From NCBI GenBank assembly GCA_947449765.1, contig CANFSP010000004.1, forward strand, positions 1 through 64,000: DNA of 64,000 nt, read 5' to 3'. Origin of the DNA: Actinomycetota bacterium (GTDB taxonomy: Bacteria; Actinomycetota; Actinomycetes; Actinomycetales; Microbacteriaceae). A program made the position numbers and the translations under genes. Under the pieces are notes generated by a model. It was given only the letters and a program-made list of their open reading frames with translations, was not told the origin of the DNA and did not search any database. This document shows, in pieces, positions 1-64,000 of this stretch. Within the stretch, counting starts at the first letter, position 1. Each line of letters begins with the position of its first letter.

Positions 1-116
1 ACGGAACAAACATCCGAATAATCGACCAACAAACAGGCGAACTACTCCGAGAACTCACACTCGACACAACCCGCGACTACCAACCCCAAAAAAGAAAGAA
101 CCCCCCGAACCCGTAG
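1..116 (+). CDS. IS481-like transposase, C-terminal fragment (cut by window edge)
   Basis: Read in the frame starting at base 3, the sequence encodes a tail with TGELLRELTLD followed by TTRDYQPQK and a TAG stop at 114-116. This resembles the C-terminus of IS481-family DDE integrase/transposases, which typically end in TGE-x-LREL-x-x-D-x-x-RDYQP. Only about 37 residues lie in the window, so intactness cannot be judged. Codon use is strongly A/C-rich (many aca, caa, atc), unlike the neighbouring genes, which fits a mobile element. The stop codon lies inside the hairpin that terminates the convergent tRNA gene. Family assignment is from pattern recognition only. Confidence 0.65.
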   Translation, partial: GTNIRIIDQQTGELLRELTLDTTRDYQPQKRKNPPNP

Positions 117-125
117 GTTCAGGGG
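88..125 (-). terminator. Rho-independent terminator of tRNA-Leu(CAA)
   Basis: On the minus strand a 10-bp stem (125-116 with 111-102, one G-U pair) closes on a UACG tetraloop, a very stable UNCG-type loop. It is followed by a T-rich tract complementary to 88-100. It lies just downstream of the tRNA and overlaps the end of the convergent transposase frame. Confidence 0.85.
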
Positions 126-152
126 ATTCCGATGTCTTGCGACATCACACCG

Positions 153-235
153 TGCCGGATGTGGGACTTGAACCCACACGTCCTTTCGAACAACGCATTT
201 TGAGTGCGCCGCGTCTGCCATTCCGCCAATCCGGC
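153..235 (-). tRNA. tRNA-Leu (anticodon CAA)
   Basis: The minus strand folds as a class II tRNA: acceptor GCCGGAT pairs with ATCCGGC plus discriminator A (base 153), with a D-arm, an anticodon loop CTCAAAA giving anticodon CAA, a long variable arm and a standard T-arm. CCA is not encoded. It decodes UUG. Its likely -10 (TAGGAT, 262-257, or TATTCT, 257-252) overlaps the promoter of the divergent pdtaR gene. Confidence 0.95.
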
Positions 236-251
236 ATGATTGCGCGTCTCC

Positions 252-272
252 AGAATATCCTAGGCTTGGGTT
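252..272. promoter_or_regulatory. Overlapping divergent promoters of tRNA-Leu(CAA) and pdtaR
   Basis: On the plus strand TAGGCT (261-266) lies six bases before the pdtaR GTG, as for a leaderless transcript. On the minus strand TAGGAT (262-257) is a good -10 for the tRNA. The two hexamers share two base pairs at the symmetric centre ATCCTAGGCT. No clear -35 is seen for either. Confidence 0.55.
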
Positions 273-881
273 GTGACCGACCAAGCTGAATCAACCCACA
301 CTCCTCGTCGCGTTGTTGTTGCCGAAGACGAGGCCCTCATCCGCATGGACATCGTTGAGACACTTCGTGACAACGGTTTTGAGGTCGTCGGTGAGGCAGG
401 TGACGGCGAACGCGCTGTGGAACTCGCCACGGAACTTCGTCCAGATCTGGTCATCATGGATGTCAAGATGCCCAAACTCGACGGCATTTCTGCCGCAGAG
501 CGGCTCAATAAAGACAACATAGCTCCGGTGGTTTTGCTCACCGCGTTCAGCCAAAAGGAATTGGTGGAGCGCGCTGCGGCTGCTGGTGCCCTCGCTTATG
601 TGGTCAAGCCGTTCACGCCGAATGACCTGCTACCCGCAATAGAAATTGCGCTGGTGCGCTACGAGCAAATTCAAGCGCTGGAAACTGAGATTTCCGACAT
701 GGCAGAACGATTTGAAACCCGCAAGGTTGTGGACATTGCCAAGGGTATTTTGAACGAGAAGATGGGACTCACTGAACCAGAGGCCTTTCGCTGGATTCAA
801 AAAGCCTCAATGGATCGGCGCCTCACCATGAAAGATGTTGCTCTCACGATTATTGATCAGCTCGGGACGCCTGCCGGTTAG
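273..881 (+). CDS. pdtaR: ANTAR-domain response regulator, PdtaR type
   Basis: This 202-residue two-domain regulator has an N-terminal receiver (residues 12-125) with the acidic pair near Glu18-Asp19, phospho-acceptor Asp63 in IMDVKMP, Thr90 and Lys112. It is followed by a helical linker and a C-terminal ANTAR domain (about 140-195) ending in the RLTMKDVA helix. ANTAR proteins bind tandem RNA hairpins and act by antitermination; phosphorylation by a PdtaS-like sensor kinase activates PdtaR in mycobacteria. No cognate kinase is nearby. The GTG start has no Shine-Dalgarno but sits six bases after a -10 hexamer. The position two genes before polA matches other Actinobacteria. Confidence 0.92.
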   Translation: MTDQAESTHTPRRVVVAEDEALIRMDIVETLRDNGFEVVGEAGDGERAVELATELRPDLVIMDVKMPKLDGISAAERLNKDNIAPVVLLTAFSQKELVERAAAAGALAYVVKPFTPNDLLPAIEIALVRYEQIQALETEISDMAERFETRKVVDIAKGILNEKMGLTEPEAFRWIQKASMDRRLTMKDVALTIIDQLGTPAG

Positions 882-929
882 AGCCCTCCCGCACGCTCAT
901 CATGGCGTGGTCCAACGGGGCGCTTAGCC

Positions 930-1364
930 TCATGAGCTCTTGATGAGGTTTGTAATTCTGATCGTGGAGAGGCGCTTGCCCTCTTGACTGCGGACCACGA
1001 TTTCGTGCGTCGTCAGCGTTCGCCCGAGGTGGAGTGCCGTGCACTCCGCGATGACAAAACCCGATGTTCCGCTGCCGGTGTGTGTTGCATTGATTTCAAT
1101 TCCCACGGCGCGTCCCGAGAGGCCGATGTTGTGGCAGTGAATGTTTGCACTGATTGACCCCATCGATTCCCCAAGTACGACGTACGCACCCCCATGCAGA
1201 ATCCCGAAGGATTGGGTGTTTCCGTCAACCGGCATGGATGCCACACTGTGCTCTGCGGTGAGTTCATGGAATTGGATGTCCATCTTGTCGGAAAGCGCTC
1301 CCGCCCCAAGCCCGATGAGGGCTACGAGATCGAGGGCGGGTGGCCGAGTTTCAAAGACTGTCAT
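930..1364 (-). CDS. Hotdog-fold acyl-CoA thioesterase (PaaI/MenI-like)
   Basis: This 144-residue single-domain hotdog protein carries the hallmark GILHGGAY segment (HGG at 57-59) followed by a long helix with LGE, where the catalytic acidic residue normally lies. PaaI-family enzymes hydrolyse acyl-CoA esters, such as dihydroxynaphthoyl-CoA or phenylacetyl-CoA, in the cytoplasm; the substrate cannot be deduced here. The ATG at 1364 is preferred over an upstream start because GAAAGG lies six bases upstream (1376-1371). It is convergent with pdtaR, and a thioesterase at this position between pdtaR and polA is common in Actinobacteria. Confidence 0.8.
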   Translation of the reverse strand: MTVFETRPPALDLVALIGLGAGALSDKMDIQFHELTAEHSVASMPVDGNTQSFGILHGGAYVVLGESMGSISANIHCHNIGLSGRAVGIEINATHTGSGTSGFVIAECTALHLGRTLTTHEIVVRSQEGKRLSTIRITNLIKSS

Positions 1365-1441
1365 GAGAACCTTTCGCAAATGACCGGCAACTATCTAGAG
1401 CGGATTGTTGGGTGAACCGCCGTGCGTGTCGCGACGGCAAC

Positions 1442-1453
1442 TATCCTGTAGTT
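1442..1453 (+). promoter_or_regulatory. Leaderless promoter of polA
   Basis: TATCCT (1442-1447) followed by a six-base spacer ends directly at the polA ATG, with no Shine-Dalgarno. This spacing puts the expected transcription start on the start codon. Confidence 0.6.
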
Positions 1454-4228
1454 ATGTCTGACGAGTCACAGCCTACTTTGCTCCTGATTGATGGTCACTC
1501 GTTGGCGTTTCGGGCCTTCTACGCACTTCCCGTTGGCAGCTTTCAGACCGCGGATGGTCAACACACCAACGCGATTCATGGCTTTATCTCGATGTTGTTG
1601 AACCTGCTCGCGAAAGAGAAACCAACACACCTTGCGGTCGCGTTTGACATCTCTCGCTACAGTTTTCGAACGCGTGAGTATCCCGAGTACAAGGGAACTC
1701 GTGGTGAGACCCCTCCCGAATTTATCGGGCAGATCCCGTTGCTCCAAGAGGCTCTTCACGCGATGAATATCGTTACGGTAGTCAAAGAAGATTTCGAGGC
1801 GGATGACATTCTCGCGACGCTCTCAACTCAAGGGTCCGAACTGGGGTATCGCGTCCTGGTTGTGTCGGGTGACCGAGACACCATCCAACTGATCGATGAC
1901 AACGTTACCCTTCTCTATCCCTCGAAGCAGGGAGTCTCTGAGCTCACGCGTTACGATGCGGACAAGGTTTTTGAGCGCTACGGGATTCAACCGCACCAAT
2001 ATCCCGAGGTGGCCGCTCTCGTGGGTGAGACCAGCGATAATCTTCCGGGGATACCCAAGGTTGGTGAGAAGACTGCAGTCAAGTGGATCAACGAGTTCGG
2101 CAGTCTCGACGAAATTCTTCGACGTCAAGATGAAATTGGCGGCAAGGTCGGCGAATCCTTGCGGGAGTTTGCTCCCAATGCCGAACGCAATCGACGGCTC
2201 AATCGCCTCGTGCGTGACGTTGAGCTACCTGTCGCTCCTGGCGATTTAGAAAGACGCGAGATTGACGCTCCGGCAGTTCGTGAAATGTTTTCAAAACTGC
2301 AATTTCGCTCGATTCTCGAACGCGTGATGAAACTTCCAGGCGGAGTCTCTACGGCGCCCACGGGCGACGGTTCTCGTTCCGAAGAGTCGTCCACAGCCTC
2401 TGCCCGACCAGCGGGATCAGAGCAGGTCCCGGTTACTTCGGGCGCGGACGAGACCGTGGCATCGCGCGGTCGTGTGGTTCCCGATGTGCTTTCTGCGCCA
2501 GCACTACCTAGCGTTCGCACTCTCCTAGATGAAGAGCTTGCCAAATGGCTTTCGGCCCGTGACGCCTCAGCAAGTCTCGGTATCGCCGTGCACGTGCTAG
2601 CGGATTCTGACAACATCTTCTCGGTAGGCATCGCGCACGATGACGAGATCGCGCTGGTTCCGTGGTCGCCGCACCGCGACGATATGGCTTCGCTCATTGA
2701 GTGGCTCGGCTCATCAACACCGAAGGTCATGTATGGAGCTAAGACTCAAATCAAGGCGCTGGCGCAGCACGGTATCGATATTCAGGGGCTCAGCTTTGAC
2801 GCTGAGCTTGCTGACTGGATCATCCGATCTGATGTCTCTAAGCGTGACCTGGTTGACCTGACGGCCCGCTACTTAGGGATGAGTCTTCCCGTTCCGGATC
2901 CGTCGCAGCTGATTCCTGAAGTCGAGGGGCTCGATGCCGGGGGGACTGCGTGGATTGTTGCTCGGCTCTCTAGTCGTTTACATGAGTTGATGCTTTCGAC
3001 TGAAATAGCACTTCTTTTTGACATCGAGCTTCCGAGTCTGGTGACGCTCTCGCGCATGGAAAGTCGGGGGATTGCCGTCGACGCAGAAGAGTTGTCGCGG
3101 CTCAAAACAGAATTGGCTACTCGAAGTGCCGAATTTGCTCGGTCCGCATTTGAGATTATTGGTCGTGAGGTTAATCTCGCCAGTCCGAAGCAGTTACAGG
3201 AAGTCCTCTTTGATCAACTGGACATGCCTAAGACGCGAGCGACAAAAACGGGTTACACGACCGATGCGGCCGCTCTGGCCGAGTTGCAGGAGACTCACCC
3301 TCACCCATTTCTCGGCGCTCTACTGTCGCACCGCGATGTGACAAAGCTCGGACAGATTGTCGAGACGCTCGCGACGAGCATCGGCTCCGATCACCGCATC
3401 CACACCACCTATGTACAGACGGGCACCTCTACCGGACGACTATCGTCGTTGAATCCAAATCTGCAGAATATCCCCGTACGTTCCGAAGACGGTCGTCGCA
3501 TTAGGGACACGTTTGTCGCTGGAGGCGGCTTCGACACTCTCATCAGCGCGGACTACAGCCAAATTGAAATGCGTGTCATGGCACACTTTTCAGAAGATCA
3601 GGGTCTAATCGAAGCTTTCCATTCAGGTGAAGACCTGCATAGGTTTGTCGGATCGCGCGTTTTTGGGGTTGCCCCGGAGGACGTTACCACTGAGATGCGT
3701 GCGCAAGTGAAAGCGATGAGCTATGGCCTTGCCTACGGTCTCAGTGCCTTTGGGCTCGCCAAGCAGCTCGGCATTGAAAACAAAATGGCGAAGCAGCTAA
3801 TGAGCGACTATTTTCTTCGCTTTGGGGGAGTGCGCGACTACCTCCGCGGGGTTGTCGAGACCGCACGTGAGAAGGGTTATACCGAGACTCTTTTTGGTCG
3901 TCGTCGGCCCTTTCCTGACCTGAGTAGTCCGAATCGAATTCTTCGCGAAGCCGCAGAGCGACAGGCGCTCAATGCACCCATGCAGGGCACCGCCGCAGAC
4001 ATCATGAAACTTGCCATGGTTGGCGTAGAAAATGAACTTCGTTCTCGAGAATTTGAGTCGCGCGTATTGCTCCAGGTCCACGACGAACTCGTTGTGGAAT
4101 GCGTGAACTCAGAGCTCGACTCGGTGACTGAACTCGTGGTCAGAATCATGGGTTCAGCAGCACAGTTGTCCGTTCCCCTCGACGTTCACGTTGGCGTGGG
4201 AAAAACATGGAACCAAGCAGCGCACTAA
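1454..4228 (+). CDS. polA: DNA polymerase I
   Basis: This 924-residue family A polymerase acts in Okazaki-fragment maturation and repair synthesis. Residues 1-300 form a 5'-3' exonuclease domain beginning LLLIDGHSLAFR, with acidic metal-binding motifs and a helix-hairpin-helix. A Ser/Thr-rich linker follows (about 305-350). The central domain lacks the DxE exonuclease motif of E. coli Pol I, so proofreading is probably inactive, as in other actinobacterial Pol I. The polymerase domain has motif A (ADYSQIEMR), the O-helix region and motif C (QVHDELVVE). The ATG at 1454 was chosen over an upstream in-frame GTG because of the -10 element six bases before it and the typical N-terminus. Confidence 0.97.
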   Translation: MSDESQPTLLLIDGHSLAFRAFYALPVGSFQTADGQHTNAIHGFISMLLNLLAKEKPTHLAVAFDISRYSFRTREYPEYKGTRGETPPEFIGQIPLLQEALHAMNIVTVVKEDFEADDILATLSTQGSELGYRVLVVSGDRDTIQLIDDNVTLLYPSKQGVSELTRYDADKVFERYGIQPHQYPEVAALVGETSDNLPGIPKVGEKTAVKWINEFGSLDEILRRQDEIGGKVGESLREFAPNAERNRRLNRLVRDVELPVAPGDLERREIDAPAVREMFSKLQFRSILERVMKLPGGVSTAPTGDGSRSEESSTASARPAGSEQVPVTSGADETVASRGRVVPDVLSAPALPSVRTLLDEELAKWLSARDASASLGIAVHVLADSDNIFSVGIAHDDEIALVPWSPHRDDMASLIEWLGSSTPKVMYGAKTQIKALAQHGIDIQGLSFDAELADWIIRSDVSKRDLVDLTARYLGMSLPVPDPSQLIPEVEGLDAGGTAWIVARLSSRLHELMLSTEIALLFDIELPSLVTLSRMESRGIAVDAEELSRLKTELATRSAEFARSAFEIIGREVNLASPKQLQEVLFDQLDMPKTRATKTGYTTDAAALAELQETHPHPFLGALLSHRDVTKLGQIVETLATSIGSDHRIHTTYVQTGTSTGRLSSLNPNLQNIPVRSEDGRRIRDTFVAGGGFDTLISADYSQIEMRVMAHFSEDQGLIEAFHSGEDLHRFVGSRVFGVAPEDVTTEMRAQVKAMSYGLAYGLSAFGLAKQLGIENKMAKQLMSDYFLRFGGVRDYLRGVVETAREKGYTETLFGRRRPFPDLSSPNRILREAAERQALNAPMQGTAADIMKLAMVGVENELRSREFESRVLLQVHDELVVECVNSELDSVTELVVRIMGSAAQLSVPLDVHVGVGKTWNQAAH

Positions 4229-4277
4229 ACCCTCCAGCTTGTGTCAGTCGTCAACAGTTTTTGTTGCGGAGCGACTT

Positions 4278-4401
4278 TTGGAAATCGGCGCACCGGTGCG
4301 GTATCCTGAATGTGCACACAACCGTGTGTACCCAGCATGCCTTGATGCAAATTCACGCGCATCAGGGCTCTATTTATGTCCAACATCAGGAGCACCACGT
4401 A
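4278..4401 (+). promoter_or_regulatory. rpsA promoter and structured leader
   Basis: TTGGAA (4278-4283) and TATCCT (4302-4307) are 18 bases apart, a good sigma-70-type promoter. The roughly 85-base leader has two small hairpins: ACACA/TGTGT near 4317-4330, and GATGC/GCATC near 4344-4363. It ends with AGGAG (4388-4392), nine bases before the ATG. Unlike most genes here, rpsA has a real 5' leader, which fits possible autoregulation as in other bacteria (inference). Confidence 0.6.
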
Positions 4402-5865
4402 ATGACCCCAGCTAAGGCAACCGCGCAGATTGCGATCAATGACATCGGATCGGCCGAAGACTTTCTTGCCGCTGTAGAAAAGACACTCAAATTCTTCAAC
4501 GACGGCGACCTCATCGAAGGAACCGTCGTCAAGATTGACCGCGATGAGGTTCTCCTCGACGTGGGTTACAAGACGGAGGGTGTTATTCCCTCTCGTGAGC
4601 TTTCAATCCGCCACGACGTCGACCCTTCGGAGGTCGTTTCCGTGGGTGATTCTGTTGAGGCACTCGTGCTTCAAAAAGAGGACAAAGAGGGTCGCCTCAT
4701 CTTGTCCAAGAAGCGTGCACAGTACGAGCGCGCGTGGGGAGATGTCGAAAAGGTACGCGACAACGACGGCGTAGTGACCGGAACGGTCATTGAGGTCGTC
4801 AAGGGCGGACTCATTGTTGACATCGGTCTGCGTGGATTCCTTCCGGCCTCACTCATCGAGCTGCGTCGCGTTCGCGATCTCACGCCGTACCTCGGACAAG
4901 AAGTCGAAGCGAAGATTCTCGAACTCGACAAGAATCGCAACAACGTCGTGCTGTCGCGTCGTGCGCTTCTCGTGCAAAGCCAGTCCGAGAGTCGCAGCAG
5001 CTTCCTCACCAATCTTCAGAAGGGTCAAGTTCGCAAGGGTGTCGTTTCATCCATCGTCAACTTTGGTGCTTTCGTAGATCTTGGTGGCGTGGATGGTCTC
5101 GTTCACGTATCTGAGCTCAGCTGGAAGCACATCGAGCACGCCTCTGAAGTTGTCGAAGTTGGGCAAGAGGTAACCGTGGAAATTCTTGAAGTGGACATGG
5201 AGCGCGAACGCGTTTCCCTCTCACTCAAGGCGACCCAGGAAGACCCGTGGCAGGTATTTGCCCGTACGCACGCAATCGGCCAAGTTGCTCCCGGTAAAGT
5301 TACGAAGCTCGTTCCGTTCGGCGCTTTTGTTCGCGTCGCGGATGGCATCGAGGGCCTCGTCCACATTTCGGAGCTCTCCGGCAAGCACGTCGAGCTGGCT
5401 GAGCAGGTTGTCTCCGTTGGGGATGACGTGTTCGTCAAAGTTATCGATATCGATCTCGAACGTCGCCGCATCTCGCTTAGCCTCAAGCAGGCCAACGAGG
5501 GTGTGGACCCAGACGGCACAGAGTTTGATCCCGCACTCTACGGCATGCTCACTGAGTATGACGAGCAGGGCAACTACAAGTACCCCGAGGGCTTTGACCC
5601 CGCCACGAATGAGTGGCGCGAAGGTTTCGATTCCCAGCGTGAAAAGTGGGAGCTTGATTACGCGGCCGCACAGGCGCGTTGGGAACAGCACAAGGGTCAG
5701 GTGAAGGTCGCTCTGGCTAAGGAAGCTTCCTTGCCGTCAGCGCCACCAGCTGGTGCTGCAGGAGATGACTCTGCATCATCCTTCAGCTCTGAGGTAGACA
5801 GCGCGGGAACCTTGGCCGACGACGAGTCTCTCGCCGCACTGCGTGACAAGCTGGCCGGTAGCTAG
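4402..5865 (+). CDS. rpsA: 30S ribosomal protein S1
   Basis: This 487-residue protein has four consecutive S1/OB-fold RNA-binding repeats (about 35-110, 120-190, 205-280 and 290-365), each with the G-x-V-x-x-I/V and VHISELS-type signatures. An acidic, low-complexity C-terminal tail follows. S1 in Actinobacteria is a four-repeat form, shorter than the six-repeat E. coli protein, and helps load structured mRNAs on the ribosome. The start at 4402 is set by AGGAG at 4388-4392 and the N-terminus MTPAKATAQIAIND. It follows polA and precedes coaE, the standard actinobacterial order. Confidence 0.97.
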   Translation: MTPAKATAQIAINDIGSAEDFLAAVEKTLKFFNDGDLIEGTVVKIDRDEVLLDVGYKTEGVIPSRELSIRHDVDPSEVVSVGDSVEALVLQKEDKEGRLILSKKRAQYERAWGDVEKVRDNDGVVTGTVIEVVKGGLIVDIGLRGFLPASLIELRRVRDLTPYLGQEVEAKILELDKNRNNVVLSRRALLVQSQSESRSSFLTNLQKGQVRKGVVSSIVNFGAFVDLGGVDGLVHVSELSWKHIEHASEVVEVGQEVTVEILEVDMERERVSLSLKATQEDPWQVFARTHAIGQVAPGKVTKLVPFGAFVRVADGIEGLVHISELSGKHVELAEQVVSVGDDVFVKVIDIDLERRRISLSLKQANEGVDPDGTEFDPALYGMLTEYDEQGNYKYPEGFDPATNEWREGFDSQREKWELDYAAAQARWEQHKGQVKVALAKEASLPSAPPAGAAGDDSASSFSSEVDSAGTLADDESLAALRDKLAGS

Positions 5866-5880
5866 AACGTTCATTGTCAA

Positions 5881-5917
5881 ACGGGGTGTGTGCTCTCGCG
5901 AGCCGCACCCCGTTTTT
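5881..5917 (+). terminator. Rho-independent terminator after rpsA
   Basis: ACGGGGTG (5881-5888) pairs with CACCCCGT (5906-5913), enclosing a smaller inner hairpin, and is followed by TTTTT. It lies 15 bases beyond the rpsA stop. Confidence 0.9.
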
Positions 5918-5924
5918 CTGTGCA

Positions 5925-5936
5925 TAGCATTGTGTT
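5925..5936 (+). promoter_or_regulatory. Leaderless promoter of coaE
   Basis: TAGCAT (5925-5930) plus a six-base spacer ends exactly at the coaE ATG; there is no Shine-Dalgarno. Confidence 0.6.
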
Positions 5937-6536
5937 ATGAAATTGATCGGTCTCACGGGAGGCATCGGTGCGGGAAAGTCAACGGTAGCGTCGCTGTTAA
6001 GAGACCGAGGAGCTCACATCGTCGACGCCGACATCATGGCCCGTCGTGCCGTGGAACCGGGGACTGCATGCCTTGCAAAACTCGCCGAGGTTTTCGGTCC
6101 AGAAATTCTGGACGAGGATGGCTCGCTTAATCGCGCAGCGCTCGGCAAGAAGGTCTTTGCGGACGAACGGGATCGTCGAATCTTAGAATCCATTGTCCAC
6201 CCCGAAGTTCAGAGGCTGACGCTTGCCGAATTCGAGCACTGGCGCACGGCAGATCCAGATGGCGTTGTCGTTTACGACGTTCCTCTTCTGGCCGAGTCGT
6301 CACACACGTACCGCTTTGATCTCATCGTGGTCGTTCACGCCCCGGCCTCGCTTCGTGAGACCCGACTCGTGGAGATCCGAAAAATGAGCCGCGCTGACGC
6401 AGCAGCGCGAATCGCAGCTCAGGTTTCTGATGACGAGCGGCTTGCACTCGCCGACGTTGTCATCGACACGAGTGGCACGCTTGAGAACACGGAGGATCAG
6501 GTTGATCTGCTGTGGCGTTCCCTCGTTGCAACGTAG
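5937..6536 (+). CDS. coaE: Dephospho-CoA kinase
   Basis: This 199-residue P-loop kinase catalyses the last step of coenzyme A synthesis, phosphorylating the 3'-hydroxyl of dephospho-CoA with ATP. The Walker A loop GGIGAGKS lies at residues 8-15, and the conserved acidic DAD follows at about 31-33. VYDVPLLAES matches the CoaE substrate-binding segment and VIDTSGT the C-terminal conserved patch. It is the single-domain form: the C-terminal GrpB-like extension fused to mycobacterial CoaE is absent. It lies between rpsA and uvrB as in most Actinobacteria. Confidence 0.95.
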   Translation: MKLIGLTGGIGAGKSTVASLLRDRGAHIVDADIMARRAVEPGTACLAKLAEVFGPEILDEDGSLNRAALGKKVFADERDRRILESIVHPEVQRLTLAEFEHWRTADPDGVVVYDVPLLAESSHTYRFDLIVVVHAPASLRETRLVEIRKMSRADAAARIAAQVSDDERLALADVVIDTSGTLENTEDQVDLLWRSLVAT

Positions 6537-6567
6537 ACCCTCACTGAGTTCATTCATCTCGACTCTC

Positions 6568-6579
6568 TAAACTAAAAGC
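6568..6579 (+). promoter_or_regulatory. Leaderless promoter of uvrB
   Basis: TAAACT (6568-6573) is followed by a six-base spacer and the uvrB ATG. Confidence 0.6.
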
Positions 6580-8655
6580 ATGGAAACCCCACGCTCCGGT
6601 AAACCCTTTCGCGTGGTGAGTGACTACGTTCCCAGTGGCGACCAACCACAAGCTATCGCAGAGCTCGAGGGGCGTCTTCGTGCGGGAGAGACCGACGTTG
6701 TGCTTCTGGGTGCAACGGGAACCGGCAAGTCGGCAACGACGGCATGGCTGATTGAACGATTGCAGCGACCGACGTTGATTCTCGCTCACAACAAGACCCT
6801 GGCCGCGCAGCTTGCGACCGAAATGCGCGAAATGTTTCCCGAAAATGCGGTGGAATATTTCGTGTCGTACTACGACTACTACCAACCCGAGGCCTACGTT
6901 CCTCAGACAGATACGTTCATCGAGAAGGACAGCTCAATCAACGCTGAGGTTGAGAGGCTCAGGCACTCGACGACGACCTCTTTGTTGAGTCGACGCGATG
7001 TGGTGGTCGTCTCAACGGTCTCGTGCATCTATGGCCTCGGCGCACCTGAGGAGTATTTGAACGCGATGGTTTCGCTCCACGTCGGGCAACGCGTTTCACG
7101 TAGCGAAATTCTCCGCCGATTTGTGGATATGCAGTACGCCCGAAATGACGTGGATTTTTCACGGGGAAATTTTCGTGTTCGTGGTGACACGATTGAAATC
7201 ATTCCCATGTATGAGGAACTGGCGATCCGAATCGAGATGTTCGGCGACGAAGTTGAGGCCCTCTACTCGCTCCATCCACTGACCGGCGACGTCGTCGAAA
7301 AGATGGACAGCGTGTCAGTTTTTCCCGCCTCGCACTATGTGGCCAGCCAGGACATCATGCAGCGTGCGAGTCGCACCATTCGGGAGGAAATGGAACAACG
7401 GGTAGCCGAATTTGAGTCGGCTGGAAAACTCCTCGAGGCTCAACGGCTACGGATGCGCACGACGTTTGACCTCGAAATGATTGAGCAGATCGGATTCTGT
7501 TCGGGAATTGAAAACTATTCCCGTCACATCGACGTCCGGGAACCTGGCGAGGCTCCTCGCTGCCTATTGGATTACTTTCCCGATGATTTTTTGTGCGTCA
7601 TCGACGAGTCGCACGTGACCGTGCCACAAATTGGTGCCATGTACGAGGGAGATTCTTCACGCAAGCGAACGCTGGTTGAGCATGGATTCAGATTGCCCAG
7701 TGCGCTCGACAATCGACCCTTGAGGTTCGATGAATTCACGGCTCGAGTTGGGCAGACGCTCTATCTTTCTGCTACTCCAGCCAAATACGAACGTGAGCGC
7801 GCTGATGGCATCGTCGAACAGATTATTCGACCAACCGGTCTGGTTGATCCGCTGGTGGTTATCAAGCCCGCAGAAGGTCAGATTGATGACCTTCTCGAAG
7901 AGATTAGGGTTAGAGCCGCTAAAGACGAGAGGGTTCTCGTGACAACCCTCACCAAGAAGATGGCGGAGGAGCTGACGGACTTCCTCACCGAAGCCGGCGT
8001 TCGGGTGAGATATCTGCACTCGGATGTTGACACACTCCGACGCGTAGAGCTGCTTACGGAACTACGTCAGGGCATATTCGATGTGCTGGTGGGAATAAAC
8101 CTTTTGCGCGAGGGTCTTGACCTGCCAGAGGTTTCACTCGTGAGCATTTTGGACGCGGACAAAGAGGGTTTTCTCCGATCCACGACCTCCCTCATTCAAA
8201 CAATTGGACGTGCTGCGCGAAACGTGTCTGGTGAAGTACACATGTATGCCCACTCCGTGACGGAATCAATGAAACGAGCCATTGACGAAACGAGACGGCG
8301 TAGAGAGCACCAAATCGCCTACAACGCGGAACATGGCATAGACCCGCAGCCGTTGAGAAAGAAAATCTCTGACATCACGGCAATGCTCGCACGCGAAGAG
8401 GCCGATACCGTTGAGCTTCTTTCCTCGGCGTCCTCGGGGCGCGGAGGGTCGTCATCGGCGCGGCGCGGTTCTTCTCAACCCCGGGGAATTGGATCAGAGG
8501 GTGTTGCGGCACTCGAGGAAATAATCGCCGACCTGAACGGTCAAATGCTCGAGGCCGCAGCCGAGCTCAAGTTTGAATTGGCAGCCCGGCTTCGCGACGA
8601 ACTGGCCGACCTCAAAGCTGAGCTCCGACAAATTCATAAGGCTGGCCACGCCTAG
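6580..8655 (+). CDS. uvrB: Excinuclease ABC subunit B
   Basis: This 691-residue DNA helicase-fold protein receives damage from UvrA and loads UvrC in nucleotide excision repair. Walker A GATGTGKS is at 44-51. The beta-hairpin region [12 protein letters not shown] inserts between DNA strands. The DESH box of motif II and the helicase VI segment QTIGRAARN are present. A Ser/Gly-rich linker (about 610-635) leads to the C-terminal UVR coiled coil (about 645-685) that binds UvrC. Its stop codon TAG forms part of the -10 hexamer of uvrA. Confidence 0.97.
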
Positions 8656-8664
8656 GATTGAGAC
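8653..8664 (+). promoter_or_regulatory. Leaderless promoter of uvrA overlapping the uvrB stop codon
   Basis: TAGGAT (8653-8658) begins with the uvrB stop codon TAG (8653-8655) and lies six bases before the uvrA ATG. Confidence 0.55.
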
Positions 8665-11532
8665 ATGCCTGACACGTCGCACTCTGTTCTGAGCGTTCGC
8701 GGAGCGAGGGTACACAACCTCAAGAATGTCGATGTCGAAATTCCCCGGGATTCATTGGTTGTTTTTACAGGGTTGTCCGGCTCAGGAAAATCGTCGCTGG
8801 CATTCGACACCATTTTTGCTGAGGGTCAGCGCCGGTATGTTGAGTCGTTGTCCGCTTACGCCCGTCAATTCCTCGGACAGGTCGATCGGCCTGATGTTGA
8901 CTTCATCGAGGGACTCTCGCCGGCCGTATCCATTGACCAAAAATCCACGAACAGAAACCCTCGATCAACCGTCGGTACCATCACCGAAATCTACGACTAC
9001 CTCCGACTCTTGTGGGCGCGAATTGGGCAAGCTCACTGTGCCGAGTGTGGGGGAGTGATTCAGTCTCAGACGGTTCAGCAAATCGCGGATCAACTCATGC
9101 AACTTGCTCAGGGCACGCGCTTTCTCATCTTGGCTCCCGTGGTGTCGCAAAAAAAGGGCGAGTTCGTCGACCTGTTTTCTGAGCTCCTCGCTTCTGGCTT
9201 CTCGCGTGCGGTGGTCGATGGCGACCAGATCATGCTCACCGAACCCCCCGTTCTTAAAAAGTCGTATAAGCACGACATCTCAGTTGTTGTCGACAGGCTC
9301 GTCGCCTCGAATGACGGACTGGAGAGACTAACTGATTCGCTCGAAACCGCACTGAAGTTAGCCAACGGAACGGTCACTATTCAGATTGTCGATGACTCGA
9401 ATGACGGGGGTAACGTTGCCGGTGAACTCCTGACCTTCAGTGAACGAATGTCCTGCCCCAACAATCACCCCGTTGCCCTGTCCGAAATTGAGCCGCGTAC
9501 TTTCTCGTTCAACTCGCCCTTCGGTGCGTGTGCTTCCTGCTCAGGCTTGGGAACAAAGATGTCGGTGGACGAGGAGCTCCTCATCGGCGATACGTCGCTG
9601 TCACTTGATGAAGGAGTCATCGTGCCCTGGACTTCACAGGGAAAAGGCTTGTACCAGTACTACGACAAATTGTTGCGGGGCCTGGCAGACGACCTTGATT
9701 TCAGCATGTCGACTTCGTGGGCGGACCTGAGCCCAGAGATTCGGGACGCCGTACTAACCGGGAACAATTTCTCCGTCAAAGTTAAGTGGAAAAACAGGTA
9801 TGGACGCGAGGTGTCCTACAGCAGTGGGTTTGAGGGTGTTATTCCCTACATCGAGCGGCAGTACATGCAGGCGGAGACGGACGTGCAGCGGGCCCGCTGG
9901 TCGGAGTACCTCCGCGAAGTTCCCTGCCCCGATTGCCTCGGTGCCAGGCTGAAACCTGAAGTACTTGCCGTCACGGTTGCCGGCAAGTCAATCAGCGATG
10001 TGACAGAAATGTCGCTTTCTGACGCGCAGTCCTTCATGCAGACGCTCGTATTGACGGAACGAGAAACGCATATCGCCGCGCAGGTTCTCCGAGAGATTCG
10101 AGCTCGCCTCGACTTCCTGATTGAGGTTGGCCTCAACTATCTGAACCTCGCGCGGGCCGCCGGCACGCTGTCAGGCGGTGAGGCACAGCGCATTCGACTC
10201 GCTACGCAAATTGGATCCGGACTGACCGGGGTTCTGTACGTACTCGATGAACCCAGTATCGGTCTTCACCAGCGCGACAATCGTCGGCTCATCGATACCC
10301 TCCTCAAACTCCGCGCGCTAGGAAACACGCTGATTGTCGTTGAACACGACGAGGACACCATCCGAACGGCCGACTGGATTGTCGACATTGGACCCCGCGC
10401 TGGCGTTGAGGGCGGTGAAGTTGTCCATTCTGGTCCCTACTCCCAACTTCTGGAGAACTCGCGATCGCTAACCGCGGATTACCTCTCCGGTCGGATGCAG
10501 ATTGCGACACCGAAGACGCGACGTCCACTCGACTCTGGGCGTCAGATTGACGTCATTGGTGCCCGAGCCAACAATCTGAGAGACGTGGATGTCACCTTCC
10601 CGTTGGGAACCCTCACGGCGGTGACCGGCGTCAGTGGATCTGGTAAATCCACGCTGGTCAATGACATCCTGTACAAAGTTCTCGCCAACAAACTCAACGG
10701 AGCTCGTTCTGTTGCGGGTAAGCACACGCGTGTGACGGGACTCGAGCATTTGGACAAAGTGGTTCACGTCGACCAAAATCCGATTGGTCGAACCCCCCGG
10801 TCAAATCCAGCCACCTACACAGGCGTGTTCGATCGAATTCGCGCCCTTTTTGCCGAAACGACCGAGTCGAAGACGCGAGGCTACCAACAGGGGCGATTCA
10901 GCTTCAACGTCAAAGGTGGGCGTTGTGAAGCATGTTCGGGTGACGGAACTCTCAAAATCGAGATGAATTTTTTGCCCGACGTCTACGTCGATTGTGAAAT
11001 TTGTCACGGGCAACGCTATAACCGCGAAACCTTGCAGGTTCGATACAAGGGCAAAAACATTGCCGAAGTCTTGGACATGCCCATCTCTGAAGCAGCGTCA
11101 TTCTTTGAACCGATCTCGAGCATCCATCGTTATTTGCAAACGTTGGTCGATGTGGGTCTCGGGTATGTTCGTCTTGGGCAAAGCGCTACGACGCTTTCTG
11201 GGGGAGAGGCTCAACGCGTAAAACTGGCTACGGAGTTGCAGAAGCGCTCTAACGGCAGGTCGATATACGTTTTGGACGAACCAACCACCGGTCTTCACTT
11301 TGAGGATGTGCGCAAGCTACTGCTCGTGCTCTCGAGCTTGGTTGACAAGGGAAACACGGTCATCGTCATCGAACACAACCTTGATGTCATCAAATCAGCA
11401 GACTGGATTATTGACATGGGTCCAGAGGGTGGCAGCGGGGGTGGCACTGTTGTTGCAACCGGAACACCCGAGATGTTGGCTCGCGTGGGTGGTAGCCACA
11501 CTGGGGTGTTCCTTCGCGAACTTGTGGGGTAG
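8665..11532 (+). CDS. uvrA: Excinuclease ABC subunit A
   Basis: This 955-residue ABC-type damage sensor of nucleotide excision repair has two nucleotide-binding domains: Walker A GLSGSGKS (36-43) and GVSGSGKS (655-662), each with an LSGGEAQR signature. Zinc-module cysteines include CAECGG, the CPNNHP and CASCSG pair, and the CEACSGDGT and [10 protein letters not shown] pair of the second module. Length matches the family. It starts nine bases after uvrB, probably from its own promoter, and is followed closely by uvrC, so all three subunits lie in one block. Confidence 0.97.
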
Positions 11533-11537
11533 TTGCG

Positions 11538-13463
11538 GTGTCTCATCACTTGCCGTACCGGCCTAAAACCGGCGAGATTCCGACGGAACCAGGGGTTTAT
11601 CGGTTCTTCAGTGGTGACCGAGTGCTCTATGTCGGAAAAGCGAAAAACCTTCGAGCGCGACTGACGAGCTACTTTGCTCCTCTCGACTTGCTTCATGAGC
11701 GCACCCGACGAATGGTGACTACGGCAAATCGTCTTGAATGGGTTATCGTCCGCACCGAGTTCGAGGCCTTGCAGCTTGAGTTCACGTGGATCAAGGAATT
11801 CAACCCGCCATTCAACATTCAATTTATGGATGACAAGTCTTACCCGTACTTGGCAATTTCCCTTGGTGACGCGGTGCCCCGGGCGTTCATCACTCGACGA
11901 CGTGGCAATAAAAAGACCGCCTATTTCGGACCGTACACGAAGGCGTGGGCGATTCGAGAGACGCTGGACACCATTATCAAGCCCTTCCCCGTGCGCACCT
12001 GTTCGGATTCGTCGTACGAAACGGCGGTGAAGACCAAACGAGCTTGTCTTCTGGGGGACATCGGAAAATGTGCAGCCCCGTGTGTGGGACGTGTCAGTGA
12101 GGATGAGCATAGGCACATCGCGAACAACATGGCCCGCTTTTTGCAAGGCAATGATGACGACGTCATCGCCCAACTCCGCGAGAGGATGCTCGCGGCCAGC
12201 GCTCGTCACGATTATGAGCGTGCCGCAAAGCTGCGTGACAGCATCGTTGCGCTGGATGCCGTTGCCGAAAAATCCGCCGTGGTGCTCCCTCGAGAAGTCG
12301 ACGCCGACGTGTACGGACTCGTTCGAGACGCCATTAGTGTCGCAGTCAGTCAGTTCATCGTGCGAGGTGGACGAGTTCGTGGTGCCCGTTCGTGGACGGT
12401 TGACGTTGACGACTCGGTACCAACATCCGCTCTCATGGACGATCTGCTGCGGGGTGCGTACCTCGAGGATGCTCCTCCGCGCCTCATCATCGTTCCAGAA
12501 CTGCCAGAAGACGACGACGCGCTGTCACAATGGCTGCTTCAGCAACGACGCCACATTCTGGACGACTCACGCGCAGGAGCTGTTGAGTTGCGAATCCCTC
12601 AGCGAGGTGATTTTTCGCGCCTTTCAGAGACGGTGACAGCCAATGCCACGCACACCCTTGAGCTCTACAAGACTCGTCGAAACAGTGACTACCTCACGCG
12701 ATCGCAGGCGCTCGTTGAGCTCGGGGACTATCTCGGGCTAGCGAATCCGCCGCTGCGGATTGAATGTTTCGACGTCTCTCATTTGTCGGGGACAAACATC
12801 GTGGCCTCGATGGTGGTCTTCGAAGATGGACTTGCCAAGCGTCGAGATTATCGGTCGTTCAACATCGATAGCGCCACCGACGACACAGACGCCATGAAGC
12901 AGACACTCTCGCGCCGACTCAAGTATTTGAGCACTTCCGCGGGAGAGGCGAATCGGAGTTCACGCGATACGGATGATGAGAATCCGACATCCTCATCCTT
13001 TTCCTATGAACCTGGCCTGCTGCTCATTGACGGCGGTAAGCCACAAGTTGGTGTGGCAGCTGCCGCGGTGCGGGAGGCTGGTCTTTCTATCCCGGTCGTA
13101 GGCATCGCCAAAAGATTAGAGGAGCTGTGGCTTCCGGATGACCCGTATCCCGTCATCCTTCCACGGAACTCACACGCCTTATATATTCTCCAAGCGTTGC
13201 GAGACGAGGCACACCGTTTTGCAATTACTCACCAGCGTAAAAAAAGATCACGCAGTGTCTCGTCCGTATTAGCCGAGATTCCTGGGCTTGGACCTGCTCG
13301 CGTTGCCCAGCTCCTCAGGTCATTTGGGTCGGTCGCTCGTCTTCGCTCGGCTAGCCGGGACGAGATTCTCGCTGTTCCCGGCATCTCGGCAGCCATCGCA
13401 GACGCGATCGTTGCCAAGCTCGCTGCAGGCGAAGCGTCTCCCGTTTCCCGCGGTGAGGGTTAG
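11538..13463 (+). CDS. uvrC: Excinuclease ABC subunit C
   Basis: This 641-residue dual-incision nuclease has an N-terminal GIY-YIG nuclease domain (about 13-95: GVYRFF and VLYVGKAKNLRAR), a UVR UvrB-interaction motif (about 205-240), the RNase H-like second nuclease domain (IECFDVSHLSGT and LLIDGGKPQ) and a C-terminal helix-hairpin-helix pair (about 577-635). The GTG start lies five bases after the uvrA stop, so translation is probably coupled. A short acidic insertion (about 470-490) between the two nuclease parts looks lineage-specific. Confidence 0.96.
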   Translation: MSHHLPYRPKTGEIPTEPGVYRFFSGDRVLYVGKAKNLRARLTSYFAPLDLLHERTRRMVTTANRLEWVIVRTEFEALQLEFTWIKEFNPPFNIQFMDDKSYPYLAISLGDAVPRAFITRRRGNKKTAYFGPYTKAWAIRETLDTIIKPFPVRTCSDSSYETAVKTKRACLLGDIGKCAAPCVGRVSEDEHRHIANNMARFLQGNDDDVIAQLRERMLAASARHDYERAAKLRDSIVALDAVAEKSAVVLPREVDADVYGLVRDAISVAVSQFIVRGGRVRGARSWTVDVDDSVPTSALMDDLLRGAYLEDAPPRLIIVPELPEDDDALSQWLLQQRRHILDDSRAGAVELRIPQRGDFSRLSETVTANATHTLELYKTRRNSDYLTRSQALVELGDYLGLANPPLRIECFDVSHLSGTNIVASMVVFEDGLAKRRDYRSFNIDSATDDTDAMKQTLSRRLKYLSTSAGEANRSSRDTDDENPTSSSFSYEPGLLLIDGGKPQVGVAAAAVREAGLSIPVVGIAKRLEELWLPDDPYPVILPRNSHALYILQALRDEAHRFAITHQRKKRSRSVSSVLAEIPGLGPARVAQLLRSFGSVARLRSASRDEILAVPGISAAIADAIVAKLAAGEASPVSRGEG

Positions 13464-13534
13464 TGTTTAAGTCGTGAGTGGGACTTGTGCGGGCGGCATA
13501 ACTTGTAGGTTGAGTCCTGTAGTGCGGAGCGGAC

Positions 13535-14413
13535 ATGAATAACGCCTCAATTGAGCACCAAGAGGTGCTTATCGTGACGGGAATGTCTGGAGCCGGTCGC
13601 TCAACAGCCGGAAATGCGCTGGAAGACATTGGCTACTACGTCGTCGACAATTTGCCACCACAAATGCTTCGGCCATTCATTGACCTCGCCAATTCCACGG
13701 ATCAGCGGTTCACCCGACTTGCTGCCATTGTCGATATTCGAGGGCGGGATTTCTTTACCGACCTGAGGCGAGTCGTATCCGAGGTTCGCGATGTCAGTCA
13801 CGTTCGCGTGGTTTTTCTTGATGCAACCGACGCCGCACTGGTGCGTCGTTTTGAATCCGTTCGACGTCCGCATCCGCTTCAGGGCACCGGCACAATCAGT
13901 GAAGGCATTGCTTCGGAACGTGACCGCTTGAGTGAGATCCGTGAAATGAGTGACCTGGTTATCGACACGAGCGATCTTAATGTGCACCAGTTGTCGACCA
14001 AGATTTTCGAGCTTTTTGCCGAAGACCAGCACGTTGAGTTGCACGTCAGCCTGCTGAGTTTTGGTTTCAAATATGGTTCGCCCACCGACGTAGACATCAT
14101 CACCGATGCCAGGTTTCTACCCAATCCTTTTTGGGTGCCTGAATTGAAAACACTCACTGGCCTCGACCAGCCGGTAAGTGATTTCGTCCTCGCTCAACCG
14201 GGTGCCGCTCAATATCTTGATGACCTCACAGCGTTACTCACAAACGTCTTTCGCGGCTACACGCGAGAAAACAAGCGCTACGCCACCGTTGCCATTGGCT
14301 GTACTGGGGGTAAGCACCGTTCAGTTGCCCTGATCATGGCTCTCGCTGCCAGGTTGTCAGGAAACAGTGCCCTTGATGTGACGATTCATCACCGTGACAT
14401 GTCTCGCGAATAG
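13535..14413 (+). CDS. rapZ: RNase adapter / nucleotide-binding protein RapZ
   Basis: This 292-residue protein has a degenerate P-loop GMSGAGRST (16-24), with Arg replacing the usual Walker Lys, as is common in actinobacterial homologues. The C-terminal domain carries the conserved GCTGGKHRS segment (about 255-263). In E. coli RapZ guides RNase E to the GlmZ sRNA and senses glucosamine-6-phosphate; its actinobacterial role is unsettled. GGAG (13526-13529) precedes the ATG. It sits between uvrC and whiA, but the usual yvcK/glmR gene between rapZ and whiA is missing. Confidence 0.93.
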   Translation: MNNASIEHQEVLIVTGMSGAGRSTAGNALEDIGYYVVDNLPPQMLRPFIDLANSTDQRFTRLAAIVDIRGRDFFTDLRRVVSEVRDVSHVRVVFLDATDAALVRRFESVRRPHPLQGTGTISEGIASERDRLSEIREMSDLVIDTSDLNVHQLSTKIFELFAEDQHVELHVSLLSFGFKYGSPTDVDIITDARFLPNPFWVPELKTLTGLDQPVSDFVLAQPGAAQYLDDLTALLTNVFRGYTRENKRYATVAIGCTGGKHRSVALIMALAARLSGNSALDVTIHHRDMSRE

Positions 14414-14529
14414 TCGCGACCTGCGTATCTTCCCGGCAGTGCCTGAGGTTCCGGATAAGACCCGATGCGAGTGCAACACGCTCCGGAAAAATGTGACAGT
14501 CTTAACGCACCACGATGAAGGGGGTAACG
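14414..14529 (+). promoter_or_regulatory. rapZ-whiA intergenic region with inverted repeat
   Basis: This 116-base gap takes the place usually held by yvcK. It holds TTCCGGA and TCCGGAA as 7-base inverted arms about 22 bases apart (near 14450-14487), then an A-rich stretch. It could be a hairpin or an operator for whiA. No convincing promoter hexamers were identified. Confidence 0.35.
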
Positions 14530-15504
14530 GTGAGCCTAACGTCAATCGCAAAGTCTGAGCTGACTGACGTTGTTTCCGCTAAAACCGTGACTCGCCAACT
14601 CGAGCTGGCGTCGTTTTTGCGCTTCTGCGGGGGTCTACACCACATCGGTGGGCGAGTGGCAGTAGAGGCAGAAATCCCCAGCGTCGATTTAGCTGCGCGC
14701 ATCCGTCGAGACATGATGGAGCTTTATGGCGTGAGAAGCGAAGGGCGTATCGCACCCGCTTCGTCTCCCCACGGCGATCCAACCTATGTCGTTAGAGTGA
14801 TTGAGGGCGGAGAGACTCTCGCTCGACAGACCGGTCTTCTCGACGCCCGTCGCCGTCCGGTACGGGGGCTACCCAATCGTCTGACAACCGCTGGAGTTGA
14901 CGATCTTGCGGCGGTGTGGCGGGGCGCCTTTCTCGCGGCGGGATCCATCACTGACCCCGGCAGGTCTGCCTCGCTGGAAATAGTCTGTCCCACCAATGAA
15001 TCTGCGATGGCTCTGGTGGGGGCGGCCTCTCGTATGAATATCGCGAGCAAGGCGCGGGAAGTGCGTGGCTCACATCGCGTCGTCATCCGCGAAGATGACG
15101 CCATCAGCCGCATGCTCATCGCGATGTCCGCCACCCAGACGGTGACGGCGTGGAACGAACTCCGTGAACGGAGAGAAGTTCGCGCGACAGCGAATCGCCT
15201 TGTCAATTTTGACGACGCGAACCTCCGAAGAAGTGCACAGGCAGCGGTTGCCGCCTGTGCACGGGTTGAACGCGCCCTAGAAATCTTAGGTGACGACATC
15301 CCAGATCATCTTGCATACGCTGGCAAACTCCGCCTCGCTCACCGTGATGCATCACTCGATGAGTTGGGACACCAGTCGTCACCTCCCATGACGAAAGATG
15401 CTGTGGCGGGCCGCATCAGGAGACTTCTTGCCCTTGCGGACAAGGTCGCCGCTGAAAAAGGAATACCTGCCACCGACGCCGATTTGCCGGCAGACTTTGC
15501 CTGA
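14530..15504 (+). CDS. whiA: WhiA sporulation/division regulator homologue
   Basis: This 324-residue protein has an N-terminal domain related to LAGLIDADG homing endonucleases (about 1-200) and a C-terminal helix-turn-helix (about 235-315; segment MTKDAVAGRIRRLLALAD). WhiA is a DNA-binding regulator, partner of WhiB in Streptomyces sporulation and linked to division in non-sporulating Gram-positives. The GTG at 14530 is preferred to the ATG at 14515 because AAGGGGG (14518-14524) lies five bases upstream of it and the N-terminus then matches the family (SLTSIAKSEL). Confidence 0.94.
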   Translation: MSLTSIAKSELTDVVSAKTVTRQLELASFLRFCGGLHHIGGRVAVEAEIPSVDLAARIRRDMMELYGVRSEGRIAPASSPHGDPTYVVRVIEGGETLARQTGLLDARRRPVRGLPNRLTTAGVDDLAAVWRGAFLAAGSITDPGRSASLEIVCPTNESAMALVGAASRMNIASKAREVRGSHRVVIREDDAISRMLIAMSATQTVTAWNELRERREVRATANRLVNFDDANLRRSAQAAVAACARVERALEILGDDIPDHLAYAGKLRLAHRDASLDELGHQSSPPMTKDAVAGRIRRLLALADKVAAEKGIPATDADLPADFA

Positions 15505-15569
15505 TGTGACTAACTTTCTCTGAGAATGAGATCGTCGTCCGAATATTTTCTGACCAAGTCATTGGCACA

Positions 15570-15604
15570 TAAACTGGAGTAACGCCCACAACTCAAGGAG
15601 TCCT
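15570..15604 (+). promoter_or_regulatory. sodA promoter region and ribosome binding site
   Basis: TAAACT (15570-15575) is a likely -10. AAGGAG (15595-15600) lies four bases before the GTG start, so this transcript has a short conventional leader. Confidence 0.5.
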
Positions 15605-16231
15605 GTGTCCAATTACGTCCTTCCCGAACTGCCCTACGATTACGCCGCACTCGAACCACACATCAGTGCGACAATCATGGAATTGCACCACAGTAAGCAC
15701 CACGCTGCCTATGTTGCCGGTGCAAACACCGCAATCGAGAAGCTTGCCGAAGCCCGTGAATCAGGCGACTTCGCCAACATCAATCGTTTGCAAAAAGACC
15801 TCGCCTTCCACCTCGGTGGACACACCAATCACAGCATCTTTTGGCGCAACCTCACCCCGGACTCGCAAGGTCGCCCGACGGGTGATCTCTCTGCGGCAAT
15901 CGACGAATTTTTTGGCAGCTTTGAGAAGTTCCAAGCGCAGTTCAACGCCGCATCACTAGGGCTTCAAGGCTCCGGATGGGGGTTCTTGGCCTGGGACGGC
16001 ATCGGAAAGCGTCTTATCATCGAGCAGCTTTACGACCAACAGGGCAACGCTCCCGTTGCAACTATCCCGGTGTTGATGCTTGACATGTGGGAGCACGCGT
16101 TCTACCTGGACTACAAAAACGTCAAGGCGGACTATGTCAAAGCCTTCTGGAACATCATCAACTGGGATGACGTTGCCGCCCGATTCGACGCTGCTCGCGC
16201 CGGAACGAGTGGCCTCCTGCTAGTCTCTTAG
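15605..16231 (+). CDS. sodA: Superoxide dismutase (Mn/Fe family)
   Basis: This 208-residue enzyme dismutates superoxide to oxygen and hydrogen peroxide. Metal ligands are visible as His28 (ELHHSKHH), His76 (GGHTNHSIFW), Asp160 and His164 (DMWEHAFY). QGSGWGFLAW is the conserved core. Gln in DQQGN aligns with the second-sphere glutamine of Mn-type enzymes, suggesting manganese preference (inference). No signal peptide is seen, so it is cytoplasmic. The GTG start follows AAGGAG. A sod gene between whiA and gap is not part of the usual actinobacterial order, so it is a local insertion. Confidence 0.95.
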   Translation: MSNYVLPELPYDYAALEPHISATIMELHHSKHHAAYVAGANTAIEKLAEARESGDFANINRLQKDLAFHLGGHTNHSIFWRNLTPDSQGRPTGDLSAAIDEFFGSFEKFQAQFNAASLGLQGSGWGFLAWDGIGKRLIIEQLYDQQGNAPVATIPVLMLDMWEHAFYLDYKNVKADYVKAFWNIINWDDVAARFDAARAGTSGLLLVS

Positions 16232-17353
<1,122 letters not shown>

Positions 17354-17355
17354 CG

Positions 17356-18567
17356 ATGAGTCTTCGCACCCTCAGTTCGCTTGGTGACCTTCGTGGGAAA
17401 CGGGTCATCCTTCGATGTGACTTTAATGTTCCACTCAGTGACGGTGTGATTGTCGACGACGGTCGCATTCGGGCTGCACTGCCGACCATCAGTGCGCTGC
17501 GCTCGGCGGGCGCTCGAGTGGTCATTATCAGTCACCTCGGCCGGCCTGAGGGTGCGCCTGATTCTCGCTACTCGCTCGCGCCTGCAGCAACACGACTCGC
17601 GGAATTGATTTCGGATCATGTGGCTTTCGCTGAAGACACAATCGGAGCATCTGCGGAGACGACAGTCGCAAATCTCGTCGATGGCGCCGTTGCCGTTCTC
17701 GAGAACCTCAGGTTCAATCCCGAAGAGACGAGCAAGGACGAGTCGGTTCGGCTCGCTTTTGCTCAGAAACTCGCGCGATTCGCAGACGCTGTGGTTTCTG
17801 ATGGATTTGGCGTTGTACATCGTAAGCAGGCGAGTGTTTATGAGCTCGAGCAGATACTGCCGAGTGCCGCTGGTCTTCTTGTCGAGAATGAACTGAACGT
17901 TCTTCAACAGCTGACTGATTCTCCAGTTCACCCGTACACGGTAGTGCTCGGCGGGTCAAAAGTGAGCGACAAGCTCGGAGTCATTTCCCACCTTCTCCCG
18001 CGTGTCGATAACCTTCTTATCGGTGGTGGAATGTTGTTCACCTTCCTGGCCGCGCAGGGACACTCGGTAGGCTCGAGTTTGCTCGAGGCGGACCAGATTG
18101 ACACGTGCCGAGAGTACATGTCTCGAGCGCTTGAGCTTGGGGTTAATCTCGTCCTCCCGTCGGATGTTGTCGTCGCTGAGGCGTTTGCTCCAGACGCCAG
18201 ATTCGTTACTGTTCCCGCTGATCACATCGAATCATCACCATTTGGCTCATCCGGCATTGGTGTGGATATTGGTCCGACGACTTCTGCTGAATTTGCCAAA
18301 ATAATTTCGGCATCACACACGGTCTTTTGGAATGGTCCTGCAGGCGTCTTCGAAATGGCACCATTTGCCAGCGGAACGCGGGCAATTGCACAGGCGCTCA
18401 GCGAAGTAGACGGGTTGAGTGTTGTGGGCGGTGGAGATTCCGCCGCTGCCGTTCGCGTGCTCGGTTTTGACGACGAACAGTTTGGGCACATTTCCACCGG
18501 CGGTGGAGCGTCTCTCGAATTTCTTGAAGGCAAGGTCTTGCCAGGATTGGAAGTCCTCGGTTGGTAA
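17356..18567 (+). CDS. pgk: Phosphoglycerate kinase
   Basis: This 403-residue enzyme transfers phosphate from 1,3-bisphosphoglycerate to ADP. Visible signatures are RCDFNVPL near residue 21, SHLGRP, ENLRFNPEE, and the C-terminal nucleotide site with VGGGDSAAA and STGGGASLEFL. In the FGVVHRKQAS segment a Gln replaces the usual His or Ala, a small deviation. The start lies two bases after the gap stop, and its 3' end overlaps tpiA. Confidence 0.97.
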   Translation: MSLRTLSSLGDLRGKRVILRCDFNVPLSDGVIVDDGRIRAALPTISALRSAGARVVIISHLGRPEGAPDSRYSLAPAATRLAELISDHVAFAEDTIGASAETTVANLVDGAVAVLENLRFNPEETSKDESVRLAFAQKLARFADAVVSDGFGVVHRKQASVYELEQILPSAAGLLVENELNVLQQLTDSPVHPYTVVLGGSKVSDKLGVISHLLPRVDNLLIGGGMLFTFLAAQGHSVGSSLLEADQIDTCREYMSRALELGVNLVLPSDVVVAEAFAPDARFVTVPADHIESSPFGSSGIGVDIGPTTSAEFAKIISASHTVFWNGPAGVFEMAPFASGTRAIAQALSEVDGLSVVGGGDSAAAVRVLGFDDEQFGHISTGGGASLEFLEGKVLPGLEVLGW

Positions 18568-19346
18568 CACTACGTACTCCGCTCATCGCGGGAAACTGGA
18601 AAATGAACAAGGACCATCTCGAAGCAATTGCTTTTGTGCAAAAGCTTGCGTGGACCCTCGGAGACGCACATCACAATTTTGATGAGGTCGAAGTCGTTGT
18701 ATTCCCGCCCTTTACTGACCTCAGGTCTGTCCAGAATCTCGTCGAGGCCGACAAGATCTCGGTCAAATACGGCGCTCAGGATGTAAGCCAGCACGAAAGT
18801 GGCGCCTTCACCGGAGAGATTTCAGCTCAATTTCTCAAATCGCTCGGAGCTTCTTACGCCCTCGTTGGGCACAGCGAGCGTAGGCAATACCACGGCGAGG
18901 ACGATTTGGCGTGTTCTGGCAAAGTTCGTGCAGCTCTGGGATCAGGAATCACACCCATCTTGTGCGTGGGGGAGACGGAGGCTGAGCTCGAGGCCTTTGG
19001 TCCAAGCGCAGTTCCCGTTCGGCAATTAACGGCCGCTCTCGACGGGTTATCGCCCGAGGCAGACATTGTTATTGCCTATGAGCCGGTCTGGGCAATTGGA
19101 ACCGGTCGAGTAGCTACCGAGGAGCAGGCAGAGCAGGTGTGCGCTGCACTACGGTCTGCACTGCGGGACAGCCTTGGGGAAACATGTGCCGAGAAGACAC
19201 GTATTCTCTACGGCGGATCGGTGAAGGGATCAAACATCTCAGGACTGATGCGTCAACCGAACATTGACGGTGCTCTCGTAGGTGGTGCCAGCCTCGACGT
19301 CGCTGAGTTTGCAACAATTTCGCGATTCAAGCAACACGCCATCTAG
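18561..19346 (+). CDS. tpiA: Triosephosphate isomerase
   Basis: This 261-residue TIM barrel has Lys14 in AGNWKMN, catalytic His104 in VGHSERR, catalytic Glu174 in YEPVWAIGTG, and the phosphate-binding ILYGGSVK and GALVGGASL loops. The best start is the TTG at 18561, which overlaps the last seven bases of pgk; no in-frame ATG or GTG lies near the conserved N-terminus. Translation is probably coupled to pgk. Confidence 0.95.
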   Translation: MVTLRTPLIAGNWKMNKDHLEAIAFVQKLAWTLGDAHHNFDEVEVVVFPPFTDLRSVQNLVEADKISVKYGAQDVSQHESGAFTGEISAQFLKSLGASYALVGHSERRQYHGEDDLACSGKVRAALGSGITPILCVGETEAELEAFGPSAVPVRQLTAALDGLSPEADIVIAYEPVWAIGTGRVATEEQAEQVCAALRSALRDSLGETCAEKTRILYGGSVKGSNISGLMRQPNIDGALVGGASLDVAEFATISRFKQHAI

Positions 19347-19350
19347 CCGT

Positions 19351-19371
19351 TAGACTGAACTAAGTCTTTTT
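19351..19371 (+). terminator. Possible weak terminator or secG promoter element
   Basis: AGACT (19352-19356) and AGTCT (19363-19367) form a five-base stem followed by TTTTT. The same bases contain TAGACT (19351-19356), which could be a -10 for secG. The sequence alone does not decide. Confidence 0.3.
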
Positions 19372-19396
19372 ACCGTAAGTCTTGACAGGGGTTTTT

Positions 19397-19645
19397 GTGG
19401 TTATCCTCCAGGTGGTCGTTGAAGTCATTCTCGCCATTACCAGCCTTCTCCTTACTCTTCTCATCCTTTTGCATAAGGGACGTGGTGGTGGAGTGTCAGA
19501 CATGTTCGGTGGTGGAATGAGTTCGACGCTTGGATCGTCGGGAGTAGCGGAGCGCAACCTCAACCGGATCACCGTCATTTTGGGTCTTGTGTGGGTTGCC
19601 AGCATCATCACTCTCGGCCTTCTGACAAAGTTCATGGGAGCCTAA
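19397..19645 (+). CDS. secG: Preprotein translocase subunit SecG
   Basis: This 82-residue membrane protein has two transmembrane helices (about 2-24 and 55-77) joined by a Gly-rich loop (HKGRGGGVSDMFGGG), the SecG signature. It is a peripheral subunit of the SecYEG translocon. The GTG at 19397 is preferred over the TTG at 19382 because AGGGG (19387-19391) lies five bases upstream and the shorter form fits the family length. The position after tpi is standard in Actinobacteria. Confidence 0.9.
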   Translation: MVILQVVVEVILAITSLLLTLLILLHKGRGGGVSDMFGGGMSSTLGSSGVAERNLNRITVILGLVWVASIITLGLLTKFMGA

Positions 19646-20011
19646 GTGTCTTCGGGTGGCAGTGCAATTCGGGGGTCGCGTGTCGGTGCCGGTCCCATGG
19701 GCGAACAGGATCATGGCGTACACGCCGAGCGAATTTCGGTTTCGTATTGGGACGCACTCGGTAATGAAACCGTAAGGTATTTCTCCGCGAGCCTTCCGGA
19801 TGAAGAAATCCCTGAAATTATCGATTGCCCTCAATCCGGACTTCCCGCTGGTAGAGATAAAGATAATCCTCCCCAAGTTGCCAAACTCGAGCCGTATAAA
19901 ACCCACTTGGCCTATGTCAAAGAGCGGCGGTCACCAGAAGAGGCCGAACAAATCCTTGAGGATGCTCTTCACCAGCTTCGTGTTCGGCGCGGAACTGCAA
20001 AGCCCGAGTAG
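19646..20011 (+). CDS. RbpA-family protein, secG-linked paralogue
   Basis: This 121-residue protein starts SGGSAIRGSRVGAGPMGE and ends with EPYKTHLAYVKERRSPEE, matching the secG-linked family that databases often annotate as RNA polymerase-binding RbpA. As I recall the family, relatives carry a four-ligand zinc site (C-x3-H and CPxC). Here only the Cys in DCPQSG remains; the other positions read Asp, Asn and Ser. It begins with GTG immediately after the secG stop. A second, more classical RbpA gene lies at 61977-62348. Function here is inferred from family only. Confidence 0.7.
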   Translation: MSSGGSAIRGSRVGAGPMGEQDHGVHAERISVSYWDALGNETVRYFSASLPDEEIPEIIDCPQSGLPAGRDKDNPPQVAKLEPYKTHLAYVKERRSPEEAEQILEDALHQLRVRRGTAKPE

Positions 20012-20070
20012 TTTACGACGACCTCGAGCGAACTCGAATTGCAGCGTTGCCCAAGGCTAATTCCTGCGGG

Positions 20071-20814
20071 TCAGCTACCCGGATGAGCCGTTTGGCGATC
20101 CGTCCAGATCACTGTTTCGCGCTTTCCATGGACTCTCGAGGCTGGCACGGCAACATCATCAGCGCGAGCCAAGACTCGAGCGAGAGCGTCCGCCTTCAGC
20201 GGATCGGATACGAGTAGCCACACGCGCTCCGCTGAGTTAATCGCGGAGAATGTGAGTGAGACACGCTCAGGAGGCGGCTTGGGTGAGTGCATTACGGCCC
20301 ATGTCGTGATGGATGCGTCGTCTGGTTCTTGCGCTCCGGGAAAAAGCGATGCCACATGTGTGTCTGGGCCCATTCCCAGCAGAACCAGGTCGAAACGAGG
20401 CAGCGCGCCAAGATTCGTCCCGGGCTCACCCTGTGTGGCCAACTCCGCAGCATACGATGTCGCTGCCTGCTGAACCGAGTCAACGTCATCCGATGAGGGA
20501 ATTCGATGGATGTGGGCAGCGTTGAGTGCGACTCGATCGAGGAAGTTTTGCTGCGCCTGGTTGCAATTACGATCGGCGCTCACTCGTTCGAGGAACCGTT
20601 CGTCCCCCCACCACACGTGGACCGCCCCCCACTCCACCGCATCCAAGGGAATGCTGTTAAGAACAGCAATTCCAATCGTACCTCCGGTAAGAACGAGGTG
20701 AGCTGAGCCGAACTCATTAACCGCAGACGCAAGGACGCTTCCAATTGCGCGACCAACTTCGTCGCGAAGAGACTCCGGAGACTCCGAAATTCTCAGTTCA
20801 ATCGCGTTCGGCAC
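20071..20814 (-). CDS. pgl: 6-phosphogluconolactonase
   Basis: This 247-residue enzyme hydrolyses 6-phosphogluconolactone to 6-phosphogluconate. Family marks are LVLTGGT near the N-terminus, VWWGDERFL, and the LLGMGPDTHVASLFPG loop. The GTG at 20814 lies one base after the opcA stop and is preferred to a TTG at 20835, which would overlap opcA; the choice is not certain. It is the last gene of the tkt-tal-pgi-zwf-opcA-pgl operon and is convergent with the RbpA-like gene. Confidence 0.92.
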   Translation of the reverse strand: MPNAIELRISESPESLRDEVGRAIGSVLASAVNEFGSAHLVLTGGTIGIAVLNSIPLDAVEWGAVHVWWGDERFLERVSADRNCNQAQQNFLDRVALNAAHIHRIPSSDDVDSVQQAATSYAAELATQGEPGTNLGALPRFDLVLLGMGPDTHVASLFPGAQEPDDASITTWAVMHSPKPPPERVSLTFSAINSAERVWLLVSDPLKADALARVLARADDVAVPASRVHGKRETVIWTDRQTAHPGS

Positions 20815-20815
20815 G

Positions 20816-21748
20816 TCAGAGCCCAAGAACGTCAATGGCGGACGAAATCACATTCCCGTAAACCACGTCGGGATCGAGGCGTCGCAGCTCCTCCGCCAAG
20901 CAGTCTCGCAGGGTTCGACGTGCAAGAGTAATTTCATGCCTCGGCTGGCCGGGTTGTTCCAGCAATGCAACGGTTGAGTTGTTTCGAGAGAGTCGAATTT
21001 CTCCGGAAGGGCGAGTGAGAACGACTTCGTGAATGCTTCCATCCCGTTCTCCCGTGTTTTTTTCTCTAAATTCGATGGGGACACCCAGTTGAATCTGCAA
21101 CCAAACGGTGAGTAATTTTGCTGATGGTGAGCCAGGGGCTGCGGTAACGTGCCCACTGAGAATTGATTCGTAGGGTGGCTGGTCTAACACGGCAGCCAGT
21201 TGGGTTCTCCAGAGCGTCAATCGAGTCCACGCGAAATCGGCGTCGCCAGGTGTGTAGCTCAGACACAACTGTTTGAGAGCGGCGTCTGTGTCGGTCTGCG
21301 CGAATGCATCAGTGATTCGACACTGCGCTATCGCACCCAATGGCGAAAGAGCGGCGACTTTAGGTGACTCTTGTGGCCACCAGGTCACCACTGGTGCATC
21401 GGGGAGGAGCAGACCCATGACGAGCCCCTGTTGGTCAGAGCCAACCTCACCATAGGCGCGCAAGACGACTACCTCACTCGCGCCAGCGTCTCCGCCGATG
21501 CGAATTTCTGCGTCGAGCCGGTTTGAGATGTTCGTCGACTCACGAGGTATCGAGAGCACAATGACCCGCATCGGGTGTTCTCGGCTCGCTAAGTTTGCTG
21601 CCTCGATAGCATCCTCTTCTTTTCCCGGCTCGGTAGAAATGACGAGGGTCAAGACGCGCCCGAGTGCGACTGCTCCACCGTCTTCGCGTAACGAAACGAG
21701 ATGTTTGGATACCTGTGCAGTCGTGGTGTGAGGTAATTCGACAATCAT
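20816..21748 (-). CDS. opcA: Glucose-6-phosphate dehydrogenase assembly protein OpcA
   Basis: This 310-residue protein belongs to the OpcA family, needed for full activity of glucose-6-phosphate dehydrogenase in cyanobacteria and Actinobacteria. Conserved patches are LSIPRE, LLLPDAPVVTWWPQ and the C-terminal DCLAEELRRLDPDVVYG. The ATG at 21748 overlaps the zwf stop as ATGA, so translation is coupled. An upstream extension reading into zwf was discarded. Confidence 0.93.
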   Translation of the reverse strand: MIVELPHTTTAQVSKHLVSLREDGGAVALGRVLTLVISTEPGKEEDAIEAANLASREHPMRVIVLSIPRESTNISNRLDAEIRIGGDAGASEVVVLRAYGEVGSDQQGLVMGLLLPDAPVVTWWPQESPKVAALSPLGAIAQCRITDAFAQTDTDAALKQLCLSYTPGDADFAWTRLTLWRTQLAAVLDQPPYESILSGHVTAAPGSPSAKLLTVWLQIQLGVPIEFREKNTGERDGSIHEVVLTRPSGEIRLSRNNSTVALLEQPGQPRHEITLARRTLRDCLAEELRRLDPDVVYGNVISSAIDVLGL

Positions 21749-23292
21749 GGACGCCTCCACGTTCGACCATCGCGAGCCATCAGCGCGTCGGCTGAATCGG
21801 GTCCCCATGATCCTGGGCGATAGGGGTCGGGTGGCCCCTGGGTTGACCAGAACTCTTCGATGGGATCAAGAATCTTCCACGAAAGTTCTACTTCTTCATG
21901 TCGAGGAAAGAGTGGAGGTTCACCCAAAAGAACGTCCAGGATGAGTCGCTCGTAGGCTTCTGGACTCTGCTCGGTGAACGCGTGTCCGTACCCAAAATCC
22001 ATCGTGACATCTCTGACCTGCATCCCCGCACCAGGAACTTTTGAGCCAAAGCGAATGGTCACGCCTTCATCAGGTTGCACCCGAATCACGAGTGCATTTT
22101 GTCCGAGGGCAGAGGTCTGGTGCTCGGCAAACAAGTACTGTGGCGCACGTTTGAAAACGACGGCAATTTCCGTAACTCGACGACCAAGACGCTTGCCGGC
22201 TCGCAGGTAGAACGGGACGCCCGCCCAGCGACGGGTCGCTATATCTAGTCGCATTGCCGCGTACGTTTCCGTCAAGGAGGCTGGATTCATCCCGTCTTCT
22301 TCGAGAAATCCCGGCACGAACTCGCCTCCCTGCCATCCTCCCGTGTATTGACCGCGTGCTGTCGACAGGGCTAAATCCTGGGGGAGCCGGACTGCTGCCA
22401 AAACCTTCTCTTTTTCAGCACGCAAATCGTCGGCATGAAAGGAAATCGGTTCCTCCATGGCGGTAAGGGCGAGCAGTTGGAGCAGGTGGTTTTGAATGAC
22501 GTCTCGAGCCGCACCGATTCCGTCGTAATAGCCAGCACGTCCACCCACTCCGATGTCTTCAGCCATCGTAATTTGGACATGGTCAACGTGTTCCGAGTTC
22601 CAGAGTGGTTCAAACAACTGGTTGGCAAATCTGAGGGCGAGAATGTTCTGTACCGTCTCTTTACCGAGGTAGTGGTCGATTCTAAAAATCGAATCACTCG
22701 GGAAGACCGATTCGACCACGTCGTTCAACTCTCGTGCCGTCGCTAAATCAGAACCGAAAGGCTTCTCAATCACAACGCGTCGCCATTCATTGTCGTGTGG
22801 CGCGGCCAGGCCGGATCTCAAGAGTTGCTTGGTCACACTGGGAAAAGACCGAGGCGGTATAGACAGGTAAAACGCGTGATTTCCCATGGTGCCGCGCTTC
22901 TCGTCCAGCTCTGTGATGGTGTGCTTAAGTCGATCGAAGGCGGCATCGTCGTCAAAGGTGCCTTGAACAAAACGAATTCCCTTAGCCAACTGTTCCCAGA
23001 CATCTTCTCGGAACTCGGTGCGCGCATACTGTCGCACGGCATCGTGTACTTCTTGAGCGAAATCCTCGTGGGCCCACTCACGACGCGCAAAACCAATCAG
23101 CGCAAACCCCGGGGGGAGTAAACCTCGATTCGCCAGGTCGTAGACCGCAGGCATGAGTTTCTTACGAGAGAGGTCACCGGTGACGCCGAATATGACCAGC
23201 GAACAGGGACCAGCGATGCGATTCAGGCGCCGATCTTCTACTACGCGTAGGGGATTGTGATGTGCCGATATGCCTGTCTCAGGAGCATTCAT
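21745..23292 (-). CDS. zwf: Glucose-6-phosphate 1-dehydrogenase
   Basis: This 515-residue enzyme catalyses the entry step of the oxidative pentose-phosphate pathway, producing NADPH. The coenzyme-binding fingerprint GVTGDLSRKK is at 36-45. The catalytic RIDHYLGKE segment is at 204-212, with His207 and Lys211. EKPFG lies at 176-180. It starts 12 bases after pgi and ends overlapping opcA. Confidence 0.97.
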   Translation of the reverse strand: MNAPETGISAHHNPLRVVEDRRLNRIAGPCSLVIFGVTGDLSRKKLMPAVYDLANRGLLPPGFALIGFARREWAHEDFAQEVHDAVRQYARTEFREDVWEQLAKGIRFVQGTFDDDAAFDRLKHTITELDEKRGTMGNHAFYLSIPPRSFPSVTKQLLRSGLAAPHDNEWRRVVIEKPFGSDLATARELNDVVESVFPSDSIFRIDHYLGKETVQNILALRFANQLFEPLWNSEHVDHVQITMAEDIGVGGRAGYYDGIGAARDVIQNHLLQLLALTAMEEPISFHADDLRAEKEKVLAAVRLPQDLALSTARGQYTGGWQGGEFVPGFLEEDGMNPASLTETYAAMRLDIATRRWAGVPFYLRAGKRLGRRVTEIAVVFKRAPQYLFAEHQTSALGQNALVIRVQPDEGVTIRFGSKVPGAGMQVRDVTMDFGYGHAFTEQSPEAYERLILDVLLGEPPLFPRHEEVELSWKILDPIEEFWSTQGPPDPYRPGSWGPDSADALMARDGRTWRRP

Positions 23293-23304
23293 GCGTTGAT
23301 GTGC

Positions 23305-24915
23305 CTAGTTAAAAGCTTCAAAAAGGGCCAGTAGGTGTGACTCTCCAGCGGGGAGCGTGAGCGTCAGCACAGGGCGACCGTGAGACGCGAGCACTTCAGC
23401 ATCTCCGGCGGCCTGGGCAGAAATGAGTTCACCACAAGTGAACGAAGAGTCCGGGATAGCCAAATCGGCTGCCTCGTTTTGCACAATTTGGATAAATACA
23501 CCGGTCGGATATCCACCCTTGTGGAATTGGCCGGTCGAATGTAAAAACCTCGGGCCCCAGCCAAAGGTGACCGGACGTCCGGCTCGAGCAGCGAGGAGAT
23601 CTCTGACTCCGCTTGTTTGAGGGAGGTTGGCTCGGTCGATGTACGCCTGAATCGAGACATAACCCGCATCAGAGAGCGTCTCAAGGATGGAGGTAATGGC
23701 TTCACGAGCGGTGGTGGAATTCTTCGCGAAGTCACCGTGTGCACGAACTTCGATTCCGCCATCGACGAAGAGCGCTTTGGTTGACGACGGCTTGCCGGTG
23801 AGGAGGGCACGTGTGGCTACCTTTGCCGACTCGACGTCGGGCTGGTCGAAGGGATTTACTCCGATTAGGTAGGCCGCGATGCTCGTTGCAAACTCCCACA
23901 TGACAAACAGAGCGCCGAGGGTGCCAGAGATGAGAATTTCACCATCGTGACGATCATGAGCAACCAGGTGGTGTTCATGCGCATCATCGACAAATCGCAC
24001 AATTTGGAGGTCGGGCAGATGTGCCCCTACTTCAGTAGAAACCACATCTAGAACGACGGGGAGAATGCCTTTGCCATGTTTTCCGGTCGACTCTGCGACA
24101 AGTTGTTCGACCCAATCGGGAAACCCTTGCACGTGCGTTCCATCTGTGATCAGGCCAATCTTTGGATCCTGTGACACCGATTTTGCGATTGCTGCCCCCA
24201 ACACGAGGGCTGGATTGGCTGGATCGTCTATGGAGCACTCGAGTGTCGCCGCTATGGCTTCAGAAACGATAGACGAGATATCAACACCCGCAAGCCCGGC
24301 AGGAACCAACCCGAATGCCGTCACAGCAGAAAATCGTCCGCCGACAGTGGGATCCGCGTTGAAGACTCGATACCCCGCTGCACGCGATGCTTTGTCAAGA
24401 GGTGAATTGGGGTCCGTCACAACGATAATTCGAGTGGACGGCTCGATTCCGGCCGCGTTGAAGGCCGCCTCGAAAATCTTCTTTGCACTATCTGTTTCGA
24501 CCGTCGAGCCAGATTTGCTCGACACCACGAGAACGGTGCTCGAGAGATCATCACCGAGCGCTGACCGGACCTGGCCCGGCGACGTTGAATCAAGAATGAC
24601 CAGTTCGGCCCCAGCCGTGTTCGCCATTACCTCGGGGGCTAACGAGCTACCGCCCATTCCGGCGAGAACTATTCTCGTGAGACCAGATTCGTGAAGGTGT
24701 GAACGAAGTTCGGTTATCTCGTCGATGAGCGGAGCGACATCGAGGGCGGAAGAAACCCATCCGAGGCGAATTGACGCCTCTGCTTCCGCATCGGCGCCCC
24801 AAATCGTTGAATCTTTGTCAGCAATGCGCGACGCAATGAAGGATTCGATGAGGCTCGGGAGTGAGTCCTCGACTGCTTTTTTAGCGCGACCGGAAACATG
24901 GATTCGTACGCTCAT
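23305..24915 (-). CDS. pgi: Glucose-6-phosphate isomerase
   Basis: This 536-residue SIS-fold enzyme interconverts glucose-6-phosphate and fructose-6-phosphate. Seen are [11 protein letters not shown], the SKSGSTVET phosphate-binding loop and [14 protein letters not shown]. It is the actinobacterial form normally encoded between tal and zwf. The ATG at 24915 overlaps the tal stop as ATGA, and the start fits the N-terminus [10 protein letters not shown] longer reading into tal was rejected. Confidence 0.93.
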
Positions 24916-26018
24916 AGTGAAGCCTCCAAGGCTTTTTTGACAGTCTCCAAGAGTTCGCCCCATGAGACGATGAATTTCTCAACGCCTTCGGTTTCAAGTA
25001 AGGTCGTCACTTCGGAGAAATCTATGCCCAGAGCTTCGAGCTTTGAAAAGACGACTCGTGCACTCTCGTAGTGCGAGGTGATGGTGTCACCTTCAATAAC
25101 TCCGTGGTCTGCAACCGCTAAAAGTGTCTTTTCGGGCATGGTGTTGACGACATCCGCAGCGACAAGTTGAGTTACGTACAGCGTGTCACTCAGATCAGGG
25201 TCTTTTACCCCCGTTGAAGCCCAAAGCGGGCGTTGGACGTGAGCACCGTCGGCAAGCAACGACACAGCACGGGGGGATGAAAACGTCTCGTGAAAGAGTT
25301 GGTAGGCAAGCCGCGCATTTGCCACTCCAGCCTGTCCGGTGAGGGTTTCTGCCTCAATTGTGCCCATCTCGCGAAGCCGCCGGTCTAGTTCCGTGTCGAC
25401 ACGAGAGACAAAGAACGATGCGACTGAACGAATAGTGCTGAGATCGATACCGTTCGCTCGTGCACGTTCCAAGCCCGATAGATAGGCGTTCATGACACCC
25501 TCATAACGCTCGATGCTGAAAATGAGGGTGACGTTGACACTGATGCCGGCAGCGATGACCTCGGTAATTGCGTCGAGACCAGCAAGAGTGGCCGGAATCT
25601 TGATGAGGGCATTTGGTCGGTTTACCTGAGTCCACAGGCGTTTCGCTTCCTCGATGGTTCCCACCGTGTCGTGCGCCAATGTCGGCGAGACCTCAATAGA
25701 GACGCGACCGTCTAAACCTCCCGTTTTCTGGAAAGTGGGCATAAATATGTCACAAGCCTCGGTGACGTCCCGAGTAGTTATCTCGAACACAGCCTCTTCG
25801 GGATCGGTGTGACGTGATGCGATCTCACTGACCTGATCAGCATAAGCAGCCCCATTTGTGAGTGCAGCAGCGAAAATTGATGGGTTGGTCGTAACCCCGA
25901 CGACATTGCTGGTAGCGATGAGGTCCTTCAAATTGCCGGAGGTAATTCGTTCGCGAGACAGGTCATCGAGCCAAATACTGACTCCTGCTTGAGACAATTC
26001 AGCAGTAGGAGATTTCAT
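24912..26018 (-). CDS. tal: Transaldolase
   Basis: This 368-residue enzyme transfers a dihydroxyacetone unit in the non-oxidative pentose-phosphate pathway. GVTTNPSIF (41-49) and the Schiff-base lysine Lys140 in NALIKIPAT are visible, and the length matches the actinobacterial class. The ATG lies 24 bases after the tkt stop, with AGGG about 12 bases upstream. It overlaps pgi by four bases. Confidence 0.96.
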
Positions 26019-26042
26019 GTTGTAGTTTTCCCTGAGATTTTC

Positions 26043-28142
26043 TTAGTGTGAGGTTTCGGCATGCGATTCGCGTGCCGCGATGACGACGTTCTCGACGGTA
26101 ATGCCGAAGTTGGTGAAGAGCGTCGCATAATCGGCCGATGCGCCAAACTCGTCGATCCCGATGCTGCGTCCGCTGTCGCCGACGATTCCTCGCCAGCTGA
26201 GCACAGATCCTGCTTCAACGGAAACTCGCGCGCGAACTGAACGCGGCAAGACTTCTTCTCGATACGTTGAATCTTGTTCTGCAAACCATTCGAGACACGG
26301 TGCTGATACGACACGTGCCTGGATTCCCTCACTCGCAAGAATCTCGCGTGCCTGCATGGCGAGCTGAACTTCGCTTCCGGAAGCAACGAGTATCACGTCG
26401 GGTTGTGCCTTGTCTGCTTCGGCGAAGATGTAGGCTCCTCGAGCGGTTCCGCGAGCATGTGCTAAAACACCGCCCTGGGCATTGTCGTTTCCCCGCTCAA
26501 AAACAGGCAGATTTTGACGCGAGAGAGCAATCCCTGCTGGCCGATGGTTTCTCTGAAGAATGGTGAGCCACGCGTAAGCCGTCTCATTGGCGTCGGCTGG
26601 GCGCACGACGTCGAAGTTGGGAATAGCACGCAAGGATGCGAGTTGCTCGATGGGTTGATGTGTTGGCCCATCCTCACCCAGGGCGATTGAATCATGGGTC
26701 CACACAAATGTTGAGGGAACAGACATGAGAGCAGCCAGTCTTACGGCGGGTCGCATGTAGTCACTGAAGATCAAGAAAGTGCCACCAAATGGTCGTGTTT
26801 TACCGTGAAGGACAATGCCATTGAGGATGGCGCCCATCGCGTGCTCACGGATTCCGAAGTGCAGAACCCGACCGTATGGGTCTCCGGAAAACTCGTGGGT
26901 GGACCACTTTTCTGGGACGAAGGACTTCGCGCCATGAATCGTCGTGAGGTTCGATTCTGCGAGGTCGGCAGAACCTCCCCAGAACTCTGGAACGATGGGC
27001 GCGATCGCGTTGATGACCTTACCGGAAGCCGCGCGAGTAGAGACGTCTGTTCCTGCGGGAAATTGGGGGAGTGCGTCTTCGAGACCCTCAGGCAGTTCCC
27101 CGGCCTCGAGTCGCTCGAACAACGCCCTGTTTTCTGGGTTCGCATGTGACCACGCGTCGAAAGATTTCTGCCAGTCAACGCGGGCTTGGGCGCCGCGCTC
27201 AATCGCTTTTCTGCTGTGCGCAAGGACCTCAGAATCGACGGCGAAGGTTTTCTCAGGATCGAATCCCAGGGCTTGCTTGAGCGCAGCAAGTTCAGTTCCG
27301 CCCAGAGCGGACCCGTGAATCTTCCCGGAATTTTGCTTGTTAGGTGCTGGCCATCCAATGATGGTCTTCAGGATGATGAGAGTCGGCTTTGACGATTCTC
27401 GTTGCCCAGCGACGATGGCTTCGTGCAGCTCACGCACATCCTCGACGTACGACCCCGTTTTTTTCCAGTCGACAGTTCGCACGTCCCAGCCATAGGCCTC
27501 GTAGCGAGATGCAACATCCTCGGTGAACGCGATCGTGGTGTCATCTTCGATGGAAATCTGGTTTGAATCATAAATGGCAATCAGGTTGCCAAGTTCTTGG
27601 TGCCCCGCGAGGGACGACGCCTCGGAGGTCACTCCTTCTTGGAGGTCACCGTCTCCGGCTAAAACATAAATGAAATGATCGAACGGGCTCGTTCCGGCGG
27701 GAGCTTGAGGGTCAAAAAGTCCTCGTTCGTATCTCGCAGCGTAGGCAAAACCAACTGCCGACGCGAGACCTTGCCCGAGTGGTCCGGTGGTAATTTCGAC
27801 GCCGCGAGTGTGGCCATATTCCGGGTGGCCGGGAGTAAGTGAACCCCAGGTGCGAAGTGCTTTCAGGTCATCGAGTTCAAGACCGTAACCGTTCAGAAAA
27901 AGTTGCGTGTACTGCGTGAGGGAGCTGTGTCCGATTGACAAGATAAAGCGGTCACGTCCGACCCAGGTGTCGTCACGAGGGTCACGGCGCATCACCTTGT
28001 TGAACAAGAGATAGGCAACCGGGGCCAAGCTGATTGCGGTGCCGGGGTGACCATTCCCGACCTTTTCAACGGCATCTGCGGCCAGCACGCGGGCGGTATC
28101 TACAGCCCTGTCGTCGAGTTCATTCCAGTGCAAGTCAGTCAT
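26043..28142 (-). CDS. tkt: Transketolase
   Basis: This 699-residue thiamine-diphosphate enzyme moves two-carbon ketol units between sugar phosphates. Marks are GNGHPGTA near residue 32, the thiamine-binding GDGDLQEG through IAIYDSNQIS region (about 155-190), and the central pyrimidine-domain segment GIREHAMGAI. The ATG at 28142 (MTDLHWNELD) is preferred to a TTG nine bases upstream; GAAAGG lies about 12 bases before it. It heads the six-gene pentose-phosphate operon and is divergent from ctaB. Confidence 0.96.
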   Translation of the reverse strand: MTDLHWNELDDRAVDTARVLAADAVEKVGNGHPGTAISLAPVAYLLFNKVMRRDPRDDTWVGRDRFILSIGHSSLTQYTQLFLNGYGLELDDLKALRTWGSLTPGHPEYGHTRGVEITTGPLGQGLASAVGFAYAARYERGLFDPQAPAGTSPFDHFIYVLAGDGDLQEGVTSEASSLAGHQELGNLIAIYDSNQISIEDDTTIAFTEDVASRYEAYGWDVRTVDWKKTGSYVEDVRELHEAIVAGQRESSKPTLIILKTIIGWPAPNKQNSGKIHGSALGGTELAALKQALGFDPEKTFAVDSEVLAHSRKAIERGAQARVDWQKSFDAWSHANPENRALFERLEAGELPEGLEDALPQFPAGTDVSTRAASGKVINAIAPIVPEFWGGSADLAESNLTTIHGAKSFVPEKWSTHEFSGDPYGRVLHFGIREHAMGAILNGIVLHGKTRPFGGTFLIFSDYMRPAVRLAALMSVPSTFVWTHDSIALGEDGPTHQPIEQLASLRAIPNFDVVRPADANETAYAWLTILQRNHRPAGIALSRQNLPVFERGNDNAQGGVLAHARGTARGAYIFAEADKAQPDVILVASGSEVQLAMQAREILASEGIQARVVSAPCLEWFAEQDSTYREEVLPRSVRARVSVEAGSVLSWRGIVGDSGRSIGIDEFGASADYATLFTNFGITVENVVIAARESHAETSH

Positions 28143-28311
28143 ATTGCGCAATCGACCTTTCGGGCGCCTCGTGATACCTCAACCTCACCCGCTACTCAGC
28201 AGGCAAAGCTCAAGGCCTTCGTCTCAGTGCCACAGGCACATCCCAAGTATAACGATGAGGCAACCGCGACCTCATCCGGTGCAGTCGTCAGCGACCAATA
28301 GAGTTCGTGCC

Positions 28312-28348
28312 TAAACTATGAGTGACCCTCTACCCAGACACAAGGCTC
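28312..28348 (+). promoter_or_regulatory. ctaB promoter
   Basis: TAAACT (28312-28317) is a good -10. A GTG only four bases downstream (28322) and an ATG at 28349 are both in frame. The latter would have a leader of about 25 bases. Confidence 0.45.
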
Positions 28349-29272
28349 ATGACGACCCAACTCGATCACACAGCAACCACTGTGAGCTTTCGACGAAAGT
28401 TTCGCGCCTACGTAGCACTCACTAAGCCCCGGGTCATGGAACTGTTGCTGGCAGTGACGATTCCCACCATGTTTCTTGCTCAGCGCGGAGTGCCTTCACT
28501 CTGGCTGGTTCTTGTGACCTTGGCTGGGGGAGCACTCAGTGCAGGAGCAGCAGGGGCATTCAACTGCTATATCGACAGAGACATCGATCGGCTGATGAAA
28601 CGAACCGAGGGTAGACCGTTGGTCACCGGCGAGATTACGGACAAGCAAGCCCTCGTGTTCGCGAGCTCGCTGGCTGTCATCAGCACCGTCATTTTTGCTG
28701 TTTTTACCAACTGGCTTGCCACAGCTTTATCAGTAGCGGCGATTCTTTTTTACGTGTGTGTCTACTCATTGCTTCTCAAGCGAAGGACTCCGCAGAACAT
28801 TGTGTGGGGCGGGGCTGCAGGTGGTTTTCCCGTTCTCATCGGGTGGGCGGTGGTCAACGATTCCCTCACGTGGGCGCCGGTCATTCTTTTTCTCATTATT
28901 TTTTTATGGACCCCACCGCACTACTGGCCACTCTCGTGGCGCTACCGCAAGGATTATCGAGCTGCGAGCATTCCCATGCTGACCGTGGTCCGCGGACGTG
29001 TCATCGTGGGAATCCAAATCGTCTTGTACACCTGGGCAACCGTGGTCGCTTCACTCCTGCTCGTCGTCGTTGCACCCATGGGCTTTGTATACGGTTTTGT
29101 TGCCCTTGTCGCGGGTGTCTGGTTCGTCGTGGAGAGCCACCGATTGTATTCTCGAGCAATTCGTCACGAGGACCCAGCGCCGATGCGTTTGTTCCATTTA
29201 TCCAACGCTTATTTGACGCTCATTTTTCTCGCGATAGCCGTTGATGCTCTCGTGTCGTTGAAGTTCTTCTAG
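28349..29272 (+). CDS. ctaB: Protoheme IX farnesyltransferase (haem O synthase)
   Basis: This protein of about 307 residues is an integral membrane prenyltransferase of the UbiA superfamily. It adds a farnesyl group to haem B for cytochrome oxidase. The first Asp-rich motif NCYIDRDIDRLM is at about 72-83, and the second conserved loop is PHYWPLSWRYRKDY. Some seven to nine hydrophobic helices are visible. The start could instead be the GTG at 28322 (nine residues longer). It is divergent from tkt and convergent with ctaA, the usual actinobacterial layout. Confidence 0.93.
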   Translation: MTTQLDHTATTVSFRRKFRAYVALTKPRVMELLLAVTIPTMFLAQRGVPSLWLVLVTLAGGALSAGAAGAFNCYIDRDIDRLMKRTEGRPLVTGEITDKQALVFASSLAVISTVIFAVFTNWLATALSVAAILFYVCVYSLLLKRRTPQNIVWGGAAGGFPVLIGWAVVNDSLTWAPVILFLIIFLWTPPHYWPLSWRYRKDYRAASIPMLTVVRGRVIVGIQIVLYTWATVVASLLLVVVAPMGFVYGFVALVAGVWFVVESHRLYSRAIRHEDPAPMRLFHLSNAYLTLIFLAIAVDALVSLKFF

Positions 29273-30201
29273 ACTTCAGCCCTCGAAATTGCCGAAATCT
29301 TAGGCGTCGGGATGCCGCATGCGCGCGCAACAACATTCGTCGCCCCCGAAATAACCAGACATGCAAATAGCATGTGCAATCCCACGAGCACTGGTGGCAG
29401 CCCACTGATGGATTGCGCAATACCTACGGCAATCTGACAGACGTTCACGACGAACAGGAACGTGATCGGAACGGTTAATGCTCGAACGTGAAAGCGCATA
29501 GAGACGACGAGGAGAACGACCACTGAGATGAATGCCGAATATGCGCTCAGTTTGTGAATCAACTCGATTGTGACCGTGTCGAGGTCATTGCGTGGCGCAC
29601 TGGCATCTCCAGCGTGAGGACCAGATCCCGTCGTCAATATTCCGAGAAGCACGGTCGCTGACTCCGCAACAAGCATCACCCACGAAATCGCGAAAACTGA
29701 ACGTGGCACAATGCCCTGCGCGGGGCTACCGGCATTTTTTCGGGTGGAGAGCACAAGAAGAGTGGCCAATGAAATCAGCACTCCAGAGATGACGAAATGC
29801 AGTCCGACAACGTATGGATTGAGAGTGACCAGAACGCTAATTCCCCCGACAACCGCTTGGAGGGGTATTCCCAATCCGATGAATAAGCTCAACCAAAATG
29901 GCTGTGGACTTATCTTTCGCCATCGGACAACAGAAAGAAACGTCAGAACGGCAATGATGACGAGGACGAAGGTTAGTAATCGATTGCCAAATTCGATGAG
30001 TCCGTGAATGCCCATCTCCGGAGTGGTCACGATGGATGATCCATCACAGGTCGGCCACTGTGGACACCCGAGTCCGCTTGCCGTAAGTCGGACGGCGCCA
30101 CCGGTCACCACAATGCCTATTTGCACAGCCAGAGAAATCCACGCCATGACGTGCACATATTTATTTCTGGCCGGGGGCATCATGAGCTTGAACATCTTCA
30201 C
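29269..30201 (-). CDS. ctaA: Haem A synthase, CtaA/COX15 family
   Basis: This 310-residue membrane protein has about eight transmembrane helices and oxidises haem O to haem A. The conserved RLTASGLGCPQWPTC segment carries the paired cysteines of the extracellular loop, and conserved histidines follow (GIHGLIEFGNR and VGLHFVISG). GTG at 30201 is the longest start; the ATG at 30195 is also possible. It overlaps ctaB by four bases at the 3' end. Confidence 0.93.
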   Translation of the reverse strand: MKMFKLMMPPARNKYVHVMAWISLAVQIGIVVTGGAVRLTASGLGCPQWPTCDGSSIVTTPEMGIHGLIEFGNRLLTFVLVIIAVLTFLSVVRWRKISPQPFWLSLFIGLGIPLQAVVGGISVLVTLNPYVVGLHFVISGVLISLATLLVLSTRKNAGSPAQGIVPRSVFAISWVMLVAESATVLLGILTTGSGPHAGDASAPRNDLDTVTIELIHKLSAYSAFISVVVLLVVSMRFHVRALTVPITFLFVVNVCQIAVGIAQSISGLPPVLVGLHMLFACLVISGATNVVARACGIPTPKISAISRAEV

Positions 30202-30394
30202 TCATCAATCTTGACACGCATGGGAAGTGCGACTCTCTCACTTACTTCGTTTGCGCGGGAGCAGGCAGAGGTCTTCGACGGTTACACTAGAAGTGCCCCT
30301 CAGCGGCGCATCTCATCGGCGAGACGAGCATTTCGCCAGTGCGGGCAAACGTGCTTGAAGAACCCATAATCTTGCCAGCAGCGAAGGAACGCCT
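30202..30394 (+). promoter_or_regulatory. ctaA-sufB intergenic region, suf promoter
   Basis: TACACT (30283-30288) is the best -10 and would give a leader of about 100 bases ending in AAGGA before the sufB ATG. No sufR gene and no recognisable SufR or IscR box is present. Nothing else was recognised in this stretch. Confidence 0.4.
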
Positions 30395-31813
30395 ATGTCC
30401 GACATTCTCATCAACCGGCCGGAACTTGACGGCATTGGTCAGTACGAGTTTGGCTGGCATGACAAGGATGTCGCGGGAGCCAGCGCCCGACGGGGTATCA
30501 ATGAAGATGTCGTAGCAGACATTTCTCAGCTTAAGGACGAACCCGACTGGATGCTCCAGCGCAGACTAAACGGCCTCAAGCTCTTTGGTCGTAAGCCAAT
30601 GCCGACGTGGGGCGCAGATCTCAGCGGCATTGATTTTGACAACATCAAGTACTTCGTTCGCTCGACCGAGCGTCAGGCTCAAACGTGGGAAGACCTCCCC
30701 GATGAGATCAAAGACACGTACGAAAAATTAGGCATTCCCGAGGCAGAGCGTCAGCGGCTAGTCGCCGGCGTGGCAGCGCAGTATGAGTCTGAGGTCGTCT
30801 ATCACCAAATCAATGAGGAACTTGAGCGACAGGGTGTCATATTTATGGACACGGATACCGCTCTGAAAGAACACCCCGAATTCTTTGACGAGTACTTCGG
30901 AACCGTCATTCCGGCTGGGGACAACAAGTTCGCTGCACTCAATACCGCAGTGTGGTCGGGCGGTTCGTTCGTGTACGTTCCGAAAGGTGTCCACGTAGAG
31001 ATTCCCTTGCAGGCCTACTTTCGTATCAACACTGAGAACATGGGTCAATTCGAGCGAACACTCATCATCGCGGACGAGGGTTCCTACGTGCACTACATCG
31101 AAGGATGTACCGCTCCCATCTACAAGAGCGATTCGCTGCACTCCGCTGTGGTTGAAATTATCGTCAAGAAGAACGCTCGTGTGCGGTACACGACCATCCA
31201 GAACTGGTCCAACAATGTTTACAACCTGGTGACTAAACGAGCCATTGCTCACGAAGGTGCCACGATGGAATGGATTGACGGCAACATCGGCTCGAAAGTA
31301 ACCATGAAGTACCCCAGTGTCTACCTCGTCGGTGAGCATGCCAAGGGTGAGACCCTTTCTGTAGCCTTTGCTGGCCCAGGTCAGCATCAGGACGCGGGCG
31401 CAAAAATGGTTCACATGGCTCCGCACACGCAGTCATCGATTGTCTCTAAGTCGATTGCGCGTGGCGGCGGTCGCGCAGGTTATCGTGGGGAAATTCGTGT
31501 CGACGCAAACGCACATCACAGTGCGAATACTGTCCGTTGTGACGCGCTCCTGGTAGATACGATTTCTCGATCTGACACGTACCCAGCAATTGATATCCGA
31601 GTGGATGATGTTCAGCTCGGCCACGAGGCAACCGTTTCACGGGTGAGTGAAGAGCAGCTGTTCTACCTCATGTCGCGGGGGCTCGAAGAAGATGAAGCGA
31701 TGGCCATGATTGTTCGTGGGTTTATCGAGCCGATTGCTCGAGAACTTCCGATGGAGTACGCCCTCGAACTCAATAAGCTCATTGAGCTCGGTATGGAAGG
31801 TTCAGTCGGCTAA
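30395..31813 (+). CDS. sufB: Fe-S cluster assembly protein SufB
   Basis: This 472-residue scaffold component of the SufBCD complex builds Fe-S clusters. The beta-helix core has family signatures such as [29 protein letters not shown] and the C-terminal [25 protein letters not shown] precedes the ATG at a normal distance. It is the first gene of the operon sufB-sufD-Rieske-sufC-sufT. Confidence 0.97.
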
Positions 31814-32989
31814 ATGAGTTCTCCTTCCAAAGCTTCAGCTGAGGCTGGAGCGGTTACTCCTGTGCACGGCTCCGCCAGTCCCGTGCCTGTCCAAACCAGA
31901 GATGAGCGGTTTTCGTCATTCGAAGTCGCCGATTTTGCACCTGTCACTGGCAGGGAGGTGGACTGGAAGCTCACTCCTACGTCCGCCCTCTCCGATCTCC
32001 TTGGTGAGTTGGTCAACGGAGAGCGACTCGCTCTAGAAACCACCATCGTTGGTTCAACTCAGCTCTCGTGGGTACCGATGAGCGATTCATCCGTGGGAAG
32101 TGTTGGTAGGCCTGAAGACCGTGCGTCGGCTATCGCGTGGGCGTCAACATCCGAAGCACTGCTCGTCGACGTGCACGCAGACGATGTGAGCGAAGTAACG
32201 ATTTCACGCTCGTCTCTCACTCCTGTGCCGAATTCGTCGCATACCGTCATTCGAGTGGCGCCATTTGCAAAGGCTACGGTTGTGCTGACCGGTGAGGGAC
32301 AGTCTTCTCTCACCGAAAACGTCGAAATTCTGGCTGGCGAGTCGTCCCAGGTCACTGTCATCACGCTTCAAGAATGGGCGAGTGACGCGCGTCATTTGGC
32401 ATCGCATTTCGTTCGAACCGAGAAAAACGCGTCGGTAACGCACGTGGTTGTTTCACTATCCGGTTCCATTGTTCGGGTAAATCCGCAAACGCATCTCGCC
32501 GGTGAGGGCTCACGAGTCAACATGCTCGGACTCTATTTCGCCGATTCAGGTGAACACCTTGAGCAGCAGGTTTTTGTTCACCACGAGGCGCCACACACGA
32601 CCAGCCGCGTGAATTACAAGGGAGCACTACAGGGCGCGGGTGCCCGAACGGTCTGGATTGGTGACGTTCTCATCGGGCAGAGTGCAGTGGGCACGGACAG
32701 TTACGAACAGAATCGTAACCTCGTACTGACCGAGGGAACTCGAGCCGATTCGATTCCTAACCTTGAAATTAAGACAGGCGATATTGCTGGAGCGGGTCAC
32801 GCGAGTGCAACCGGACGATTCGACGACGAGCAACTTTTCTATCTTCAAGCTCGAGGTATTGACGAGGCCACGGCACGGCAACTTGTGGTTCGTGGATTCC
32901 TCAACGAAATAGTTCAACAGATTCCGGTCGAATCGGTTGCCGCCCGAATTGAGGCGGCTCTCGATCGTGAGCTTGAGGGGATTGCCTAA
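31814..32989 (+). CDS. sufD: Fe-S cluster assembly protein SufD
   Basis: This 391-residue paralogue of SufB forms the SufBC2D complex. It shares the C-terminal pattern GRFDDEQLFYLQARGIDEATARQLVVRGFL. The N-terminal region is variable, as is usual. The ATG follows the sufB stop with no gap (TAAATG), so translation is coupled. Confidence 0.95.
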   Translation: MSSPSKASAEAGAVTPVHGSASPVPVQTRDERFSSFEVADFAPVTGREVDWKLTPTSALSDLLGELVNGERLALETTIVGSTQLSWVPMSDSSVGSVGRPEDRASAIAWASTSEALLVDVHADDVSEVTISRSSLTPVPNSSHTVIRVAPFAKATVVLTGEGQSSLTENVEILAGESSQVTVITLQEWASDARHLASHFVRTEKNASVTHVVVSLSGSIVRVNPQTHLAGEGSRVNMLGLYFADSGEHLEQQVFVHHEAPHTTSRVNYKGALQGAGARTVWIGDVLIGQSAVGTDSYEQNRNLVLTEGTRADSIPNLEIKTGDIAGAGHASATGRFDDEQLFYLQARGIDEATARQLVVRGFLNEIVQQIPVESVAARIEAALDRELEGIA

Positions 32990-33315
32990 TGGCTGAAGAA
33001 CTCGTTATCGCACGGGACCAGCTCGTGCAGGATCAGGCACATCGTGTCATCGTCAACGGGATACCCATCGCCCTAGTTCTTGACTCATCCGGAGTTGTCC
33101 ACGCAATCGGAGATACCTGTACGCACGGGGACATATCGCTTGCCGAGGGATTCGTCGAAGACAACACCCTCGAATGCTGGGCTCACGGTTCTAAATTTGA
33201 GCTTGAGACAGGAAAGCCATTGACGCTGCCGGCGTATGAGCCGGTGCCGGTTTTCCTGGTGGAAGAGCGAGACGGCAATATTTATATCGATCCCAACGTC
33301 ACGAAAGAGATTTAG
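32989..33315 (+). CDS. Small Rieske-type [2Fe-2S] protein of the SUF operon
   Basis: This 108-residue soluble protein has a Rieske site: Cys44 and His46 in CTHGD, and Cys63 and His66 in CWAHGS. Such bifunctional-ferredoxin-like proteins are regular members of actinobacterial suf operons and may pass electrons during cluster assembly (inference). Its ATG overlaps the sufD stop by one base (TAATG). Confidence 0.92.
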   Translation: MAEELVIARDQLVQDQAHRVIVNGIPIALVLDSSGVVHAIGDTCTHGDISLAEGFVEDNTLECWAHGSKFELETGKPLTLPAYEPVPVFLVEERDGNIYIDPNVTKEI

Positions 33316-33317
33316 AG

Positions 33318-34076
33318 ATGGCTGTTTTAGAGATCCGCGACTTACATGTCAGTGTCGAAACGGACCAGGGAACGCGACAGATTCTCAAGGGTGTTGACCT
33401 CACGATTCGTTCGGGAGAGACTCACGCCATCATGGGTCCGAACGGCTCCGGAAAATCGACTTTGGCTTACACGATTGCCGGTCATCCCCGCTACACGGTC
33501 GACTCTGGTTCAATTACTTTCGACGGCGCAGATGTTCTCGACATGTCAGTCGATGAGCGCGCACGGGCTGGGCTCTTTCTTGCCATGCAGTATCCCGTGG
33601 AAATTCCTGGTGTTACTGTGTCGAATTTTCTTCGTACGGCAAAGACCGCGATAGACGGATCCTCTCCGGCACTTCGTCAGTGGGTCGGCGATGTTAAGAC
33701 GGCCATGACAAATCTAAAAATGGATCCCGCATTCACCGAGAGAAATGTCAATGAGGGATTCTCGGGTGGCGAGAAGAAACGCCACGAGATTCTCCAGCTT
33801 GAGCTTCTCAAGCCGAAGATTGCTGTTTTGGACGAGACTGACTCTGGTCTCGATGTTGATGCACTCAAAGTGGTGTCTGAGGGCGTGAACCGAGCTAAGG
33901 AGGACACCGGTCTTGGTGTCCTGTTGATTACGCACTACACACGCATTCTTCGCTACATCACACCGGATTACGTTCACGTTTTCGTTGCCGGCAAGGTCGC
34001 TGAACAGGGAGGGCCCGAACTCGCTGAACGTCTTGAGGCTGAGGGCTACGATCGCTACGTCGAGGCAAGCGCCTAG
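33318..34076 (+). CDS. sufC: Fe-S cluster assembly ATPase SufC
   Basis: This 252-residue ABC-type ATPase drives SufB-SufD rearrangement. Walker A GPNGSGKST is at 40-48, the signature FSGGEKKRHEILQ near 150, and Walker B AVLDETDSGLD follows; the Glu-Thr-Asp variant is typical of SufC. It starts two bases after the Rieske gene and overlaps the next gene by one base. Confidence 0.97.
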   Translation: MAVLEIRDLHVSVETDQGTRQILKGVDLTIRSGETHAIMGPNGSGKSTLAYTIAGHPRYTVDSGSITFDGADVLDMSVDERARAGLFLAMQYPVEIPGVTVSNFLRTAKTAIDGSSPALRQWVGDVKTAMTNLKMDPAFTERNVNEGFSGGEKKRHEILQLELLKPKIAVLDETDSGLDVDALKVVSEGVNRAKEDTGLGVLLITHYTRILRYITPDYVHVFVAGKVAEQGGPELAERLEAEGYDRYVEASA

Positions 34077-34408
34077 TGAACACGACATCCCTGAGCGATG
34101 AACGCTACAACGAATTCATCGAGGCACTCAAAGACGTCGTCGACCCCGAGCTCGGCGTAAACATTGTCGATCTTGGATTGATTTACAACCTCCTGTGGGA
34201 TGTTGACAGTGATGCACTCGTTGTTGAGATGACGCTTACGAGCGCAGGGTGTCCCTTGACTGATGTCATCGAGGAGCAAATCGGTCAGTGTCTGGACGGG
34301 CACGCAGATAAGTTCCGCATTAACTGGATCTGGATGCCACCGTGGGGCCCAGAAAAAATAACGGATGATGGTCGCGAGATGATGCGAGCACTCGGATTCA
34401 GCATCTAA
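34076..34408 (+). CDS. sufT: MIP18/DUF59 Fe-S assembly factor SufT-like
   Basis: This 110-residue protein has the DUF59 signatures DPELGVNIVDLGLIY and the reactive Cys59 in TSAGCPLTD. Members help mature Fe-S proteins. The GTG overlaps the sufC stop by one base. In many Actinobacteria sufS and sufU lie between sufC and this gene; here they are absent. Confidence 0.92.
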   Translation: MNTTSLSDERYNEFIEALKDVVDPELGVNIVDLGLIYNLLWDVDSDALVVEMTLTSAGCPLTDVIEEQIGQCLDGHADKFRINWIWMPPWGPEKITDDGREMMRALGFSI

Positions 34409-34440
34409 AAAAAAGACCCCCATTGGGGGTCTTTTTTTGG
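34409..34440. terminator. Strong bidirectional terminator between sufT and bioY
   Basis: A-run, AGACCCCC (34416-34423), ATT loop, GGGGGTCT (34427-34434) and T-run. The A and T tracts on both sides make it work for both convergent genes. Confidence 0.95.
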
Positions 34441-34447
34441 AAGTGTT

Positions 34448-35077
34448 CTAGTTCTTCTTAAAGCTAACGAGTTTCCATGCCAGCGGAAGGAGAGCTCCCG
34501 CGGCGAGAGCCTTGACGAGATCTCCGACAATGAACGGCATCAATCCGAATGTGAACGTATCAGCAACAGGATTGGGGTCTCCGACCCGCGACAGAAATAG
34601 GCCAAGCCAGGGCAGGCCGACGGCGTAAATAATGATTTCGGCAATGATGAAACCAAGAATCGCCTTGAGAACCTTCCGATCCCACTGACGTTCAGCGAGC
34701 CAGCCTAGAGCCACGGCAGCCAAGATAAAGCCGACGAGATAACCAAAGGTTGCAAGACCGAACACCGCGAGTCCAGTTGTGTGGAAGGTTGCTCCGCTAT
34801 CGGTCGTTTGTGCTGCCAGAATCGGGAGACCCGCAACCGCAAGCGCAAGGTACAGGACTGTGGTGATGAGCGCCCGAACCATTCCAAAGGATGCGCCAAC
34901 GAGCAAAATAGCGAAAGTCTGTCCTGTCATCGGCACTGGCCACATCGGAATCTGGATTTGCGCAGCGCCAGCGATGAGTGCAACTCCACCGACCACATAA
35001 GCGGCGTTCGTGAGTACCGAGGTAGCACCGAGTCGGTCGACAAGAACCGGGCGAGGCGCGAAAATAGCTGTAGACAC
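34448..35077 (-). CDS. bioY: Biotin ECF transporter substrate-binding subunit BioY
   Basis: This 209-residue membrane protein has five to six helices and the BioY signatures IQIPMWPVPMTGQTFAILLVG and LPWLGLF. It binds biotin for uptake through an ECF-type transporter; no ATPase or EcfT partner is adjacent, so it may use shared modules or work alone. The GTG at 35077 is set by AAGGAG (35087-35082) four bases upstream. A long upstream reading into the intergenic region was rejected. No BirA or BioQ box was recognised. Confidence 0.93.
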   Translation of the reverse strand: MSTAIFAPRPVLVDRLGATSVLTNAAYVVGGVALIAGAAQIQIPMWPVPMTGQTFAILLVGASFGMVRALITTVLYLALAVAGLPILAAQTTDSGATFHTTGLAVFGLATFGYLVGFILAAVALGWLAERQWDRKVLKAILGFIIAEIIIYAVGLPWLGLFLSRVGDPNPVADTFTFGLMPFIVGDLVKALAAGALLPLAWKLVSFKKN

Positions 35078-35129
35078 GTGTCTCCTTGCGGGGATTGAGC
35101 CGGCAGCGAACTTCACACCGGATATGCCA

Positions 35130-35137
35130 AATATACT
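35130..35137. promoter_or_regulatory. Overlapping divergent -10 elements, bioY and ABC-F gene
   Basis: TATACT (35132-35137, plus) and TATATT (35135-35130, minus) overlap by four bases in an A/T-rich patch between the two divergent genes. A TTGACT on the minus strand (35143-35138) is nearby but badly spaced. Assignment is tentative. Confidence 0.35.
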
Positions 35138-35193
35138 AGTCAAGTCACCGCTTGGTCGCGTTTGGTTCGGCCCTTGATGTCTGGATTTTTCGC

Positions 35194-36792
35194 GTGCTTT
35201 CCGTTTCTCATTTAGAACTTCGCGTGGGCGCACGGCTGCTGATGAGTGACGTCTCATTTCGCGTCTCACCTGGCGACAAAATAGGCTTGGTTGGTCGTAA
35301 TGGCGCAGGAAAAACTACTTTGACCAAAGTCTTGGCGGGTGATGGTCAGGCTTCCGATGGCACGGTCGAGCGCGCCGGCGAGATTGGCTATTTGCCTCAA
35401 GATCCGCGAAGTGGCGACCCAGAAATGTTAGCCCGAACCCGCATCCTCGACGCGCGAGGATTAGGTTCCCTCGCCATCGGCATGCGCGAAGCCACTGAAG
35501 AAATGGCATCACCTGATGAAGCAGTGAGCGCCGCAGCAATGAAGAAGTACTCGATACTTGAGGACCGTTTTTTGGCCCTTGGAGGATACGCTGCCGAAGC
35601 GGAGGCTGCCGTTATTGCGAGCAACCTCAAGTTACCTGATCGGATTCTCGACCAACCCCTCAAAACTCTTTCTGGTGGCCAAAGGCGTCGCATTGAATTG
35701 GGGCGAATACTCTTTTCGGGCGCCGACACGATGCTCCTCGATGAACCAACGAACCACCTCGACGCTGACAGCGTCGGGTGGCTTCGTGATTTTCTCAAAG
35801 GGTACTCCGGCGGACTCATCATCATTAGCCACGATGTGGCGCTCGTCGAAGAAACCGTAAACCGAGTCTTTTACCTAGATGCGAATCGTCAAGTCATCGA
35901 CATCTACAACATGGGCTGGAAGCACTACCTTCGTCAGCGTGAGACCGATGAGGAACGACGAAAGCGTGAACGTGCAAACGCAGAACAGAAAGCCAGCACC
36001 CTTCAACTTCAGGCAGCCAAGATGGGTGCCCGAGCATCGGGAGCCGTAGCCGCGAAACAAATGGCACGACGCGCTGAAGCACTTCTTTCCGGACTTGAAG
36101 ATGTTCGCCAAAGCGACCGTGTGGCTAAACTCCGATTCCCCGAACCGGCACCGTGCGGAAAAACGCCGCTGATGGCGAGTAACCTCTCCAAGTCGTACGG
36201 GTCGCTTGAGATTTTTACCGCTGTCGATCTTGCTATCGACCGGGGCTCCCGCGTCGTTATTCTCGGCCTCAACGGAGCTGGTAAAACGACTCTGCTACGA
36301 ATCCTTGGGGGAGTAGACCAACCTGATACCGGTTCTCTCGAGCCTGGACACGGTCTGAAAATCGGGTATTACGCTCAGGAACACGAGACTCTCGATGTCA
36401 ACAGATCTGTACTCGAGAACATGGTTTCCGTCTCATCTCACCTCACCGAGACGGAAGCGCGAAAAGTTCTCGGCAGTTTTTTATTTACCGGTGATGATGT
36501 AAGTAAACCGGCGGGAGTTCTCTCTGGAGGCGAGAAGACGCGCTTGGCCCTTGCCATGCTTGTCGTGAGCAGCGCCAATCTCCTGCTACTTGACGAGCCG
36601 ACAAACAACCTGGACCCGCTGAGTCGCTTGGAAATTCTTGGCGCGTTGTCGGAGTACAAAGGCGCCGTTGTGCTGGTAAGCCACGATGAGGGAGCCGTCG
36701 AAGCGTTGAACCCCGAGCGGGTTCTCATCATGCCAGAAGGTCAAGAGGACATTTGGAATCCCGAATACCTCGAACTTATCTCCCTGGCGTAG
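35194..36792 (+). CDS. ABC-F family ATPase (ribosome-associated type)
   Basis: This 532-residue soluble protein has two ABC domains and no membrane segment: Walker A GRNGAGKTT and LSGGQRRR in the first, GLNGAGKTT and LSGGEKTRLALA in the second. They are joined by a charged, probably coiled linker (about 245-300) rich in Arg, Lys and Glu, the P-site tRNA interaction motif in ABC-F proteins. The family acts on translating ribosomes (EttA-like housekeeping or antibiotic protection); which applies is not decidable. The GTG at 35194 gives the typical start LSVSHLELRVG. Its 3' end overlaps SURF1 by 17 bases. Confidence 0.92.
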   Translation: MLSVSHLELRVGARLLMSDVSFRVSPGDKIGLVGRNGAGKTTLTKVLAGDGQASDGTVERAGEIGYLPQDPRSGDPEMLARTRILDARGLGSLAIGMREATEEMASPDEAVSAAAMKKYSILEDRFLALGGYAAEAEAAVIASNLKLPDRILDQPLKTLSGGQRRRIELGRILFSGADTMLLDEPTNHLDADSVGWLRDFLKGYSGGLIIISHDVALVEETVNRVFYLDANRQVIDIYNMGWKHYLRQRETDEERRKRERANAEQKASTLQLQAAKMGARASGAVAAKQMARRAEALLSGLEDVRQSDRVAKLRFPEPAPCGKTPLMASNLSKSYGSLEIFTAVDLAIDRGSRVVILGLNGAGKTTLLRILGGVDQPDTGSLEPGHGLKIGYYAQEHETLDVNRSVLENMVSVSSHLTETEARKVLGSFLFTGDDVSKPAGVLSGGEKTRLALAMLVVSSANLLLLDEPTNNLDPLSRLEILGALSEYKGAVVLVSHDEGAVEALNPERVLIMPEGQEDIWNPEYLELISLA

Positions 36793-37684
36793 AGGTCATT
36801 TCGTCGATTTCGCTATCTTCTGCCCGTGCGTCAGAGTCTCGTGGTCGAGGCTGTGCACTCAGGTTCCTTCCACGAGGCCTCCGTGATCTCCCCTCTGGGG
36901 AAGACTCTCGTGCCAAGCGCTTCTCATGACGAATAATCCACACGACCCCAACAAATCCCAGTAAGCCAAAGGCGATCCATTGGAAGGCATAGCTGAGATG
37001 GTTTCCTTCAGTCAACTGGGGTTTTTGCTCTAGCTCGCCGTGCCCTTCTGGAACCGATTCAGCCACCAGGTCACCGTAATACTGTGTGATGACGTGAGGC
37101 GAGACGTTGAGGAAAAAACTTGGGCTGATGCTTGGGATGAGGTTGCCGACTGCCTCCTGCCCCGCGATAGTTCGTTCCATGGTGCGAAGCCTAAAAGTTA
37201 CCTGTTGTGTCTCGTCAGATGGAGAGGGAATATTTTCCGGAGGGAGGCCGGATGTTGTTGAACCAAACCAGCCACGGTTGATTAACAGCACAGAGTTGTC
37301 GGCTCGTTCGAAGCAATAAAGTGAACTAAATCCCACTTCACCGTCGCGAACGCGATTACGCACGAGAGCTGAGCAATCACTCACATAATGCCCCGTGGCG
37401 AAAGTGGGAATCCATTCGAGTTGTGACGAGTAGCTCGATGGTGCGTCGAGAACATCCCCGAGTGGCCTGGGTGTCACGTCAAAATTACGCTCGACACGCT
37501 GCATTTCAGATACGGCTGAATCTCTCCGCGCGAACTGCCACTGACTCAAGAAAAAGCAGATGGCCGCGAAGACGAGGGCCAGAGCAACATAACCGACGAA
37601 CCTCAACGGAAACGTTGAATCCGCTTGGCGTGTGTGCGAGGTCCCGCTAGTTGAATCTCGGTGACTCACGAGGTCCGTCTGCAT
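36776..37684 (-). CDS. SURF1-family cytochrome oxidase assembly protein
   Basis: This 302-residue protein has two transmembrane segments (about 28-48 and 245-265) flanking an extracytoplasmic domain, the SURF1 topology. Conserved marks are the W-Q-F-A-R-R after helix 1, LLINRGWFG, and the HLSYAFQWIAFG start of helix 2. A basic, Arg/Glu-rich tail follows. SURF1 proteins assist haem insertion into cytochrome c oxidase, consistent with ctaA and ctaB in the window. The ATG lies inside the 3' end of the upstream DUF3099 gene. Confidence 0.88.
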   Translation of the reverse strand: MQTDLVSHRDSTSGTSHTRQADSTFPLRFVGYVALALVFAAICFFLSQWQFARRDSAVSEMQRVERNFDVTPRPLGDVLDAPSSYSSQLEWIPTFATGHYVSDCSALVRNRVRDGEVGFSSLYCFERADNSVLLINRGWFGSTTSGLPPENIPSPSDETQQVTFRLRTMERTIAGQEAVGNLIPSISPSFFLNVSPHVITQYYGDLVAESVPEGHGELEQKPQLTEGNHLSYAFQWIAFGLLGFVGVVWIIRHEKRLARESSPEGRSRRPRGRNLSAQPRPRDSDARAEDSEIDEMTSTPGR

Positions 37685-37964
37685 GATTGTGTGCCTCAGG
37701 TGCGAGCGGCAGAATCGAACCCGGGCGGGACACGTCGTTGTCGGTTGGACTCATTTTTTGGTTAGCGATCAGAACCGCAAAATACGGCAAGAAAATGGCT
37801 CCCGCGGCACAGACGATGAGCCACCAGCCCGAGACGAACAGCATGAGGATGATGCACACCATGCGTATTCCCATTGCGATCGAATACTTGAGCATGCGAA
37901 CGCGACGCTCGTCATCCGGGTTGTCGGGGAGGCTCGTTGCGCTGGGAACAGCGGTTCTGCGCAT
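37647..37964 (-). CDS. DUF3099 membrane protein
   Basis: This 105-residue protein has two adjacent hydrophobic helices (about 33-52 and 54-74) after a short basic N-terminus (RRVRMLKYSI), matching actinobacterial DUF3099, of unknown function. The ATG at 37964 gives MRRTAVPSATSL; a longer reading to 38024 is less likely. It overlaps the SURF1 gene by 38 bases, so the two are probably one transcript. Confidence 0.8.
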   Translation of the reverse strand: MRRTAVPSATSLPDNPDDERRVRMLKYSIAMGIRMVCIILMLFVSGWWLIVCAAGAIFLPYFAVLIANQKMSPTDNDVSRPGSILPLAPEAHNHADGPRESPRFN

Positions 37965-38074
37965 GATTCGGCTTTCTCTAGTGAGGGCATCCTTACCTAA
38001 CCATCCTAAGACTATGCTTACCATCGAAGCGTGAGCTCCGTCTCACGGCAGAATTTCATTGAGCGGAGTAAATC

Positions 38075-38782
38075 GTGACGTCACGTACAGTTCTGATCAC
38101 CGGTGGAAACCGCGGAATTGGTTTCGCGCTGGCCGAAGAATTCTTAGCCGCCGGACACCGTGTAGCGGTGACCGCACGTTCCGGCTCGGGTCCCGCAGGC
38201 TCGTTGACAGTGAACGCTGACGTAAACGACGGCGAGTCGTTGGATGCTGCACTGTCTCGGATCGAAGCTGAGTTGGGGCCCATTGAGGTGGTCGTGGCCA
38301 ATGCCGGAATTACCAAGGACACCCTCCTCATGCGGATGTCCGATGATGAATTCGATTCGGTTGTGGCGACGAATCTCGGAGGCGCTTTTAGGGTCGTTAA
38401 GCGTGCGAGCAAATCTATGATTAAGGCCAAGTTCGGACGAGTTATTCTCATCGGTTCGGTTGTCGGCCTTTACGGGTCGGCCGGACAAGTGAACTATTCC
38501 TCGTCAAAGAGTGCTCTTGTGGGAATGGCCCGCTCAATCACGCGAGAACTTGCTGGTCGGGGAATTACCGCGAATGTTGTCGCACCGGGCTTCATCGAGA
38601 CTGATATGACGGCCGCGTTGCCTGAAGCACAACAACTTCAGTACAAGGCAAGTATTCCCGCCGGACGTTTTGCGCAGGCCAGTGAGGTCGCCAAAGTATG
38701 CGTGTGGCTAGCCAGCGATGAGACGTCGTATATCAGCGGTGCTGTCATCCCTGTAGATGGCGGATTAGGAATGGGCCACTAG
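38075..38782 (+). CDS. fabG: 3-oxoacyl-[acyl-carrier-protein] reductase
   Basis: This 235-residue short-chain dehydrogenase has the NADP-binding TGGNRGIG (9-16), NAG at 76-78, catalytic Asn100, Ser128, Tyr141 and Lys145 (YSSSK), and a VAPGFIETDMT motif typical of FabG. It reduces 3-ketoacyl-ACP in fatty-acid elongation. The GTG start has GGAG (38065-38068) six bases upstream. In mycobacteria inhA follows fabG; here the convergent serB follows with a four-base overlap. Confidence 0.9.
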   Translation: MTSRTVLITGGNRGIGFALAEEFLAAGHRVAVTARSGSGPAGSLTVNADVNDGESLDAALSRIEAELGPIEVVVANAGITKDTLLMRMSDDEFDSVVATNLGGAFRVVKRASKSMIKAKFGRVILIGSVVGLYGSAGQVNYSSSKSALVGMARSITRELAGRGITANVVAPGFIETDMTAALPEAQQLQYKASIPAGRFAQASEVAKVCVWLASDETSYISGAVIPVDGGLGMGH

Positions 38783-39423
38783 TAGTCGGCTCGCCCATAA
38801 ATACGATCGGCCGCGAGGCTTAAATCTCTTTCGGAGATCGAGAAGTTAGCCACCTGAATCACAATCGGTTTTGCGCAAAATGCAATGCTGATTCCCGCAG
38901 ATTGCATCATGGGAATGTCGTTAGCGCCGTCGCCGATAGCGACAGTGTCGGCGTGAGAAATGCCGTTTTCGGCAGCCCACTTGTCCAACGATTGAGCCTT
39001 TGCCGCTGCGTCAATAATCTCGCCCCGCAAACGTCCGGTGAGGATACCGCTCTCAACGTCTAGTCGGTTTGCCCGCCAGAAATCAAGATTCAGCCGAGAC
39101 GCAAGTGGGTCCAGAATTTCGTGAAACCCTCCAGAAACAGCTCCCGCCAGACCTCCTCGATGATGAATCTCATCGATGAGAGCGTTGGCGCCGTGGGTGA
39201 TCGTCACGTCACTCAGCACGTCAGTGAAGGCTTGTGTTGAGAGTCCTTTCAGTGTGGCTACTCTTTCCCTGAGGCTCTCGGCAAAGTCGATCTCGCCACG
39301 CATCGCTCGATCGGTTATCTGCGCAACACGCTCGCGACTTCCAGCCTTTTCCGCAAGAAGCTCAATCACTTCGTTGTCTATTAGGGTGCTGTCGACGTCG
39401 AATACGACAAGTTTTCTCGTCAT
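38779..39423 (-). CDS. serB: Phosphoserine phosphatase
   Basis: This 214-residue HAD-family enzyme makes serine from phosphoserine. The nucleophile motif DVDSTLID has Asp9 and acid/base Asp11. SGGF provides motif II and [10 protein letters not shown] is the metal-binding motif. It lacks the N-terminal ACT domains found in some actinobacterial SerB. Its ATG overlaps the glgC stop as ATGA, an unusual pairing of serine and glycogen genes. Confidence 0.93.
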
Positions 39424-40661
39424 TGGGTGACGCGTGTTCCTTTTCCAACTACGGTGATGCCTGTCTCCGTGACGGTGAATCCTCGTGCCAGGTCACGCTC
39501 CCGATTAACCCCCACGGTTGCACCTGGGTCGACAATCACTTCTTTATCGAGAATAGCCCGTCTGATTTCAGCGTCGGCTCCGATGTGCGAGTGATCAAAG
39601 ACGATTGAATCAATAACTGTCGCACCAGAATCAATTCTGTTCCAGGGACCCAACACAGATCTCTCGATGTGAGCCCCTTGAATGACAGAACCGAGGGAGA
39701 CAATTGAGTCGATAGCATTTCCCACCCTGCCTCGACTATCGCGAACGAACTTCGCCGGGGGAGAGTTGACCAACATCGAATAGATGGGCCACTGATTGTT
39801 GTAGAGGTTGAAAATGGGATACGCGGCAACGAGATCTTGGTGCGCCTCAAAAAAAGATTCAATGGTTCCCACGTCGCGCCAGTAATCTGCGTCTCGAGCC
39901 GTGGACCCGGGAACCTCATTGAGTCGGAAGTCGTAAACACCAGCTGCATTCTGACGTACAAAGAATGGGATGATGTCCCCGCCCATATCGTGAGACGAAT
40001 CGGACTGCTCACCGTCACGCTCCACTGCCTCGATGAGAGCGTCGGCATCAAAGACGTAGTTTCCCATTGAAACGAGTACTTCATGCGGGCTGTCGGCGAG
40101 CCCGATTGGATCCGAAGGCTTCTCCCTAAACGCCGCGATCGTGGTTGGGTCGTGCTGATCGACCTCGATAACACCAAAAGATGAAGCGAGAGAAATCGGT
40201 TGGCGAATAGCCGCCACAGTTGCACTTTTACCCGACGCGATATGCGCCTCGATCATCTGTGAAAAGTCCATCCGATATACGTGATCGGCGCCTACGACAA
40301 CAACGATGTCCGGTTTTTCGTCCCGAATGAGGTTGAGGCTTTGTAATATTGCATCTGCGGATCCGGTAAACCATCGCTTACCGAGGCGCTGTTGAGCGGG
40401 TACCGACGCCACATAAGCGCCGAGGAGGCTTGACATGCGCCAGGTTTGTGAGACGTGTCTATCAAGGCTGTGCGACTTGTATTGAGTGAGCACCACAATC
40501 TGACGCAAGTCAGAATTGATGAGGTTAGAAATAGCGAAATCGATTAGTCGATACTGTCCACCAAACGGAACAGCCGGCTTTGCCCGGTCTGCAGTCAGCG
40601 GCATGAGGCGCTTGCCTTCGCCCCCCGCGAGAACAATTCCAAAGACCTTTTTGGCTCCCAT
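39420..40661 (-). CDS. glgC: Glucose-1-phosphate adenylyltransferase
   Basis: This 413-residue enzyme makes ADP-glucose, the activated donor for glycogen. The N-terminal nucleotidyltransferase fold has [16 protein letters not shown] and [14 protein letters not shown]. The [11 protein letters not shown]-like segment ([15 protein letters not shown]) and a C-terminal left-handed beta-helix follow. The start is probably leaderless: TAGGGT lies seven bases upstream. Its start codon is only 29 bases from that of divergent glgA. Confidence 0.96.
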
Positions 40662-40690
40662 GGCGTTTACCCTAACGCTAATCTGTCGAC
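40662..40690. promoter_or_regulatory. Back-to-back leaderless promoters of glgC and glgA
   Basis: The whole intergenic region is 29 bases. On the minus strand TAGGGT (40674-40669) lies seven bases before the glgC ATG; on the plus strand TAATCT (40679-40684) lies six bases before the glgA ATG. Four bases separate the two hexamers, so each -35 region must fall in or near the other gene's start. Confidence 0.65.
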
Positions 40691-41881
40691 ATGCGCATCG
40701 ATTTGCTCACTAAAGAATACCCACCACACATTTATGGGGGAGCTGGTGTGCACGTCACTGAACTCGTGAGGTCATTGCGCTCCCTGGATGAAGTATTCGT
40801 TCGCTGCTTTGGTGCTCCTCGCGACGAACCTGATGTGACCGGCTATGAGGTTCCGACCGAGTATTTATCGGCGAATCCTTCCGTGCAGACCCTCGCTGTG
40901 GACCTGCTCATGGCGCAGGATTGTGGGGGCGCCAGCTTGGTGCATTCGCACACGTGGTATGCCAACGAAGCCGGTCGTCTCGCGCAGCAACTCCATGCGA
41001 TTCCTCACGTCATCACGGCACACAGTCTTGAGCCCCTGCGCCCCTGGAAAGCTGAGCAACTTGGGGGTGGATACCGTTTGTCGAGTGACATCGAAAAACG
41101 TTCGTTCGAATCAGCTAATGCCGTTATTGCGGTGAGCGCGGGGATGCGCAACGACATCCTGCGGTGCTATCCGCACCTTGACCCCAACCGCGTTCACGTT
41201 GTGCATAACGGTATCGACACGGAAGTGTGGAAGCCAACGACTGACGCTGTCACTCTCGCAAAGTGGGGCATCAGCGAGAACCAACCGACCATCGTTTTTG
41301 TTGGCAGAATTACACGCCAAAAAGGGCTCCCGTATCTGTTGGCCGCGGTCCGTGACCTTCCTCGGGAGGTTCAAGTCGTCCTGTGTGCAGGAGCTCCCGA
41401 CACGCCTGAAATTATGGCCGAGGTTCAGAGTGCCGTCGCGCAACTCCAGAAGGAACGGGGTGGGGTCATTTGGATCGAGGAGCACCTCCCGCAACCACAG
41501 CTCGCCAGCATCCTTTCGGCCGCCACGGTCTTTGTCTGCCCGAGTATTTATGAACCGCTCGGCATCGTTAATCTTGAGGCGATGGCGTGTGGCATTCCTG
41601 TCGTGGGAACTTCAACGGGCGGGATTCCTGAGGTGGTCGTTGACGGCGAAACGGGATGGCTCGTTCCGATCGACCAGGTTCTCGATGGAACAGGAACACC
41701 AACTTCGCCGGATACGTTCGTGGCAGACCTCGCCAGAATTTTGACTCTCGCCGTTTCGGATCCTGCAGAAGCAGCTAAGCGAGGCGCGGCCGCTCGGGTC
41801 AGGGCACAAACTCATTTTTCCTGGGTCGAGATCGCTCAAAAAACGCGACACGTCTATCTCGACGCACTAGCTAGTGGATAA
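40691..41881 (+). CDS. glgA: Glycogen synthase, actinobacterial GlgA/GlgM type
   Basis: This 396-residue GT4-fold glycosyltransferase begins [17 protein letters not shown], with the substrate loop YGGAGVH. The donor site is [19 protein letters not shown], with the E-x7-E pattern. The mycobacterial homologue makes maltose-1-phosphate from ADP-glucose and glucose-1-phosphate, so either a synthase or GlgM role is possible. The leaderless start is supported by TAATCT six bases before ATG. Confidence 0.92.
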
Positions 41882-41900
41882 GGTGCGAGCCGAACGCGGT

Positions 41901-41949
41901 CGACGGCACCTCCCGCTCACCGATTTCCGCTGACCGTGATGTGCCGTCG
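41901..41949. repeat. Long inverted repeat downstream of glgA
   Basis: CGACGGCAC (41901-41909) and GTGCCGTCG (41941-41949) are perfect nine-base inverted arms about 31 bases apart, with a smaller TCAC/GTGA pair inside. No T-run follows. It may be a U-less terminator for glgA or an operator, as it ends where the -35 of the next gene would lie. Confidence 0.5.
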
Positions 41950-41970
41950 GAATAGCACTTCATACATGGC

Positions 41971-41982
41971 TAGCATGAATGT
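41971..41982 (+). promoter_or_regulatory. Leaderless promoter of the ABC ATPase gene
   Basis: TAGCAT (41971-41976) plus six bases ends at the ATG. No Shine-Dalgarno is seen. Confidence 0.55.
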
Positions 41983-42774
41983 ATGTCTGCTCTCGTCACT
42001 CTCGACAACGTCACATTTTCTCGCGGTGACAAAAACATTCTCACTGGCGTCTCGTGGGTGGTGAAACCCGGCGAGCTATGGGTTGTCTTAGGTCCGAATG
42101 CTTCTGGTAAGACGACTCTGCTGGAGTTGGTCGCTGACTGGGAGACCCCCACTTCTGGGTCAGTTGAGGTTCTCGGTGACGATACCCAGTCGGAAGAGAG
42201 CGGATGGATTCGGCCACGTGTGGGAATCGCTTCCGCCGGCATGAACAAAAGGATTCCGCCACGCGAGAGTGTGCGCGACTCTATTGTTTCGGCGGCGTAC
42301 GCTGTTGCGAGCTCCGAAGGTGAGATTTTCGATGACGAAGATGTGCAGCGTGGAGAGCGCGTAGCTCGTGAGTGGGGCCTTGCAGAGTTGCTGGATGTCC
42401 CTCTGGAGGCTCTCAGTGAAGGCGAACTCAAAAAGACCCAAATAGCGCGGGCGACAATGACAGATCCAGAGCTTCTCCTGTTGGATGAACCAACCGCGGG
42501 TCTAGACCTTGGTGCTCGCGAAGAGCTTCTCTCTATCATCAATCTCTTTGCTCAGACACCTGGAGCGCCAACCATCATTTTGGTCACGCACCATGTTGAG
42601 GAAATTCCGCTCGGATTTACGCATGCGCTAATACTTTCGGGAGGCACAGTCGCCTCAGCGGGACCCATCGAATCCACCGTAACCAGCGAGGTTCTCTCAT
42701 CCGCTTTTGGCCGCCCGATCACGGTGTCGCGCGTAAATGGACGCTTGACGGCACAAGCAGGCACAGCCGTCTGA
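41983..42774 (+). CDS. Orphan ABC transporter ATP-binding protein
   Basis: This 263-residue single ABC domain has Walker [10 protein letters not shown] (37-45), a signature of [14 protein letters not shown] instead of the usual LSGGQ, Walker [13 protein letters not shown] and a switch His (VTHHVEEI). No permease or binding protein is encoded next to it. It resembles stand-alone ATPases of the YlmA/ModF-like sort. Substrate is unknown; it may pair with a permease elsewhere or have a non-transport role. Confidence 0.85.
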
Positions 42775-42827
42775 TAAGCTGTACCTCTATGCTTTCGCAG
42801 TACGCGACGAACACAACAAGGAATCCC

Positions 42828-43079
42828 ATGAAGGCTGATACCCACCCCACCTACGGTCCCGTCGTTTTTCACGACCTGGCTTCGGGAACGTCATTCTTGA
42901 CTCGTTCAACTCTTTCAAGCTCGAAGACCGTGACCTGGGAAGACGGCAACGAGTACCCTCTCGTTGACGTTGAAATTTCCAACGAGTCGCACCCGTTCTA
43001 CACGGGTAAGCAGCGCATCATGGACTCAGCAGGACGCGTTGAGAAGTTCAACCAGAGGTTCAAGGGCTTCTCCAAGTAA
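42828..43079 (+). CDS. rpmE2: 50S ribosomal protein bL31 type B
   Basis: This 83-residue protein has the type B features: [25 protein letters not shown], and no CxxC zinc site. In many bacteria the cysteine-free paralogue replaces the zinc form under Zur control during zinc limitation; no Zur box is apparent here. The ATG at 42828 has AAGGAA just upstream (42818-42823). A strong terminator follows. Confidence 0.95.
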
Positions 43080-43089
43080 TTTTTTTTTG

Positions 43090-43126
43090 ACGTGTGACCT
43101 CCCTGACGGGGAGGTCACACGTTTTT
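43090..43126 (+). terminator. Strong terminator after rpmE2
   Basis: A perfect 14-base stem (43090-43103 with 43109-43122) with a five-base loop and a T-run. It is preceded by a T-tract, not an A-tract, so it acts mainly on the plus strand. Confidence 0.95.
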
Positions 43127-43130
43127 AAGA

Positions 43131-43838
43131 TCAACGCACTGGCCACAGTCCGTCGTCGCGGAAGGGCTTCTCGCCTTTCTTGCGCAAGAATTCGGCAAAA
43201 CTTGCAGCCTGCTCGGCCGACCATCCGATTTGTTTGTCGTGCAACTCCAGAGCAGACATGTTCAATTGATCTGGAAATTTTCGAGCCAGGGCCTGAGCCA
43301 CACGTCCCGCAGCTATCGCATCCGCCGAGGCATCGTGTGCGTTGTCCAGTGTGATTCCATAATGAATTGTCGCGGCAGATAGAGTTCGCTTGCCCTGTCG
43401 GTAACGGTCAACAAACTTGTCGATAACCATCGGATCAACAATTGGTCTCGGGTTTTCCAGCGGCGCCAACCCATAACGCAGAGCTTCACGATTCAGAATG
43501 CTGAAGTCATAAGCCGCGTTGTATGCGACAACGGCAATACCCTCGTCAAAAAGAGTTTGGAGGTGGGTCACTATGTCGTAGATGGCGCCCTCGGGGTCGG
43601 AACCATTCTCACGGGCATATTCGGTCGTCACACCGTGTACCGCGGAGGCCCTCTCTGGAATCTCGATGCCAGGATTGATGAGCCAGTCACGCGCGCGATG
43701 AGATTCTCCAGATTCGTCAAGGACACTGATGTGCGCCGTAACAATTCGTGTCGTTTCAACCGCTAGACCTGTGGTTTCCGTGTCGAAGACTGCGATCTCT
43801 CGTGCCCATAGCGGAATGATCTGTTCGTGTTCGCTCAT
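43131..43838 (-). CDS. DEDDh-type 3'-5' exonuclease (DnaQ-like)
   Basis: This 235-residue exonuclease has the DEDDh residues: Asp19 and Glu21 in FDTETTGL, Asp111 in AYNAAYDFS, and His168 and Asp173 in AHDASADA. Such stand-alone proteins are called polymerase III epsilon-like, but they may act in repair or RNA processing. The C-terminal region (KQIGWSAEQAASFAEFLRK) looks like the extension seen in actinobacterial homologues. The start is leaderless: TATTCT (43850-43845) lies six bases before ATG. Confidence 0.88.
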   Translation of the reverse strand: MSEHEQIIPLWAREIAVFDTETTGLAVETTRIVTAHISVLDESGESHRARDWLINPGIEIPERASAVHGVTTEYARENGSDPEGAIYDIVTHLQTLFDEGIAVVAYNAAYDFSILNREALRYGLAPLENPRPIVDPMVIDKFVDRYRQGKRTLSAATIHYGITLDNAHDASADAIAAGRVAQALARKFPDQLNMSALELHDKQIGWSAEQAASFAEFLRKKGEKPFRDDGLWPVR

Positions 43839-43850
43839 TCGTTCAGAATA
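43839..43850 (-). promoter_or_regulatory. Leaderless promoter of the DnaQ-like gene
   Basis: On the minus strand TATTCT (43850-43845) plus six bases leads straight to the ATG. Confidence 0.55.
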
Positions 43851-43917
43851 GGACAGTTGACAGACAAGATGGGCTGAGCCCGTGCCTGGTCACCCTCATC
43901 AGACGACCGCAGCGCCG

Positions 43918-43930
43918 TAGACTGACACTC
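43918..43930 (+). promoter_or_regulatory. Leaderless promoter of the alpha/beta hydrolase gene
   Basis: TAGACT (43918-43923) is followed by a seven-base spacer and the GTG start. Confidence 0.5.
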
Positions 43931-44830
43931 GTGAAATCCGTTCGATCGCCGTTTTCCTTTTCGCGAGAAAGCTTTCCGGCAGAGAACGTCTACACCGACG
44001 GTGATCAGGTCACTTTCTACTGGGAATATGGAAGGCCGCATCGCTCCAAGCCGACTTTGGTTTTTGTCCATGGGTTTCGGGGAGACCACCACGGGCTCGA
44101 GTACATAGTGTCATTCCTCGCCGATGATTTTCACTGCGTCGTGCCCGATCTACCAGGTTTCGGCAAATCGAGTGATTTTGCCTTTCCCGCAACCATCGAG
44201 GCCTACGCGTCGTGGCTAGTTGGGTTTGTTGGCCATGTCGTAGGTCAACGCGAAGTTGTCATCATCGGGCACTCATTTGGAACGATTGTCGTCAGCGCCG
44301 CAATTGACGCCGGTATGACAGGTTCCGATGTTGTTCTCATCAATCCCATCGCCGAGAACGCACTCACGGGTCCTCGCGCGGTGGCAACCCGTCTCGCCGT
44401 TTTTTATTATCGGCTCGGTCAGTGGCTTCCAGAAAAGCTGGGATTTGCACTTTTGCGCGCGCGGCTCGTCGTGCGCATCATGAGCGTCACTATGACAAAG
44501 ACGCACAACCGCATGTTGCGACGGTGGATTCATTACCAGCACGATTTGTATTTCAGCGATTTCCACTCTCGCAAGGCTGTGTTGCAAGCATTTAGCGCTT
44601 CTGTCACGCACGATGTCTCTGAGTTCGTGCCTGCAATGACCATGCCGGTTTTGCTGATTGTTGCTGAAAATGACGACATCACACCGCTATCTGCGCAATA
44701 TCGGCTTGCCGAGTCCCTCCCGCAGTCACAGCTGCGCGTCATAGGGGAGGTAGGTCACCTCATCCATTACGAAGCTGCAGAAGAGGCGGCTGCATCCATC
44801 GCACAATTTGTATCGGGTTCTGCCAGATGA
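43931..44830 (+). CDS. Alpha/beta-hydrolase
   Basis: This 299-residue alpha/beta-hydrolase has the oxyanion-hole HGF (47-49), nucleophile Ser115 in GHSFGT, acid Asp248 or Asp249 in AENDD, and catalytic His276 in VGHLIHYE. A helical cap with a Tyr/Arg-rich stretch (about 150-210) lies between. Substrate is unknown. It is coupled to the glycosyltransferase by an ATGA overlap, suggesting a joint role in envelope lipid or glycan metabolism (inference). Confidence 0.85.
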   Translation: MKSVRSPFSFSRESFPAENVYTDGDQVTFYWEYGRPHRSKPTLVFVHGFRGDHHGLEYIVSFLADDFHCVVPDLPGFGKSSDFAFPATIEAYASWLVGFVGHVVGQREVVIIGHSFGTIVVSAAIDAGMTGSDVVLINPIAENALTGPRAVATRLAVFYYRLGQWLPEKLGFALLRARLVVRIMSVTMTKTHNRMLRRWIHYQHDLYFSDFHSRKAVLQAFSASVTHDVSEFVPAMTMPVLLIVAENDDITPLSAQYRLAESLPQSQLRVIGEVGHLIHYEAAEEAAASIAQFVSGSAR

Positions 44831-45936
44831 GTGTCGTGAAACACATCGGGTTTGACGCTCGATACGTACGAATCGACCACCACGATGGGATTTCACGTTT
44901 CAGCGCTCGAGTTGGTTCAGCGCTCTGGAATCGTGTCTCGAAGACGACCGGGTGGAAGATGACCTTTCTGATCTCCGACGAGCGTCAACGAGAGCACCTG
45001 CCTTCTGATGCTCCCGTTGTCCTGGCATCTAGTCCAACGAGCCTGAGTGAACCCTTTTTCGCGAGATCAATTAATAATCTAAATTTCGACGTCGTCTATT
45101 CACCAATGCAAACGATGGGTTCGCGAGGCCGAAAGTTTCGACTCGTGTTGACAGTGCACGACCTCATCTATTACAGCCATCCCATGCCCCCACGGCAATT
45201 TCATCCCCTGCTTCGCCTGGTCTGGCGGCTCTACCACCTCTGGTGGTTTCCGCAAAGGATGCTCCTCAATGGCGCTGATTCTGTCGTGGCGGTTTCCCAC
45301 ACGACGGCTTCACTCATCGGGGCCCACAAACTCACCAAGCGACCTACACACGTCGTCTACAACGCATCAGACCTGTCGAGTGTTTCATCGTCGCACCAAG
45401 CTTTTCCGTTTCATTCGAGAGAAAAGACTCTGGTGTACATGGGATCTTTTCTTCCCTATAAAAATGTCGAAACGCTCATCGACATGGCAAACCAGCTACC
45501 CGATTACCGGCTTCACCTTCTCAGCCGGATAGATCCGAGAGACAAGTCTCGTCTGGAGAAAAAAGTGGAACACAGCAACGTTGTCTTTCACAATGGCGTG
45601 TCAGATGACGAGTATGTCGAGATCCTGTCCGTCAGTCATGCGCTGCTCACCGCATCACTCGATGAAGGGTTCGGTATTCCCGTGATTGAAGCGATGGTTT
45701 TGGGCACTCCAGTTATTTGTTCCGACATTCCCATTTTTCGCGAAATAGGCGCTACCGCAGCCCTGTACATAAATCCTCACCAATCACACACCTTGGTTGA
45801 TGCCGTTCGTTCTTTGGAGGACGAGGTGTTGTGGAAAAGACATTCCGCTCTGGGGTTAGAACAGTCACAGAAGTTTAACTGGGACCAGTCTGCGGAAGAG
45901 TTATTCGATGTCCTCAAGGACTGCGCTGACTTCTAG
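44827..45936 (+). CDS. GT4-family glycosyltransferase
   Basis: This 369-residue GT-B glycosyltransferase starts GFDARYVRIDHHDGISRF, with TVHDLIYYSHP and VVAVSHTTA in the acceptor half and ASLDEGFGIPVIEAM as the donor-binding E-x7-E motif. It resembles mannosyltransferases of the GT4 family; sugar and acceptor are unknown. The ATG overlaps the hydrolase stop. The 3' end overlaps the convergent sirtuin gene by 36 bases. Local base composition is a little more A/T-rich than in the neighbours. Confidence 0.85.
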   Translation: MSVVKHIGFDARYVRIDHHDGISRFSARVGSALWNRVSKTTGWKMTFLISDERQREHLPSDAPVVLASSPTSLSEPFFARSINNLNFDVVYSPMQTMGSRGRKFRLVLTVHDLIYYSHPMPPRQFHPLLRLVWRLYHLWWFPQRMLLNGADSVVAVSHTTASLIGAHKLTKRPTHVVYNASDLSSVSSSHQAFPFHSREKTLVYMGSFLPYKNVETLIDMANQLPDYRLHLLSRIDPRDKSRLEKKVEHSNVVFHNGVSDDEYVEILSVSHALLTASLDEGFGIPVIEAMVLGTPVICSDIPIFREIGATAALYINPHQSHTLVDAVRSLEDEVLWKRHSALGLEQSQKFNWDQSAEELFDVLKDCADF

Positions 45937-46776
45937 ACTCGCGGCCAGTTGCGAGAGGACCTCAGAAGCTCCGAGGTTAACTTTTCCGGTCGCGACATGA
46001 TCGAGATGTGTTTTTCCACGATTGACAATGAAGACGGGGATGCGAGACTTTCGGGCTGTCTGAACGAGGCGAACAGCGGAATTGACGGCAAGTGAAGAAC
46101 CTACGACGAGAAGCGTTTTGGACCGAGAAATTGTTTCACGAGCCGCAGAATATGTTCTTACGGGAACGGATTCACCAAAGAACACAACATCTGGTTTCAA
46201 GACGCCGGCACACACACTGCAGTCAGGAATGCTGAGTGACCCGGTCAGTGAAGAAATACTGTCGTTGGTCTCTAAATCGATGTCGAAGTCCGGGCTCAAA
46301 TCATTGAGCCAGGGGTTGGCGTCAACCATTGCACTGTGGATGTCGGTCCGAGAGAACTGCTGTCCGCACGATACGCAGACAACGTTTCCCAGCGAGCCAT
46401 GTAACTCAATAACGTGACGATTTCCTGCGAGTCTGTGGAGACCATCGACGTTTTGTGTGACAAGTCCAGTGAGCATCCCGGCCTGTTCCAGGTCGGCCAA
46501 AACGCGGTGACCTTGATTGGGTAGAGCGTTGGCAAATCGCGACCAGCCTCGATGGGCGCGGAGCCAATAGTGCGCACGTGCGCGACGCGAACCAAGAAAA
46601 TCATCAATGGTAATGGTCTGCCGCTGCCGACTGCCGAGACCGCGATAATCGGGGATTCCAGAATCTGTGCTCACACCTGCACCAGAAATGACTGATACCG
46701 AGCCCTGCTCAAAGGCACGCGCAATAGCATCGAGAACATCACGTTCATCGATGGCTGAGGCGTTACTCTCGCGCAT
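45901..46776 (-). CDS. SIR2-family NAD-dependent protein deacetylase
   Basis: This 291-residue sirtuin has GAGVSTDSGIPDYRG (32-46), TQNVDGLHR, the catalytic His in ELHGSLG, and two zinc-binding cysteine pairs (CVSCG and CSVCAG). LKPDVVFFGE follows. It removes acyl groups from lysines using NAD. The start is leaderless with TAATCT six bases upstream. It overlaps the convergent glycosyltransferase by 36 bases. Confidence 0.9.
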   Translation of the reverse strand: MRESNASAIDERDVLDAIARAFEQGSVSVISGAGVSTDSGIPDYRGLGSRQRQTITIDDFLGSRRARAHYWLRAHRGWSRFANALPNQGHRVLADLEQAGMLTGLVTQNVDGLHRLAGNRHVIELHGSLGNVVCVSCGQQFSRTDIHSAMVDANPWLNDLSPDFDIDLETNDSISSLTGSLSIPDCSVCAGVLKPDVVFFGESVPVRTYSAARETISRSKTLLVVGSSLAVNSAVRLVQTARKSRIPVFIVNRGKTHLDHVATGKVNLGASEVLSQLAASLEVSAVLEDIE

Positions 46777-46792
46777 CCCTATAGATTAGGCT
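46777..46792. promoter_or_regulatory. Overlapping divergent promoters of sirtuin and TrmH-family genes
   Basis: On the minus strand TAATCT (46788-46783) lies six bases before the sirtuin ATG. On the plus strand TAGGCT (46787-46792) would start the methyltransferase transcript near 46799. The hexamers overlap by two base pairs. Confidence 0.55.
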
Positions 46793-46837
46793 CGGTTCGT
46801 TTCGTCCATGTTTCCTCAGAAGGAAAGAAAAATAACT

Positions 46838-47650
46838 GTGCCCCACATCATCGAGTGCACAGACTTGTCTGATCCTCGTCTCCACGACTTCACGAATCTC
46901 ACGGATGTCGCCCTGCGGCGCGTACAAGAGCCTGCTGAGGGGATCTACATCGCCGAGTCCTTGAAAGTTATTTCTCGAGCAATAGCCGTTGGTCATAGTC
47001 CACGCGCGATTCTCTGTGGGAGGGAATGGCTTTCTCAGGTCGAGACCCTAACGAGTGGCCTCGATACGCTACCGATATTTGTAGGTTCGTCGGAACTTCT
47101 TGAACACATCACGGGATACCACGTGCATCGTGGCGCTCTAGCGGCGATGAGTAGGCCCGCAGGTCTGAACGTCATCGATGTGGTCCGAGAAGCTAACTCC
47201 CTCGTCATCCTCGAAGGCATCATGGATCACACGAACGTGGGAGCAATCTTTCGTTCTGTAGTCGCATTAGGTGCTGACGCTGTCCTGATCACGAACGATT
47301 GTGCGGATCCGCTCTACCGTCGCAGCGTCCGTGTGTCGATGGGGGCAGCTCTCAGCGTCCCGTGGGCTCGAATGACCTCGTGGACAGAAACCCGGAGCAT
47401 TCTTGAATCCTCTGGTTTCACCATCGCCGCACTCTCTCTCACGCCACACGCAGTGCCAATCTCAGAAACCTCATTGTCGTCGCTGCACAAAGTGGCCCTC
47501 GTCTTGGGTTCGGAAGGAAACGGCCTGAGCGAAGTCGCCCTCAAACATTCAGACCTTGAGGTCTATATTCCTATGCGCAACGGTGTTGACTCTCTCAATG
47601 TTTCCGCAGCTGCTGCGGTAGCCATGTTCAGTGTTTTCGGGACTTCTTGA
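46838..47650 (+). CDS. TrmH/SpoU-family RNA methyltransferase
   Basis: This 270-residue SPOUT protein has an N-terminal substrate-binding domain (about 1-100) and the SpoU catalytic knot: NVGAIFRSVVALGAD (motif 1), LVLGSEGNGLS (motif 2) and IPMRNGVDSLNVSAAAA (motif 3). It 2'-O-methylates rRNA or tRNA ribose; the target is not deducible. The GTG at 46838 is favoured: AAGGAA lies 12 bases upstream and the N-terminus fits. An ATG at 46808 is the alternative. Confidence 0.85.
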   Translation: MPHIIECTDLSDPRLHDFTNLTDVALRRVQEPAEGIYIAESLKVISRAIAVGHSPRAILCGREWLSQVETLTSGLDTLPIFVGSSELLEHITGYHVHRGALAAMSRPAGLNVIDVVREANSLVILEGIMDHTNVGAIFRSVVALGADAVLITNDCADPLYRRSVRVSMGAALSVPWARMTSWTETRSILESSGFTIAALSLTPHAVPISETSLSSLHKVALVLGSEGNGLSEVALKHSDLEVYIPMRNGVDSLNVSAAAAVAMFSVFGTS

Positions 47651-47681
47651 ACTGGTCTGCGTGACTCCGTTTGGTGGGCAG

Positions 47682-47704
47682 CGGACTTTATCCTGTCAAG
47701 TCCG
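47682..47704. repeat. Inverted repeat with -10-like loop
   Basis: CGGACTT (47682-47688) and AAGTCCG (47698-47704) are perfect inverted arms with a nine-base loop that contains TATCCT. It lies between the TrmH-family gene and the repeat protein. It could be an operator or a terminator lacking a T-run. Confidence 0.4.
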
Positions 47705-47737
47705 TGGTGTCACTGAGCAATGCTGCGTCGAGTGACT

Positions 47738-47749
47738 TATCCTGACAAC
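47738..47749 (+). promoter_or_regulatory. Leaderless promoter of the repeat protein gene
   Basis: TATCCT (47738-47743) plus six bases ends at ATG 47750. Confidence 0.55.
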
Positions 47750-48196
47750 ATGTCGTGCATCCGCTTCAACACGCCAGCGCAACGAGCACAGCTGGATCGT
47801 CTCGCGTCAGACCCAAAGCTCTCTGCAGAGTCTGTTGCGCAGTTTCTCTCACCGGAGATCACCGATTCTAAGATTGCTCGTTTGAAATTGATGGCATCCT
47901 CACGAAACGTCAAAATTCGGGAGAGCGCGGCACTAAGTATTCATTTGCCCGACGAGGATCGTTGGTTGCTCGCCCGGGATGTCGCGGAGTCAGTTCGGGT
48001 CTGTGTCGCGAGGAATGAGTCAACACCCTGTGACATTTTGCGGCATCTCGCGGCTGACCCGTCTGAGACCGTACGCGGCTGGGTTGCTGTGAATTATTTT
48101 GTTCCGGCAGACACAATGGAGGTGCTTGCGCTAGATGAGGCATCGACGGTGCGCGCACTCGTTTCCTGGAAGAAAGAACTAGCCGAGACGTCGTAG
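47750..48196 (+). CDS. Small HEAT/LRV-like repeat protein, unknown function
   Basis: This 148-residue protein has short helical repeats such as SDPKLSAESVAQFLS, SSRNVKIRESAALSI, VAESVRVCVARNESTP and AADPSETVRGWVAVN, resembling variant leucine-rich (LRV) or HEAT-like repeats. No catalytic motif or membrane helix is visible. Two Cys (in RVCVARN and TPCDIL) are present but not in a cluster-binding arrangement. The ATG at 47750 is fixed by the -10 element. It is convergent with ctpE. Function is unknown; a protein-interaction or scaffold role is only a guess. Confidence 0.7.
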   Translation: MSCIRFNTPAQRAQLDRLASDPKLSAESVAQFLSPEITDSKIARLKLMASSRNVKIRESAALSIHLPDEDRWLLARDVAESVRVCVARNESTPCDILRHLAADPSETVRGWVAVNYFVPADTMEVLALDEASTVRALVSWKKELAETS

Positions 48197-48259
48197 ACAA
48201 AAACCGTCGCGTGAGAGTGGCGTGGTGTCGTTGTGGTCGTGGAAGAGAGAACCCAAGCT

Positions 48260-50743
48260 TTAGACCTGGTTGTTGAGATGCCGAAGGATGCGACCAACAA
48301 TGAAGTTGGTTACTTCAAGAAGTAGGCTGGCCAGCGCTCCGACTCCCACTGCTAGGACGGTCAAATTGGGCGGCAGTATTGCGTAACCGAAGAAGTCTCG
48401 AGTGAGCGGTATCAGGAACATTCCGATGAATAGCGCATACATCGCGACAACGATAACGAGCCGCCAACCGCGTAGAGGCCGTGACAGAGCCGTCAACACC
48501 CAGAGTCCACTGAGCGAGAGAATGAGGGACGCTACAGTCTGCGAATAGGCGGGTGTCGCCATATCGCTAAATCTCAGAAACGCATCTGTTCCGGCTACCA
48601 CCGTCCCAATGATTAAACCGCTTGGTATGCAGTAGCTCAGAGACCGCTTGAGAAATCCCGGGCGATAGATGCGGTTATTGGGCAACAGTGCCAGTAAGAA
48701 AGAAGCTATGCCGATGGTGTAGCCGTCGACGCCCGAGAGTTGTCGCGGGAGGAATGGGAACGGCCACAGAAGAATTCCGAAGGTGAGGGCAAGAAACATC
48801 GCCCACGTTGTCTTCGTAAGGAACAGGCGCGAAACCCTCTCAACGTTTGCGATGACGCGACGTCCCTCGCCGAGCACACTCGGGAGAGAAGAAAAGGCAC
48901 TCGAGAGCAAAACGATTCGCGACACTGCTTTGGTCGCAGCCGATCCGTTTCCCATGGCGATTCCCATGTCGGCGGATTTCAAGGCAAGGGCGTCATTGAC
49001 TCCATCACCCGTCATCGCTACGACATGACCTCGAAGTTTGAGAGCGAGAACCATCTGCTTCTTCTGCTCAGGTGTAACACGTCCGAACACCGTGTGAGTC
49101 TCGAGAACTTCTGAAAGCTCCGAGAGATCGTGGGGGAGTTGCGTTGCATCAACGGGATTATCGGCGTGTGGAATACCAGCTGCCCGCGCGACGGCACCAA
49201 CCGTGATGGGGCTATCGCCCGAGATGACCTTCAGTGAAAGTCCTTGCTCGACAAGAAATTCGATGGTTGGTGCCGCATCTGGGCGCACCTTTTCACGGAA
49301 AACGACGATTCCATGAGGTGAGACGAGATCCTTGGCCAATTGAGGAGAGTCTGCATCTATCCGTCCTCCGTATGTGGCCAGGACAAGAACACGCATTCCT
49401 TGCCGGGCCATGTTGGCGCATTCGTCGAGTGCCACATCATGCTGAGCTTGCCCGGAATCTAGAACCATTTCTGGAGCACCGAATAACCAGAGGACATGAG
49501 CAACCTGTGTCGCGCTCCACTTGCGCGCAGAATCAAACGGAATAACCTGCTGTGAATCGTCGACGTCATCGAGAGCGAACTTGTCAGTCAATGCGCGTGC
49601 TGTGGGATTGGCGTCCGCTGTCCGTGAGATGGCGGAAAGCGCACCTTTCCAGGAGTCGTCATCAGCGTCGGTAGCCAAAGTGTGAAAGCTGTCGAAAACG
49701 ATTGCTCCGTCGGTGAGGGTTCCCGTCTTGTCAAAGCACACCACGTCGACGCGGGCAAGCCCTTCTACGGCAGGCAGTTCTTGAACCAGTACCTGCTGAC
49801 GAGCGAGTTTCACCGCTGCCAGTGCAAACGAGATGCTCGTGATGAGAACCAAGCCTTGGGGAATCATGCTGATGATTGAGGCGACACTCGCGACGACCGG
49901 TTCAAGCCATTCACCCGAATCCAGGGCATGACGCCACCCACCAACCGCCTGCATTTGGCCGTTCAATGCGATGAGCATGAAGGGGATGAGGGCCCACGAA
50001 ATCCATCGAATAATTCGGGCAAGGGCATTTCTCAACTCAGAGTTGACGAGTGAAAAGCGACGAGCTTCCCGTGTGATTGCGCTCGAATACGATTCGATAC
50101 CCACACGTAATGTACGAGCGGTAGCTGCACCGGATACGACTATTGAACCGGACAGAACCTCATCCAATTCGTGCTTGATCACTGGATCTGACTCGCCAGT
50201 CAGGAGAGACTCATCAACGGTAAAGTCGCGACAATCGAGAACTTTGGCGTCAGCGGGAATCTGGTCTCCGGCTCGAAGTACGAGTGCATCGTCAAGCACA
50301 ACCCGCTCTACTCTGATTTCGAATTCAGAACCATCGCGCAGAACGCGTGCCAGGGGTTGATTCACAATGGCGATGCGGTCCAACGTTCTCTTGGACGTAA
50401 ATTCTTGAACAATTCCAATGATGACGTTGGTGACAACGGCAAACCCGAAGAGCGCATCCTTCCACTGCCCGAGCACGAGCAGAAGGATGAAGCTTCCCCC
50501 AACAACAGCATTGAAAAGGGTAAAGAGGTTGGATCTCAAAATGACGGCAAGGCTTCGGCTCGACCTCGTTTCTTCGAGATTTGCAAGACCTAGCCGCTCT
50601 CGCTCTTCGACATCAGCAAGGGTAAGTCCGCGTGAGATAACTTGATCATCCCGAACGCGTGACCGCATCTCTCGACCTCGTGCAATGGCATCGATGAGAA
50701 CCGCATGCCTCGCGGCGGAACGGTCGATACGGTCTCGAGGCAT
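48260..50743 (-). CDS. ctpE: P-type cation-transporting ATPase, CtpE-like
   Basis: This 827-residue P-type ATPase has the phosphorylation motif DKTGT at Asp338, actuator TGES, the GDGVND hinge motif, and about eight to ten transmembrane helices, with six at the C-terminus. The N-terminal sequence GLTLADVEERERLGLAN and the segment VTNVIIGIVQEFTSKRTLDRIA are typical of the CtpE family, implicated in calcium uptake in mycobacteria. The ATG at 50743 lies seven bases after TAACCT, a probable leaderless start. A longer frame reaching the tRNA was discarded. Confidence 0.88.
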   Translation of the reverse strand: MPRDRIDRSAARHAVLIDAIARGREMRSRVRDDQVISRGLTLADVEERERLGLANLEETRSSRSLAVILRSNLFTLFNAVVGGSFILLLVLGQWKDALFGFAVVTNVIIGIVQEFTSKRTLDRIAIVNQPLARVLRDGSEFEIRVERVVLDDALVLRAGDQIPADAKVLDCRDFTVDESLLTGESDPVIKHELDEVLSGSIVVSGAATARTLRVGIESYSSAITREARRFSLVNSELRNALARIIRWISWALIPFMLIALNGQMQAVGGWRHALDSGEWLEPVVASVASIISMIPQGLVLITSISFALAAVKLARQQVLVQELPAVEGLARVDVVCFDKTGTLTDGAIVFDSFHTLATDADDDSWKGALSAISRTADANPTARALTDKFALDDVDDSQQVIPFDSARKWSATQVAHVLWLFGAPEMVLDSGQAQHDVALDECANMARQGMRVLVLATYGGRIDADSPQLAKDLVSPHGIVVFREKVRPDAAPTIEFLVEQGLSLKVISGDSPITVGAVARAAGIPHADNPVDATQLPHDLSELSEVLETHTVFGRVTPEQKKQMVLALKLRGHVVAMTGDGVNDALALKSADMGIAMGNGSAATKAVSRIVLLSSAFSSLPSVLGEGRRVIANVERVSRLFLTKTTWAMFLALTFGILLWPFPFLPRQLSGVDGYTIGIASFLLALLPNNRIYRPGFLKRSLSYCIPSGLIIGTVVAGTDAFLRFSDMATPAYSQTVASLILSLSGLWVLTALSRPLRGWRLVIVVAMYALFIGMFLIPLTRDFFGYAILPPNLTVLAVGVGALASLLLEVTNFIVGRILRHLNNQV

Positions 50744-50756
50744 AGTCAACAGGTTA
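50744..50756 (-). promoter_or_regulatory. Leaderless promoter of ctpE
   Basis: On the minus strand TAACCT (50756-50751) is followed by seven bases and the ATG. Confidence 0.5.
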
Positions 50757-50894
50757 CTCACGTGAAAGTGCGACAGCCAACGAGCAGCCGAGGAAAACTG
50801 CGAAACGCTGATGATGCGGTGATCTTCGAGTGTGAGCTTCTTACGCCGTCTCACTAACGAGAAGAACCCCGGAGGACCGGGGCTCTTCAACCTG

Positions 50895-50979
50895 TGCGCG
50901 AGGGGGGACTTGAACCCCCACGCCCTATACGGGCACTAGCACCTCAAGCTAGCGCGTCTGCCTATTCCGCCACCCGCGC
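50895..50979 (-). tRNA. tRNA-Leu (anticodon GAG)
   Basis: On the minus strand acceptor GCGCGGG pairs with CTCGCGC plus discriminator A. The anticodon stem CTAGC/GCTAG encloses TTGAGGT, giving anticodon GAG. A long variable arm confirms class II. It decodes CUC and CUU. CCA is not encoded. Confidence 0.95.
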
Positions 50980-50986
50980 AGGTTAC

Positions 50987-51014
50987 GGTGCAACAGCACC
51001 GATTGAAAACATTA
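50987..51014 (-). promoter_or_regulatory. Promoter and 5' hairpin of tRNA-Leu(GAG)
   Basis: TAATGT (51014-51009) on the minus strand is the likely -10. A hairpin GGTGC-AACA-GCACC (50987-51000) lies in the short 5' leader that RNase P would remove. The rest of the gap up to 51081 shows nothing recognisable. Confidence 0.45.
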
Positions 51015-51081
51015 CCACGGCTCGACTAGGGCGAAAGCCACTGCATTGGTCACAGCTCATCGAGACGGAGTAGTCACGGGG

Positions 51082-52035
51082 TTAGCTGGGACGTTCGGGC
51101 CCATCCAATCCAGAGGGTCCACCGTCCGAAGTCTCGCCGCTCTGACTTCGCAGAAATCGCTCGAACTCTTCGGCAAGGGATTCCGCGCTCGCGCGTGGTC
51201 CGCTAATTGCGTCGCTGGATGATTCAAGCGTTGCGATGTATCCGCGCATGTCGTCGTCTTCTGCAGCCATGGCATCAATGCCGGCTTCCCACTCGGCCGC
51301 TTCGTCCATAAGGTCGCCTCGAGGAATTGAAACATCAATAATTTCTTCAAGTTTGTCGATGAGAGCGAGGGCGGCCTTAGGCGATGGTATGTGGTGGACA
51401 TAGTGGGGAACTGAAGCCCACAACGAAATCGTGGCAAGGTCAGCCTTTTCGGCTGCGTCAGCAATTACGGTAAGAATTCCAACCGGACCTTCGTAGGAGC
51501 TTCGCTCCAAATCAAAAACGTTGCGAATTCGCGAGTTTTCGCTTGAGGCAAAAATCGGTACTGACCTGCTGTGCGGAACATCAGCCAGCAAAGCACCAAG
51601 TAACACGACCCCACGAATGTTTGCCGCCTGGGCTAATTCGATGACCTCGTGAGAAAACGATTGCCAATTTCGAGTGGGTTCAGGTCCGAGAAGGAGGTAA
51701 ATGTTTCGTTCATTTCCGCCCGTGACACGTAGCCCGGTCTCACTGATGAGTTTTTCTTCGGGAGCTTGATCATCGACCCTCTCTGCGGGAACAAGAGGTG
51801 CATACATTTTGGTAACGGGCCACTCGATTTGGCGCTGGCCTTCCGCGTCGCGACCAACGTGGGGCCGGACGAGCTGGTAGTCGTACAGCGTTTCAGAGCC
51901 AAACTCAGCGATGGGAACAAGCTCTAGCTGGTCTAGGAGGACGCTCACTGCCCTCGAAGCGGCCTCTCCGGCGTCGTTCCATCCCTCGAAAGCGACGACG
52001 AGGATGCGTCCGGAAAAGTCACCGCCTGAATTCAC
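51082..52035 (-). CDS. PAC2-family protein
   Basis: This 317-residue protein belongs to the PAC2 (proteasome assembly chaperone-like) family of Actinobacteria, named for distant similarity to eukaryotic PSMG2. Marks are VVAFEGWNDAGEAAS at the N-terminus, LLLGPEPTRNWQSFS and SVPHYVHHIPSPKAALAL. The C-terminus is acidic and Ser/Gly-rich. The GTG start has GGAGG (52046-52042) six bases upstream. It normally lies beside the proteasome cluster; here that cluster is gone. Function is unknown. Confidence 0.88.
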   Translation of the reverse strand: MNSGGDFSGRILVVAFEGWNDAGEAASRAVSVLLDQLELVPIAEFGSETLYDYQLVRPHVGRDAEGQRQIEWPVTKMYAPLVPAERVDDQAPEEKLISETGLRVTGGNERNIYLLLGPEPTRNWQSFSHEVIELAQAANIRGVVLLGALLADVPHSRSVPIFASSENSRIRNVFDLERSSYEGPVGILTVIADAAEKADLATISLWASVPHYVHHIPSPKAALALIDKLEEIIDVSIPRGDLMDEAAEWEAGIDAMAAEDDDMRGYIATLESSSDAISGPRASAESLAEEFERFLRSQSGETSDGGPSGLDGPERPS

Positions 52036-52104
52036 CGTCGTCCTCCTCTTAGTGTGGCCGTGAAGTAAAGCCTATGAGTTCCGGGGAAGATACACTCAGT
52101 TATC

Positions 52105-52785
52105 GTGCGCACTCCACCAAGACTACCCTCCGCTTTTTTGTGGGATTTAGATGGAACCATCGTCGATTCTGAGGAGTATTGGATCACGGCAGAGCGAGAA
52201 CTCGCGCGAGAATTTGGCGCTTCGTGGACTCATGAGGACGGCATTGCTCAAGTTGGGCAAGGATTACCAGTGACTGCCGCTGCTCTGCGACAGGCTGGAG
52301 TCGAGCTCGACAACGATGCGATTATCGGTCGTCTTGCCTCTCGGGTCAATGAGTTACTGAGCGTCGCCATTCCGTGGCGACCTGGAGCGGTTGAACTTTT
52401 ACAAGCGATCGCGGCGACCGAGATTCCACAAGCGCTAGTGACAATGTCAGTGAGGTCAACGGCGATGCGTGTTGCCTCAAACGTTCCCGGTGTTCACTTC
52501 TCGACCGTCATCACCGGTGATGCCGTTACGCACCAAAAGCCCCATCCGGAGGCATATTTGCGCGCAGCTCAAGAACTGAGTGTGGACATATCCACCTGCA
52601 TGGCTATTGAAGATTCTCCATCGGGAATCGCAGCAGCGTGGAGCTCGGGAGCGGTTGTCGTTGGCGTCCGTCATTTGGTCGATATTTCGGCCACGTCTCA
52701 CCACGACCTTCTGGACACACTCAGTGGCGTCAGTCTGACTGAGATGCTGGATATTTTTCACCGCGCTGTTGAGGTCGAAAAGTGA
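52105..52785 (+). CDS. HAD-family phosphatase
   Basis: This 226-residue HAD hydrolase has motif I DLDGT (Asp14 and Asp16), Ser/Thr motif II (VTMSVRS), Lys in THQKPHPEAYL and motif IV IEDSPSGIAAA, with a helical cap (about 30-90). It resembles beta-phosphoglucomutase/sugar phosphatases; substrate is unknown. The GTG start lies eight bases after TACACT (52091-52096), near-leaderless. The stop overlaps trmI as GTGA. It is the usual gene before trmI in Actinobacteria. Confidence 0.88.
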   Translation: MRTPPRLPSAFLWDLDGTIVDSEEYWITAERELAREFGASWTHEDGIAQVGQGLPVTAAALRQAGVELDNDAIIGRLASRVNELLSVAIPWRPGAVELLQAIAATEIPQALVTMSVRSTAMRVASNVPGVHFSTVITGDAVTHQKPHPEAYLRAAQELSVDISTCMAIEDSPSGIAAAWSSGAVVVGVRHLVDISATSHHDLLDTLSGVSLTEMLDIFHRAVEVEK

Positions 52786-53801
52786 ACGATCCGTTAAGTC
52801 GTGAGACGGTGAACAGTCGCTTTGAATCTGGGCCATTTCGACCCGGGGATCGGGTTCAGCTCACCGGTCCCAAAGGGCGACTGAACACAATCAGCCTTGA
52901 GCCGGGAAAGCTCTTCCATACCCACCGCGGTCCGATTGCGCACGATGACATCATTGGGATGCCAGACGGGTCAGTAGTGCGCAATGAATCAGGTGAGCCA
53001 CATCTTGCACTGAGACCACTCTTGACCGATTTCGTGATGTCGATGCCGCGTGGAGCCGCGATTATTTATCCTAAAGATGCACAAGCGATTCTCGGAATGC
53101 TTGACGTATACCCAGGAGCCACGGTGGTTGAAGCCGGCGTCGGTTCGGGAGCTCTCTCGTTGTGGCTGCTCAGAGCACTGGGTCCACAGGGCAATCTTTT
53201 CAGTATTGAACGGCGTGCGGATTTTGCTGAGATTGCACAGGCGAATGGTGAAACGTACTTTGGTCTCCGTCCAACAAATTGGTCCGTTTCGGTCGGAGAC
53301 TTCAACGACCGCGTACACGATGTTGTTGAAAAGGGCCAAGCGGACCGCGTTATTTTGGACATGCTGGCTCCGTGGGAATGCATTAATGACGTTGCGTGGG
53401 CGCTCACCGCGGGGGGTGTTCTCGTCTGCTACGTAGCAACGGTAACCCAGCTCTCTCGAACCGTTGAAGCACTTCGAGAATCAGGCTTCTTCACGACAGC
53501 GCAATGCTCCGAAACGATGCATCGCACATGGCATGTCGAGGGTCTTGCGGTGAGACCCGATCACCGGATGATCGGCCACACCGGTTTTCTCCTCTCTGCT
53601 CGTCGGTTGGCGGACGGTGTTGAAATGCCACCGCTTAAGCGACGACCATCGAAGTCCGACTTCACCGAGGAAGATGTTGAAGCATGGACTCCGGGCGCTC
53701 TCGGTGTCCGACAAGTCAGTGATAAGTCTGTTCGAAAAAGGCTTCGAGAGGCCGAGCGAAGCGCGCGACTCTCCGGGGAAAGTCGCGACCAAGAGAGCTA
53801 G
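52782..53801 (+). CDS. trmI: tRNA (adenine-58-N1)-methyltransferase TrmI
   Basis: This 339-residue class I methyltransferase has SAM motif I VVEAGVGSGALSL, IERR as motif II, LDMLAPW as motif IV, and the N-terminal TrmI domain (GPFRPGDRVQLTGPKGR). It methylates A58 in the tRNA T-loop. The C-terminal extension is basic. Its GTG overlaps the HAD stop by four bases. In proteasome-bearing Actinobacteria the ATPase gene mpa/arc follows; here the next gene is FKBP. Confidence 0.93.
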   Translation: MNDPLSRETVNSRFESGPFRPGDRVQLTGPKGRLNTISLEPGKLFHTHRGPIAHDDIIGMPDGSVVRNESGEPHLALRPLLTDFVMSMPRGAAIIYPKDAQAILGMLDVYPGATVVEAGVGSGALSLWLLRALGPQGNLFSIERRADFAEIAQANGETYFGLRPTNWSVSVGDFNDRVHDVVEKGQADRVILDMLAPWECINDVAWALTAGGVLVCYVATVTQLSRTVEALRESGFFTTAQCSETMHRTWHVEGLAVRPDHRMIGHTGFLLSARRLADGVEMPPLKRRPSKSDFTEEDVEAWTPGALGVRQVSDKSVRKRLREAERSARLSGESRDQES

Positions 53802-53900
53802 GCTTGTTTAGGAATGTCTCAGCGTGCGTTCAGGAAACGTGCACGTGAAGAGTTCATCGATACGACAGAATGAATTGTCGTTTGAGAGAAATGAATACCA
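53802..53900 (+). promoter_or_regulatory. trmI-FKBP junction, site of missing proteasome genes
   Basis: This 99-base gap holds a perfect palindrome ACGTGCACGT (53837-53846) and an inverted repeat ACGACA/TGTCGT (about 53862-53881) that could be a weak terminator. No remnant of mpa/arc, dop, pup, prcBA or pafA could be recognised by eye. No clear promoter was identified. Confidence 0.4.
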
Positions 53901-54833
53901 GTGAAAATCGCACTTTCTGTCCTGATCACCGCCGCATCAGCACTCGCACTCGTGGGTTGCGCATCCCCAGGAAACTCGGCAGGGTGTACACCACTGTCGA
54001 CGTCGGGTGACGCAACGAAGAAGGTATCAGTAACTGGGAATTTCGGGTCAAAACCTACAGTCACCTTCGACGCGGGACTTTCAGCGACCGAGACGCAGTC
54101 TGAAGCGTTGTCCACAGGTGCCGGAGATGTCGTTCTTCCCGGGCAATCAATCTCCATCGACGCTCAGCTGTATGACGGAGCGACGGGCAAGCTCATCAAT
54201 GAAACCGCATTCGACGGAACGGGCCGCCCGACTATCCCCGTAAACATCGAGGTGCTTGGCGGTATCACGAAAGCACTCCAGTGCCAACACGTGGGATCGA
54301 GGGTGCTGGCGGTCATTGGTGGCGATGAAACGCTGGCCACCAACATGGGTCTGGACAAGACCGGAACTATCGTCGCGGTTTTTGACATTGTGAGCGCTAA
54401 TCTCCAGAAAGCGAACGGTGAGCCTCAGGTCGTGCCAGACGGGCTCCCGAGGGTAGTTCTCGCCGACGACGGTACTCCAGGAATCACCATTCCAAACACG
54501 GCCGCTCCCACTGCCTTGAGCGTTACCCTGCTGAAGAAGGGCACCGGCGCAGTCGTGGCCGCGCATGCCAACGTCACCGTTCACTACACGGGTGTCGTGT
54601 GGGGAGGCACTGGTGAAGCGTTTGATTCAAGCTGGACCAAGGGGACCCCGGCTGATTTCAACGTCGACGGTGTCATCCCCGGTTTCCGCGATGCTCTTGT
54701 TGGCCAAGCAGTGGGTTCGCAAATCCTTGTGATCATCCCGCCAGATCAGGGTTATGGCTCGCAGGCCACGGGAAATATCCCAGCCAACTCGACACTCGTT
54801 TTTGTCATCGATATCCTCGGAACGTCACTCTAG
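53901..54833 (+). CDS. FKBP-type peptidyl-prolyl isomerase, lipoprotein
   Basis: This 310-residue secreted lipoprotein has a signal peptide (1-19) with a lipobox ending in Cys20 (LVGC). The C-terminal FKBP domain (about 220-308) has VHYTGVVWGG, FDSSW, VIPGFRDALVG, IPPDQGYGS and IPANSTLVFVIDIL. The N-terminal half (about 75-165) resembles a second, degenerate FKBP domain. It probably folds proteins outside the membrane. Such a gene is often placed between pafA and pafB. Confidence 0.9.
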   Translation: MKIALSVLITAASALALVGCASPGNSAGCTPLSTSGDATKKVSVTGNFGSKPTVTFDAGLSATETQSEALSTGAGDVVLPGQSISIDAQLYDGATGKLINETAFDGTGRPTIPVNIEVLGGITKALQCQHVGSRVLAVIGGDETLATNMGLDKTGTIVAVFDIVSANLQKANGEPQVVPDGLPRVVLADDGTPGITIPNTAAPTALSVTLLKKGTGAVVAAHANVTVHYTGVVWGGTGEAFDSSWTKGTPADFNVDGVIPGFRDALVGQAVGSQILVIIPPDQGYGSQATGNIPANSTLVFVIDILGTSL

Positions 54834-54858
54834 GTTGAGCTGACTGGGGGAGCGGTCC

Positions 54859-55869
54859 ATGGCAGTGTCAGGCAGTGGCGTCACGAGAGAGAAACGTCTT
54901 CTTGGGATGATCATGACACTGCTGTACTACCCTCACGGCCTCACAAAGAATGAACTGTTCGCGTGCCTAGAAGGATACAGCGAGAAGTTCAACTCCTTGA
55001 GGCCCTCTGAAACCGATCAAGGCCTGGAAAGGCAATTTTCCCGCGACAAGAGTGAGCTTCGCCGTTTAGGTATTCCGATTGAGACAGTTAGTGAGTATGA
55101 GGCGCTAAACGACAACCAGGCGACAAGGTATGTCATTCGGGAAAGTGAGTATGAATTCCCCAAAGACATTCTCTTTTCAGCTCAGGAATTATCTCTCATT
55201 GAACGAGCTGCTGACGCGTGGCGAGAAGGGTCCATGGGACGTGAGTCTCGTCATGCGCTCACTAAACTCCGCTCTCTTGGCCTGCCCGCCGACGAATCTC
55301 GAGTTGGTGTATCTCTGAGCTTCAATACATCTGGTGACGTGTTTGAACGTGTCCAAGAAGCAATTGACGAGTCAAAGTCAATCGACTTTTCATACCTCAA
55401 ACCGGATTCATCGACTCCAGAGCAACGGAAGGTTCTCCCACTCGCACTATTGTTCCGTTTCAATCAATGGCACATGTACAGTTTTGACCTCACTCGAGAA
55501 GATTTTCGTACATTCTTGATTTCTCGAATTATTTCCGTTCCACGTCTCGGATCCGTCGTCGAATTTTCCCAGTCCGGTAAGGATTTTGCGCAGATTCTGG
55601 CATCCGAGGTCAACCGTCTCTACTCAGAAAACGTGGCAATTGTTGAGGCTGACCTGAATTCGGATGCTTTTGTTCGGCTGAGATCAATGTTTGGTGAGCC
55701 GTGGGACGATGGTGCCTTTCGAATCAACTTTTCTGATTTAGCCCTACTCGCTGACCAACTCTCCGAGTTTGGGCACATGATTCGAGCTTCGTCGCCTGCG
55801 TCATTGCAAAGTGAGCTGGATGCCCGTTTTGCCCGAATCTACGATGCTCACTCGGGAGGCGCCGAGTGA
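54859..55869 (+). CDS. pafB: WYL-domain transcriptional regulator PafB
   Basis: This 336-residue protein has an N-terminal winged helix (about 10-75) and a WYL domain (about 170-245), followed by the C-terminal WCX extension. PafB and PafC act together as activators of DNA-damage genes in mycobacteria, independent of LexA/RecA. A strong GGGGGAG site precedes the ATG. The pair overlaps by four bases and was named for linkage to pafA, which is absent here. Confidence 0.88.
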   Translation: MAVSGSGVTREKRLLGMIMTLLYYPHGLTKNELFACLEGYSEKFNSLRPSETDQGLERQFSRDKSELRRLGIPIETVSEYEALNDNQATRYVIRESEYEFPKDILFSAQELSLIERAADAWREGSMGRESRHALTKLRSLGLPADESRVGVSLSFNTSGDVFERVQEAIDESKSIDFSYLKPDSSTPEQRKVLPLALLFRFNQWHMYSFDLTREDFRTFLISRIISVPRLGSVVEFSQSGKDFAQILASEVNRLYSENVAIVEADLNSDAFVRLRSMFGEPWDDGAFRINFSDLALLADQLSEFGHMIRASSPASLQSELDARFARIYDAHSGGAE

Positions 55870-56828
55870 GTCCGAGACAGTTACGCCAAGAGTCCTCCGA
55901 CATCGTCACACTGTATATGTCCCTCGTTCCTTTCTTGAGGGAGAATTCGCCAGTTTCCGTTGCAGATACCGCGAGACACTTTGGTGTATCGCAGAAGATC
56001 ATCATTGATGCGGTGAACAACCTCTACTTCATGGGCCCCTTCAATCGAAGTGGTGTCATTCCGGGTGGAGGAATGTTTGACTTCGATATGGATCTGTTTG
56101 ACGAGGGCCGTGGTGACATCCTCGTGTCGCAGACTCCTTCGCTCGAACGAACTCCGCGACTCTCTGCCCAAGAAACGACAACGATTCTTGCGGGGCTTCA
56201 AATCCTGAGGGCGGCTTCAGAGCCTGAGACTCGCGATGTCATTGACAGTCTCGTGAAAAAGATCTCAGCCGCCAGGGGTTCGAACTCATCGCCGATGATC
56301 GTGAAGCCTGTCACACCTCCTCCGGTGATTGTCGAGGCTAGCGCGGCAATCAGCGAAGGACATCAGATTCGCATCGTGTACGCAAATCCCGATGGTTCCC
56401 AGACTGAGCGGACGATTGATCCACTGAGAATCGATTTCGTCGGCTCCACCTGGTATCTACGCGGTTGGTGCCATTTGCGAGAAGCGAGGCGAACCTTTCG
56501 AGCAGACCGGGTAATCTCCCATGAACATCTCGATAGCGCCATTTCGACGAAATCAACCGAGGATCTCCTACAAGATTCGCTATTTGATGAATCTGATACC
56601 GATCTTGTCGCCACTGTCTCAATGCCCGCGTGGGTATTTCCCTTCGTCAGTGACTACGACCCCAAACTGATTGACACGACCCCTTCAGGAGATCTCGTCT
56701 TAGAGGTGCGGTTTGCGGGTGTACGTAACGCTGTACGGTTCGTGTGTCGCCATCCGGGCCACATCCGTGTTCTCGAACCAGAATCCTTGAGGAACGCCAT
56801 CGCACAGTGGGCTGTCAGCCGGGGTTAG
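55866..56828 (+). CDS. pafC: WYL-domain transcriptional regulator PafC
   Basis: This 320-residue partner of PafB has an N-terminal helix-turn-helix (VSVADTARHFGVSQKIIIDAVNNL), a WYL domain (about 155-225, with the DPLRIDFVGSTWYLRGWC strand) and the WCX extension. The GTG overlaps the pafB stop as GTGA. uvrA, uvrB, uvrC and polA in this window are plausible targets, but no PafBC-type promoter motif was convincing. Confidence 0.88.
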   Translation: MSPRQLRQESSDIVTLYMSLVPFLRENSPVSVADTARHFGVSQKIIIDAVNNLYFMGPFNRSGVIPGGGMFDFDMDLFDEGRGDILVSQTPSLERTPRLSAQETTTILAGLQILRAASEPETRDVIDSLVKKISAARGSNSSPMIVKPVTPPPVIVEASAAISEGHQIRIVYANPDGSQTERTIDPLRIDFVGSTWYLRGWCHLREARRTFRADRVISHEHLDSAISTKSTEDLLQDSLFDESDTDLVATVSMPAWVFPFVSDYDPKLIDTTPSGDLVLEVRFAGVRNAVRFVCRHPGHIRVLEPESLRNAIAQWAVSRG

Positions 56829-56884
56829 ACTGAGTGAAGTAGTCTTGCGCTACATTCCGCCTCTCTCTTTAGGCAAGGTGCAAC

Positions 56885-57151
56885 ATGTTTAGAACGCTTT
56901 TTGAAGGCCCATGGTTAATCATCATCATCGTTGTGGTCCTCCTCTTATTTGGCGCACCAAAACTTCCTGGCTTGGCCAAGAGCCTGGGGCAGTCTCTGCG
57001 GATCTTTCGCGGTGAGATGAAAAACATGAAGAACGACGCTCACGAAGATGATGCTCAATCATCTGCAGCTGAGACTCAATCCGAGGCTCCGGCTTCCAGA
57101 GCTTCTAAGCTCGAGACGAAAGAGTCGTCTAAGCCCAAAAAGTCTCAGTAG
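56885..57151 (+). CDS. tatA: Sec-independent translocase TatA
   Basis: This 88-residue protein has one N-terminal transmembrane helix (about 9-22), the conserved FGAPKLPGLAKSLGQSLRIF amphipathic helix and a polar, acidic then basic tail. AAGGTG lies upstream of the ATG. It forms the Tat pore with TatC next door. Confidence 0.93.
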   Translation: MFRTLFEGPWLIIIIVVVLLLFGAPKLPGLAKSLGQSLRIFRGEMKNMKNDAHEDDAQSSAAETQSEAPASRASKLETKESSKPKKSQ

Positions 57152-57183
57152 TCGGTTCGGGTACGTCCCTCTTCGTTGTACCT

Positions 57184-58002
57184 ATGATGGCAAACACCTC
57201 CCGGCGCGAGAAGCGCACGGGAAGAATGAGTTTAGGTGCTCACCTCGTTGAGCTTCGCAAACGGCTGTACATCAGTGCGTTGGCCATTGCGGCCTGCTCG
57301 GTTCTTGGCTGGTTTCTCAGCGACGCTCTTCTCGACCTCATGCGACAGCCCATTACAGAGATTGCTGTTGTTCAGCATCGCGTCGCTTCGCTTAATTACG
57401 ACAGCATCGCGGGAGCCTTCGATCTCAAAATTCAAGTTGCCATCACCATTGGCTTGATTGTTGCCAGTCCAATTTGGCTATACCAGATTTTTGCGTTCTT
57501 CATGCCAGCTTTGACTCGCAAAGAGATGAAGTTTGTACTCGGTTTCTTTTTCTCGGCCGTGCCACTCTTTATCGCAGGGGTATTTGTGGGATGGCAGGCA
57601 TATCCTCGTGTAGTGGACATCATGACGAGCGTCGCTCCACCGGATTCCACGGCAATAATTACCGCAAAAACCTATTTCGACTTTGTCTTGAAACTTGTCA
57701 TCGTCATTGGAATTGGTTTTGTACTTCCCGTTTTTATCGTTCTGCTCAATTTTGCGGGCGTTATGTCAGCGCGAACCATCATCAAGTCATGGCGATGGGC
57801 GGTCCTGTTGATTGTTGTCTTTACGGCTATTGCCACGCCTGCCACGGATGTCCTCTCCATGCTGTTCTTGGCCGTACCCATGCTCGTGTTGTACTTCATC
57901 GCCGCCGCAATTGCCGTGTTACACGATCGACGAGTCAATCGCCGCGCAACTCTGGTCGAGAAAGCCTTGAGTGATAAAGCGCCCGTAACTGACGTGGCCT
58001 GA
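57184..58002 (+). CDS. tatC: Sec-independent translocase TatC
   Basis: This 272-residue protein has six transmembrane helices and the TatC signature HLVELRKRLYIS, then a cluster ending KEMKFVLGFF. It recognises twin-arginine signal peptides. Two ATGs (57184 and 57187) are adjacent, and the exact start is unclear as there is no clear Shine-Dalgarno. It follows tatA by 32 bases and precedes helY by two. Confidence 0.93.
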   Translation: MMANTSRREKRTGRMSLGAHLVELRKRLYISALAIAACSVLGWFLSDALLDLMRQPITEIAVVQHRVASLNYDSIAGAFDLKIQVAITIGLIVASPIWLYQIFAFFMPALTRKEMKFVLGFFFSAVPLFIAGVFVGWQAYPRVVDIMTSVAPPDSTAIITAKTYFDFVLKLVIVIGIGFVLPVFIVLLNFAGVMSARTIIKSWRWAVLLIVVFTAIATPATDVLSMLFLAVPMLVLYFIAAAIAVLHDRRVNRRATLVEKALSDKAPVTDVA

Positions 58003-58004
58003 CG

Positions 58005-60440
58005 ATGACCGAGCTCTCACCTTCAGAGCGGTACCGACTCTCTCGAGTCCGCGTCAAGCATCCTGATTTTGAAGCCTTCGTGGAGTCAAAGCCTTTTGAC
58101 TTAGACCCCTTCCAGAAAGCCGCCTGCGTCGCGATTGACTCTAACGCGAATGTCTTGGTTGCTGCTCCCACGGGCGCTGGCAAAACGATAGTTGCCGAAT
58201 TTGCGATCTACCGAGCAATGCAAACGGCTCGCGGACGAGCCTTCTATACAACACCGATTAAGGCCCTCAGCAATCAGAAATACGCTGAACTCGTCGACCA
58301 ATGGGGCGATGAAAACGTCGGCATCCTGACCGGCGACACTAGTATCAATTCGCAGGCCCGAATTGTCATCATGACTACAGAGGTCCTCCGCAACATGCTC
58401 TACGCAGAGGATAATCCACTCACTAATCTTCAGACCGTGGTGATGGATGAAGTGCACTACCTTGCTGATCGTGCCCGAGGAGCTGCGTGGGAGGAAATCT
58501 TCATCCAGTTACCCAAGGACATCAGAATCGTCTCCCTCAGTGCGACGGTTTCGAATGCTGAGGAATTCGGCGATTGGATCAATAGTGTTCGCGGCGAGAC
58601 GCAAATCATCGTTTCGGAAGACCGGCCAGTTCCGCTTCATCAGCACGCGTTGATTGGCGGTAGGTTGATTGAGCTATTCGACCCGTCAAGCACACACATA
58701 TCGCCACGAATTAATCCTGAAATTCTTCGCGTGCACCAAGCTCTCGCATCACGGGTTAACGCGGGTGCGCGTGTCCGCAGAGGGGGTGGGTCCTCGCGTG
58801 CTCACACCCACGTTTCGACTTCTTCTCGATCGAACTTTGACCAGGTGGATGCCGTTAACTTGCTCGCCGATGCGCATCTCCTTCCGGCAATCTTTTTCGT
58901 TTTTAGTCGAAAAGGATGCGATCAAGTCGTTCATCGGCTCAGTCGGGCCAATCTCGGTCTGACCACGCTGGCTGAGCAACAAGAAATCCGCGAGGTCGTC
59001 GAAGATCATTGTCAACACCTCATCGATGAAGATCTTGGTGTACTGGGTTACTGGGAATGGCTTGACGGGTTAGAGCAGGGCATCGCAGCCCACCACGCTG
59101 GGCTACTTCCTATATTCAAGGAGGTCATTGAGGAGCTTTTTCACAGACGGCTCCTGCGAGTTGTTGTAGCGACAGAGACGCTCGCGCTCGGCGTAAACAT
59201 GCCGGCGAGAACTGTTTGGCTAGACAAGTTAGAAAAATTCAACGGCGATTCACGCGTGCCGTTAAGCCCGGGGGAGTACACGCAACTCACCGGACGTGCG
59301 GGACGTCGCGGTATCGACGTCGAAGGACACTCCGTCGTTCAGTGGAATAGTCAACTCAACCCGCAGCTTGTTGCATCGCTCGCGAGCAAACGAACGTACC
59401 CACTGAACTCGAGCTTCAAGCCGTCGTACAACATGGCAACAAACCTCGTCTCCTTGTTCGGCTCTCACCGAGCACGTGAAATTCTCGAGTCATCATTTGC
59501 CCAGTTTCAGGCAGACCGACGAGCCCGGTCGCTTGTCGACGAGTTAGCGAGCCTGCGCTCGAGTCAGCAGGGCTATGCCGATTCTGTCGAGTGTCATCTC
59601 GGTGATTTCTTCGATTACGCCCGCATCCGGAGTCAGCTGACCGAGATTGAGCGTGCGGGAACTCCACCCAAATCAAGCGCATCTGCTCGCGAGCAACGCG
59701 CTCAAACTATTTCGTCACTTCGTCAGAAGATGAAAACCCACTCTTGTCATCACTGTCAGGAGCGTGAAAACCACGCGAGGTGGGCGGAAAGATGGTTTCG
59801 GGCAGACCGCGAAATAAGAAAGTTATCAGAAAAGATTTCTCGAGAGACAGGTGCCATCGCAACTCGGTTTGAGCGAATCTGTGGGGTGCTTCAGGTCCGA
59901 AAATATTTGTCGAACGATTCAGGGAAACTCGATATCACGGAAGCGGGACGACTTCTTTCGCGCATCTATGGTGAGCGAGATCTTCTTGTTGCAGAGTCGT
60001 TAGCCCAGGGGATTTGGTCAGAGTTGGACGCGCCGTCCCTGGCCGCTATCGTCAGCACGCTCGTCTACGAGCCCCGACGTGAAGAAATGTTCATGGATAA
60101 CGTCAAGATGCCCAAGGGAGCATTCGTTGATGCCTTTCAACGCACTCGCGATCTCAACGACGAGATCTCTCATTCAGAAACCGAGTTCAAGCTTCCTCCG
60201 TCCCAACCCCTTCAACCAGGTTTGGCATGGGCTATACATCGTTGGAGTCAAGGTGCTCGACTCGATGAAGTTCTTCGAGCGGCTGATCAACCGGTCGGTG
60301 ATTTTGTCCGATGGACCAAACAAACCATTGATCTTCTTGACCAGATTAGTCACGTTGCAGATCGAGCCCTTGCGTCTCGATCCGTGAACGCCATCGACTC
60401 TCTTAAACGCGGAGTCGTCGCATATTCTGGTGTTTTGTGA
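58005..60440 (+). CDS. helY: Ski2-like DEAD/DEVH RNA helicase HelY
   Basis: This 811-residue Ski2-family helicase has Walker A APTGAGKT (54-61), a DEVH box (near 148), motif III LSATVSN, motif VI QLTGRAGRRG and the C-terminal DSHCT domain (about 640-810). An Arg/Ser/Gly-rich insertion is at about 245-280. A possible zinc pair CHHCQ lies near residue 580. It probably processes or degrades RNA. The start lies two bases after tatC. The 3' end overlaps lnt. Confidence 0.94.
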   Translation: MTELSPSERYRLSRVRVKHPDFEAFVESKPFDLDPFQKAACVAIDSNANVLVAAPTGAGKTIVAEFAIYRAMQTARGRAFYTTPIKALSNQKYAELVDQWGDENVGILTGDTSINSQARIVIMTTEVLRNMLYAEDNPLTNLQTVVMDEVHYLADRARGAAWEEIFIQLPKDIRIVSLSATVSNAEEFGDWINSVRGETQIIVSEDRPVPLHQHALIGGRLIELFDPSSTHISPRINPEILRVHQALASRVNAGARVRRGGGSSRAHTHVSTSSRSNFDQVDAVNLLADAHLLPAIFFVFSRKGCDQVVHRLSRANLGLTTLAEQQEIREVVEDHCQHLIDEDLGVLGYWEWLDGLEQGIAAHHAGLLPIFKEVIEELFHRRLLRVVVATETLALGVNMPARTVWLDKLEKFNGDSRVPLSPGEYTQLTGRAGRRGIDVEGHSVVQWNSQLNPQLVASLASKRTYPLNSSFKPSYNMATNLVSLFGSHRAREILESSFAQFQADRRARSLVDELASLRSSQQGYADSVECHLGDFFDYARIRSQLTEIERAGTPPKSSASAREQRAQTISSLRQKMKTHSCHHCQERENHARWAERWFRADREIRKLSEKISRETGAIATRFERICGVLQVRKYLSNDSGKLDITEAGRLLSRIYGERDLLVAESLAQGIWSELDAPSLAAIVSTLVYEPRREEMFMDNVKMPKGAFVDAFQRTRDLNDEISHSETEFKLPPSQPLQPGLAWAIHRWSQGARLDEVLRAADQPVGDFVRWTKQTIDLLDQISHVADRALASRSVNAIDSLKRGVVAYSGVL

Positions 60441-62025
60441 TGGTGACCCGTTGAGAGAACACAAATCGAGTCAATCAGTTTTTCGTCGCATCGCCGTGAA
60501 TCCACCCCCTTGGCTCTCCCTCGTCGTGTCGAGCGTTGCAGGCCTTATATATGGGTTCGCTTTTCCCAGCACGGCAATTTGGCCGCTGTCGTTTCTCGCC
60601 GTGGCCTTGTTCTTGTGGAGTCTTCAGGGCCGTTCGTGGTGGATGGGGCTTTTATGTGGTCTCGCATTTGGAATAACACTGTGGTTTCCCCTTATCGACT
60701 GGCTGACCCTCTATCTCGGCCCTATTCCGTGGATAGGACTCGCGGGATTCCAATCGCTCTACCTGGGAGTTCTCGGAGCAGCGATAGCACTCGTCTATCG
60801 ACTTTTTCAACGCCTACCCAACACGTGGCTACTAAAACTTGTCGTCCTTCCGGTGGTTCTCGCATCGCTGTGGGTCGCGCGCGAGTCGGTCGCGGGACGC
60901 TGGCCCTGGGGAGGGTTTGCCTGGGCACGTCTATCCGCCTCGCAAGTGAACGGACCCTTTGCGCCGCTAGCTTCGTGGCTAGGTGGAATCGGTCTTTCGT
61001 TTTTCTGCGCCTGGTTGGCAGCATCGCTAGCAATGTGGGTGGTTCATTGGATGACAGTTCGCCCGCCAGCTCGAGTTCTCGTGGTGAGCGTGTGTGTCGT
61101 GATTCTTGGTCTCATCACACCCATTTTTCCGGTGACGTACGGTCCACCAATGAGGATCGCAGCAGTACAGGGGAACACTAAGTCAGGCCTTTTTGACGTC
61201 GTCCATCCGGGCGATAATTTGATTGCTCACGAAAATGCGACTCTTGAGGATGTACGGGAGCCTGTCGATCTCATTGTGTGGCCAGAAAACGCATCAGATG
61301 TTGATCCTCTGACGAATTCATCATCGGCCATGATCCTCACTGCCCTCAGTGAAAAATATCGCGCGCCTCTTCTTGTCGGCACTATTACCACGACGCCAGA
61401 TAATCGCTTTTACAACAGCGCGTTGCTCTGGGATGGCTCACACGCAGTCGGTCAGTACGACAAGATTCACCCTGTACCTTTTGCCGAGTACATGCCCGTT
61501 CGGGAATTTTTTCACCTCATCGTCCCGGATCTCGTTGATTTAGTAACTCGGGATTACAGCTTCGGCACCCGCTCGAATGTTCTCGAGGTAGACGGCAATC
61601 GACTTGCCGTTTCCATCTGTTTCGACATCGTTGACGACGATCAAACATCCACCTTGGTAAACAACGGAGCTTCCGCCATCATTTCGATGACCAATAACGC
61701 CGACTTTGGATATACCGACGAGAGTGCGCAGCAGTTACAGATTGCCAAGCTTCGCGCATTAGAAAGCGGCCTGTATGTGGTGAACATTTCGACGGTTGGT
61801 ACCAGTGCAGTTATCGATCCGCGCGGGAACACTGTGGACGAATTACCTGCCCACACTCCCGGAGCTCTCACGAATGACATCCCGATTGCACGAGGTGGAG
61901 CCTTAGGTGCGAGGATGAACATGGTCATTGAACTCGTGACCTCGCTTGTGGCACTTTTAGTCTGCGGATACGCGATTTACGCGGTATTCATTTCAAAACC
62001 TCGACCACGTCGGGCGCGCAAGTAA
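60430..62025 (+). CDS. lnt: Apolipoprotein N-acyltransferase
   Basis: This 531-residue enzyme adds the third acyl chain to lipoproteins. Six to seven N-terminal membrane helices precede a carbon-nitrogen hydrolase domain with the catalytic triad Glu286 (WPENASD), Lys345 (YDKIHPVPFAEY) and Cys397 (SICFDIV). A C-terminal helix anchors the end. The longest start is GTG at 60430, overlapping helY; TTG 60451 and GTG 60496 are alternatives. It overlaps convergent rbpA by 49 bases. Confidence 0.9.
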   Translation: MFCDGDPLREHKSSQSVFRRIAVNPPPWLSLVVSSVAGLIYGFAFPSTAIWPLSFLAVALFLWSLQGRSWWMGLLCGLAFGITLWFPLIDWLTLYLGPIPWIGLAGFQSLYLGVLGAAIALVYRLFQRLPNTWLLKLVVLPVVLASLWVARESVAGRWPWGGFAWARLSASQVNGPFAPLASWLGGIGLSFFCAWLAASLAMWVVHWMTVRPPARVLVVSVCVVILGLITPIFPVTYGPPMRIAAVQGNTKSGLFDVVHPGDNLIAHENATLEDVREPVDLIVWPENASDVDPLTNSSSAMILTALSEKYRAPLLVGTITTTPDNRFYNSALLWDGSHAVGQYDKIHPVPFAEYMPVREFFHLIVPDLVDLVTRDYSFGTRSNVLEVDGNRLAVSICFDIVDDDQTSTLVNNGASAIISMTNNADFGYTDESAQQLQIAKLRALESGLYVVNISTVGTSAVIDPRGNTVDELPAHTPGALTNDIPIARGGALGARMNMVIELVTSLVALLVCGYAIYAVFISKPRPRRARK

Positions 62026-62348
62026 GCAAGTCTTTCCTGAAGAATCTGTTCGAGGTCCTCACGAGTTCGACGCTCCAGGAGCATCTCAAACGGAGTTTTG
62101 CCTAGGCGTTCTGGAGGAGCTTCGTCGTTACTGCGAGCCGTTGATCCTTCATGAAAGGCTGTTGCCCCACAACGACGACATGGCCATGACTCGGGAACGT
62201 CAGCGTCCGCAGCAAGTGGAACGTTGAGCTCCGTGGAGCACTCTCTACAGATGTACGTCACCGTATTGCGAGGCTCCAGTTCGATTCCGGTTTCGCTCAC
62301 AAGGCTTCGAGAATTCAAGCTATGTCCTCGGATTGGTTCTACTGACAT
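61977..62348 (-). CDS. rbpA: RNA polymerase-binding protein RbpA
   Basis: This 123-residue protein has the classical RbpA layout: N-terminal basic tail (IRGHSLNSRSL), a core with Cys pairs (YICRECS and WPCRRCG, a probable zinc site), a basic linker and the C-terminal sigma-interaction domain (PFEMLLERRTREDLEQILQERL). It stabilises the polymerase-sigma open complex. GGAGG lies four bases before the ATG at 62348. RbpA beside lnt is conserved in Actinobacteria. Its last codons overlap lnt. Confidence 0.93.
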   Translation of the reverse strand: MSVEPIRGHSLNSRSLVSETGIELEPRNTVTYICRECSTELNVPLAADADVPESWPCRRCGATAFHEGSTARSNDEAPPERLGKTPFEMLLERRTREDLEQILQERLAYLRARRGRGFEMNTA

Positions 62349-62440
62349 GTTTCCTCCATGAGCTTTTCGACAGGTGCTCTTCAAGGTGAACACGAAAAGA
62401 GTCCTCAATCTTCGCCATCCGGAAGACTCTCAGGTGATTA

Positions 62441-63280
62441 TCAGACTGCCTTGCCTTTTCGAAGTACGTCGACAGCCGTCTGCACACTATCGGTGGTGAA
62501 ACCGTCAACCCCGAGGGCTCGGAGCGACTCAAAAATCGGTCGGTCATTGATGGTCCAGACGTGCATGTGCATCCCGTACCGATGTGCCAAATCAATGAAT
62601 TTTCGCGATGCAACCGTCATTCCGGCTGCTCGCTCGGGAACCTGAAAGGCATCTATTCGCTTGGCCAGGTAGCGAAAGGCAATGCGTCCAAGCCCGACAC
62701 GCATGGCAATGAGCGTCATGAGTACCTCGGCGCCGCCCGCACTTGACGCAGTCCGCAAGGTTTCGCCACCATCAGGTGAATCCTTCGACGGCATATGTCT
62801 GACTCCAGCGTGCTCCATAAGACGATGAATGGCCCGAATCGTGGACCGACGCCGTGACGAACTGAACGACGTGATCAGCACTCGGTGCTGCGCACCAGCA
62901 TCCACAACAGCTTTGGCGACGGGATAAATGGCATCACCTGACTTGACGTCGATATTGAATCGTGCTGTTGGTAGTGCAGCCAAGGCGTTGGCAAGACTTG
63001 GCAGCCCTTGACCAGCTCCGAGGTCGAGAGCGGCGAGTACGTCAGAGTTTGTCGTGTTGACTCGTATCTCTTTTCCATGGAGCACCAGAGTCGGATCATG
63101 TACGAGCACTGCTATGCCATCGCGACTTGCGCGAGCATCAGTCTCAATATGGGTTGCTCCCCGAAGCACTGCGTCGATGAAGGCATCAATGGTGTTGGAC
63201 TGCGCGGGCTCTGTGGAACCACGATGGGCGAGGATAGCTGGACGCTCTGTGTCGAAATATGGATGTTGCGGGTTCACCAT
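62441..63280 (-). CDS. Glycerophosphodiester phosphodiesterase family protein
   Basis: This 279-residue TIM-barrel enzyme has the GDPD catalytic residues His19-Arg20 (LAHRGS), Glu46 and Asp48 (HIETDARAS) and His61 (VHDPT). It has no signal peptide, so it acts in the cytoplasm. It hydrolyses glycerophosphodiesters to glycerol-3-phosphate and an alcohol. The ATG is leaderless, six bases after TAGCGT. Confidence 0.9.
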   Translation of the reverse strand: MVNPQHPYFDTERPAILAHRGSTEPAQSNTIDAFIDAVLRGATHIETDARASRDGIAVLVHDPTLVLHGKEIRVNTTNSDVLAALDLGAGQGLPSLANALAALPTARFNIDVKSGDAIYPVAKAVVDAGAQHRVLITSFSSSRRRSTIRAIHRLMEHAGVRHMPSKDSPDGGETLRTASSAGGAEVLMTLIAMRVGLGRIAFRYLAKRIDAFQVPERAAGMTVASRKFIDLAHRYGMHMHVWTINDRPIFESLRALGVDGFTTDSVQTAVDVLRKGKAV

Positions 63281-63292
63281 ATTGCGACGCTA
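63281..63292 (-). promoter_or_regulatory. Leaderless promoter of the phosphodiesterase gene
   Basis: On the minus strand TAGCGT (63292-63287) plus six bases ends at the ATG. Confidence 0.5.
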
Positions 63293-63363
63293 CCGGATGA
63301 TGCCAACCCATGCTCCTTGGTAGCCTTAACGTACGCATATAAATAGATATACGGAGTTAACTC

Positions 63364-64000
63364 GTGAACAACCCATTGCCCGCCGGCTCACTAACTGGCA
63401 AAACAGCCCTCGTAACGGGATCATCGCGCGGTATTGGTGCTGACACCATCTCGTACTTCGCTCAAGCCGGTGCAAATGTGATCGTGAACTTTCGGAATAA
63501 AGAGGCGCGGGCAACGAAGCTCGTAGAGGGTATTGTCGCTGGGGGAGGGCACGCTATCTCCGTTGGGGCCGATCTGACAGACCCTGACTCCGTCGCCCAC
63601 ATGTTCGCGGTTGCCCACGAAAAATTTGGTCCGTTAGACATTCTCGTCATGAATGCCTCTGGCGGAATGGAGGCCGGCATGGGGGAGGACTATGCCATGC
63701 GCCTCAACCGTGATGCCCAGGTGAACCTCATCACAACTGCTTTACCCCATCTCGCTGATGGTGCACGCGTCGTTTTTGTGACAAGCCATCAGGCACACTT
63801 CATTCACACCACACCCACCATGCCTGAGTACGTTCCTGTGGCACTCTCCAAGCGGGCTGGTGAAGATGAGTTGAGGAAATTGATCCCTACTCTCGCTAAA
63901 CGGAATATTGGATTCGTGGTGGTTTCAGGGGACATGATTGAGGGAACGATTACTGCGACGCTGCTGGAACGAGCAAATCCCGGAGCCATCGAGTCGCGCC
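63364..64000 (+). CDS. Short-chain dehydrogenase/reductase family protein, partial (runs off the window)
   Basis: This frame starts at GTG 63364 and is open to the window end, giving at least 212 residues. GGAG (63353-63356) lies seven bases upstream. The nucleotide fold is clear: VTGSSRGIGAD and NASGG in place of NAG. The catalytic Ser is present (VFVTSHQAHF), but the YxxxK position reads VALSK, so the catalytic Tyr appears to be replaced by Val while Lys is kept. It may bind NAD(P) without normal redox chemistry. Family relatives with a VVVSGDMIEGT tail are known in Microbacteriaceae from memory; function is unknown. Confidence 0.8.
   Translation, partial: MNNPLPAGSLTGKTALVTGSSRGIGADTISYFAQAGANVIVNFRNKEARATKLVEGIVAGGGHAISVGADLTDPDSVAHMFAVAHEKFGPLDILVMNASGGMEAGMGEDYAMRLNRDAQVNLITTALPHLADGARVVFVTSHQAHFIHTTPTMPEYVPVALSKRAGEDELRKLIPTLAKRNIGFVVVSGDMIEGTITATLLERANPGAIESR

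Follow-up and report, generated by a model that had tools for sequence, protein, structure and literature searches.

Back-to-back leaderless-type promoter elements in the 29 bases between divergent glgC and glgA (probably glgM) genes of a Microbacteriaceae genome

The glgC-glgA locus

The window, the whole stretch of 64,000 nucleotides that was analysed (contig CANFSP010000004.1, positions 1 to 64,000), contains glgC and glgA as a divergent pair. On the minus strand, glgC (39420..40661) encodes a glucose-1-phosphate adenylyltransferase of 413 amino acids (NF002023, 642.9 bits, cut-off 458; TIGR02091, 429.5 bits, cut-off 424.9). On the plus strand, glgA (40691..41881) encodes a protein of 396 amino acids of the coryne/GT4 type, which matches TIGR02149 with 553.9 bits (cut-off 302.4) and the Pfam domains Glyco_transf_4 and Glycos_transf_1. 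A phosphatase-like open reading frame (38779-39423, serB-like by eye) starts inside the last four bases of glgC with an ATGA overlap, and glgC is therefore probably the first gene of a two-gene operon. Between positions 39300 and 42100, no RNA family was found at its gathering score.

The GlgA protein is probably GlgM, a maltose-1-phosphate synthase. The window genome also carries a GlgE-type gene (PF11896 over cut-off, 664-residue reading frame), and the GT5 domain PF08323 has no match in this genome, which is 98.55% complete. In a control, PF08323 was matched in 12 of 14 genomes; Corynebacterium glutamicum is among them, and the domain therefore does not serve as a clean marker in all actinobacteria. 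Given the GT4-type GlgA, the glgE gene and the lack of a GT5 match, ADP-glucose and maltose-1-phosphate are the probable products of the pair. An earlier reading, made from the letters of the window (the sequence-only reading), had assigned GlgA to glycogen synthesis, and on this evidence its product is probably maltose-1-phosphate and not glycogen directly. The GlgE-type reading frame adjoins a second one that is glgX-like by eye.

The glgC ATG occupies 40661-40659 on the minus strand and the glgA ATG 40691-40693 on the plus strand. Each is the earliest possible start of its open frame, and homologues of both proteins align from residue 1 or nearly so. The genes share the 29 bases between them (40662..40690; GGCGTTTACCCTAACGCTAATCTGTCGAC), which contain a -10 hexamer for each direction and, we infer, both promoters. 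TAGGGT (40669..40674, read from 40674 to 40669 on the minus strand) lies 7 bases from the glgC ATG, and TAATCT (40679..40684, plus strand) lies 6 bases from the glgA ATG. Both hexamers fit the TANNNT pattern of the family, point outwards and are separated by 4 bases (40675-40678), exact to the base as the sequence-only reading had described them. Their distances from the start codons, together with the preference for C at -1 in the family and the rarity (glgC) or absence (glgA) of Shine-Dalgarno motifs there, place the predicted transcription starts at the A of each ATG, 40661 on the minus strand and 40691 on the plus strand. Both mRNAs would then be leaderless, with a start-to-start distance of 30 bases.

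The sequence AGGG stands 8 bases upstream of the glgC ATG; it is not among the Shine-Dalgarno motifs searched in the family, and could act as a weak one if the glgC mRNA began further upstream. The glgA -10 element is without the TG of TGnnC, an element that precedes most glgA -10s in the family, and promoter strength may therefore differ in the window. A half-palindrome, GCGTT-6-AACGC (40663-40678), extends over the glgC -10, and a similar one is present in one of the two other members of the genus.

Conservation of the -10 elements

When the 29 bases were shuffled, TANNNT appeared at 6-7 bases on both sides in 88 of 200,000 trials. In a 464-kb sample of the genome, window included, the 414 starts given by a simple custom gene caller show a sharp TANNNT peak at offsets 6-7 (60 starts, 47 of them at offset 6 and 13 at offset 7), with 0-8 occurrences at every other offset from 0 to 40. 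Leaderless-type starts are common in this genome and have the consensus TAGNCT (75 starts, nearby alternative starts allowed); SD-like motifs, by a loose motif definition, precede 139 of the 414 starts. Gene overlaps aside, glgC and glgA are the tightest of the 66 divergent pairs in the 464 kb, and detailed inspection of the 28 pairs separated by no more than 120 bases showed a -10 signal at offsets 6-8 on both sides in 4 of them. At positions 17830-17889 of L232 (contig 4, 101830-101889), 60 bases separate another two divergent genes, each of them preceded by a leaderless-type -10.

Among 150 genomes of the family that were searched, 123 gave a strong glgC match and 120 were measured; L197 was dropped because the start codon was not found, and L212 and L213 because glgA was not found on the roughly 600 bases taken. 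The two genes are divergent in all 120. TANNNT lies 6-8 bases before glgA in every one of them and 6-7 bases before glgC in 115, the glgC-side element being missing in the other 5, and both -10s are thus present in 115 of 120 genomes (shuffles: mean 0.15, maximum 3). With this conservation and the genome-wide TANNNT peak, a chance origin can be dismissed. C is found at -1 of glgA in 86 genomes and of glgC in 94, and the Shine-Dalgarno motifs searched match before glgA in none and before glgC in one, which agrees with leaderless mRNAs. The view of the region as back-to-back leaderless promoters is therefore well supported by genome statistics and conservation, with start sites that are predicted from the -10 positions.

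A separate search in a named set (Microbacterium, Leifsonia, Cryobacterium and others, plus some other families) gave both -10s in 70 of 79 loci; this set partly overlaps the 120 genomes, and some of its gap sequences are identical. An eightieth locus, L102, was left out, glgC being absent from the DNA available. Six of the nine misses lack the glgA side, and five of these six are Brachybacterium, Dermabacter or Dermabacteraceae rows.

No -35/-10 pair of a sigma-70-like promoter was found in a scan of 40500-40850. A -35 is also not visible in the 75 leaderless-type starts of the genome, where neither TTG nor TAG is enriched at spacers of 12-24 bases, and in family members with intergenic regions longer than 56 bases (40 and 39 rows) no base exceeds 55% from -36 to -20 of the hexamer end. 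A TSS analysis has reported that the TTG triad is missing from actinobacterial promoters (PMC8407463, partial text). The proposal that the -35 region of each promoter lies in the coding sequence of the other thus holds as geometry only, neither the scan nor the 75 starts having revealed such an element. A shared -35 was rejected as well, as the 12-24-base spacers and the long-gap family controls show no enrichment.

Within the window genus, the intergenic gaps of the three genomes available (L004, L006 and that of the window) are 28, 28 and 29 bases. These bases are conserved above fourfold sites, with 25/28 identical between L004 and L006 (fourfold sites 165/409, p = 3e-7), 21/29 between the window and L006 (120/345, p = 1e-4) and 19/29 between the window and L004 (98/346, no p value computed); both ends of the window rows were anchored by hand. 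The sequence-only reading had suggested looking among relatives for conservation beyond protein need in the intergenic bases and in the first codons. Fourfold identity in the first 12 codons of glgC and glgA, respectively, is 4/5 and 3/5 for the window and L004, 4/5 and 1/5 for the window and L006, and 4/7 and 4/6 for L004 and L006, all tiny numbers. It is not specific, because L005 and L007, with a 95-base gap, show the same (5/6 and 3/5), and a constraint on the first codons by an overlapping -35 was therefore rejected.

Spacing of the two promoters

The intergenic region measures 28-162 bases in the 120 family genomes, 71 of which fall within 43-51 bases; the longer forms are scattered over many lengths. 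Where both -10s are present (n = 115), the gap between the hexamers is 21 bases in 39 genomes and 22 bases in 18, together 57, and the neighbouring lengths are nearly empty (18 bases in one genome, 19 or 20 in none, 23 in three). At 3-4 bases, the hexamers of the window genus lie closer together than any others among the 115. The central bases of the 21- and 22-base gaps have a pairwise identity of about 0.23-0.36, compared with about 0.27 from base composition alone (pairs above 80% identity excluded, 13/741 and 2/153); the sequence has therefore drifted to saturation while the length stayed. The peak is repeated in the named set, with a gap of 21-22 bases in 27 of 70 loci, and a second peak there lies at 51 bases (11 of 70).

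On a weakly resolved tree (about 160 GlgA columns; 29 of the 117 inner branches starred), three length classes require 26 changes, compared with a shuffled mean of 41.1. The classes are therefore clustered, yet have changed repeatedly. A simple shortening from the common 46-base form was rejected as the origin of the tight gaps, the other rows of the 12-row fork with the window genus being 82-104-base regions; the three members of the genus are not joined in the GlgA tree. TGTAC before the glgA -10 was considered as a dual-use element and also rejected: TGTAC or TGnnC is present with long gaps too, and the element therefore belongs to the glgA promoter.

Outside the family, 79 genomes of the class gave a match; G200, at a contig edge, was left out and G202 contributed two stretches, so that 79 stretches were examined. 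A divergent glgA lies within about 600 bases in 57 of them, over 28 of 31 family codes, and was not found in the other 22. Both -10s are present in 35 of the 57 pairs (shuffled mean 0.055), the glgC-side element in 52 and the glgA-side element in 40. In five of the 57 pairs, only 22 or 17 bases separate the genes, and the -10s overlap. The gap is 22 bases in L273 (G169), L276 (G209) and L282 (G176), and the two hexamers have TA in common. It is 17 bases in L249 (G155) and L279 (G160), where one hexamer fits TANNNT and its partner NANNNT (the partner read by eye); here the -10s overlap almost fully and have the conserved A and T in common. If transcription starts at the start codons, as assumed, the start-to-start distances are 23 bases in the 22-base form and 18 bases in the 17-base form.

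In L273 and L276, from two genera of one family, the 22 bases are perfect palindromes with different arms, and in L282 a partial palindrome is symmetric at 16 of 22 positions. In the third genome of the L273/L276 family (L269/L296), no adjacent glgA was seen. Two perfect palindromes that differ in their arms point either to selection favouring symmetry or to a mutational process by which palindromes are perfected; both come from fragmented draft genomes of 380 and 400 contigs. The families with palindromic or overlapping promoters are represented by 3, 1, 1 and 1 searched genomes, and the order of the first likewise by 3.

Expression from the shared region and related systems

We consider it likely that the 29 bases hold two separate outward-facing leaderless promoters of the sigma-A type, which are nearly independently expressed and form a tight version of a divergent glgC-glgA(glgM) promoter pair that is old in actinobacteria. 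Each promoter would consist of little beyond a -10 element 6-7 bases before the start codon, at which the mRNA would begin. As conserved output, a single short region would drive the genes of two enzymes that share ADP-glucose, and both genes would be subject to the same local DNA state and to any shared regulator. The footprint of RNA polymerase is far larger than 30 bases, and it is plausible, by size, that two polymerases are not bound at once, in which case only one of the two directions would be engaged by polymerase at any moment. With promoters of ordinary strength, this exclusion should cost little and leave glgC and glgA nearly independent; competition would be expected only when one promoter is strongly activated. 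In vitro, the basal activity of five bidirectional promoters of E. coli was too low for much competition, which appeared when one direction was strongly activated; activation of one direction can repress the other (PMC12825309, partial text). By analogy with these weak basal promoters, near-independent expression would be expected in the window organism, although an actinobacterial polymerase may behave differently from that of E. coli.

We also speculate, tentatively and with considerable doubt, that the glgC-glgA gaps form a set of natural stages lying between a pair of separate promoters and a single symmetric bidirectional one, with selection on the spacing itself. The 21-22-base gap might then be maintained in roughly half of the family genomes measured because the -10 of the partner serves as the upstream contact region of each promoter; the -10s of the window genus would have come to lie within 3-4 bases, and those of a few genomes of other families would have merged, sometimes into perfect palindromes. 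The CTA of the partner, read as TAG at a 17-base spacer in the 21-base gap, has the exact geometry, but the controls give no support, and we rejected it as an element in its own right and keep it only within this speculation. If true, a shared -10, as in the 22- and 17-base regions, would fix equal initiation of both genes.

The sequence-only reading had offered a different account, in which a polymerase bound on one side keeps the other from binding, and this mutual exclusion couples the genes and balances the two enzymes. A predicted start distance far below the polymerase footprint is consistent with such a switch, as are the tight spacing in all three genomes of the window genus and the repression seen in E. 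coli when the opposite direction is activated. However, exclusion would anticorrelate initiation and not couple it, the basal E. coli promoters hardly compete, and tight exclusion is not needed for these genes because their gaps range from 28 to 162 bases in the family. Mutual exclusion as a coupling device is thus rather unlikely, and a less likely reading than near-independent expression.

That only one of the promoters is real, the other gene being read with a short leader from a start inside its neighbour, is unlikely: AGGG would provide a possible ribosome site for glgC, and five family genomes are without the glgC-side TANNNT, but the element stands at 6-7 bases in the remaining 115, Shine-Dalgarno matches are limited to one genome and the scan of 40500-40850 gave no sigma-70-like promoter. 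It is very unlikely that the half-palindrome overlying the glgC -10 acts as a repressor site common to both genes, comparable to those of the carbon regulators of Corynebacterium (RamA and RamB are reported as regulators of glycogen synthesis in C. glutamicum in a title cited in PMC6004087, partial text); it has 5-base arms and its 16-base GCGT...ACGC recurs in L004, but it is not retained in L006, and short arms easily arise by chance.

With two nearly independent promoters as the preferred reading, the window presents an unusually tight version of a layout that is common in actinobacteria, likely as a GlgC-GlgM and not a classical GlgC-GlgA pair. With its many spacings across considerably more than a hundred genomes (120 of the family and 57 outside stretches), mostly with simple -10-only leaderless-type promoters, the glgC-glgA pair offers a natural series for asking when divergent promoters start to interfere and whether shared -10s have their evolutionary origin in separate ones.

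Divergent glgA and glgC genes, leaderless actinobacterial mRNAs and the missing -35 triad are already known. In the accessible parts of the open-licence literature, we found no description of the back-to-back leaderless glgC/glgA layout, of the 21-22-base spacing or of the palindromic forms. The genes are adjacent and divergent in C. glutamicum (PMC6004087, partial text) and R. jostii (PMC2667194, partial text) as well, but lie 153 bp apart in C. glutamicum compared with 29 in the window. The GT4-type GlgA beside glgC, with glgE in the genome, resembles the mycobacterial GlgC-GlgM-GlgE pathway, with the difference that GlgM of the window is identified by family models and the presence of glgE.

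The elements themselves resemble actinobacterial leaderless -10-only promoters, with TANNNT 6-7 bases before ATG or GTG and, across the family, mostly C at -1 and hardly any Shine-Dalgarno matches, although AGGG precedes glgC in the window; the window differs from the ordinary case in that two of them face outward with 4 bases between. In C. glutamicum, leaderless transcripts make up about 33% of the mRNAs (PMC3890552, partial text), and in mycobacteria the leaderless type is common and a cytosine is preferred at -1 of leaderless genes (PMC4633059, partial text). The layout further resembles the bidirectional promoters described by Warman, Grainger and colleagues in E. coli and other prokaryotes, where divergent transcription starts from one short stretch, polymerase engages one direction only, the mRNAs are often functionally linked, and the preferred E. 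coli start-to-start distances are 18, 10 and 23 bases (PMC12825309, partial text). Unlike a shared -10 bidirectional promoter, the window has -10s without common bases, 4 bases apart, and a predicted start distance of 30. By sequence, the -10 is shared in L273, L276 and L282, and the 17- and 22-base gaps outside the family would give 18 and 23, two of the three E. coli distances.
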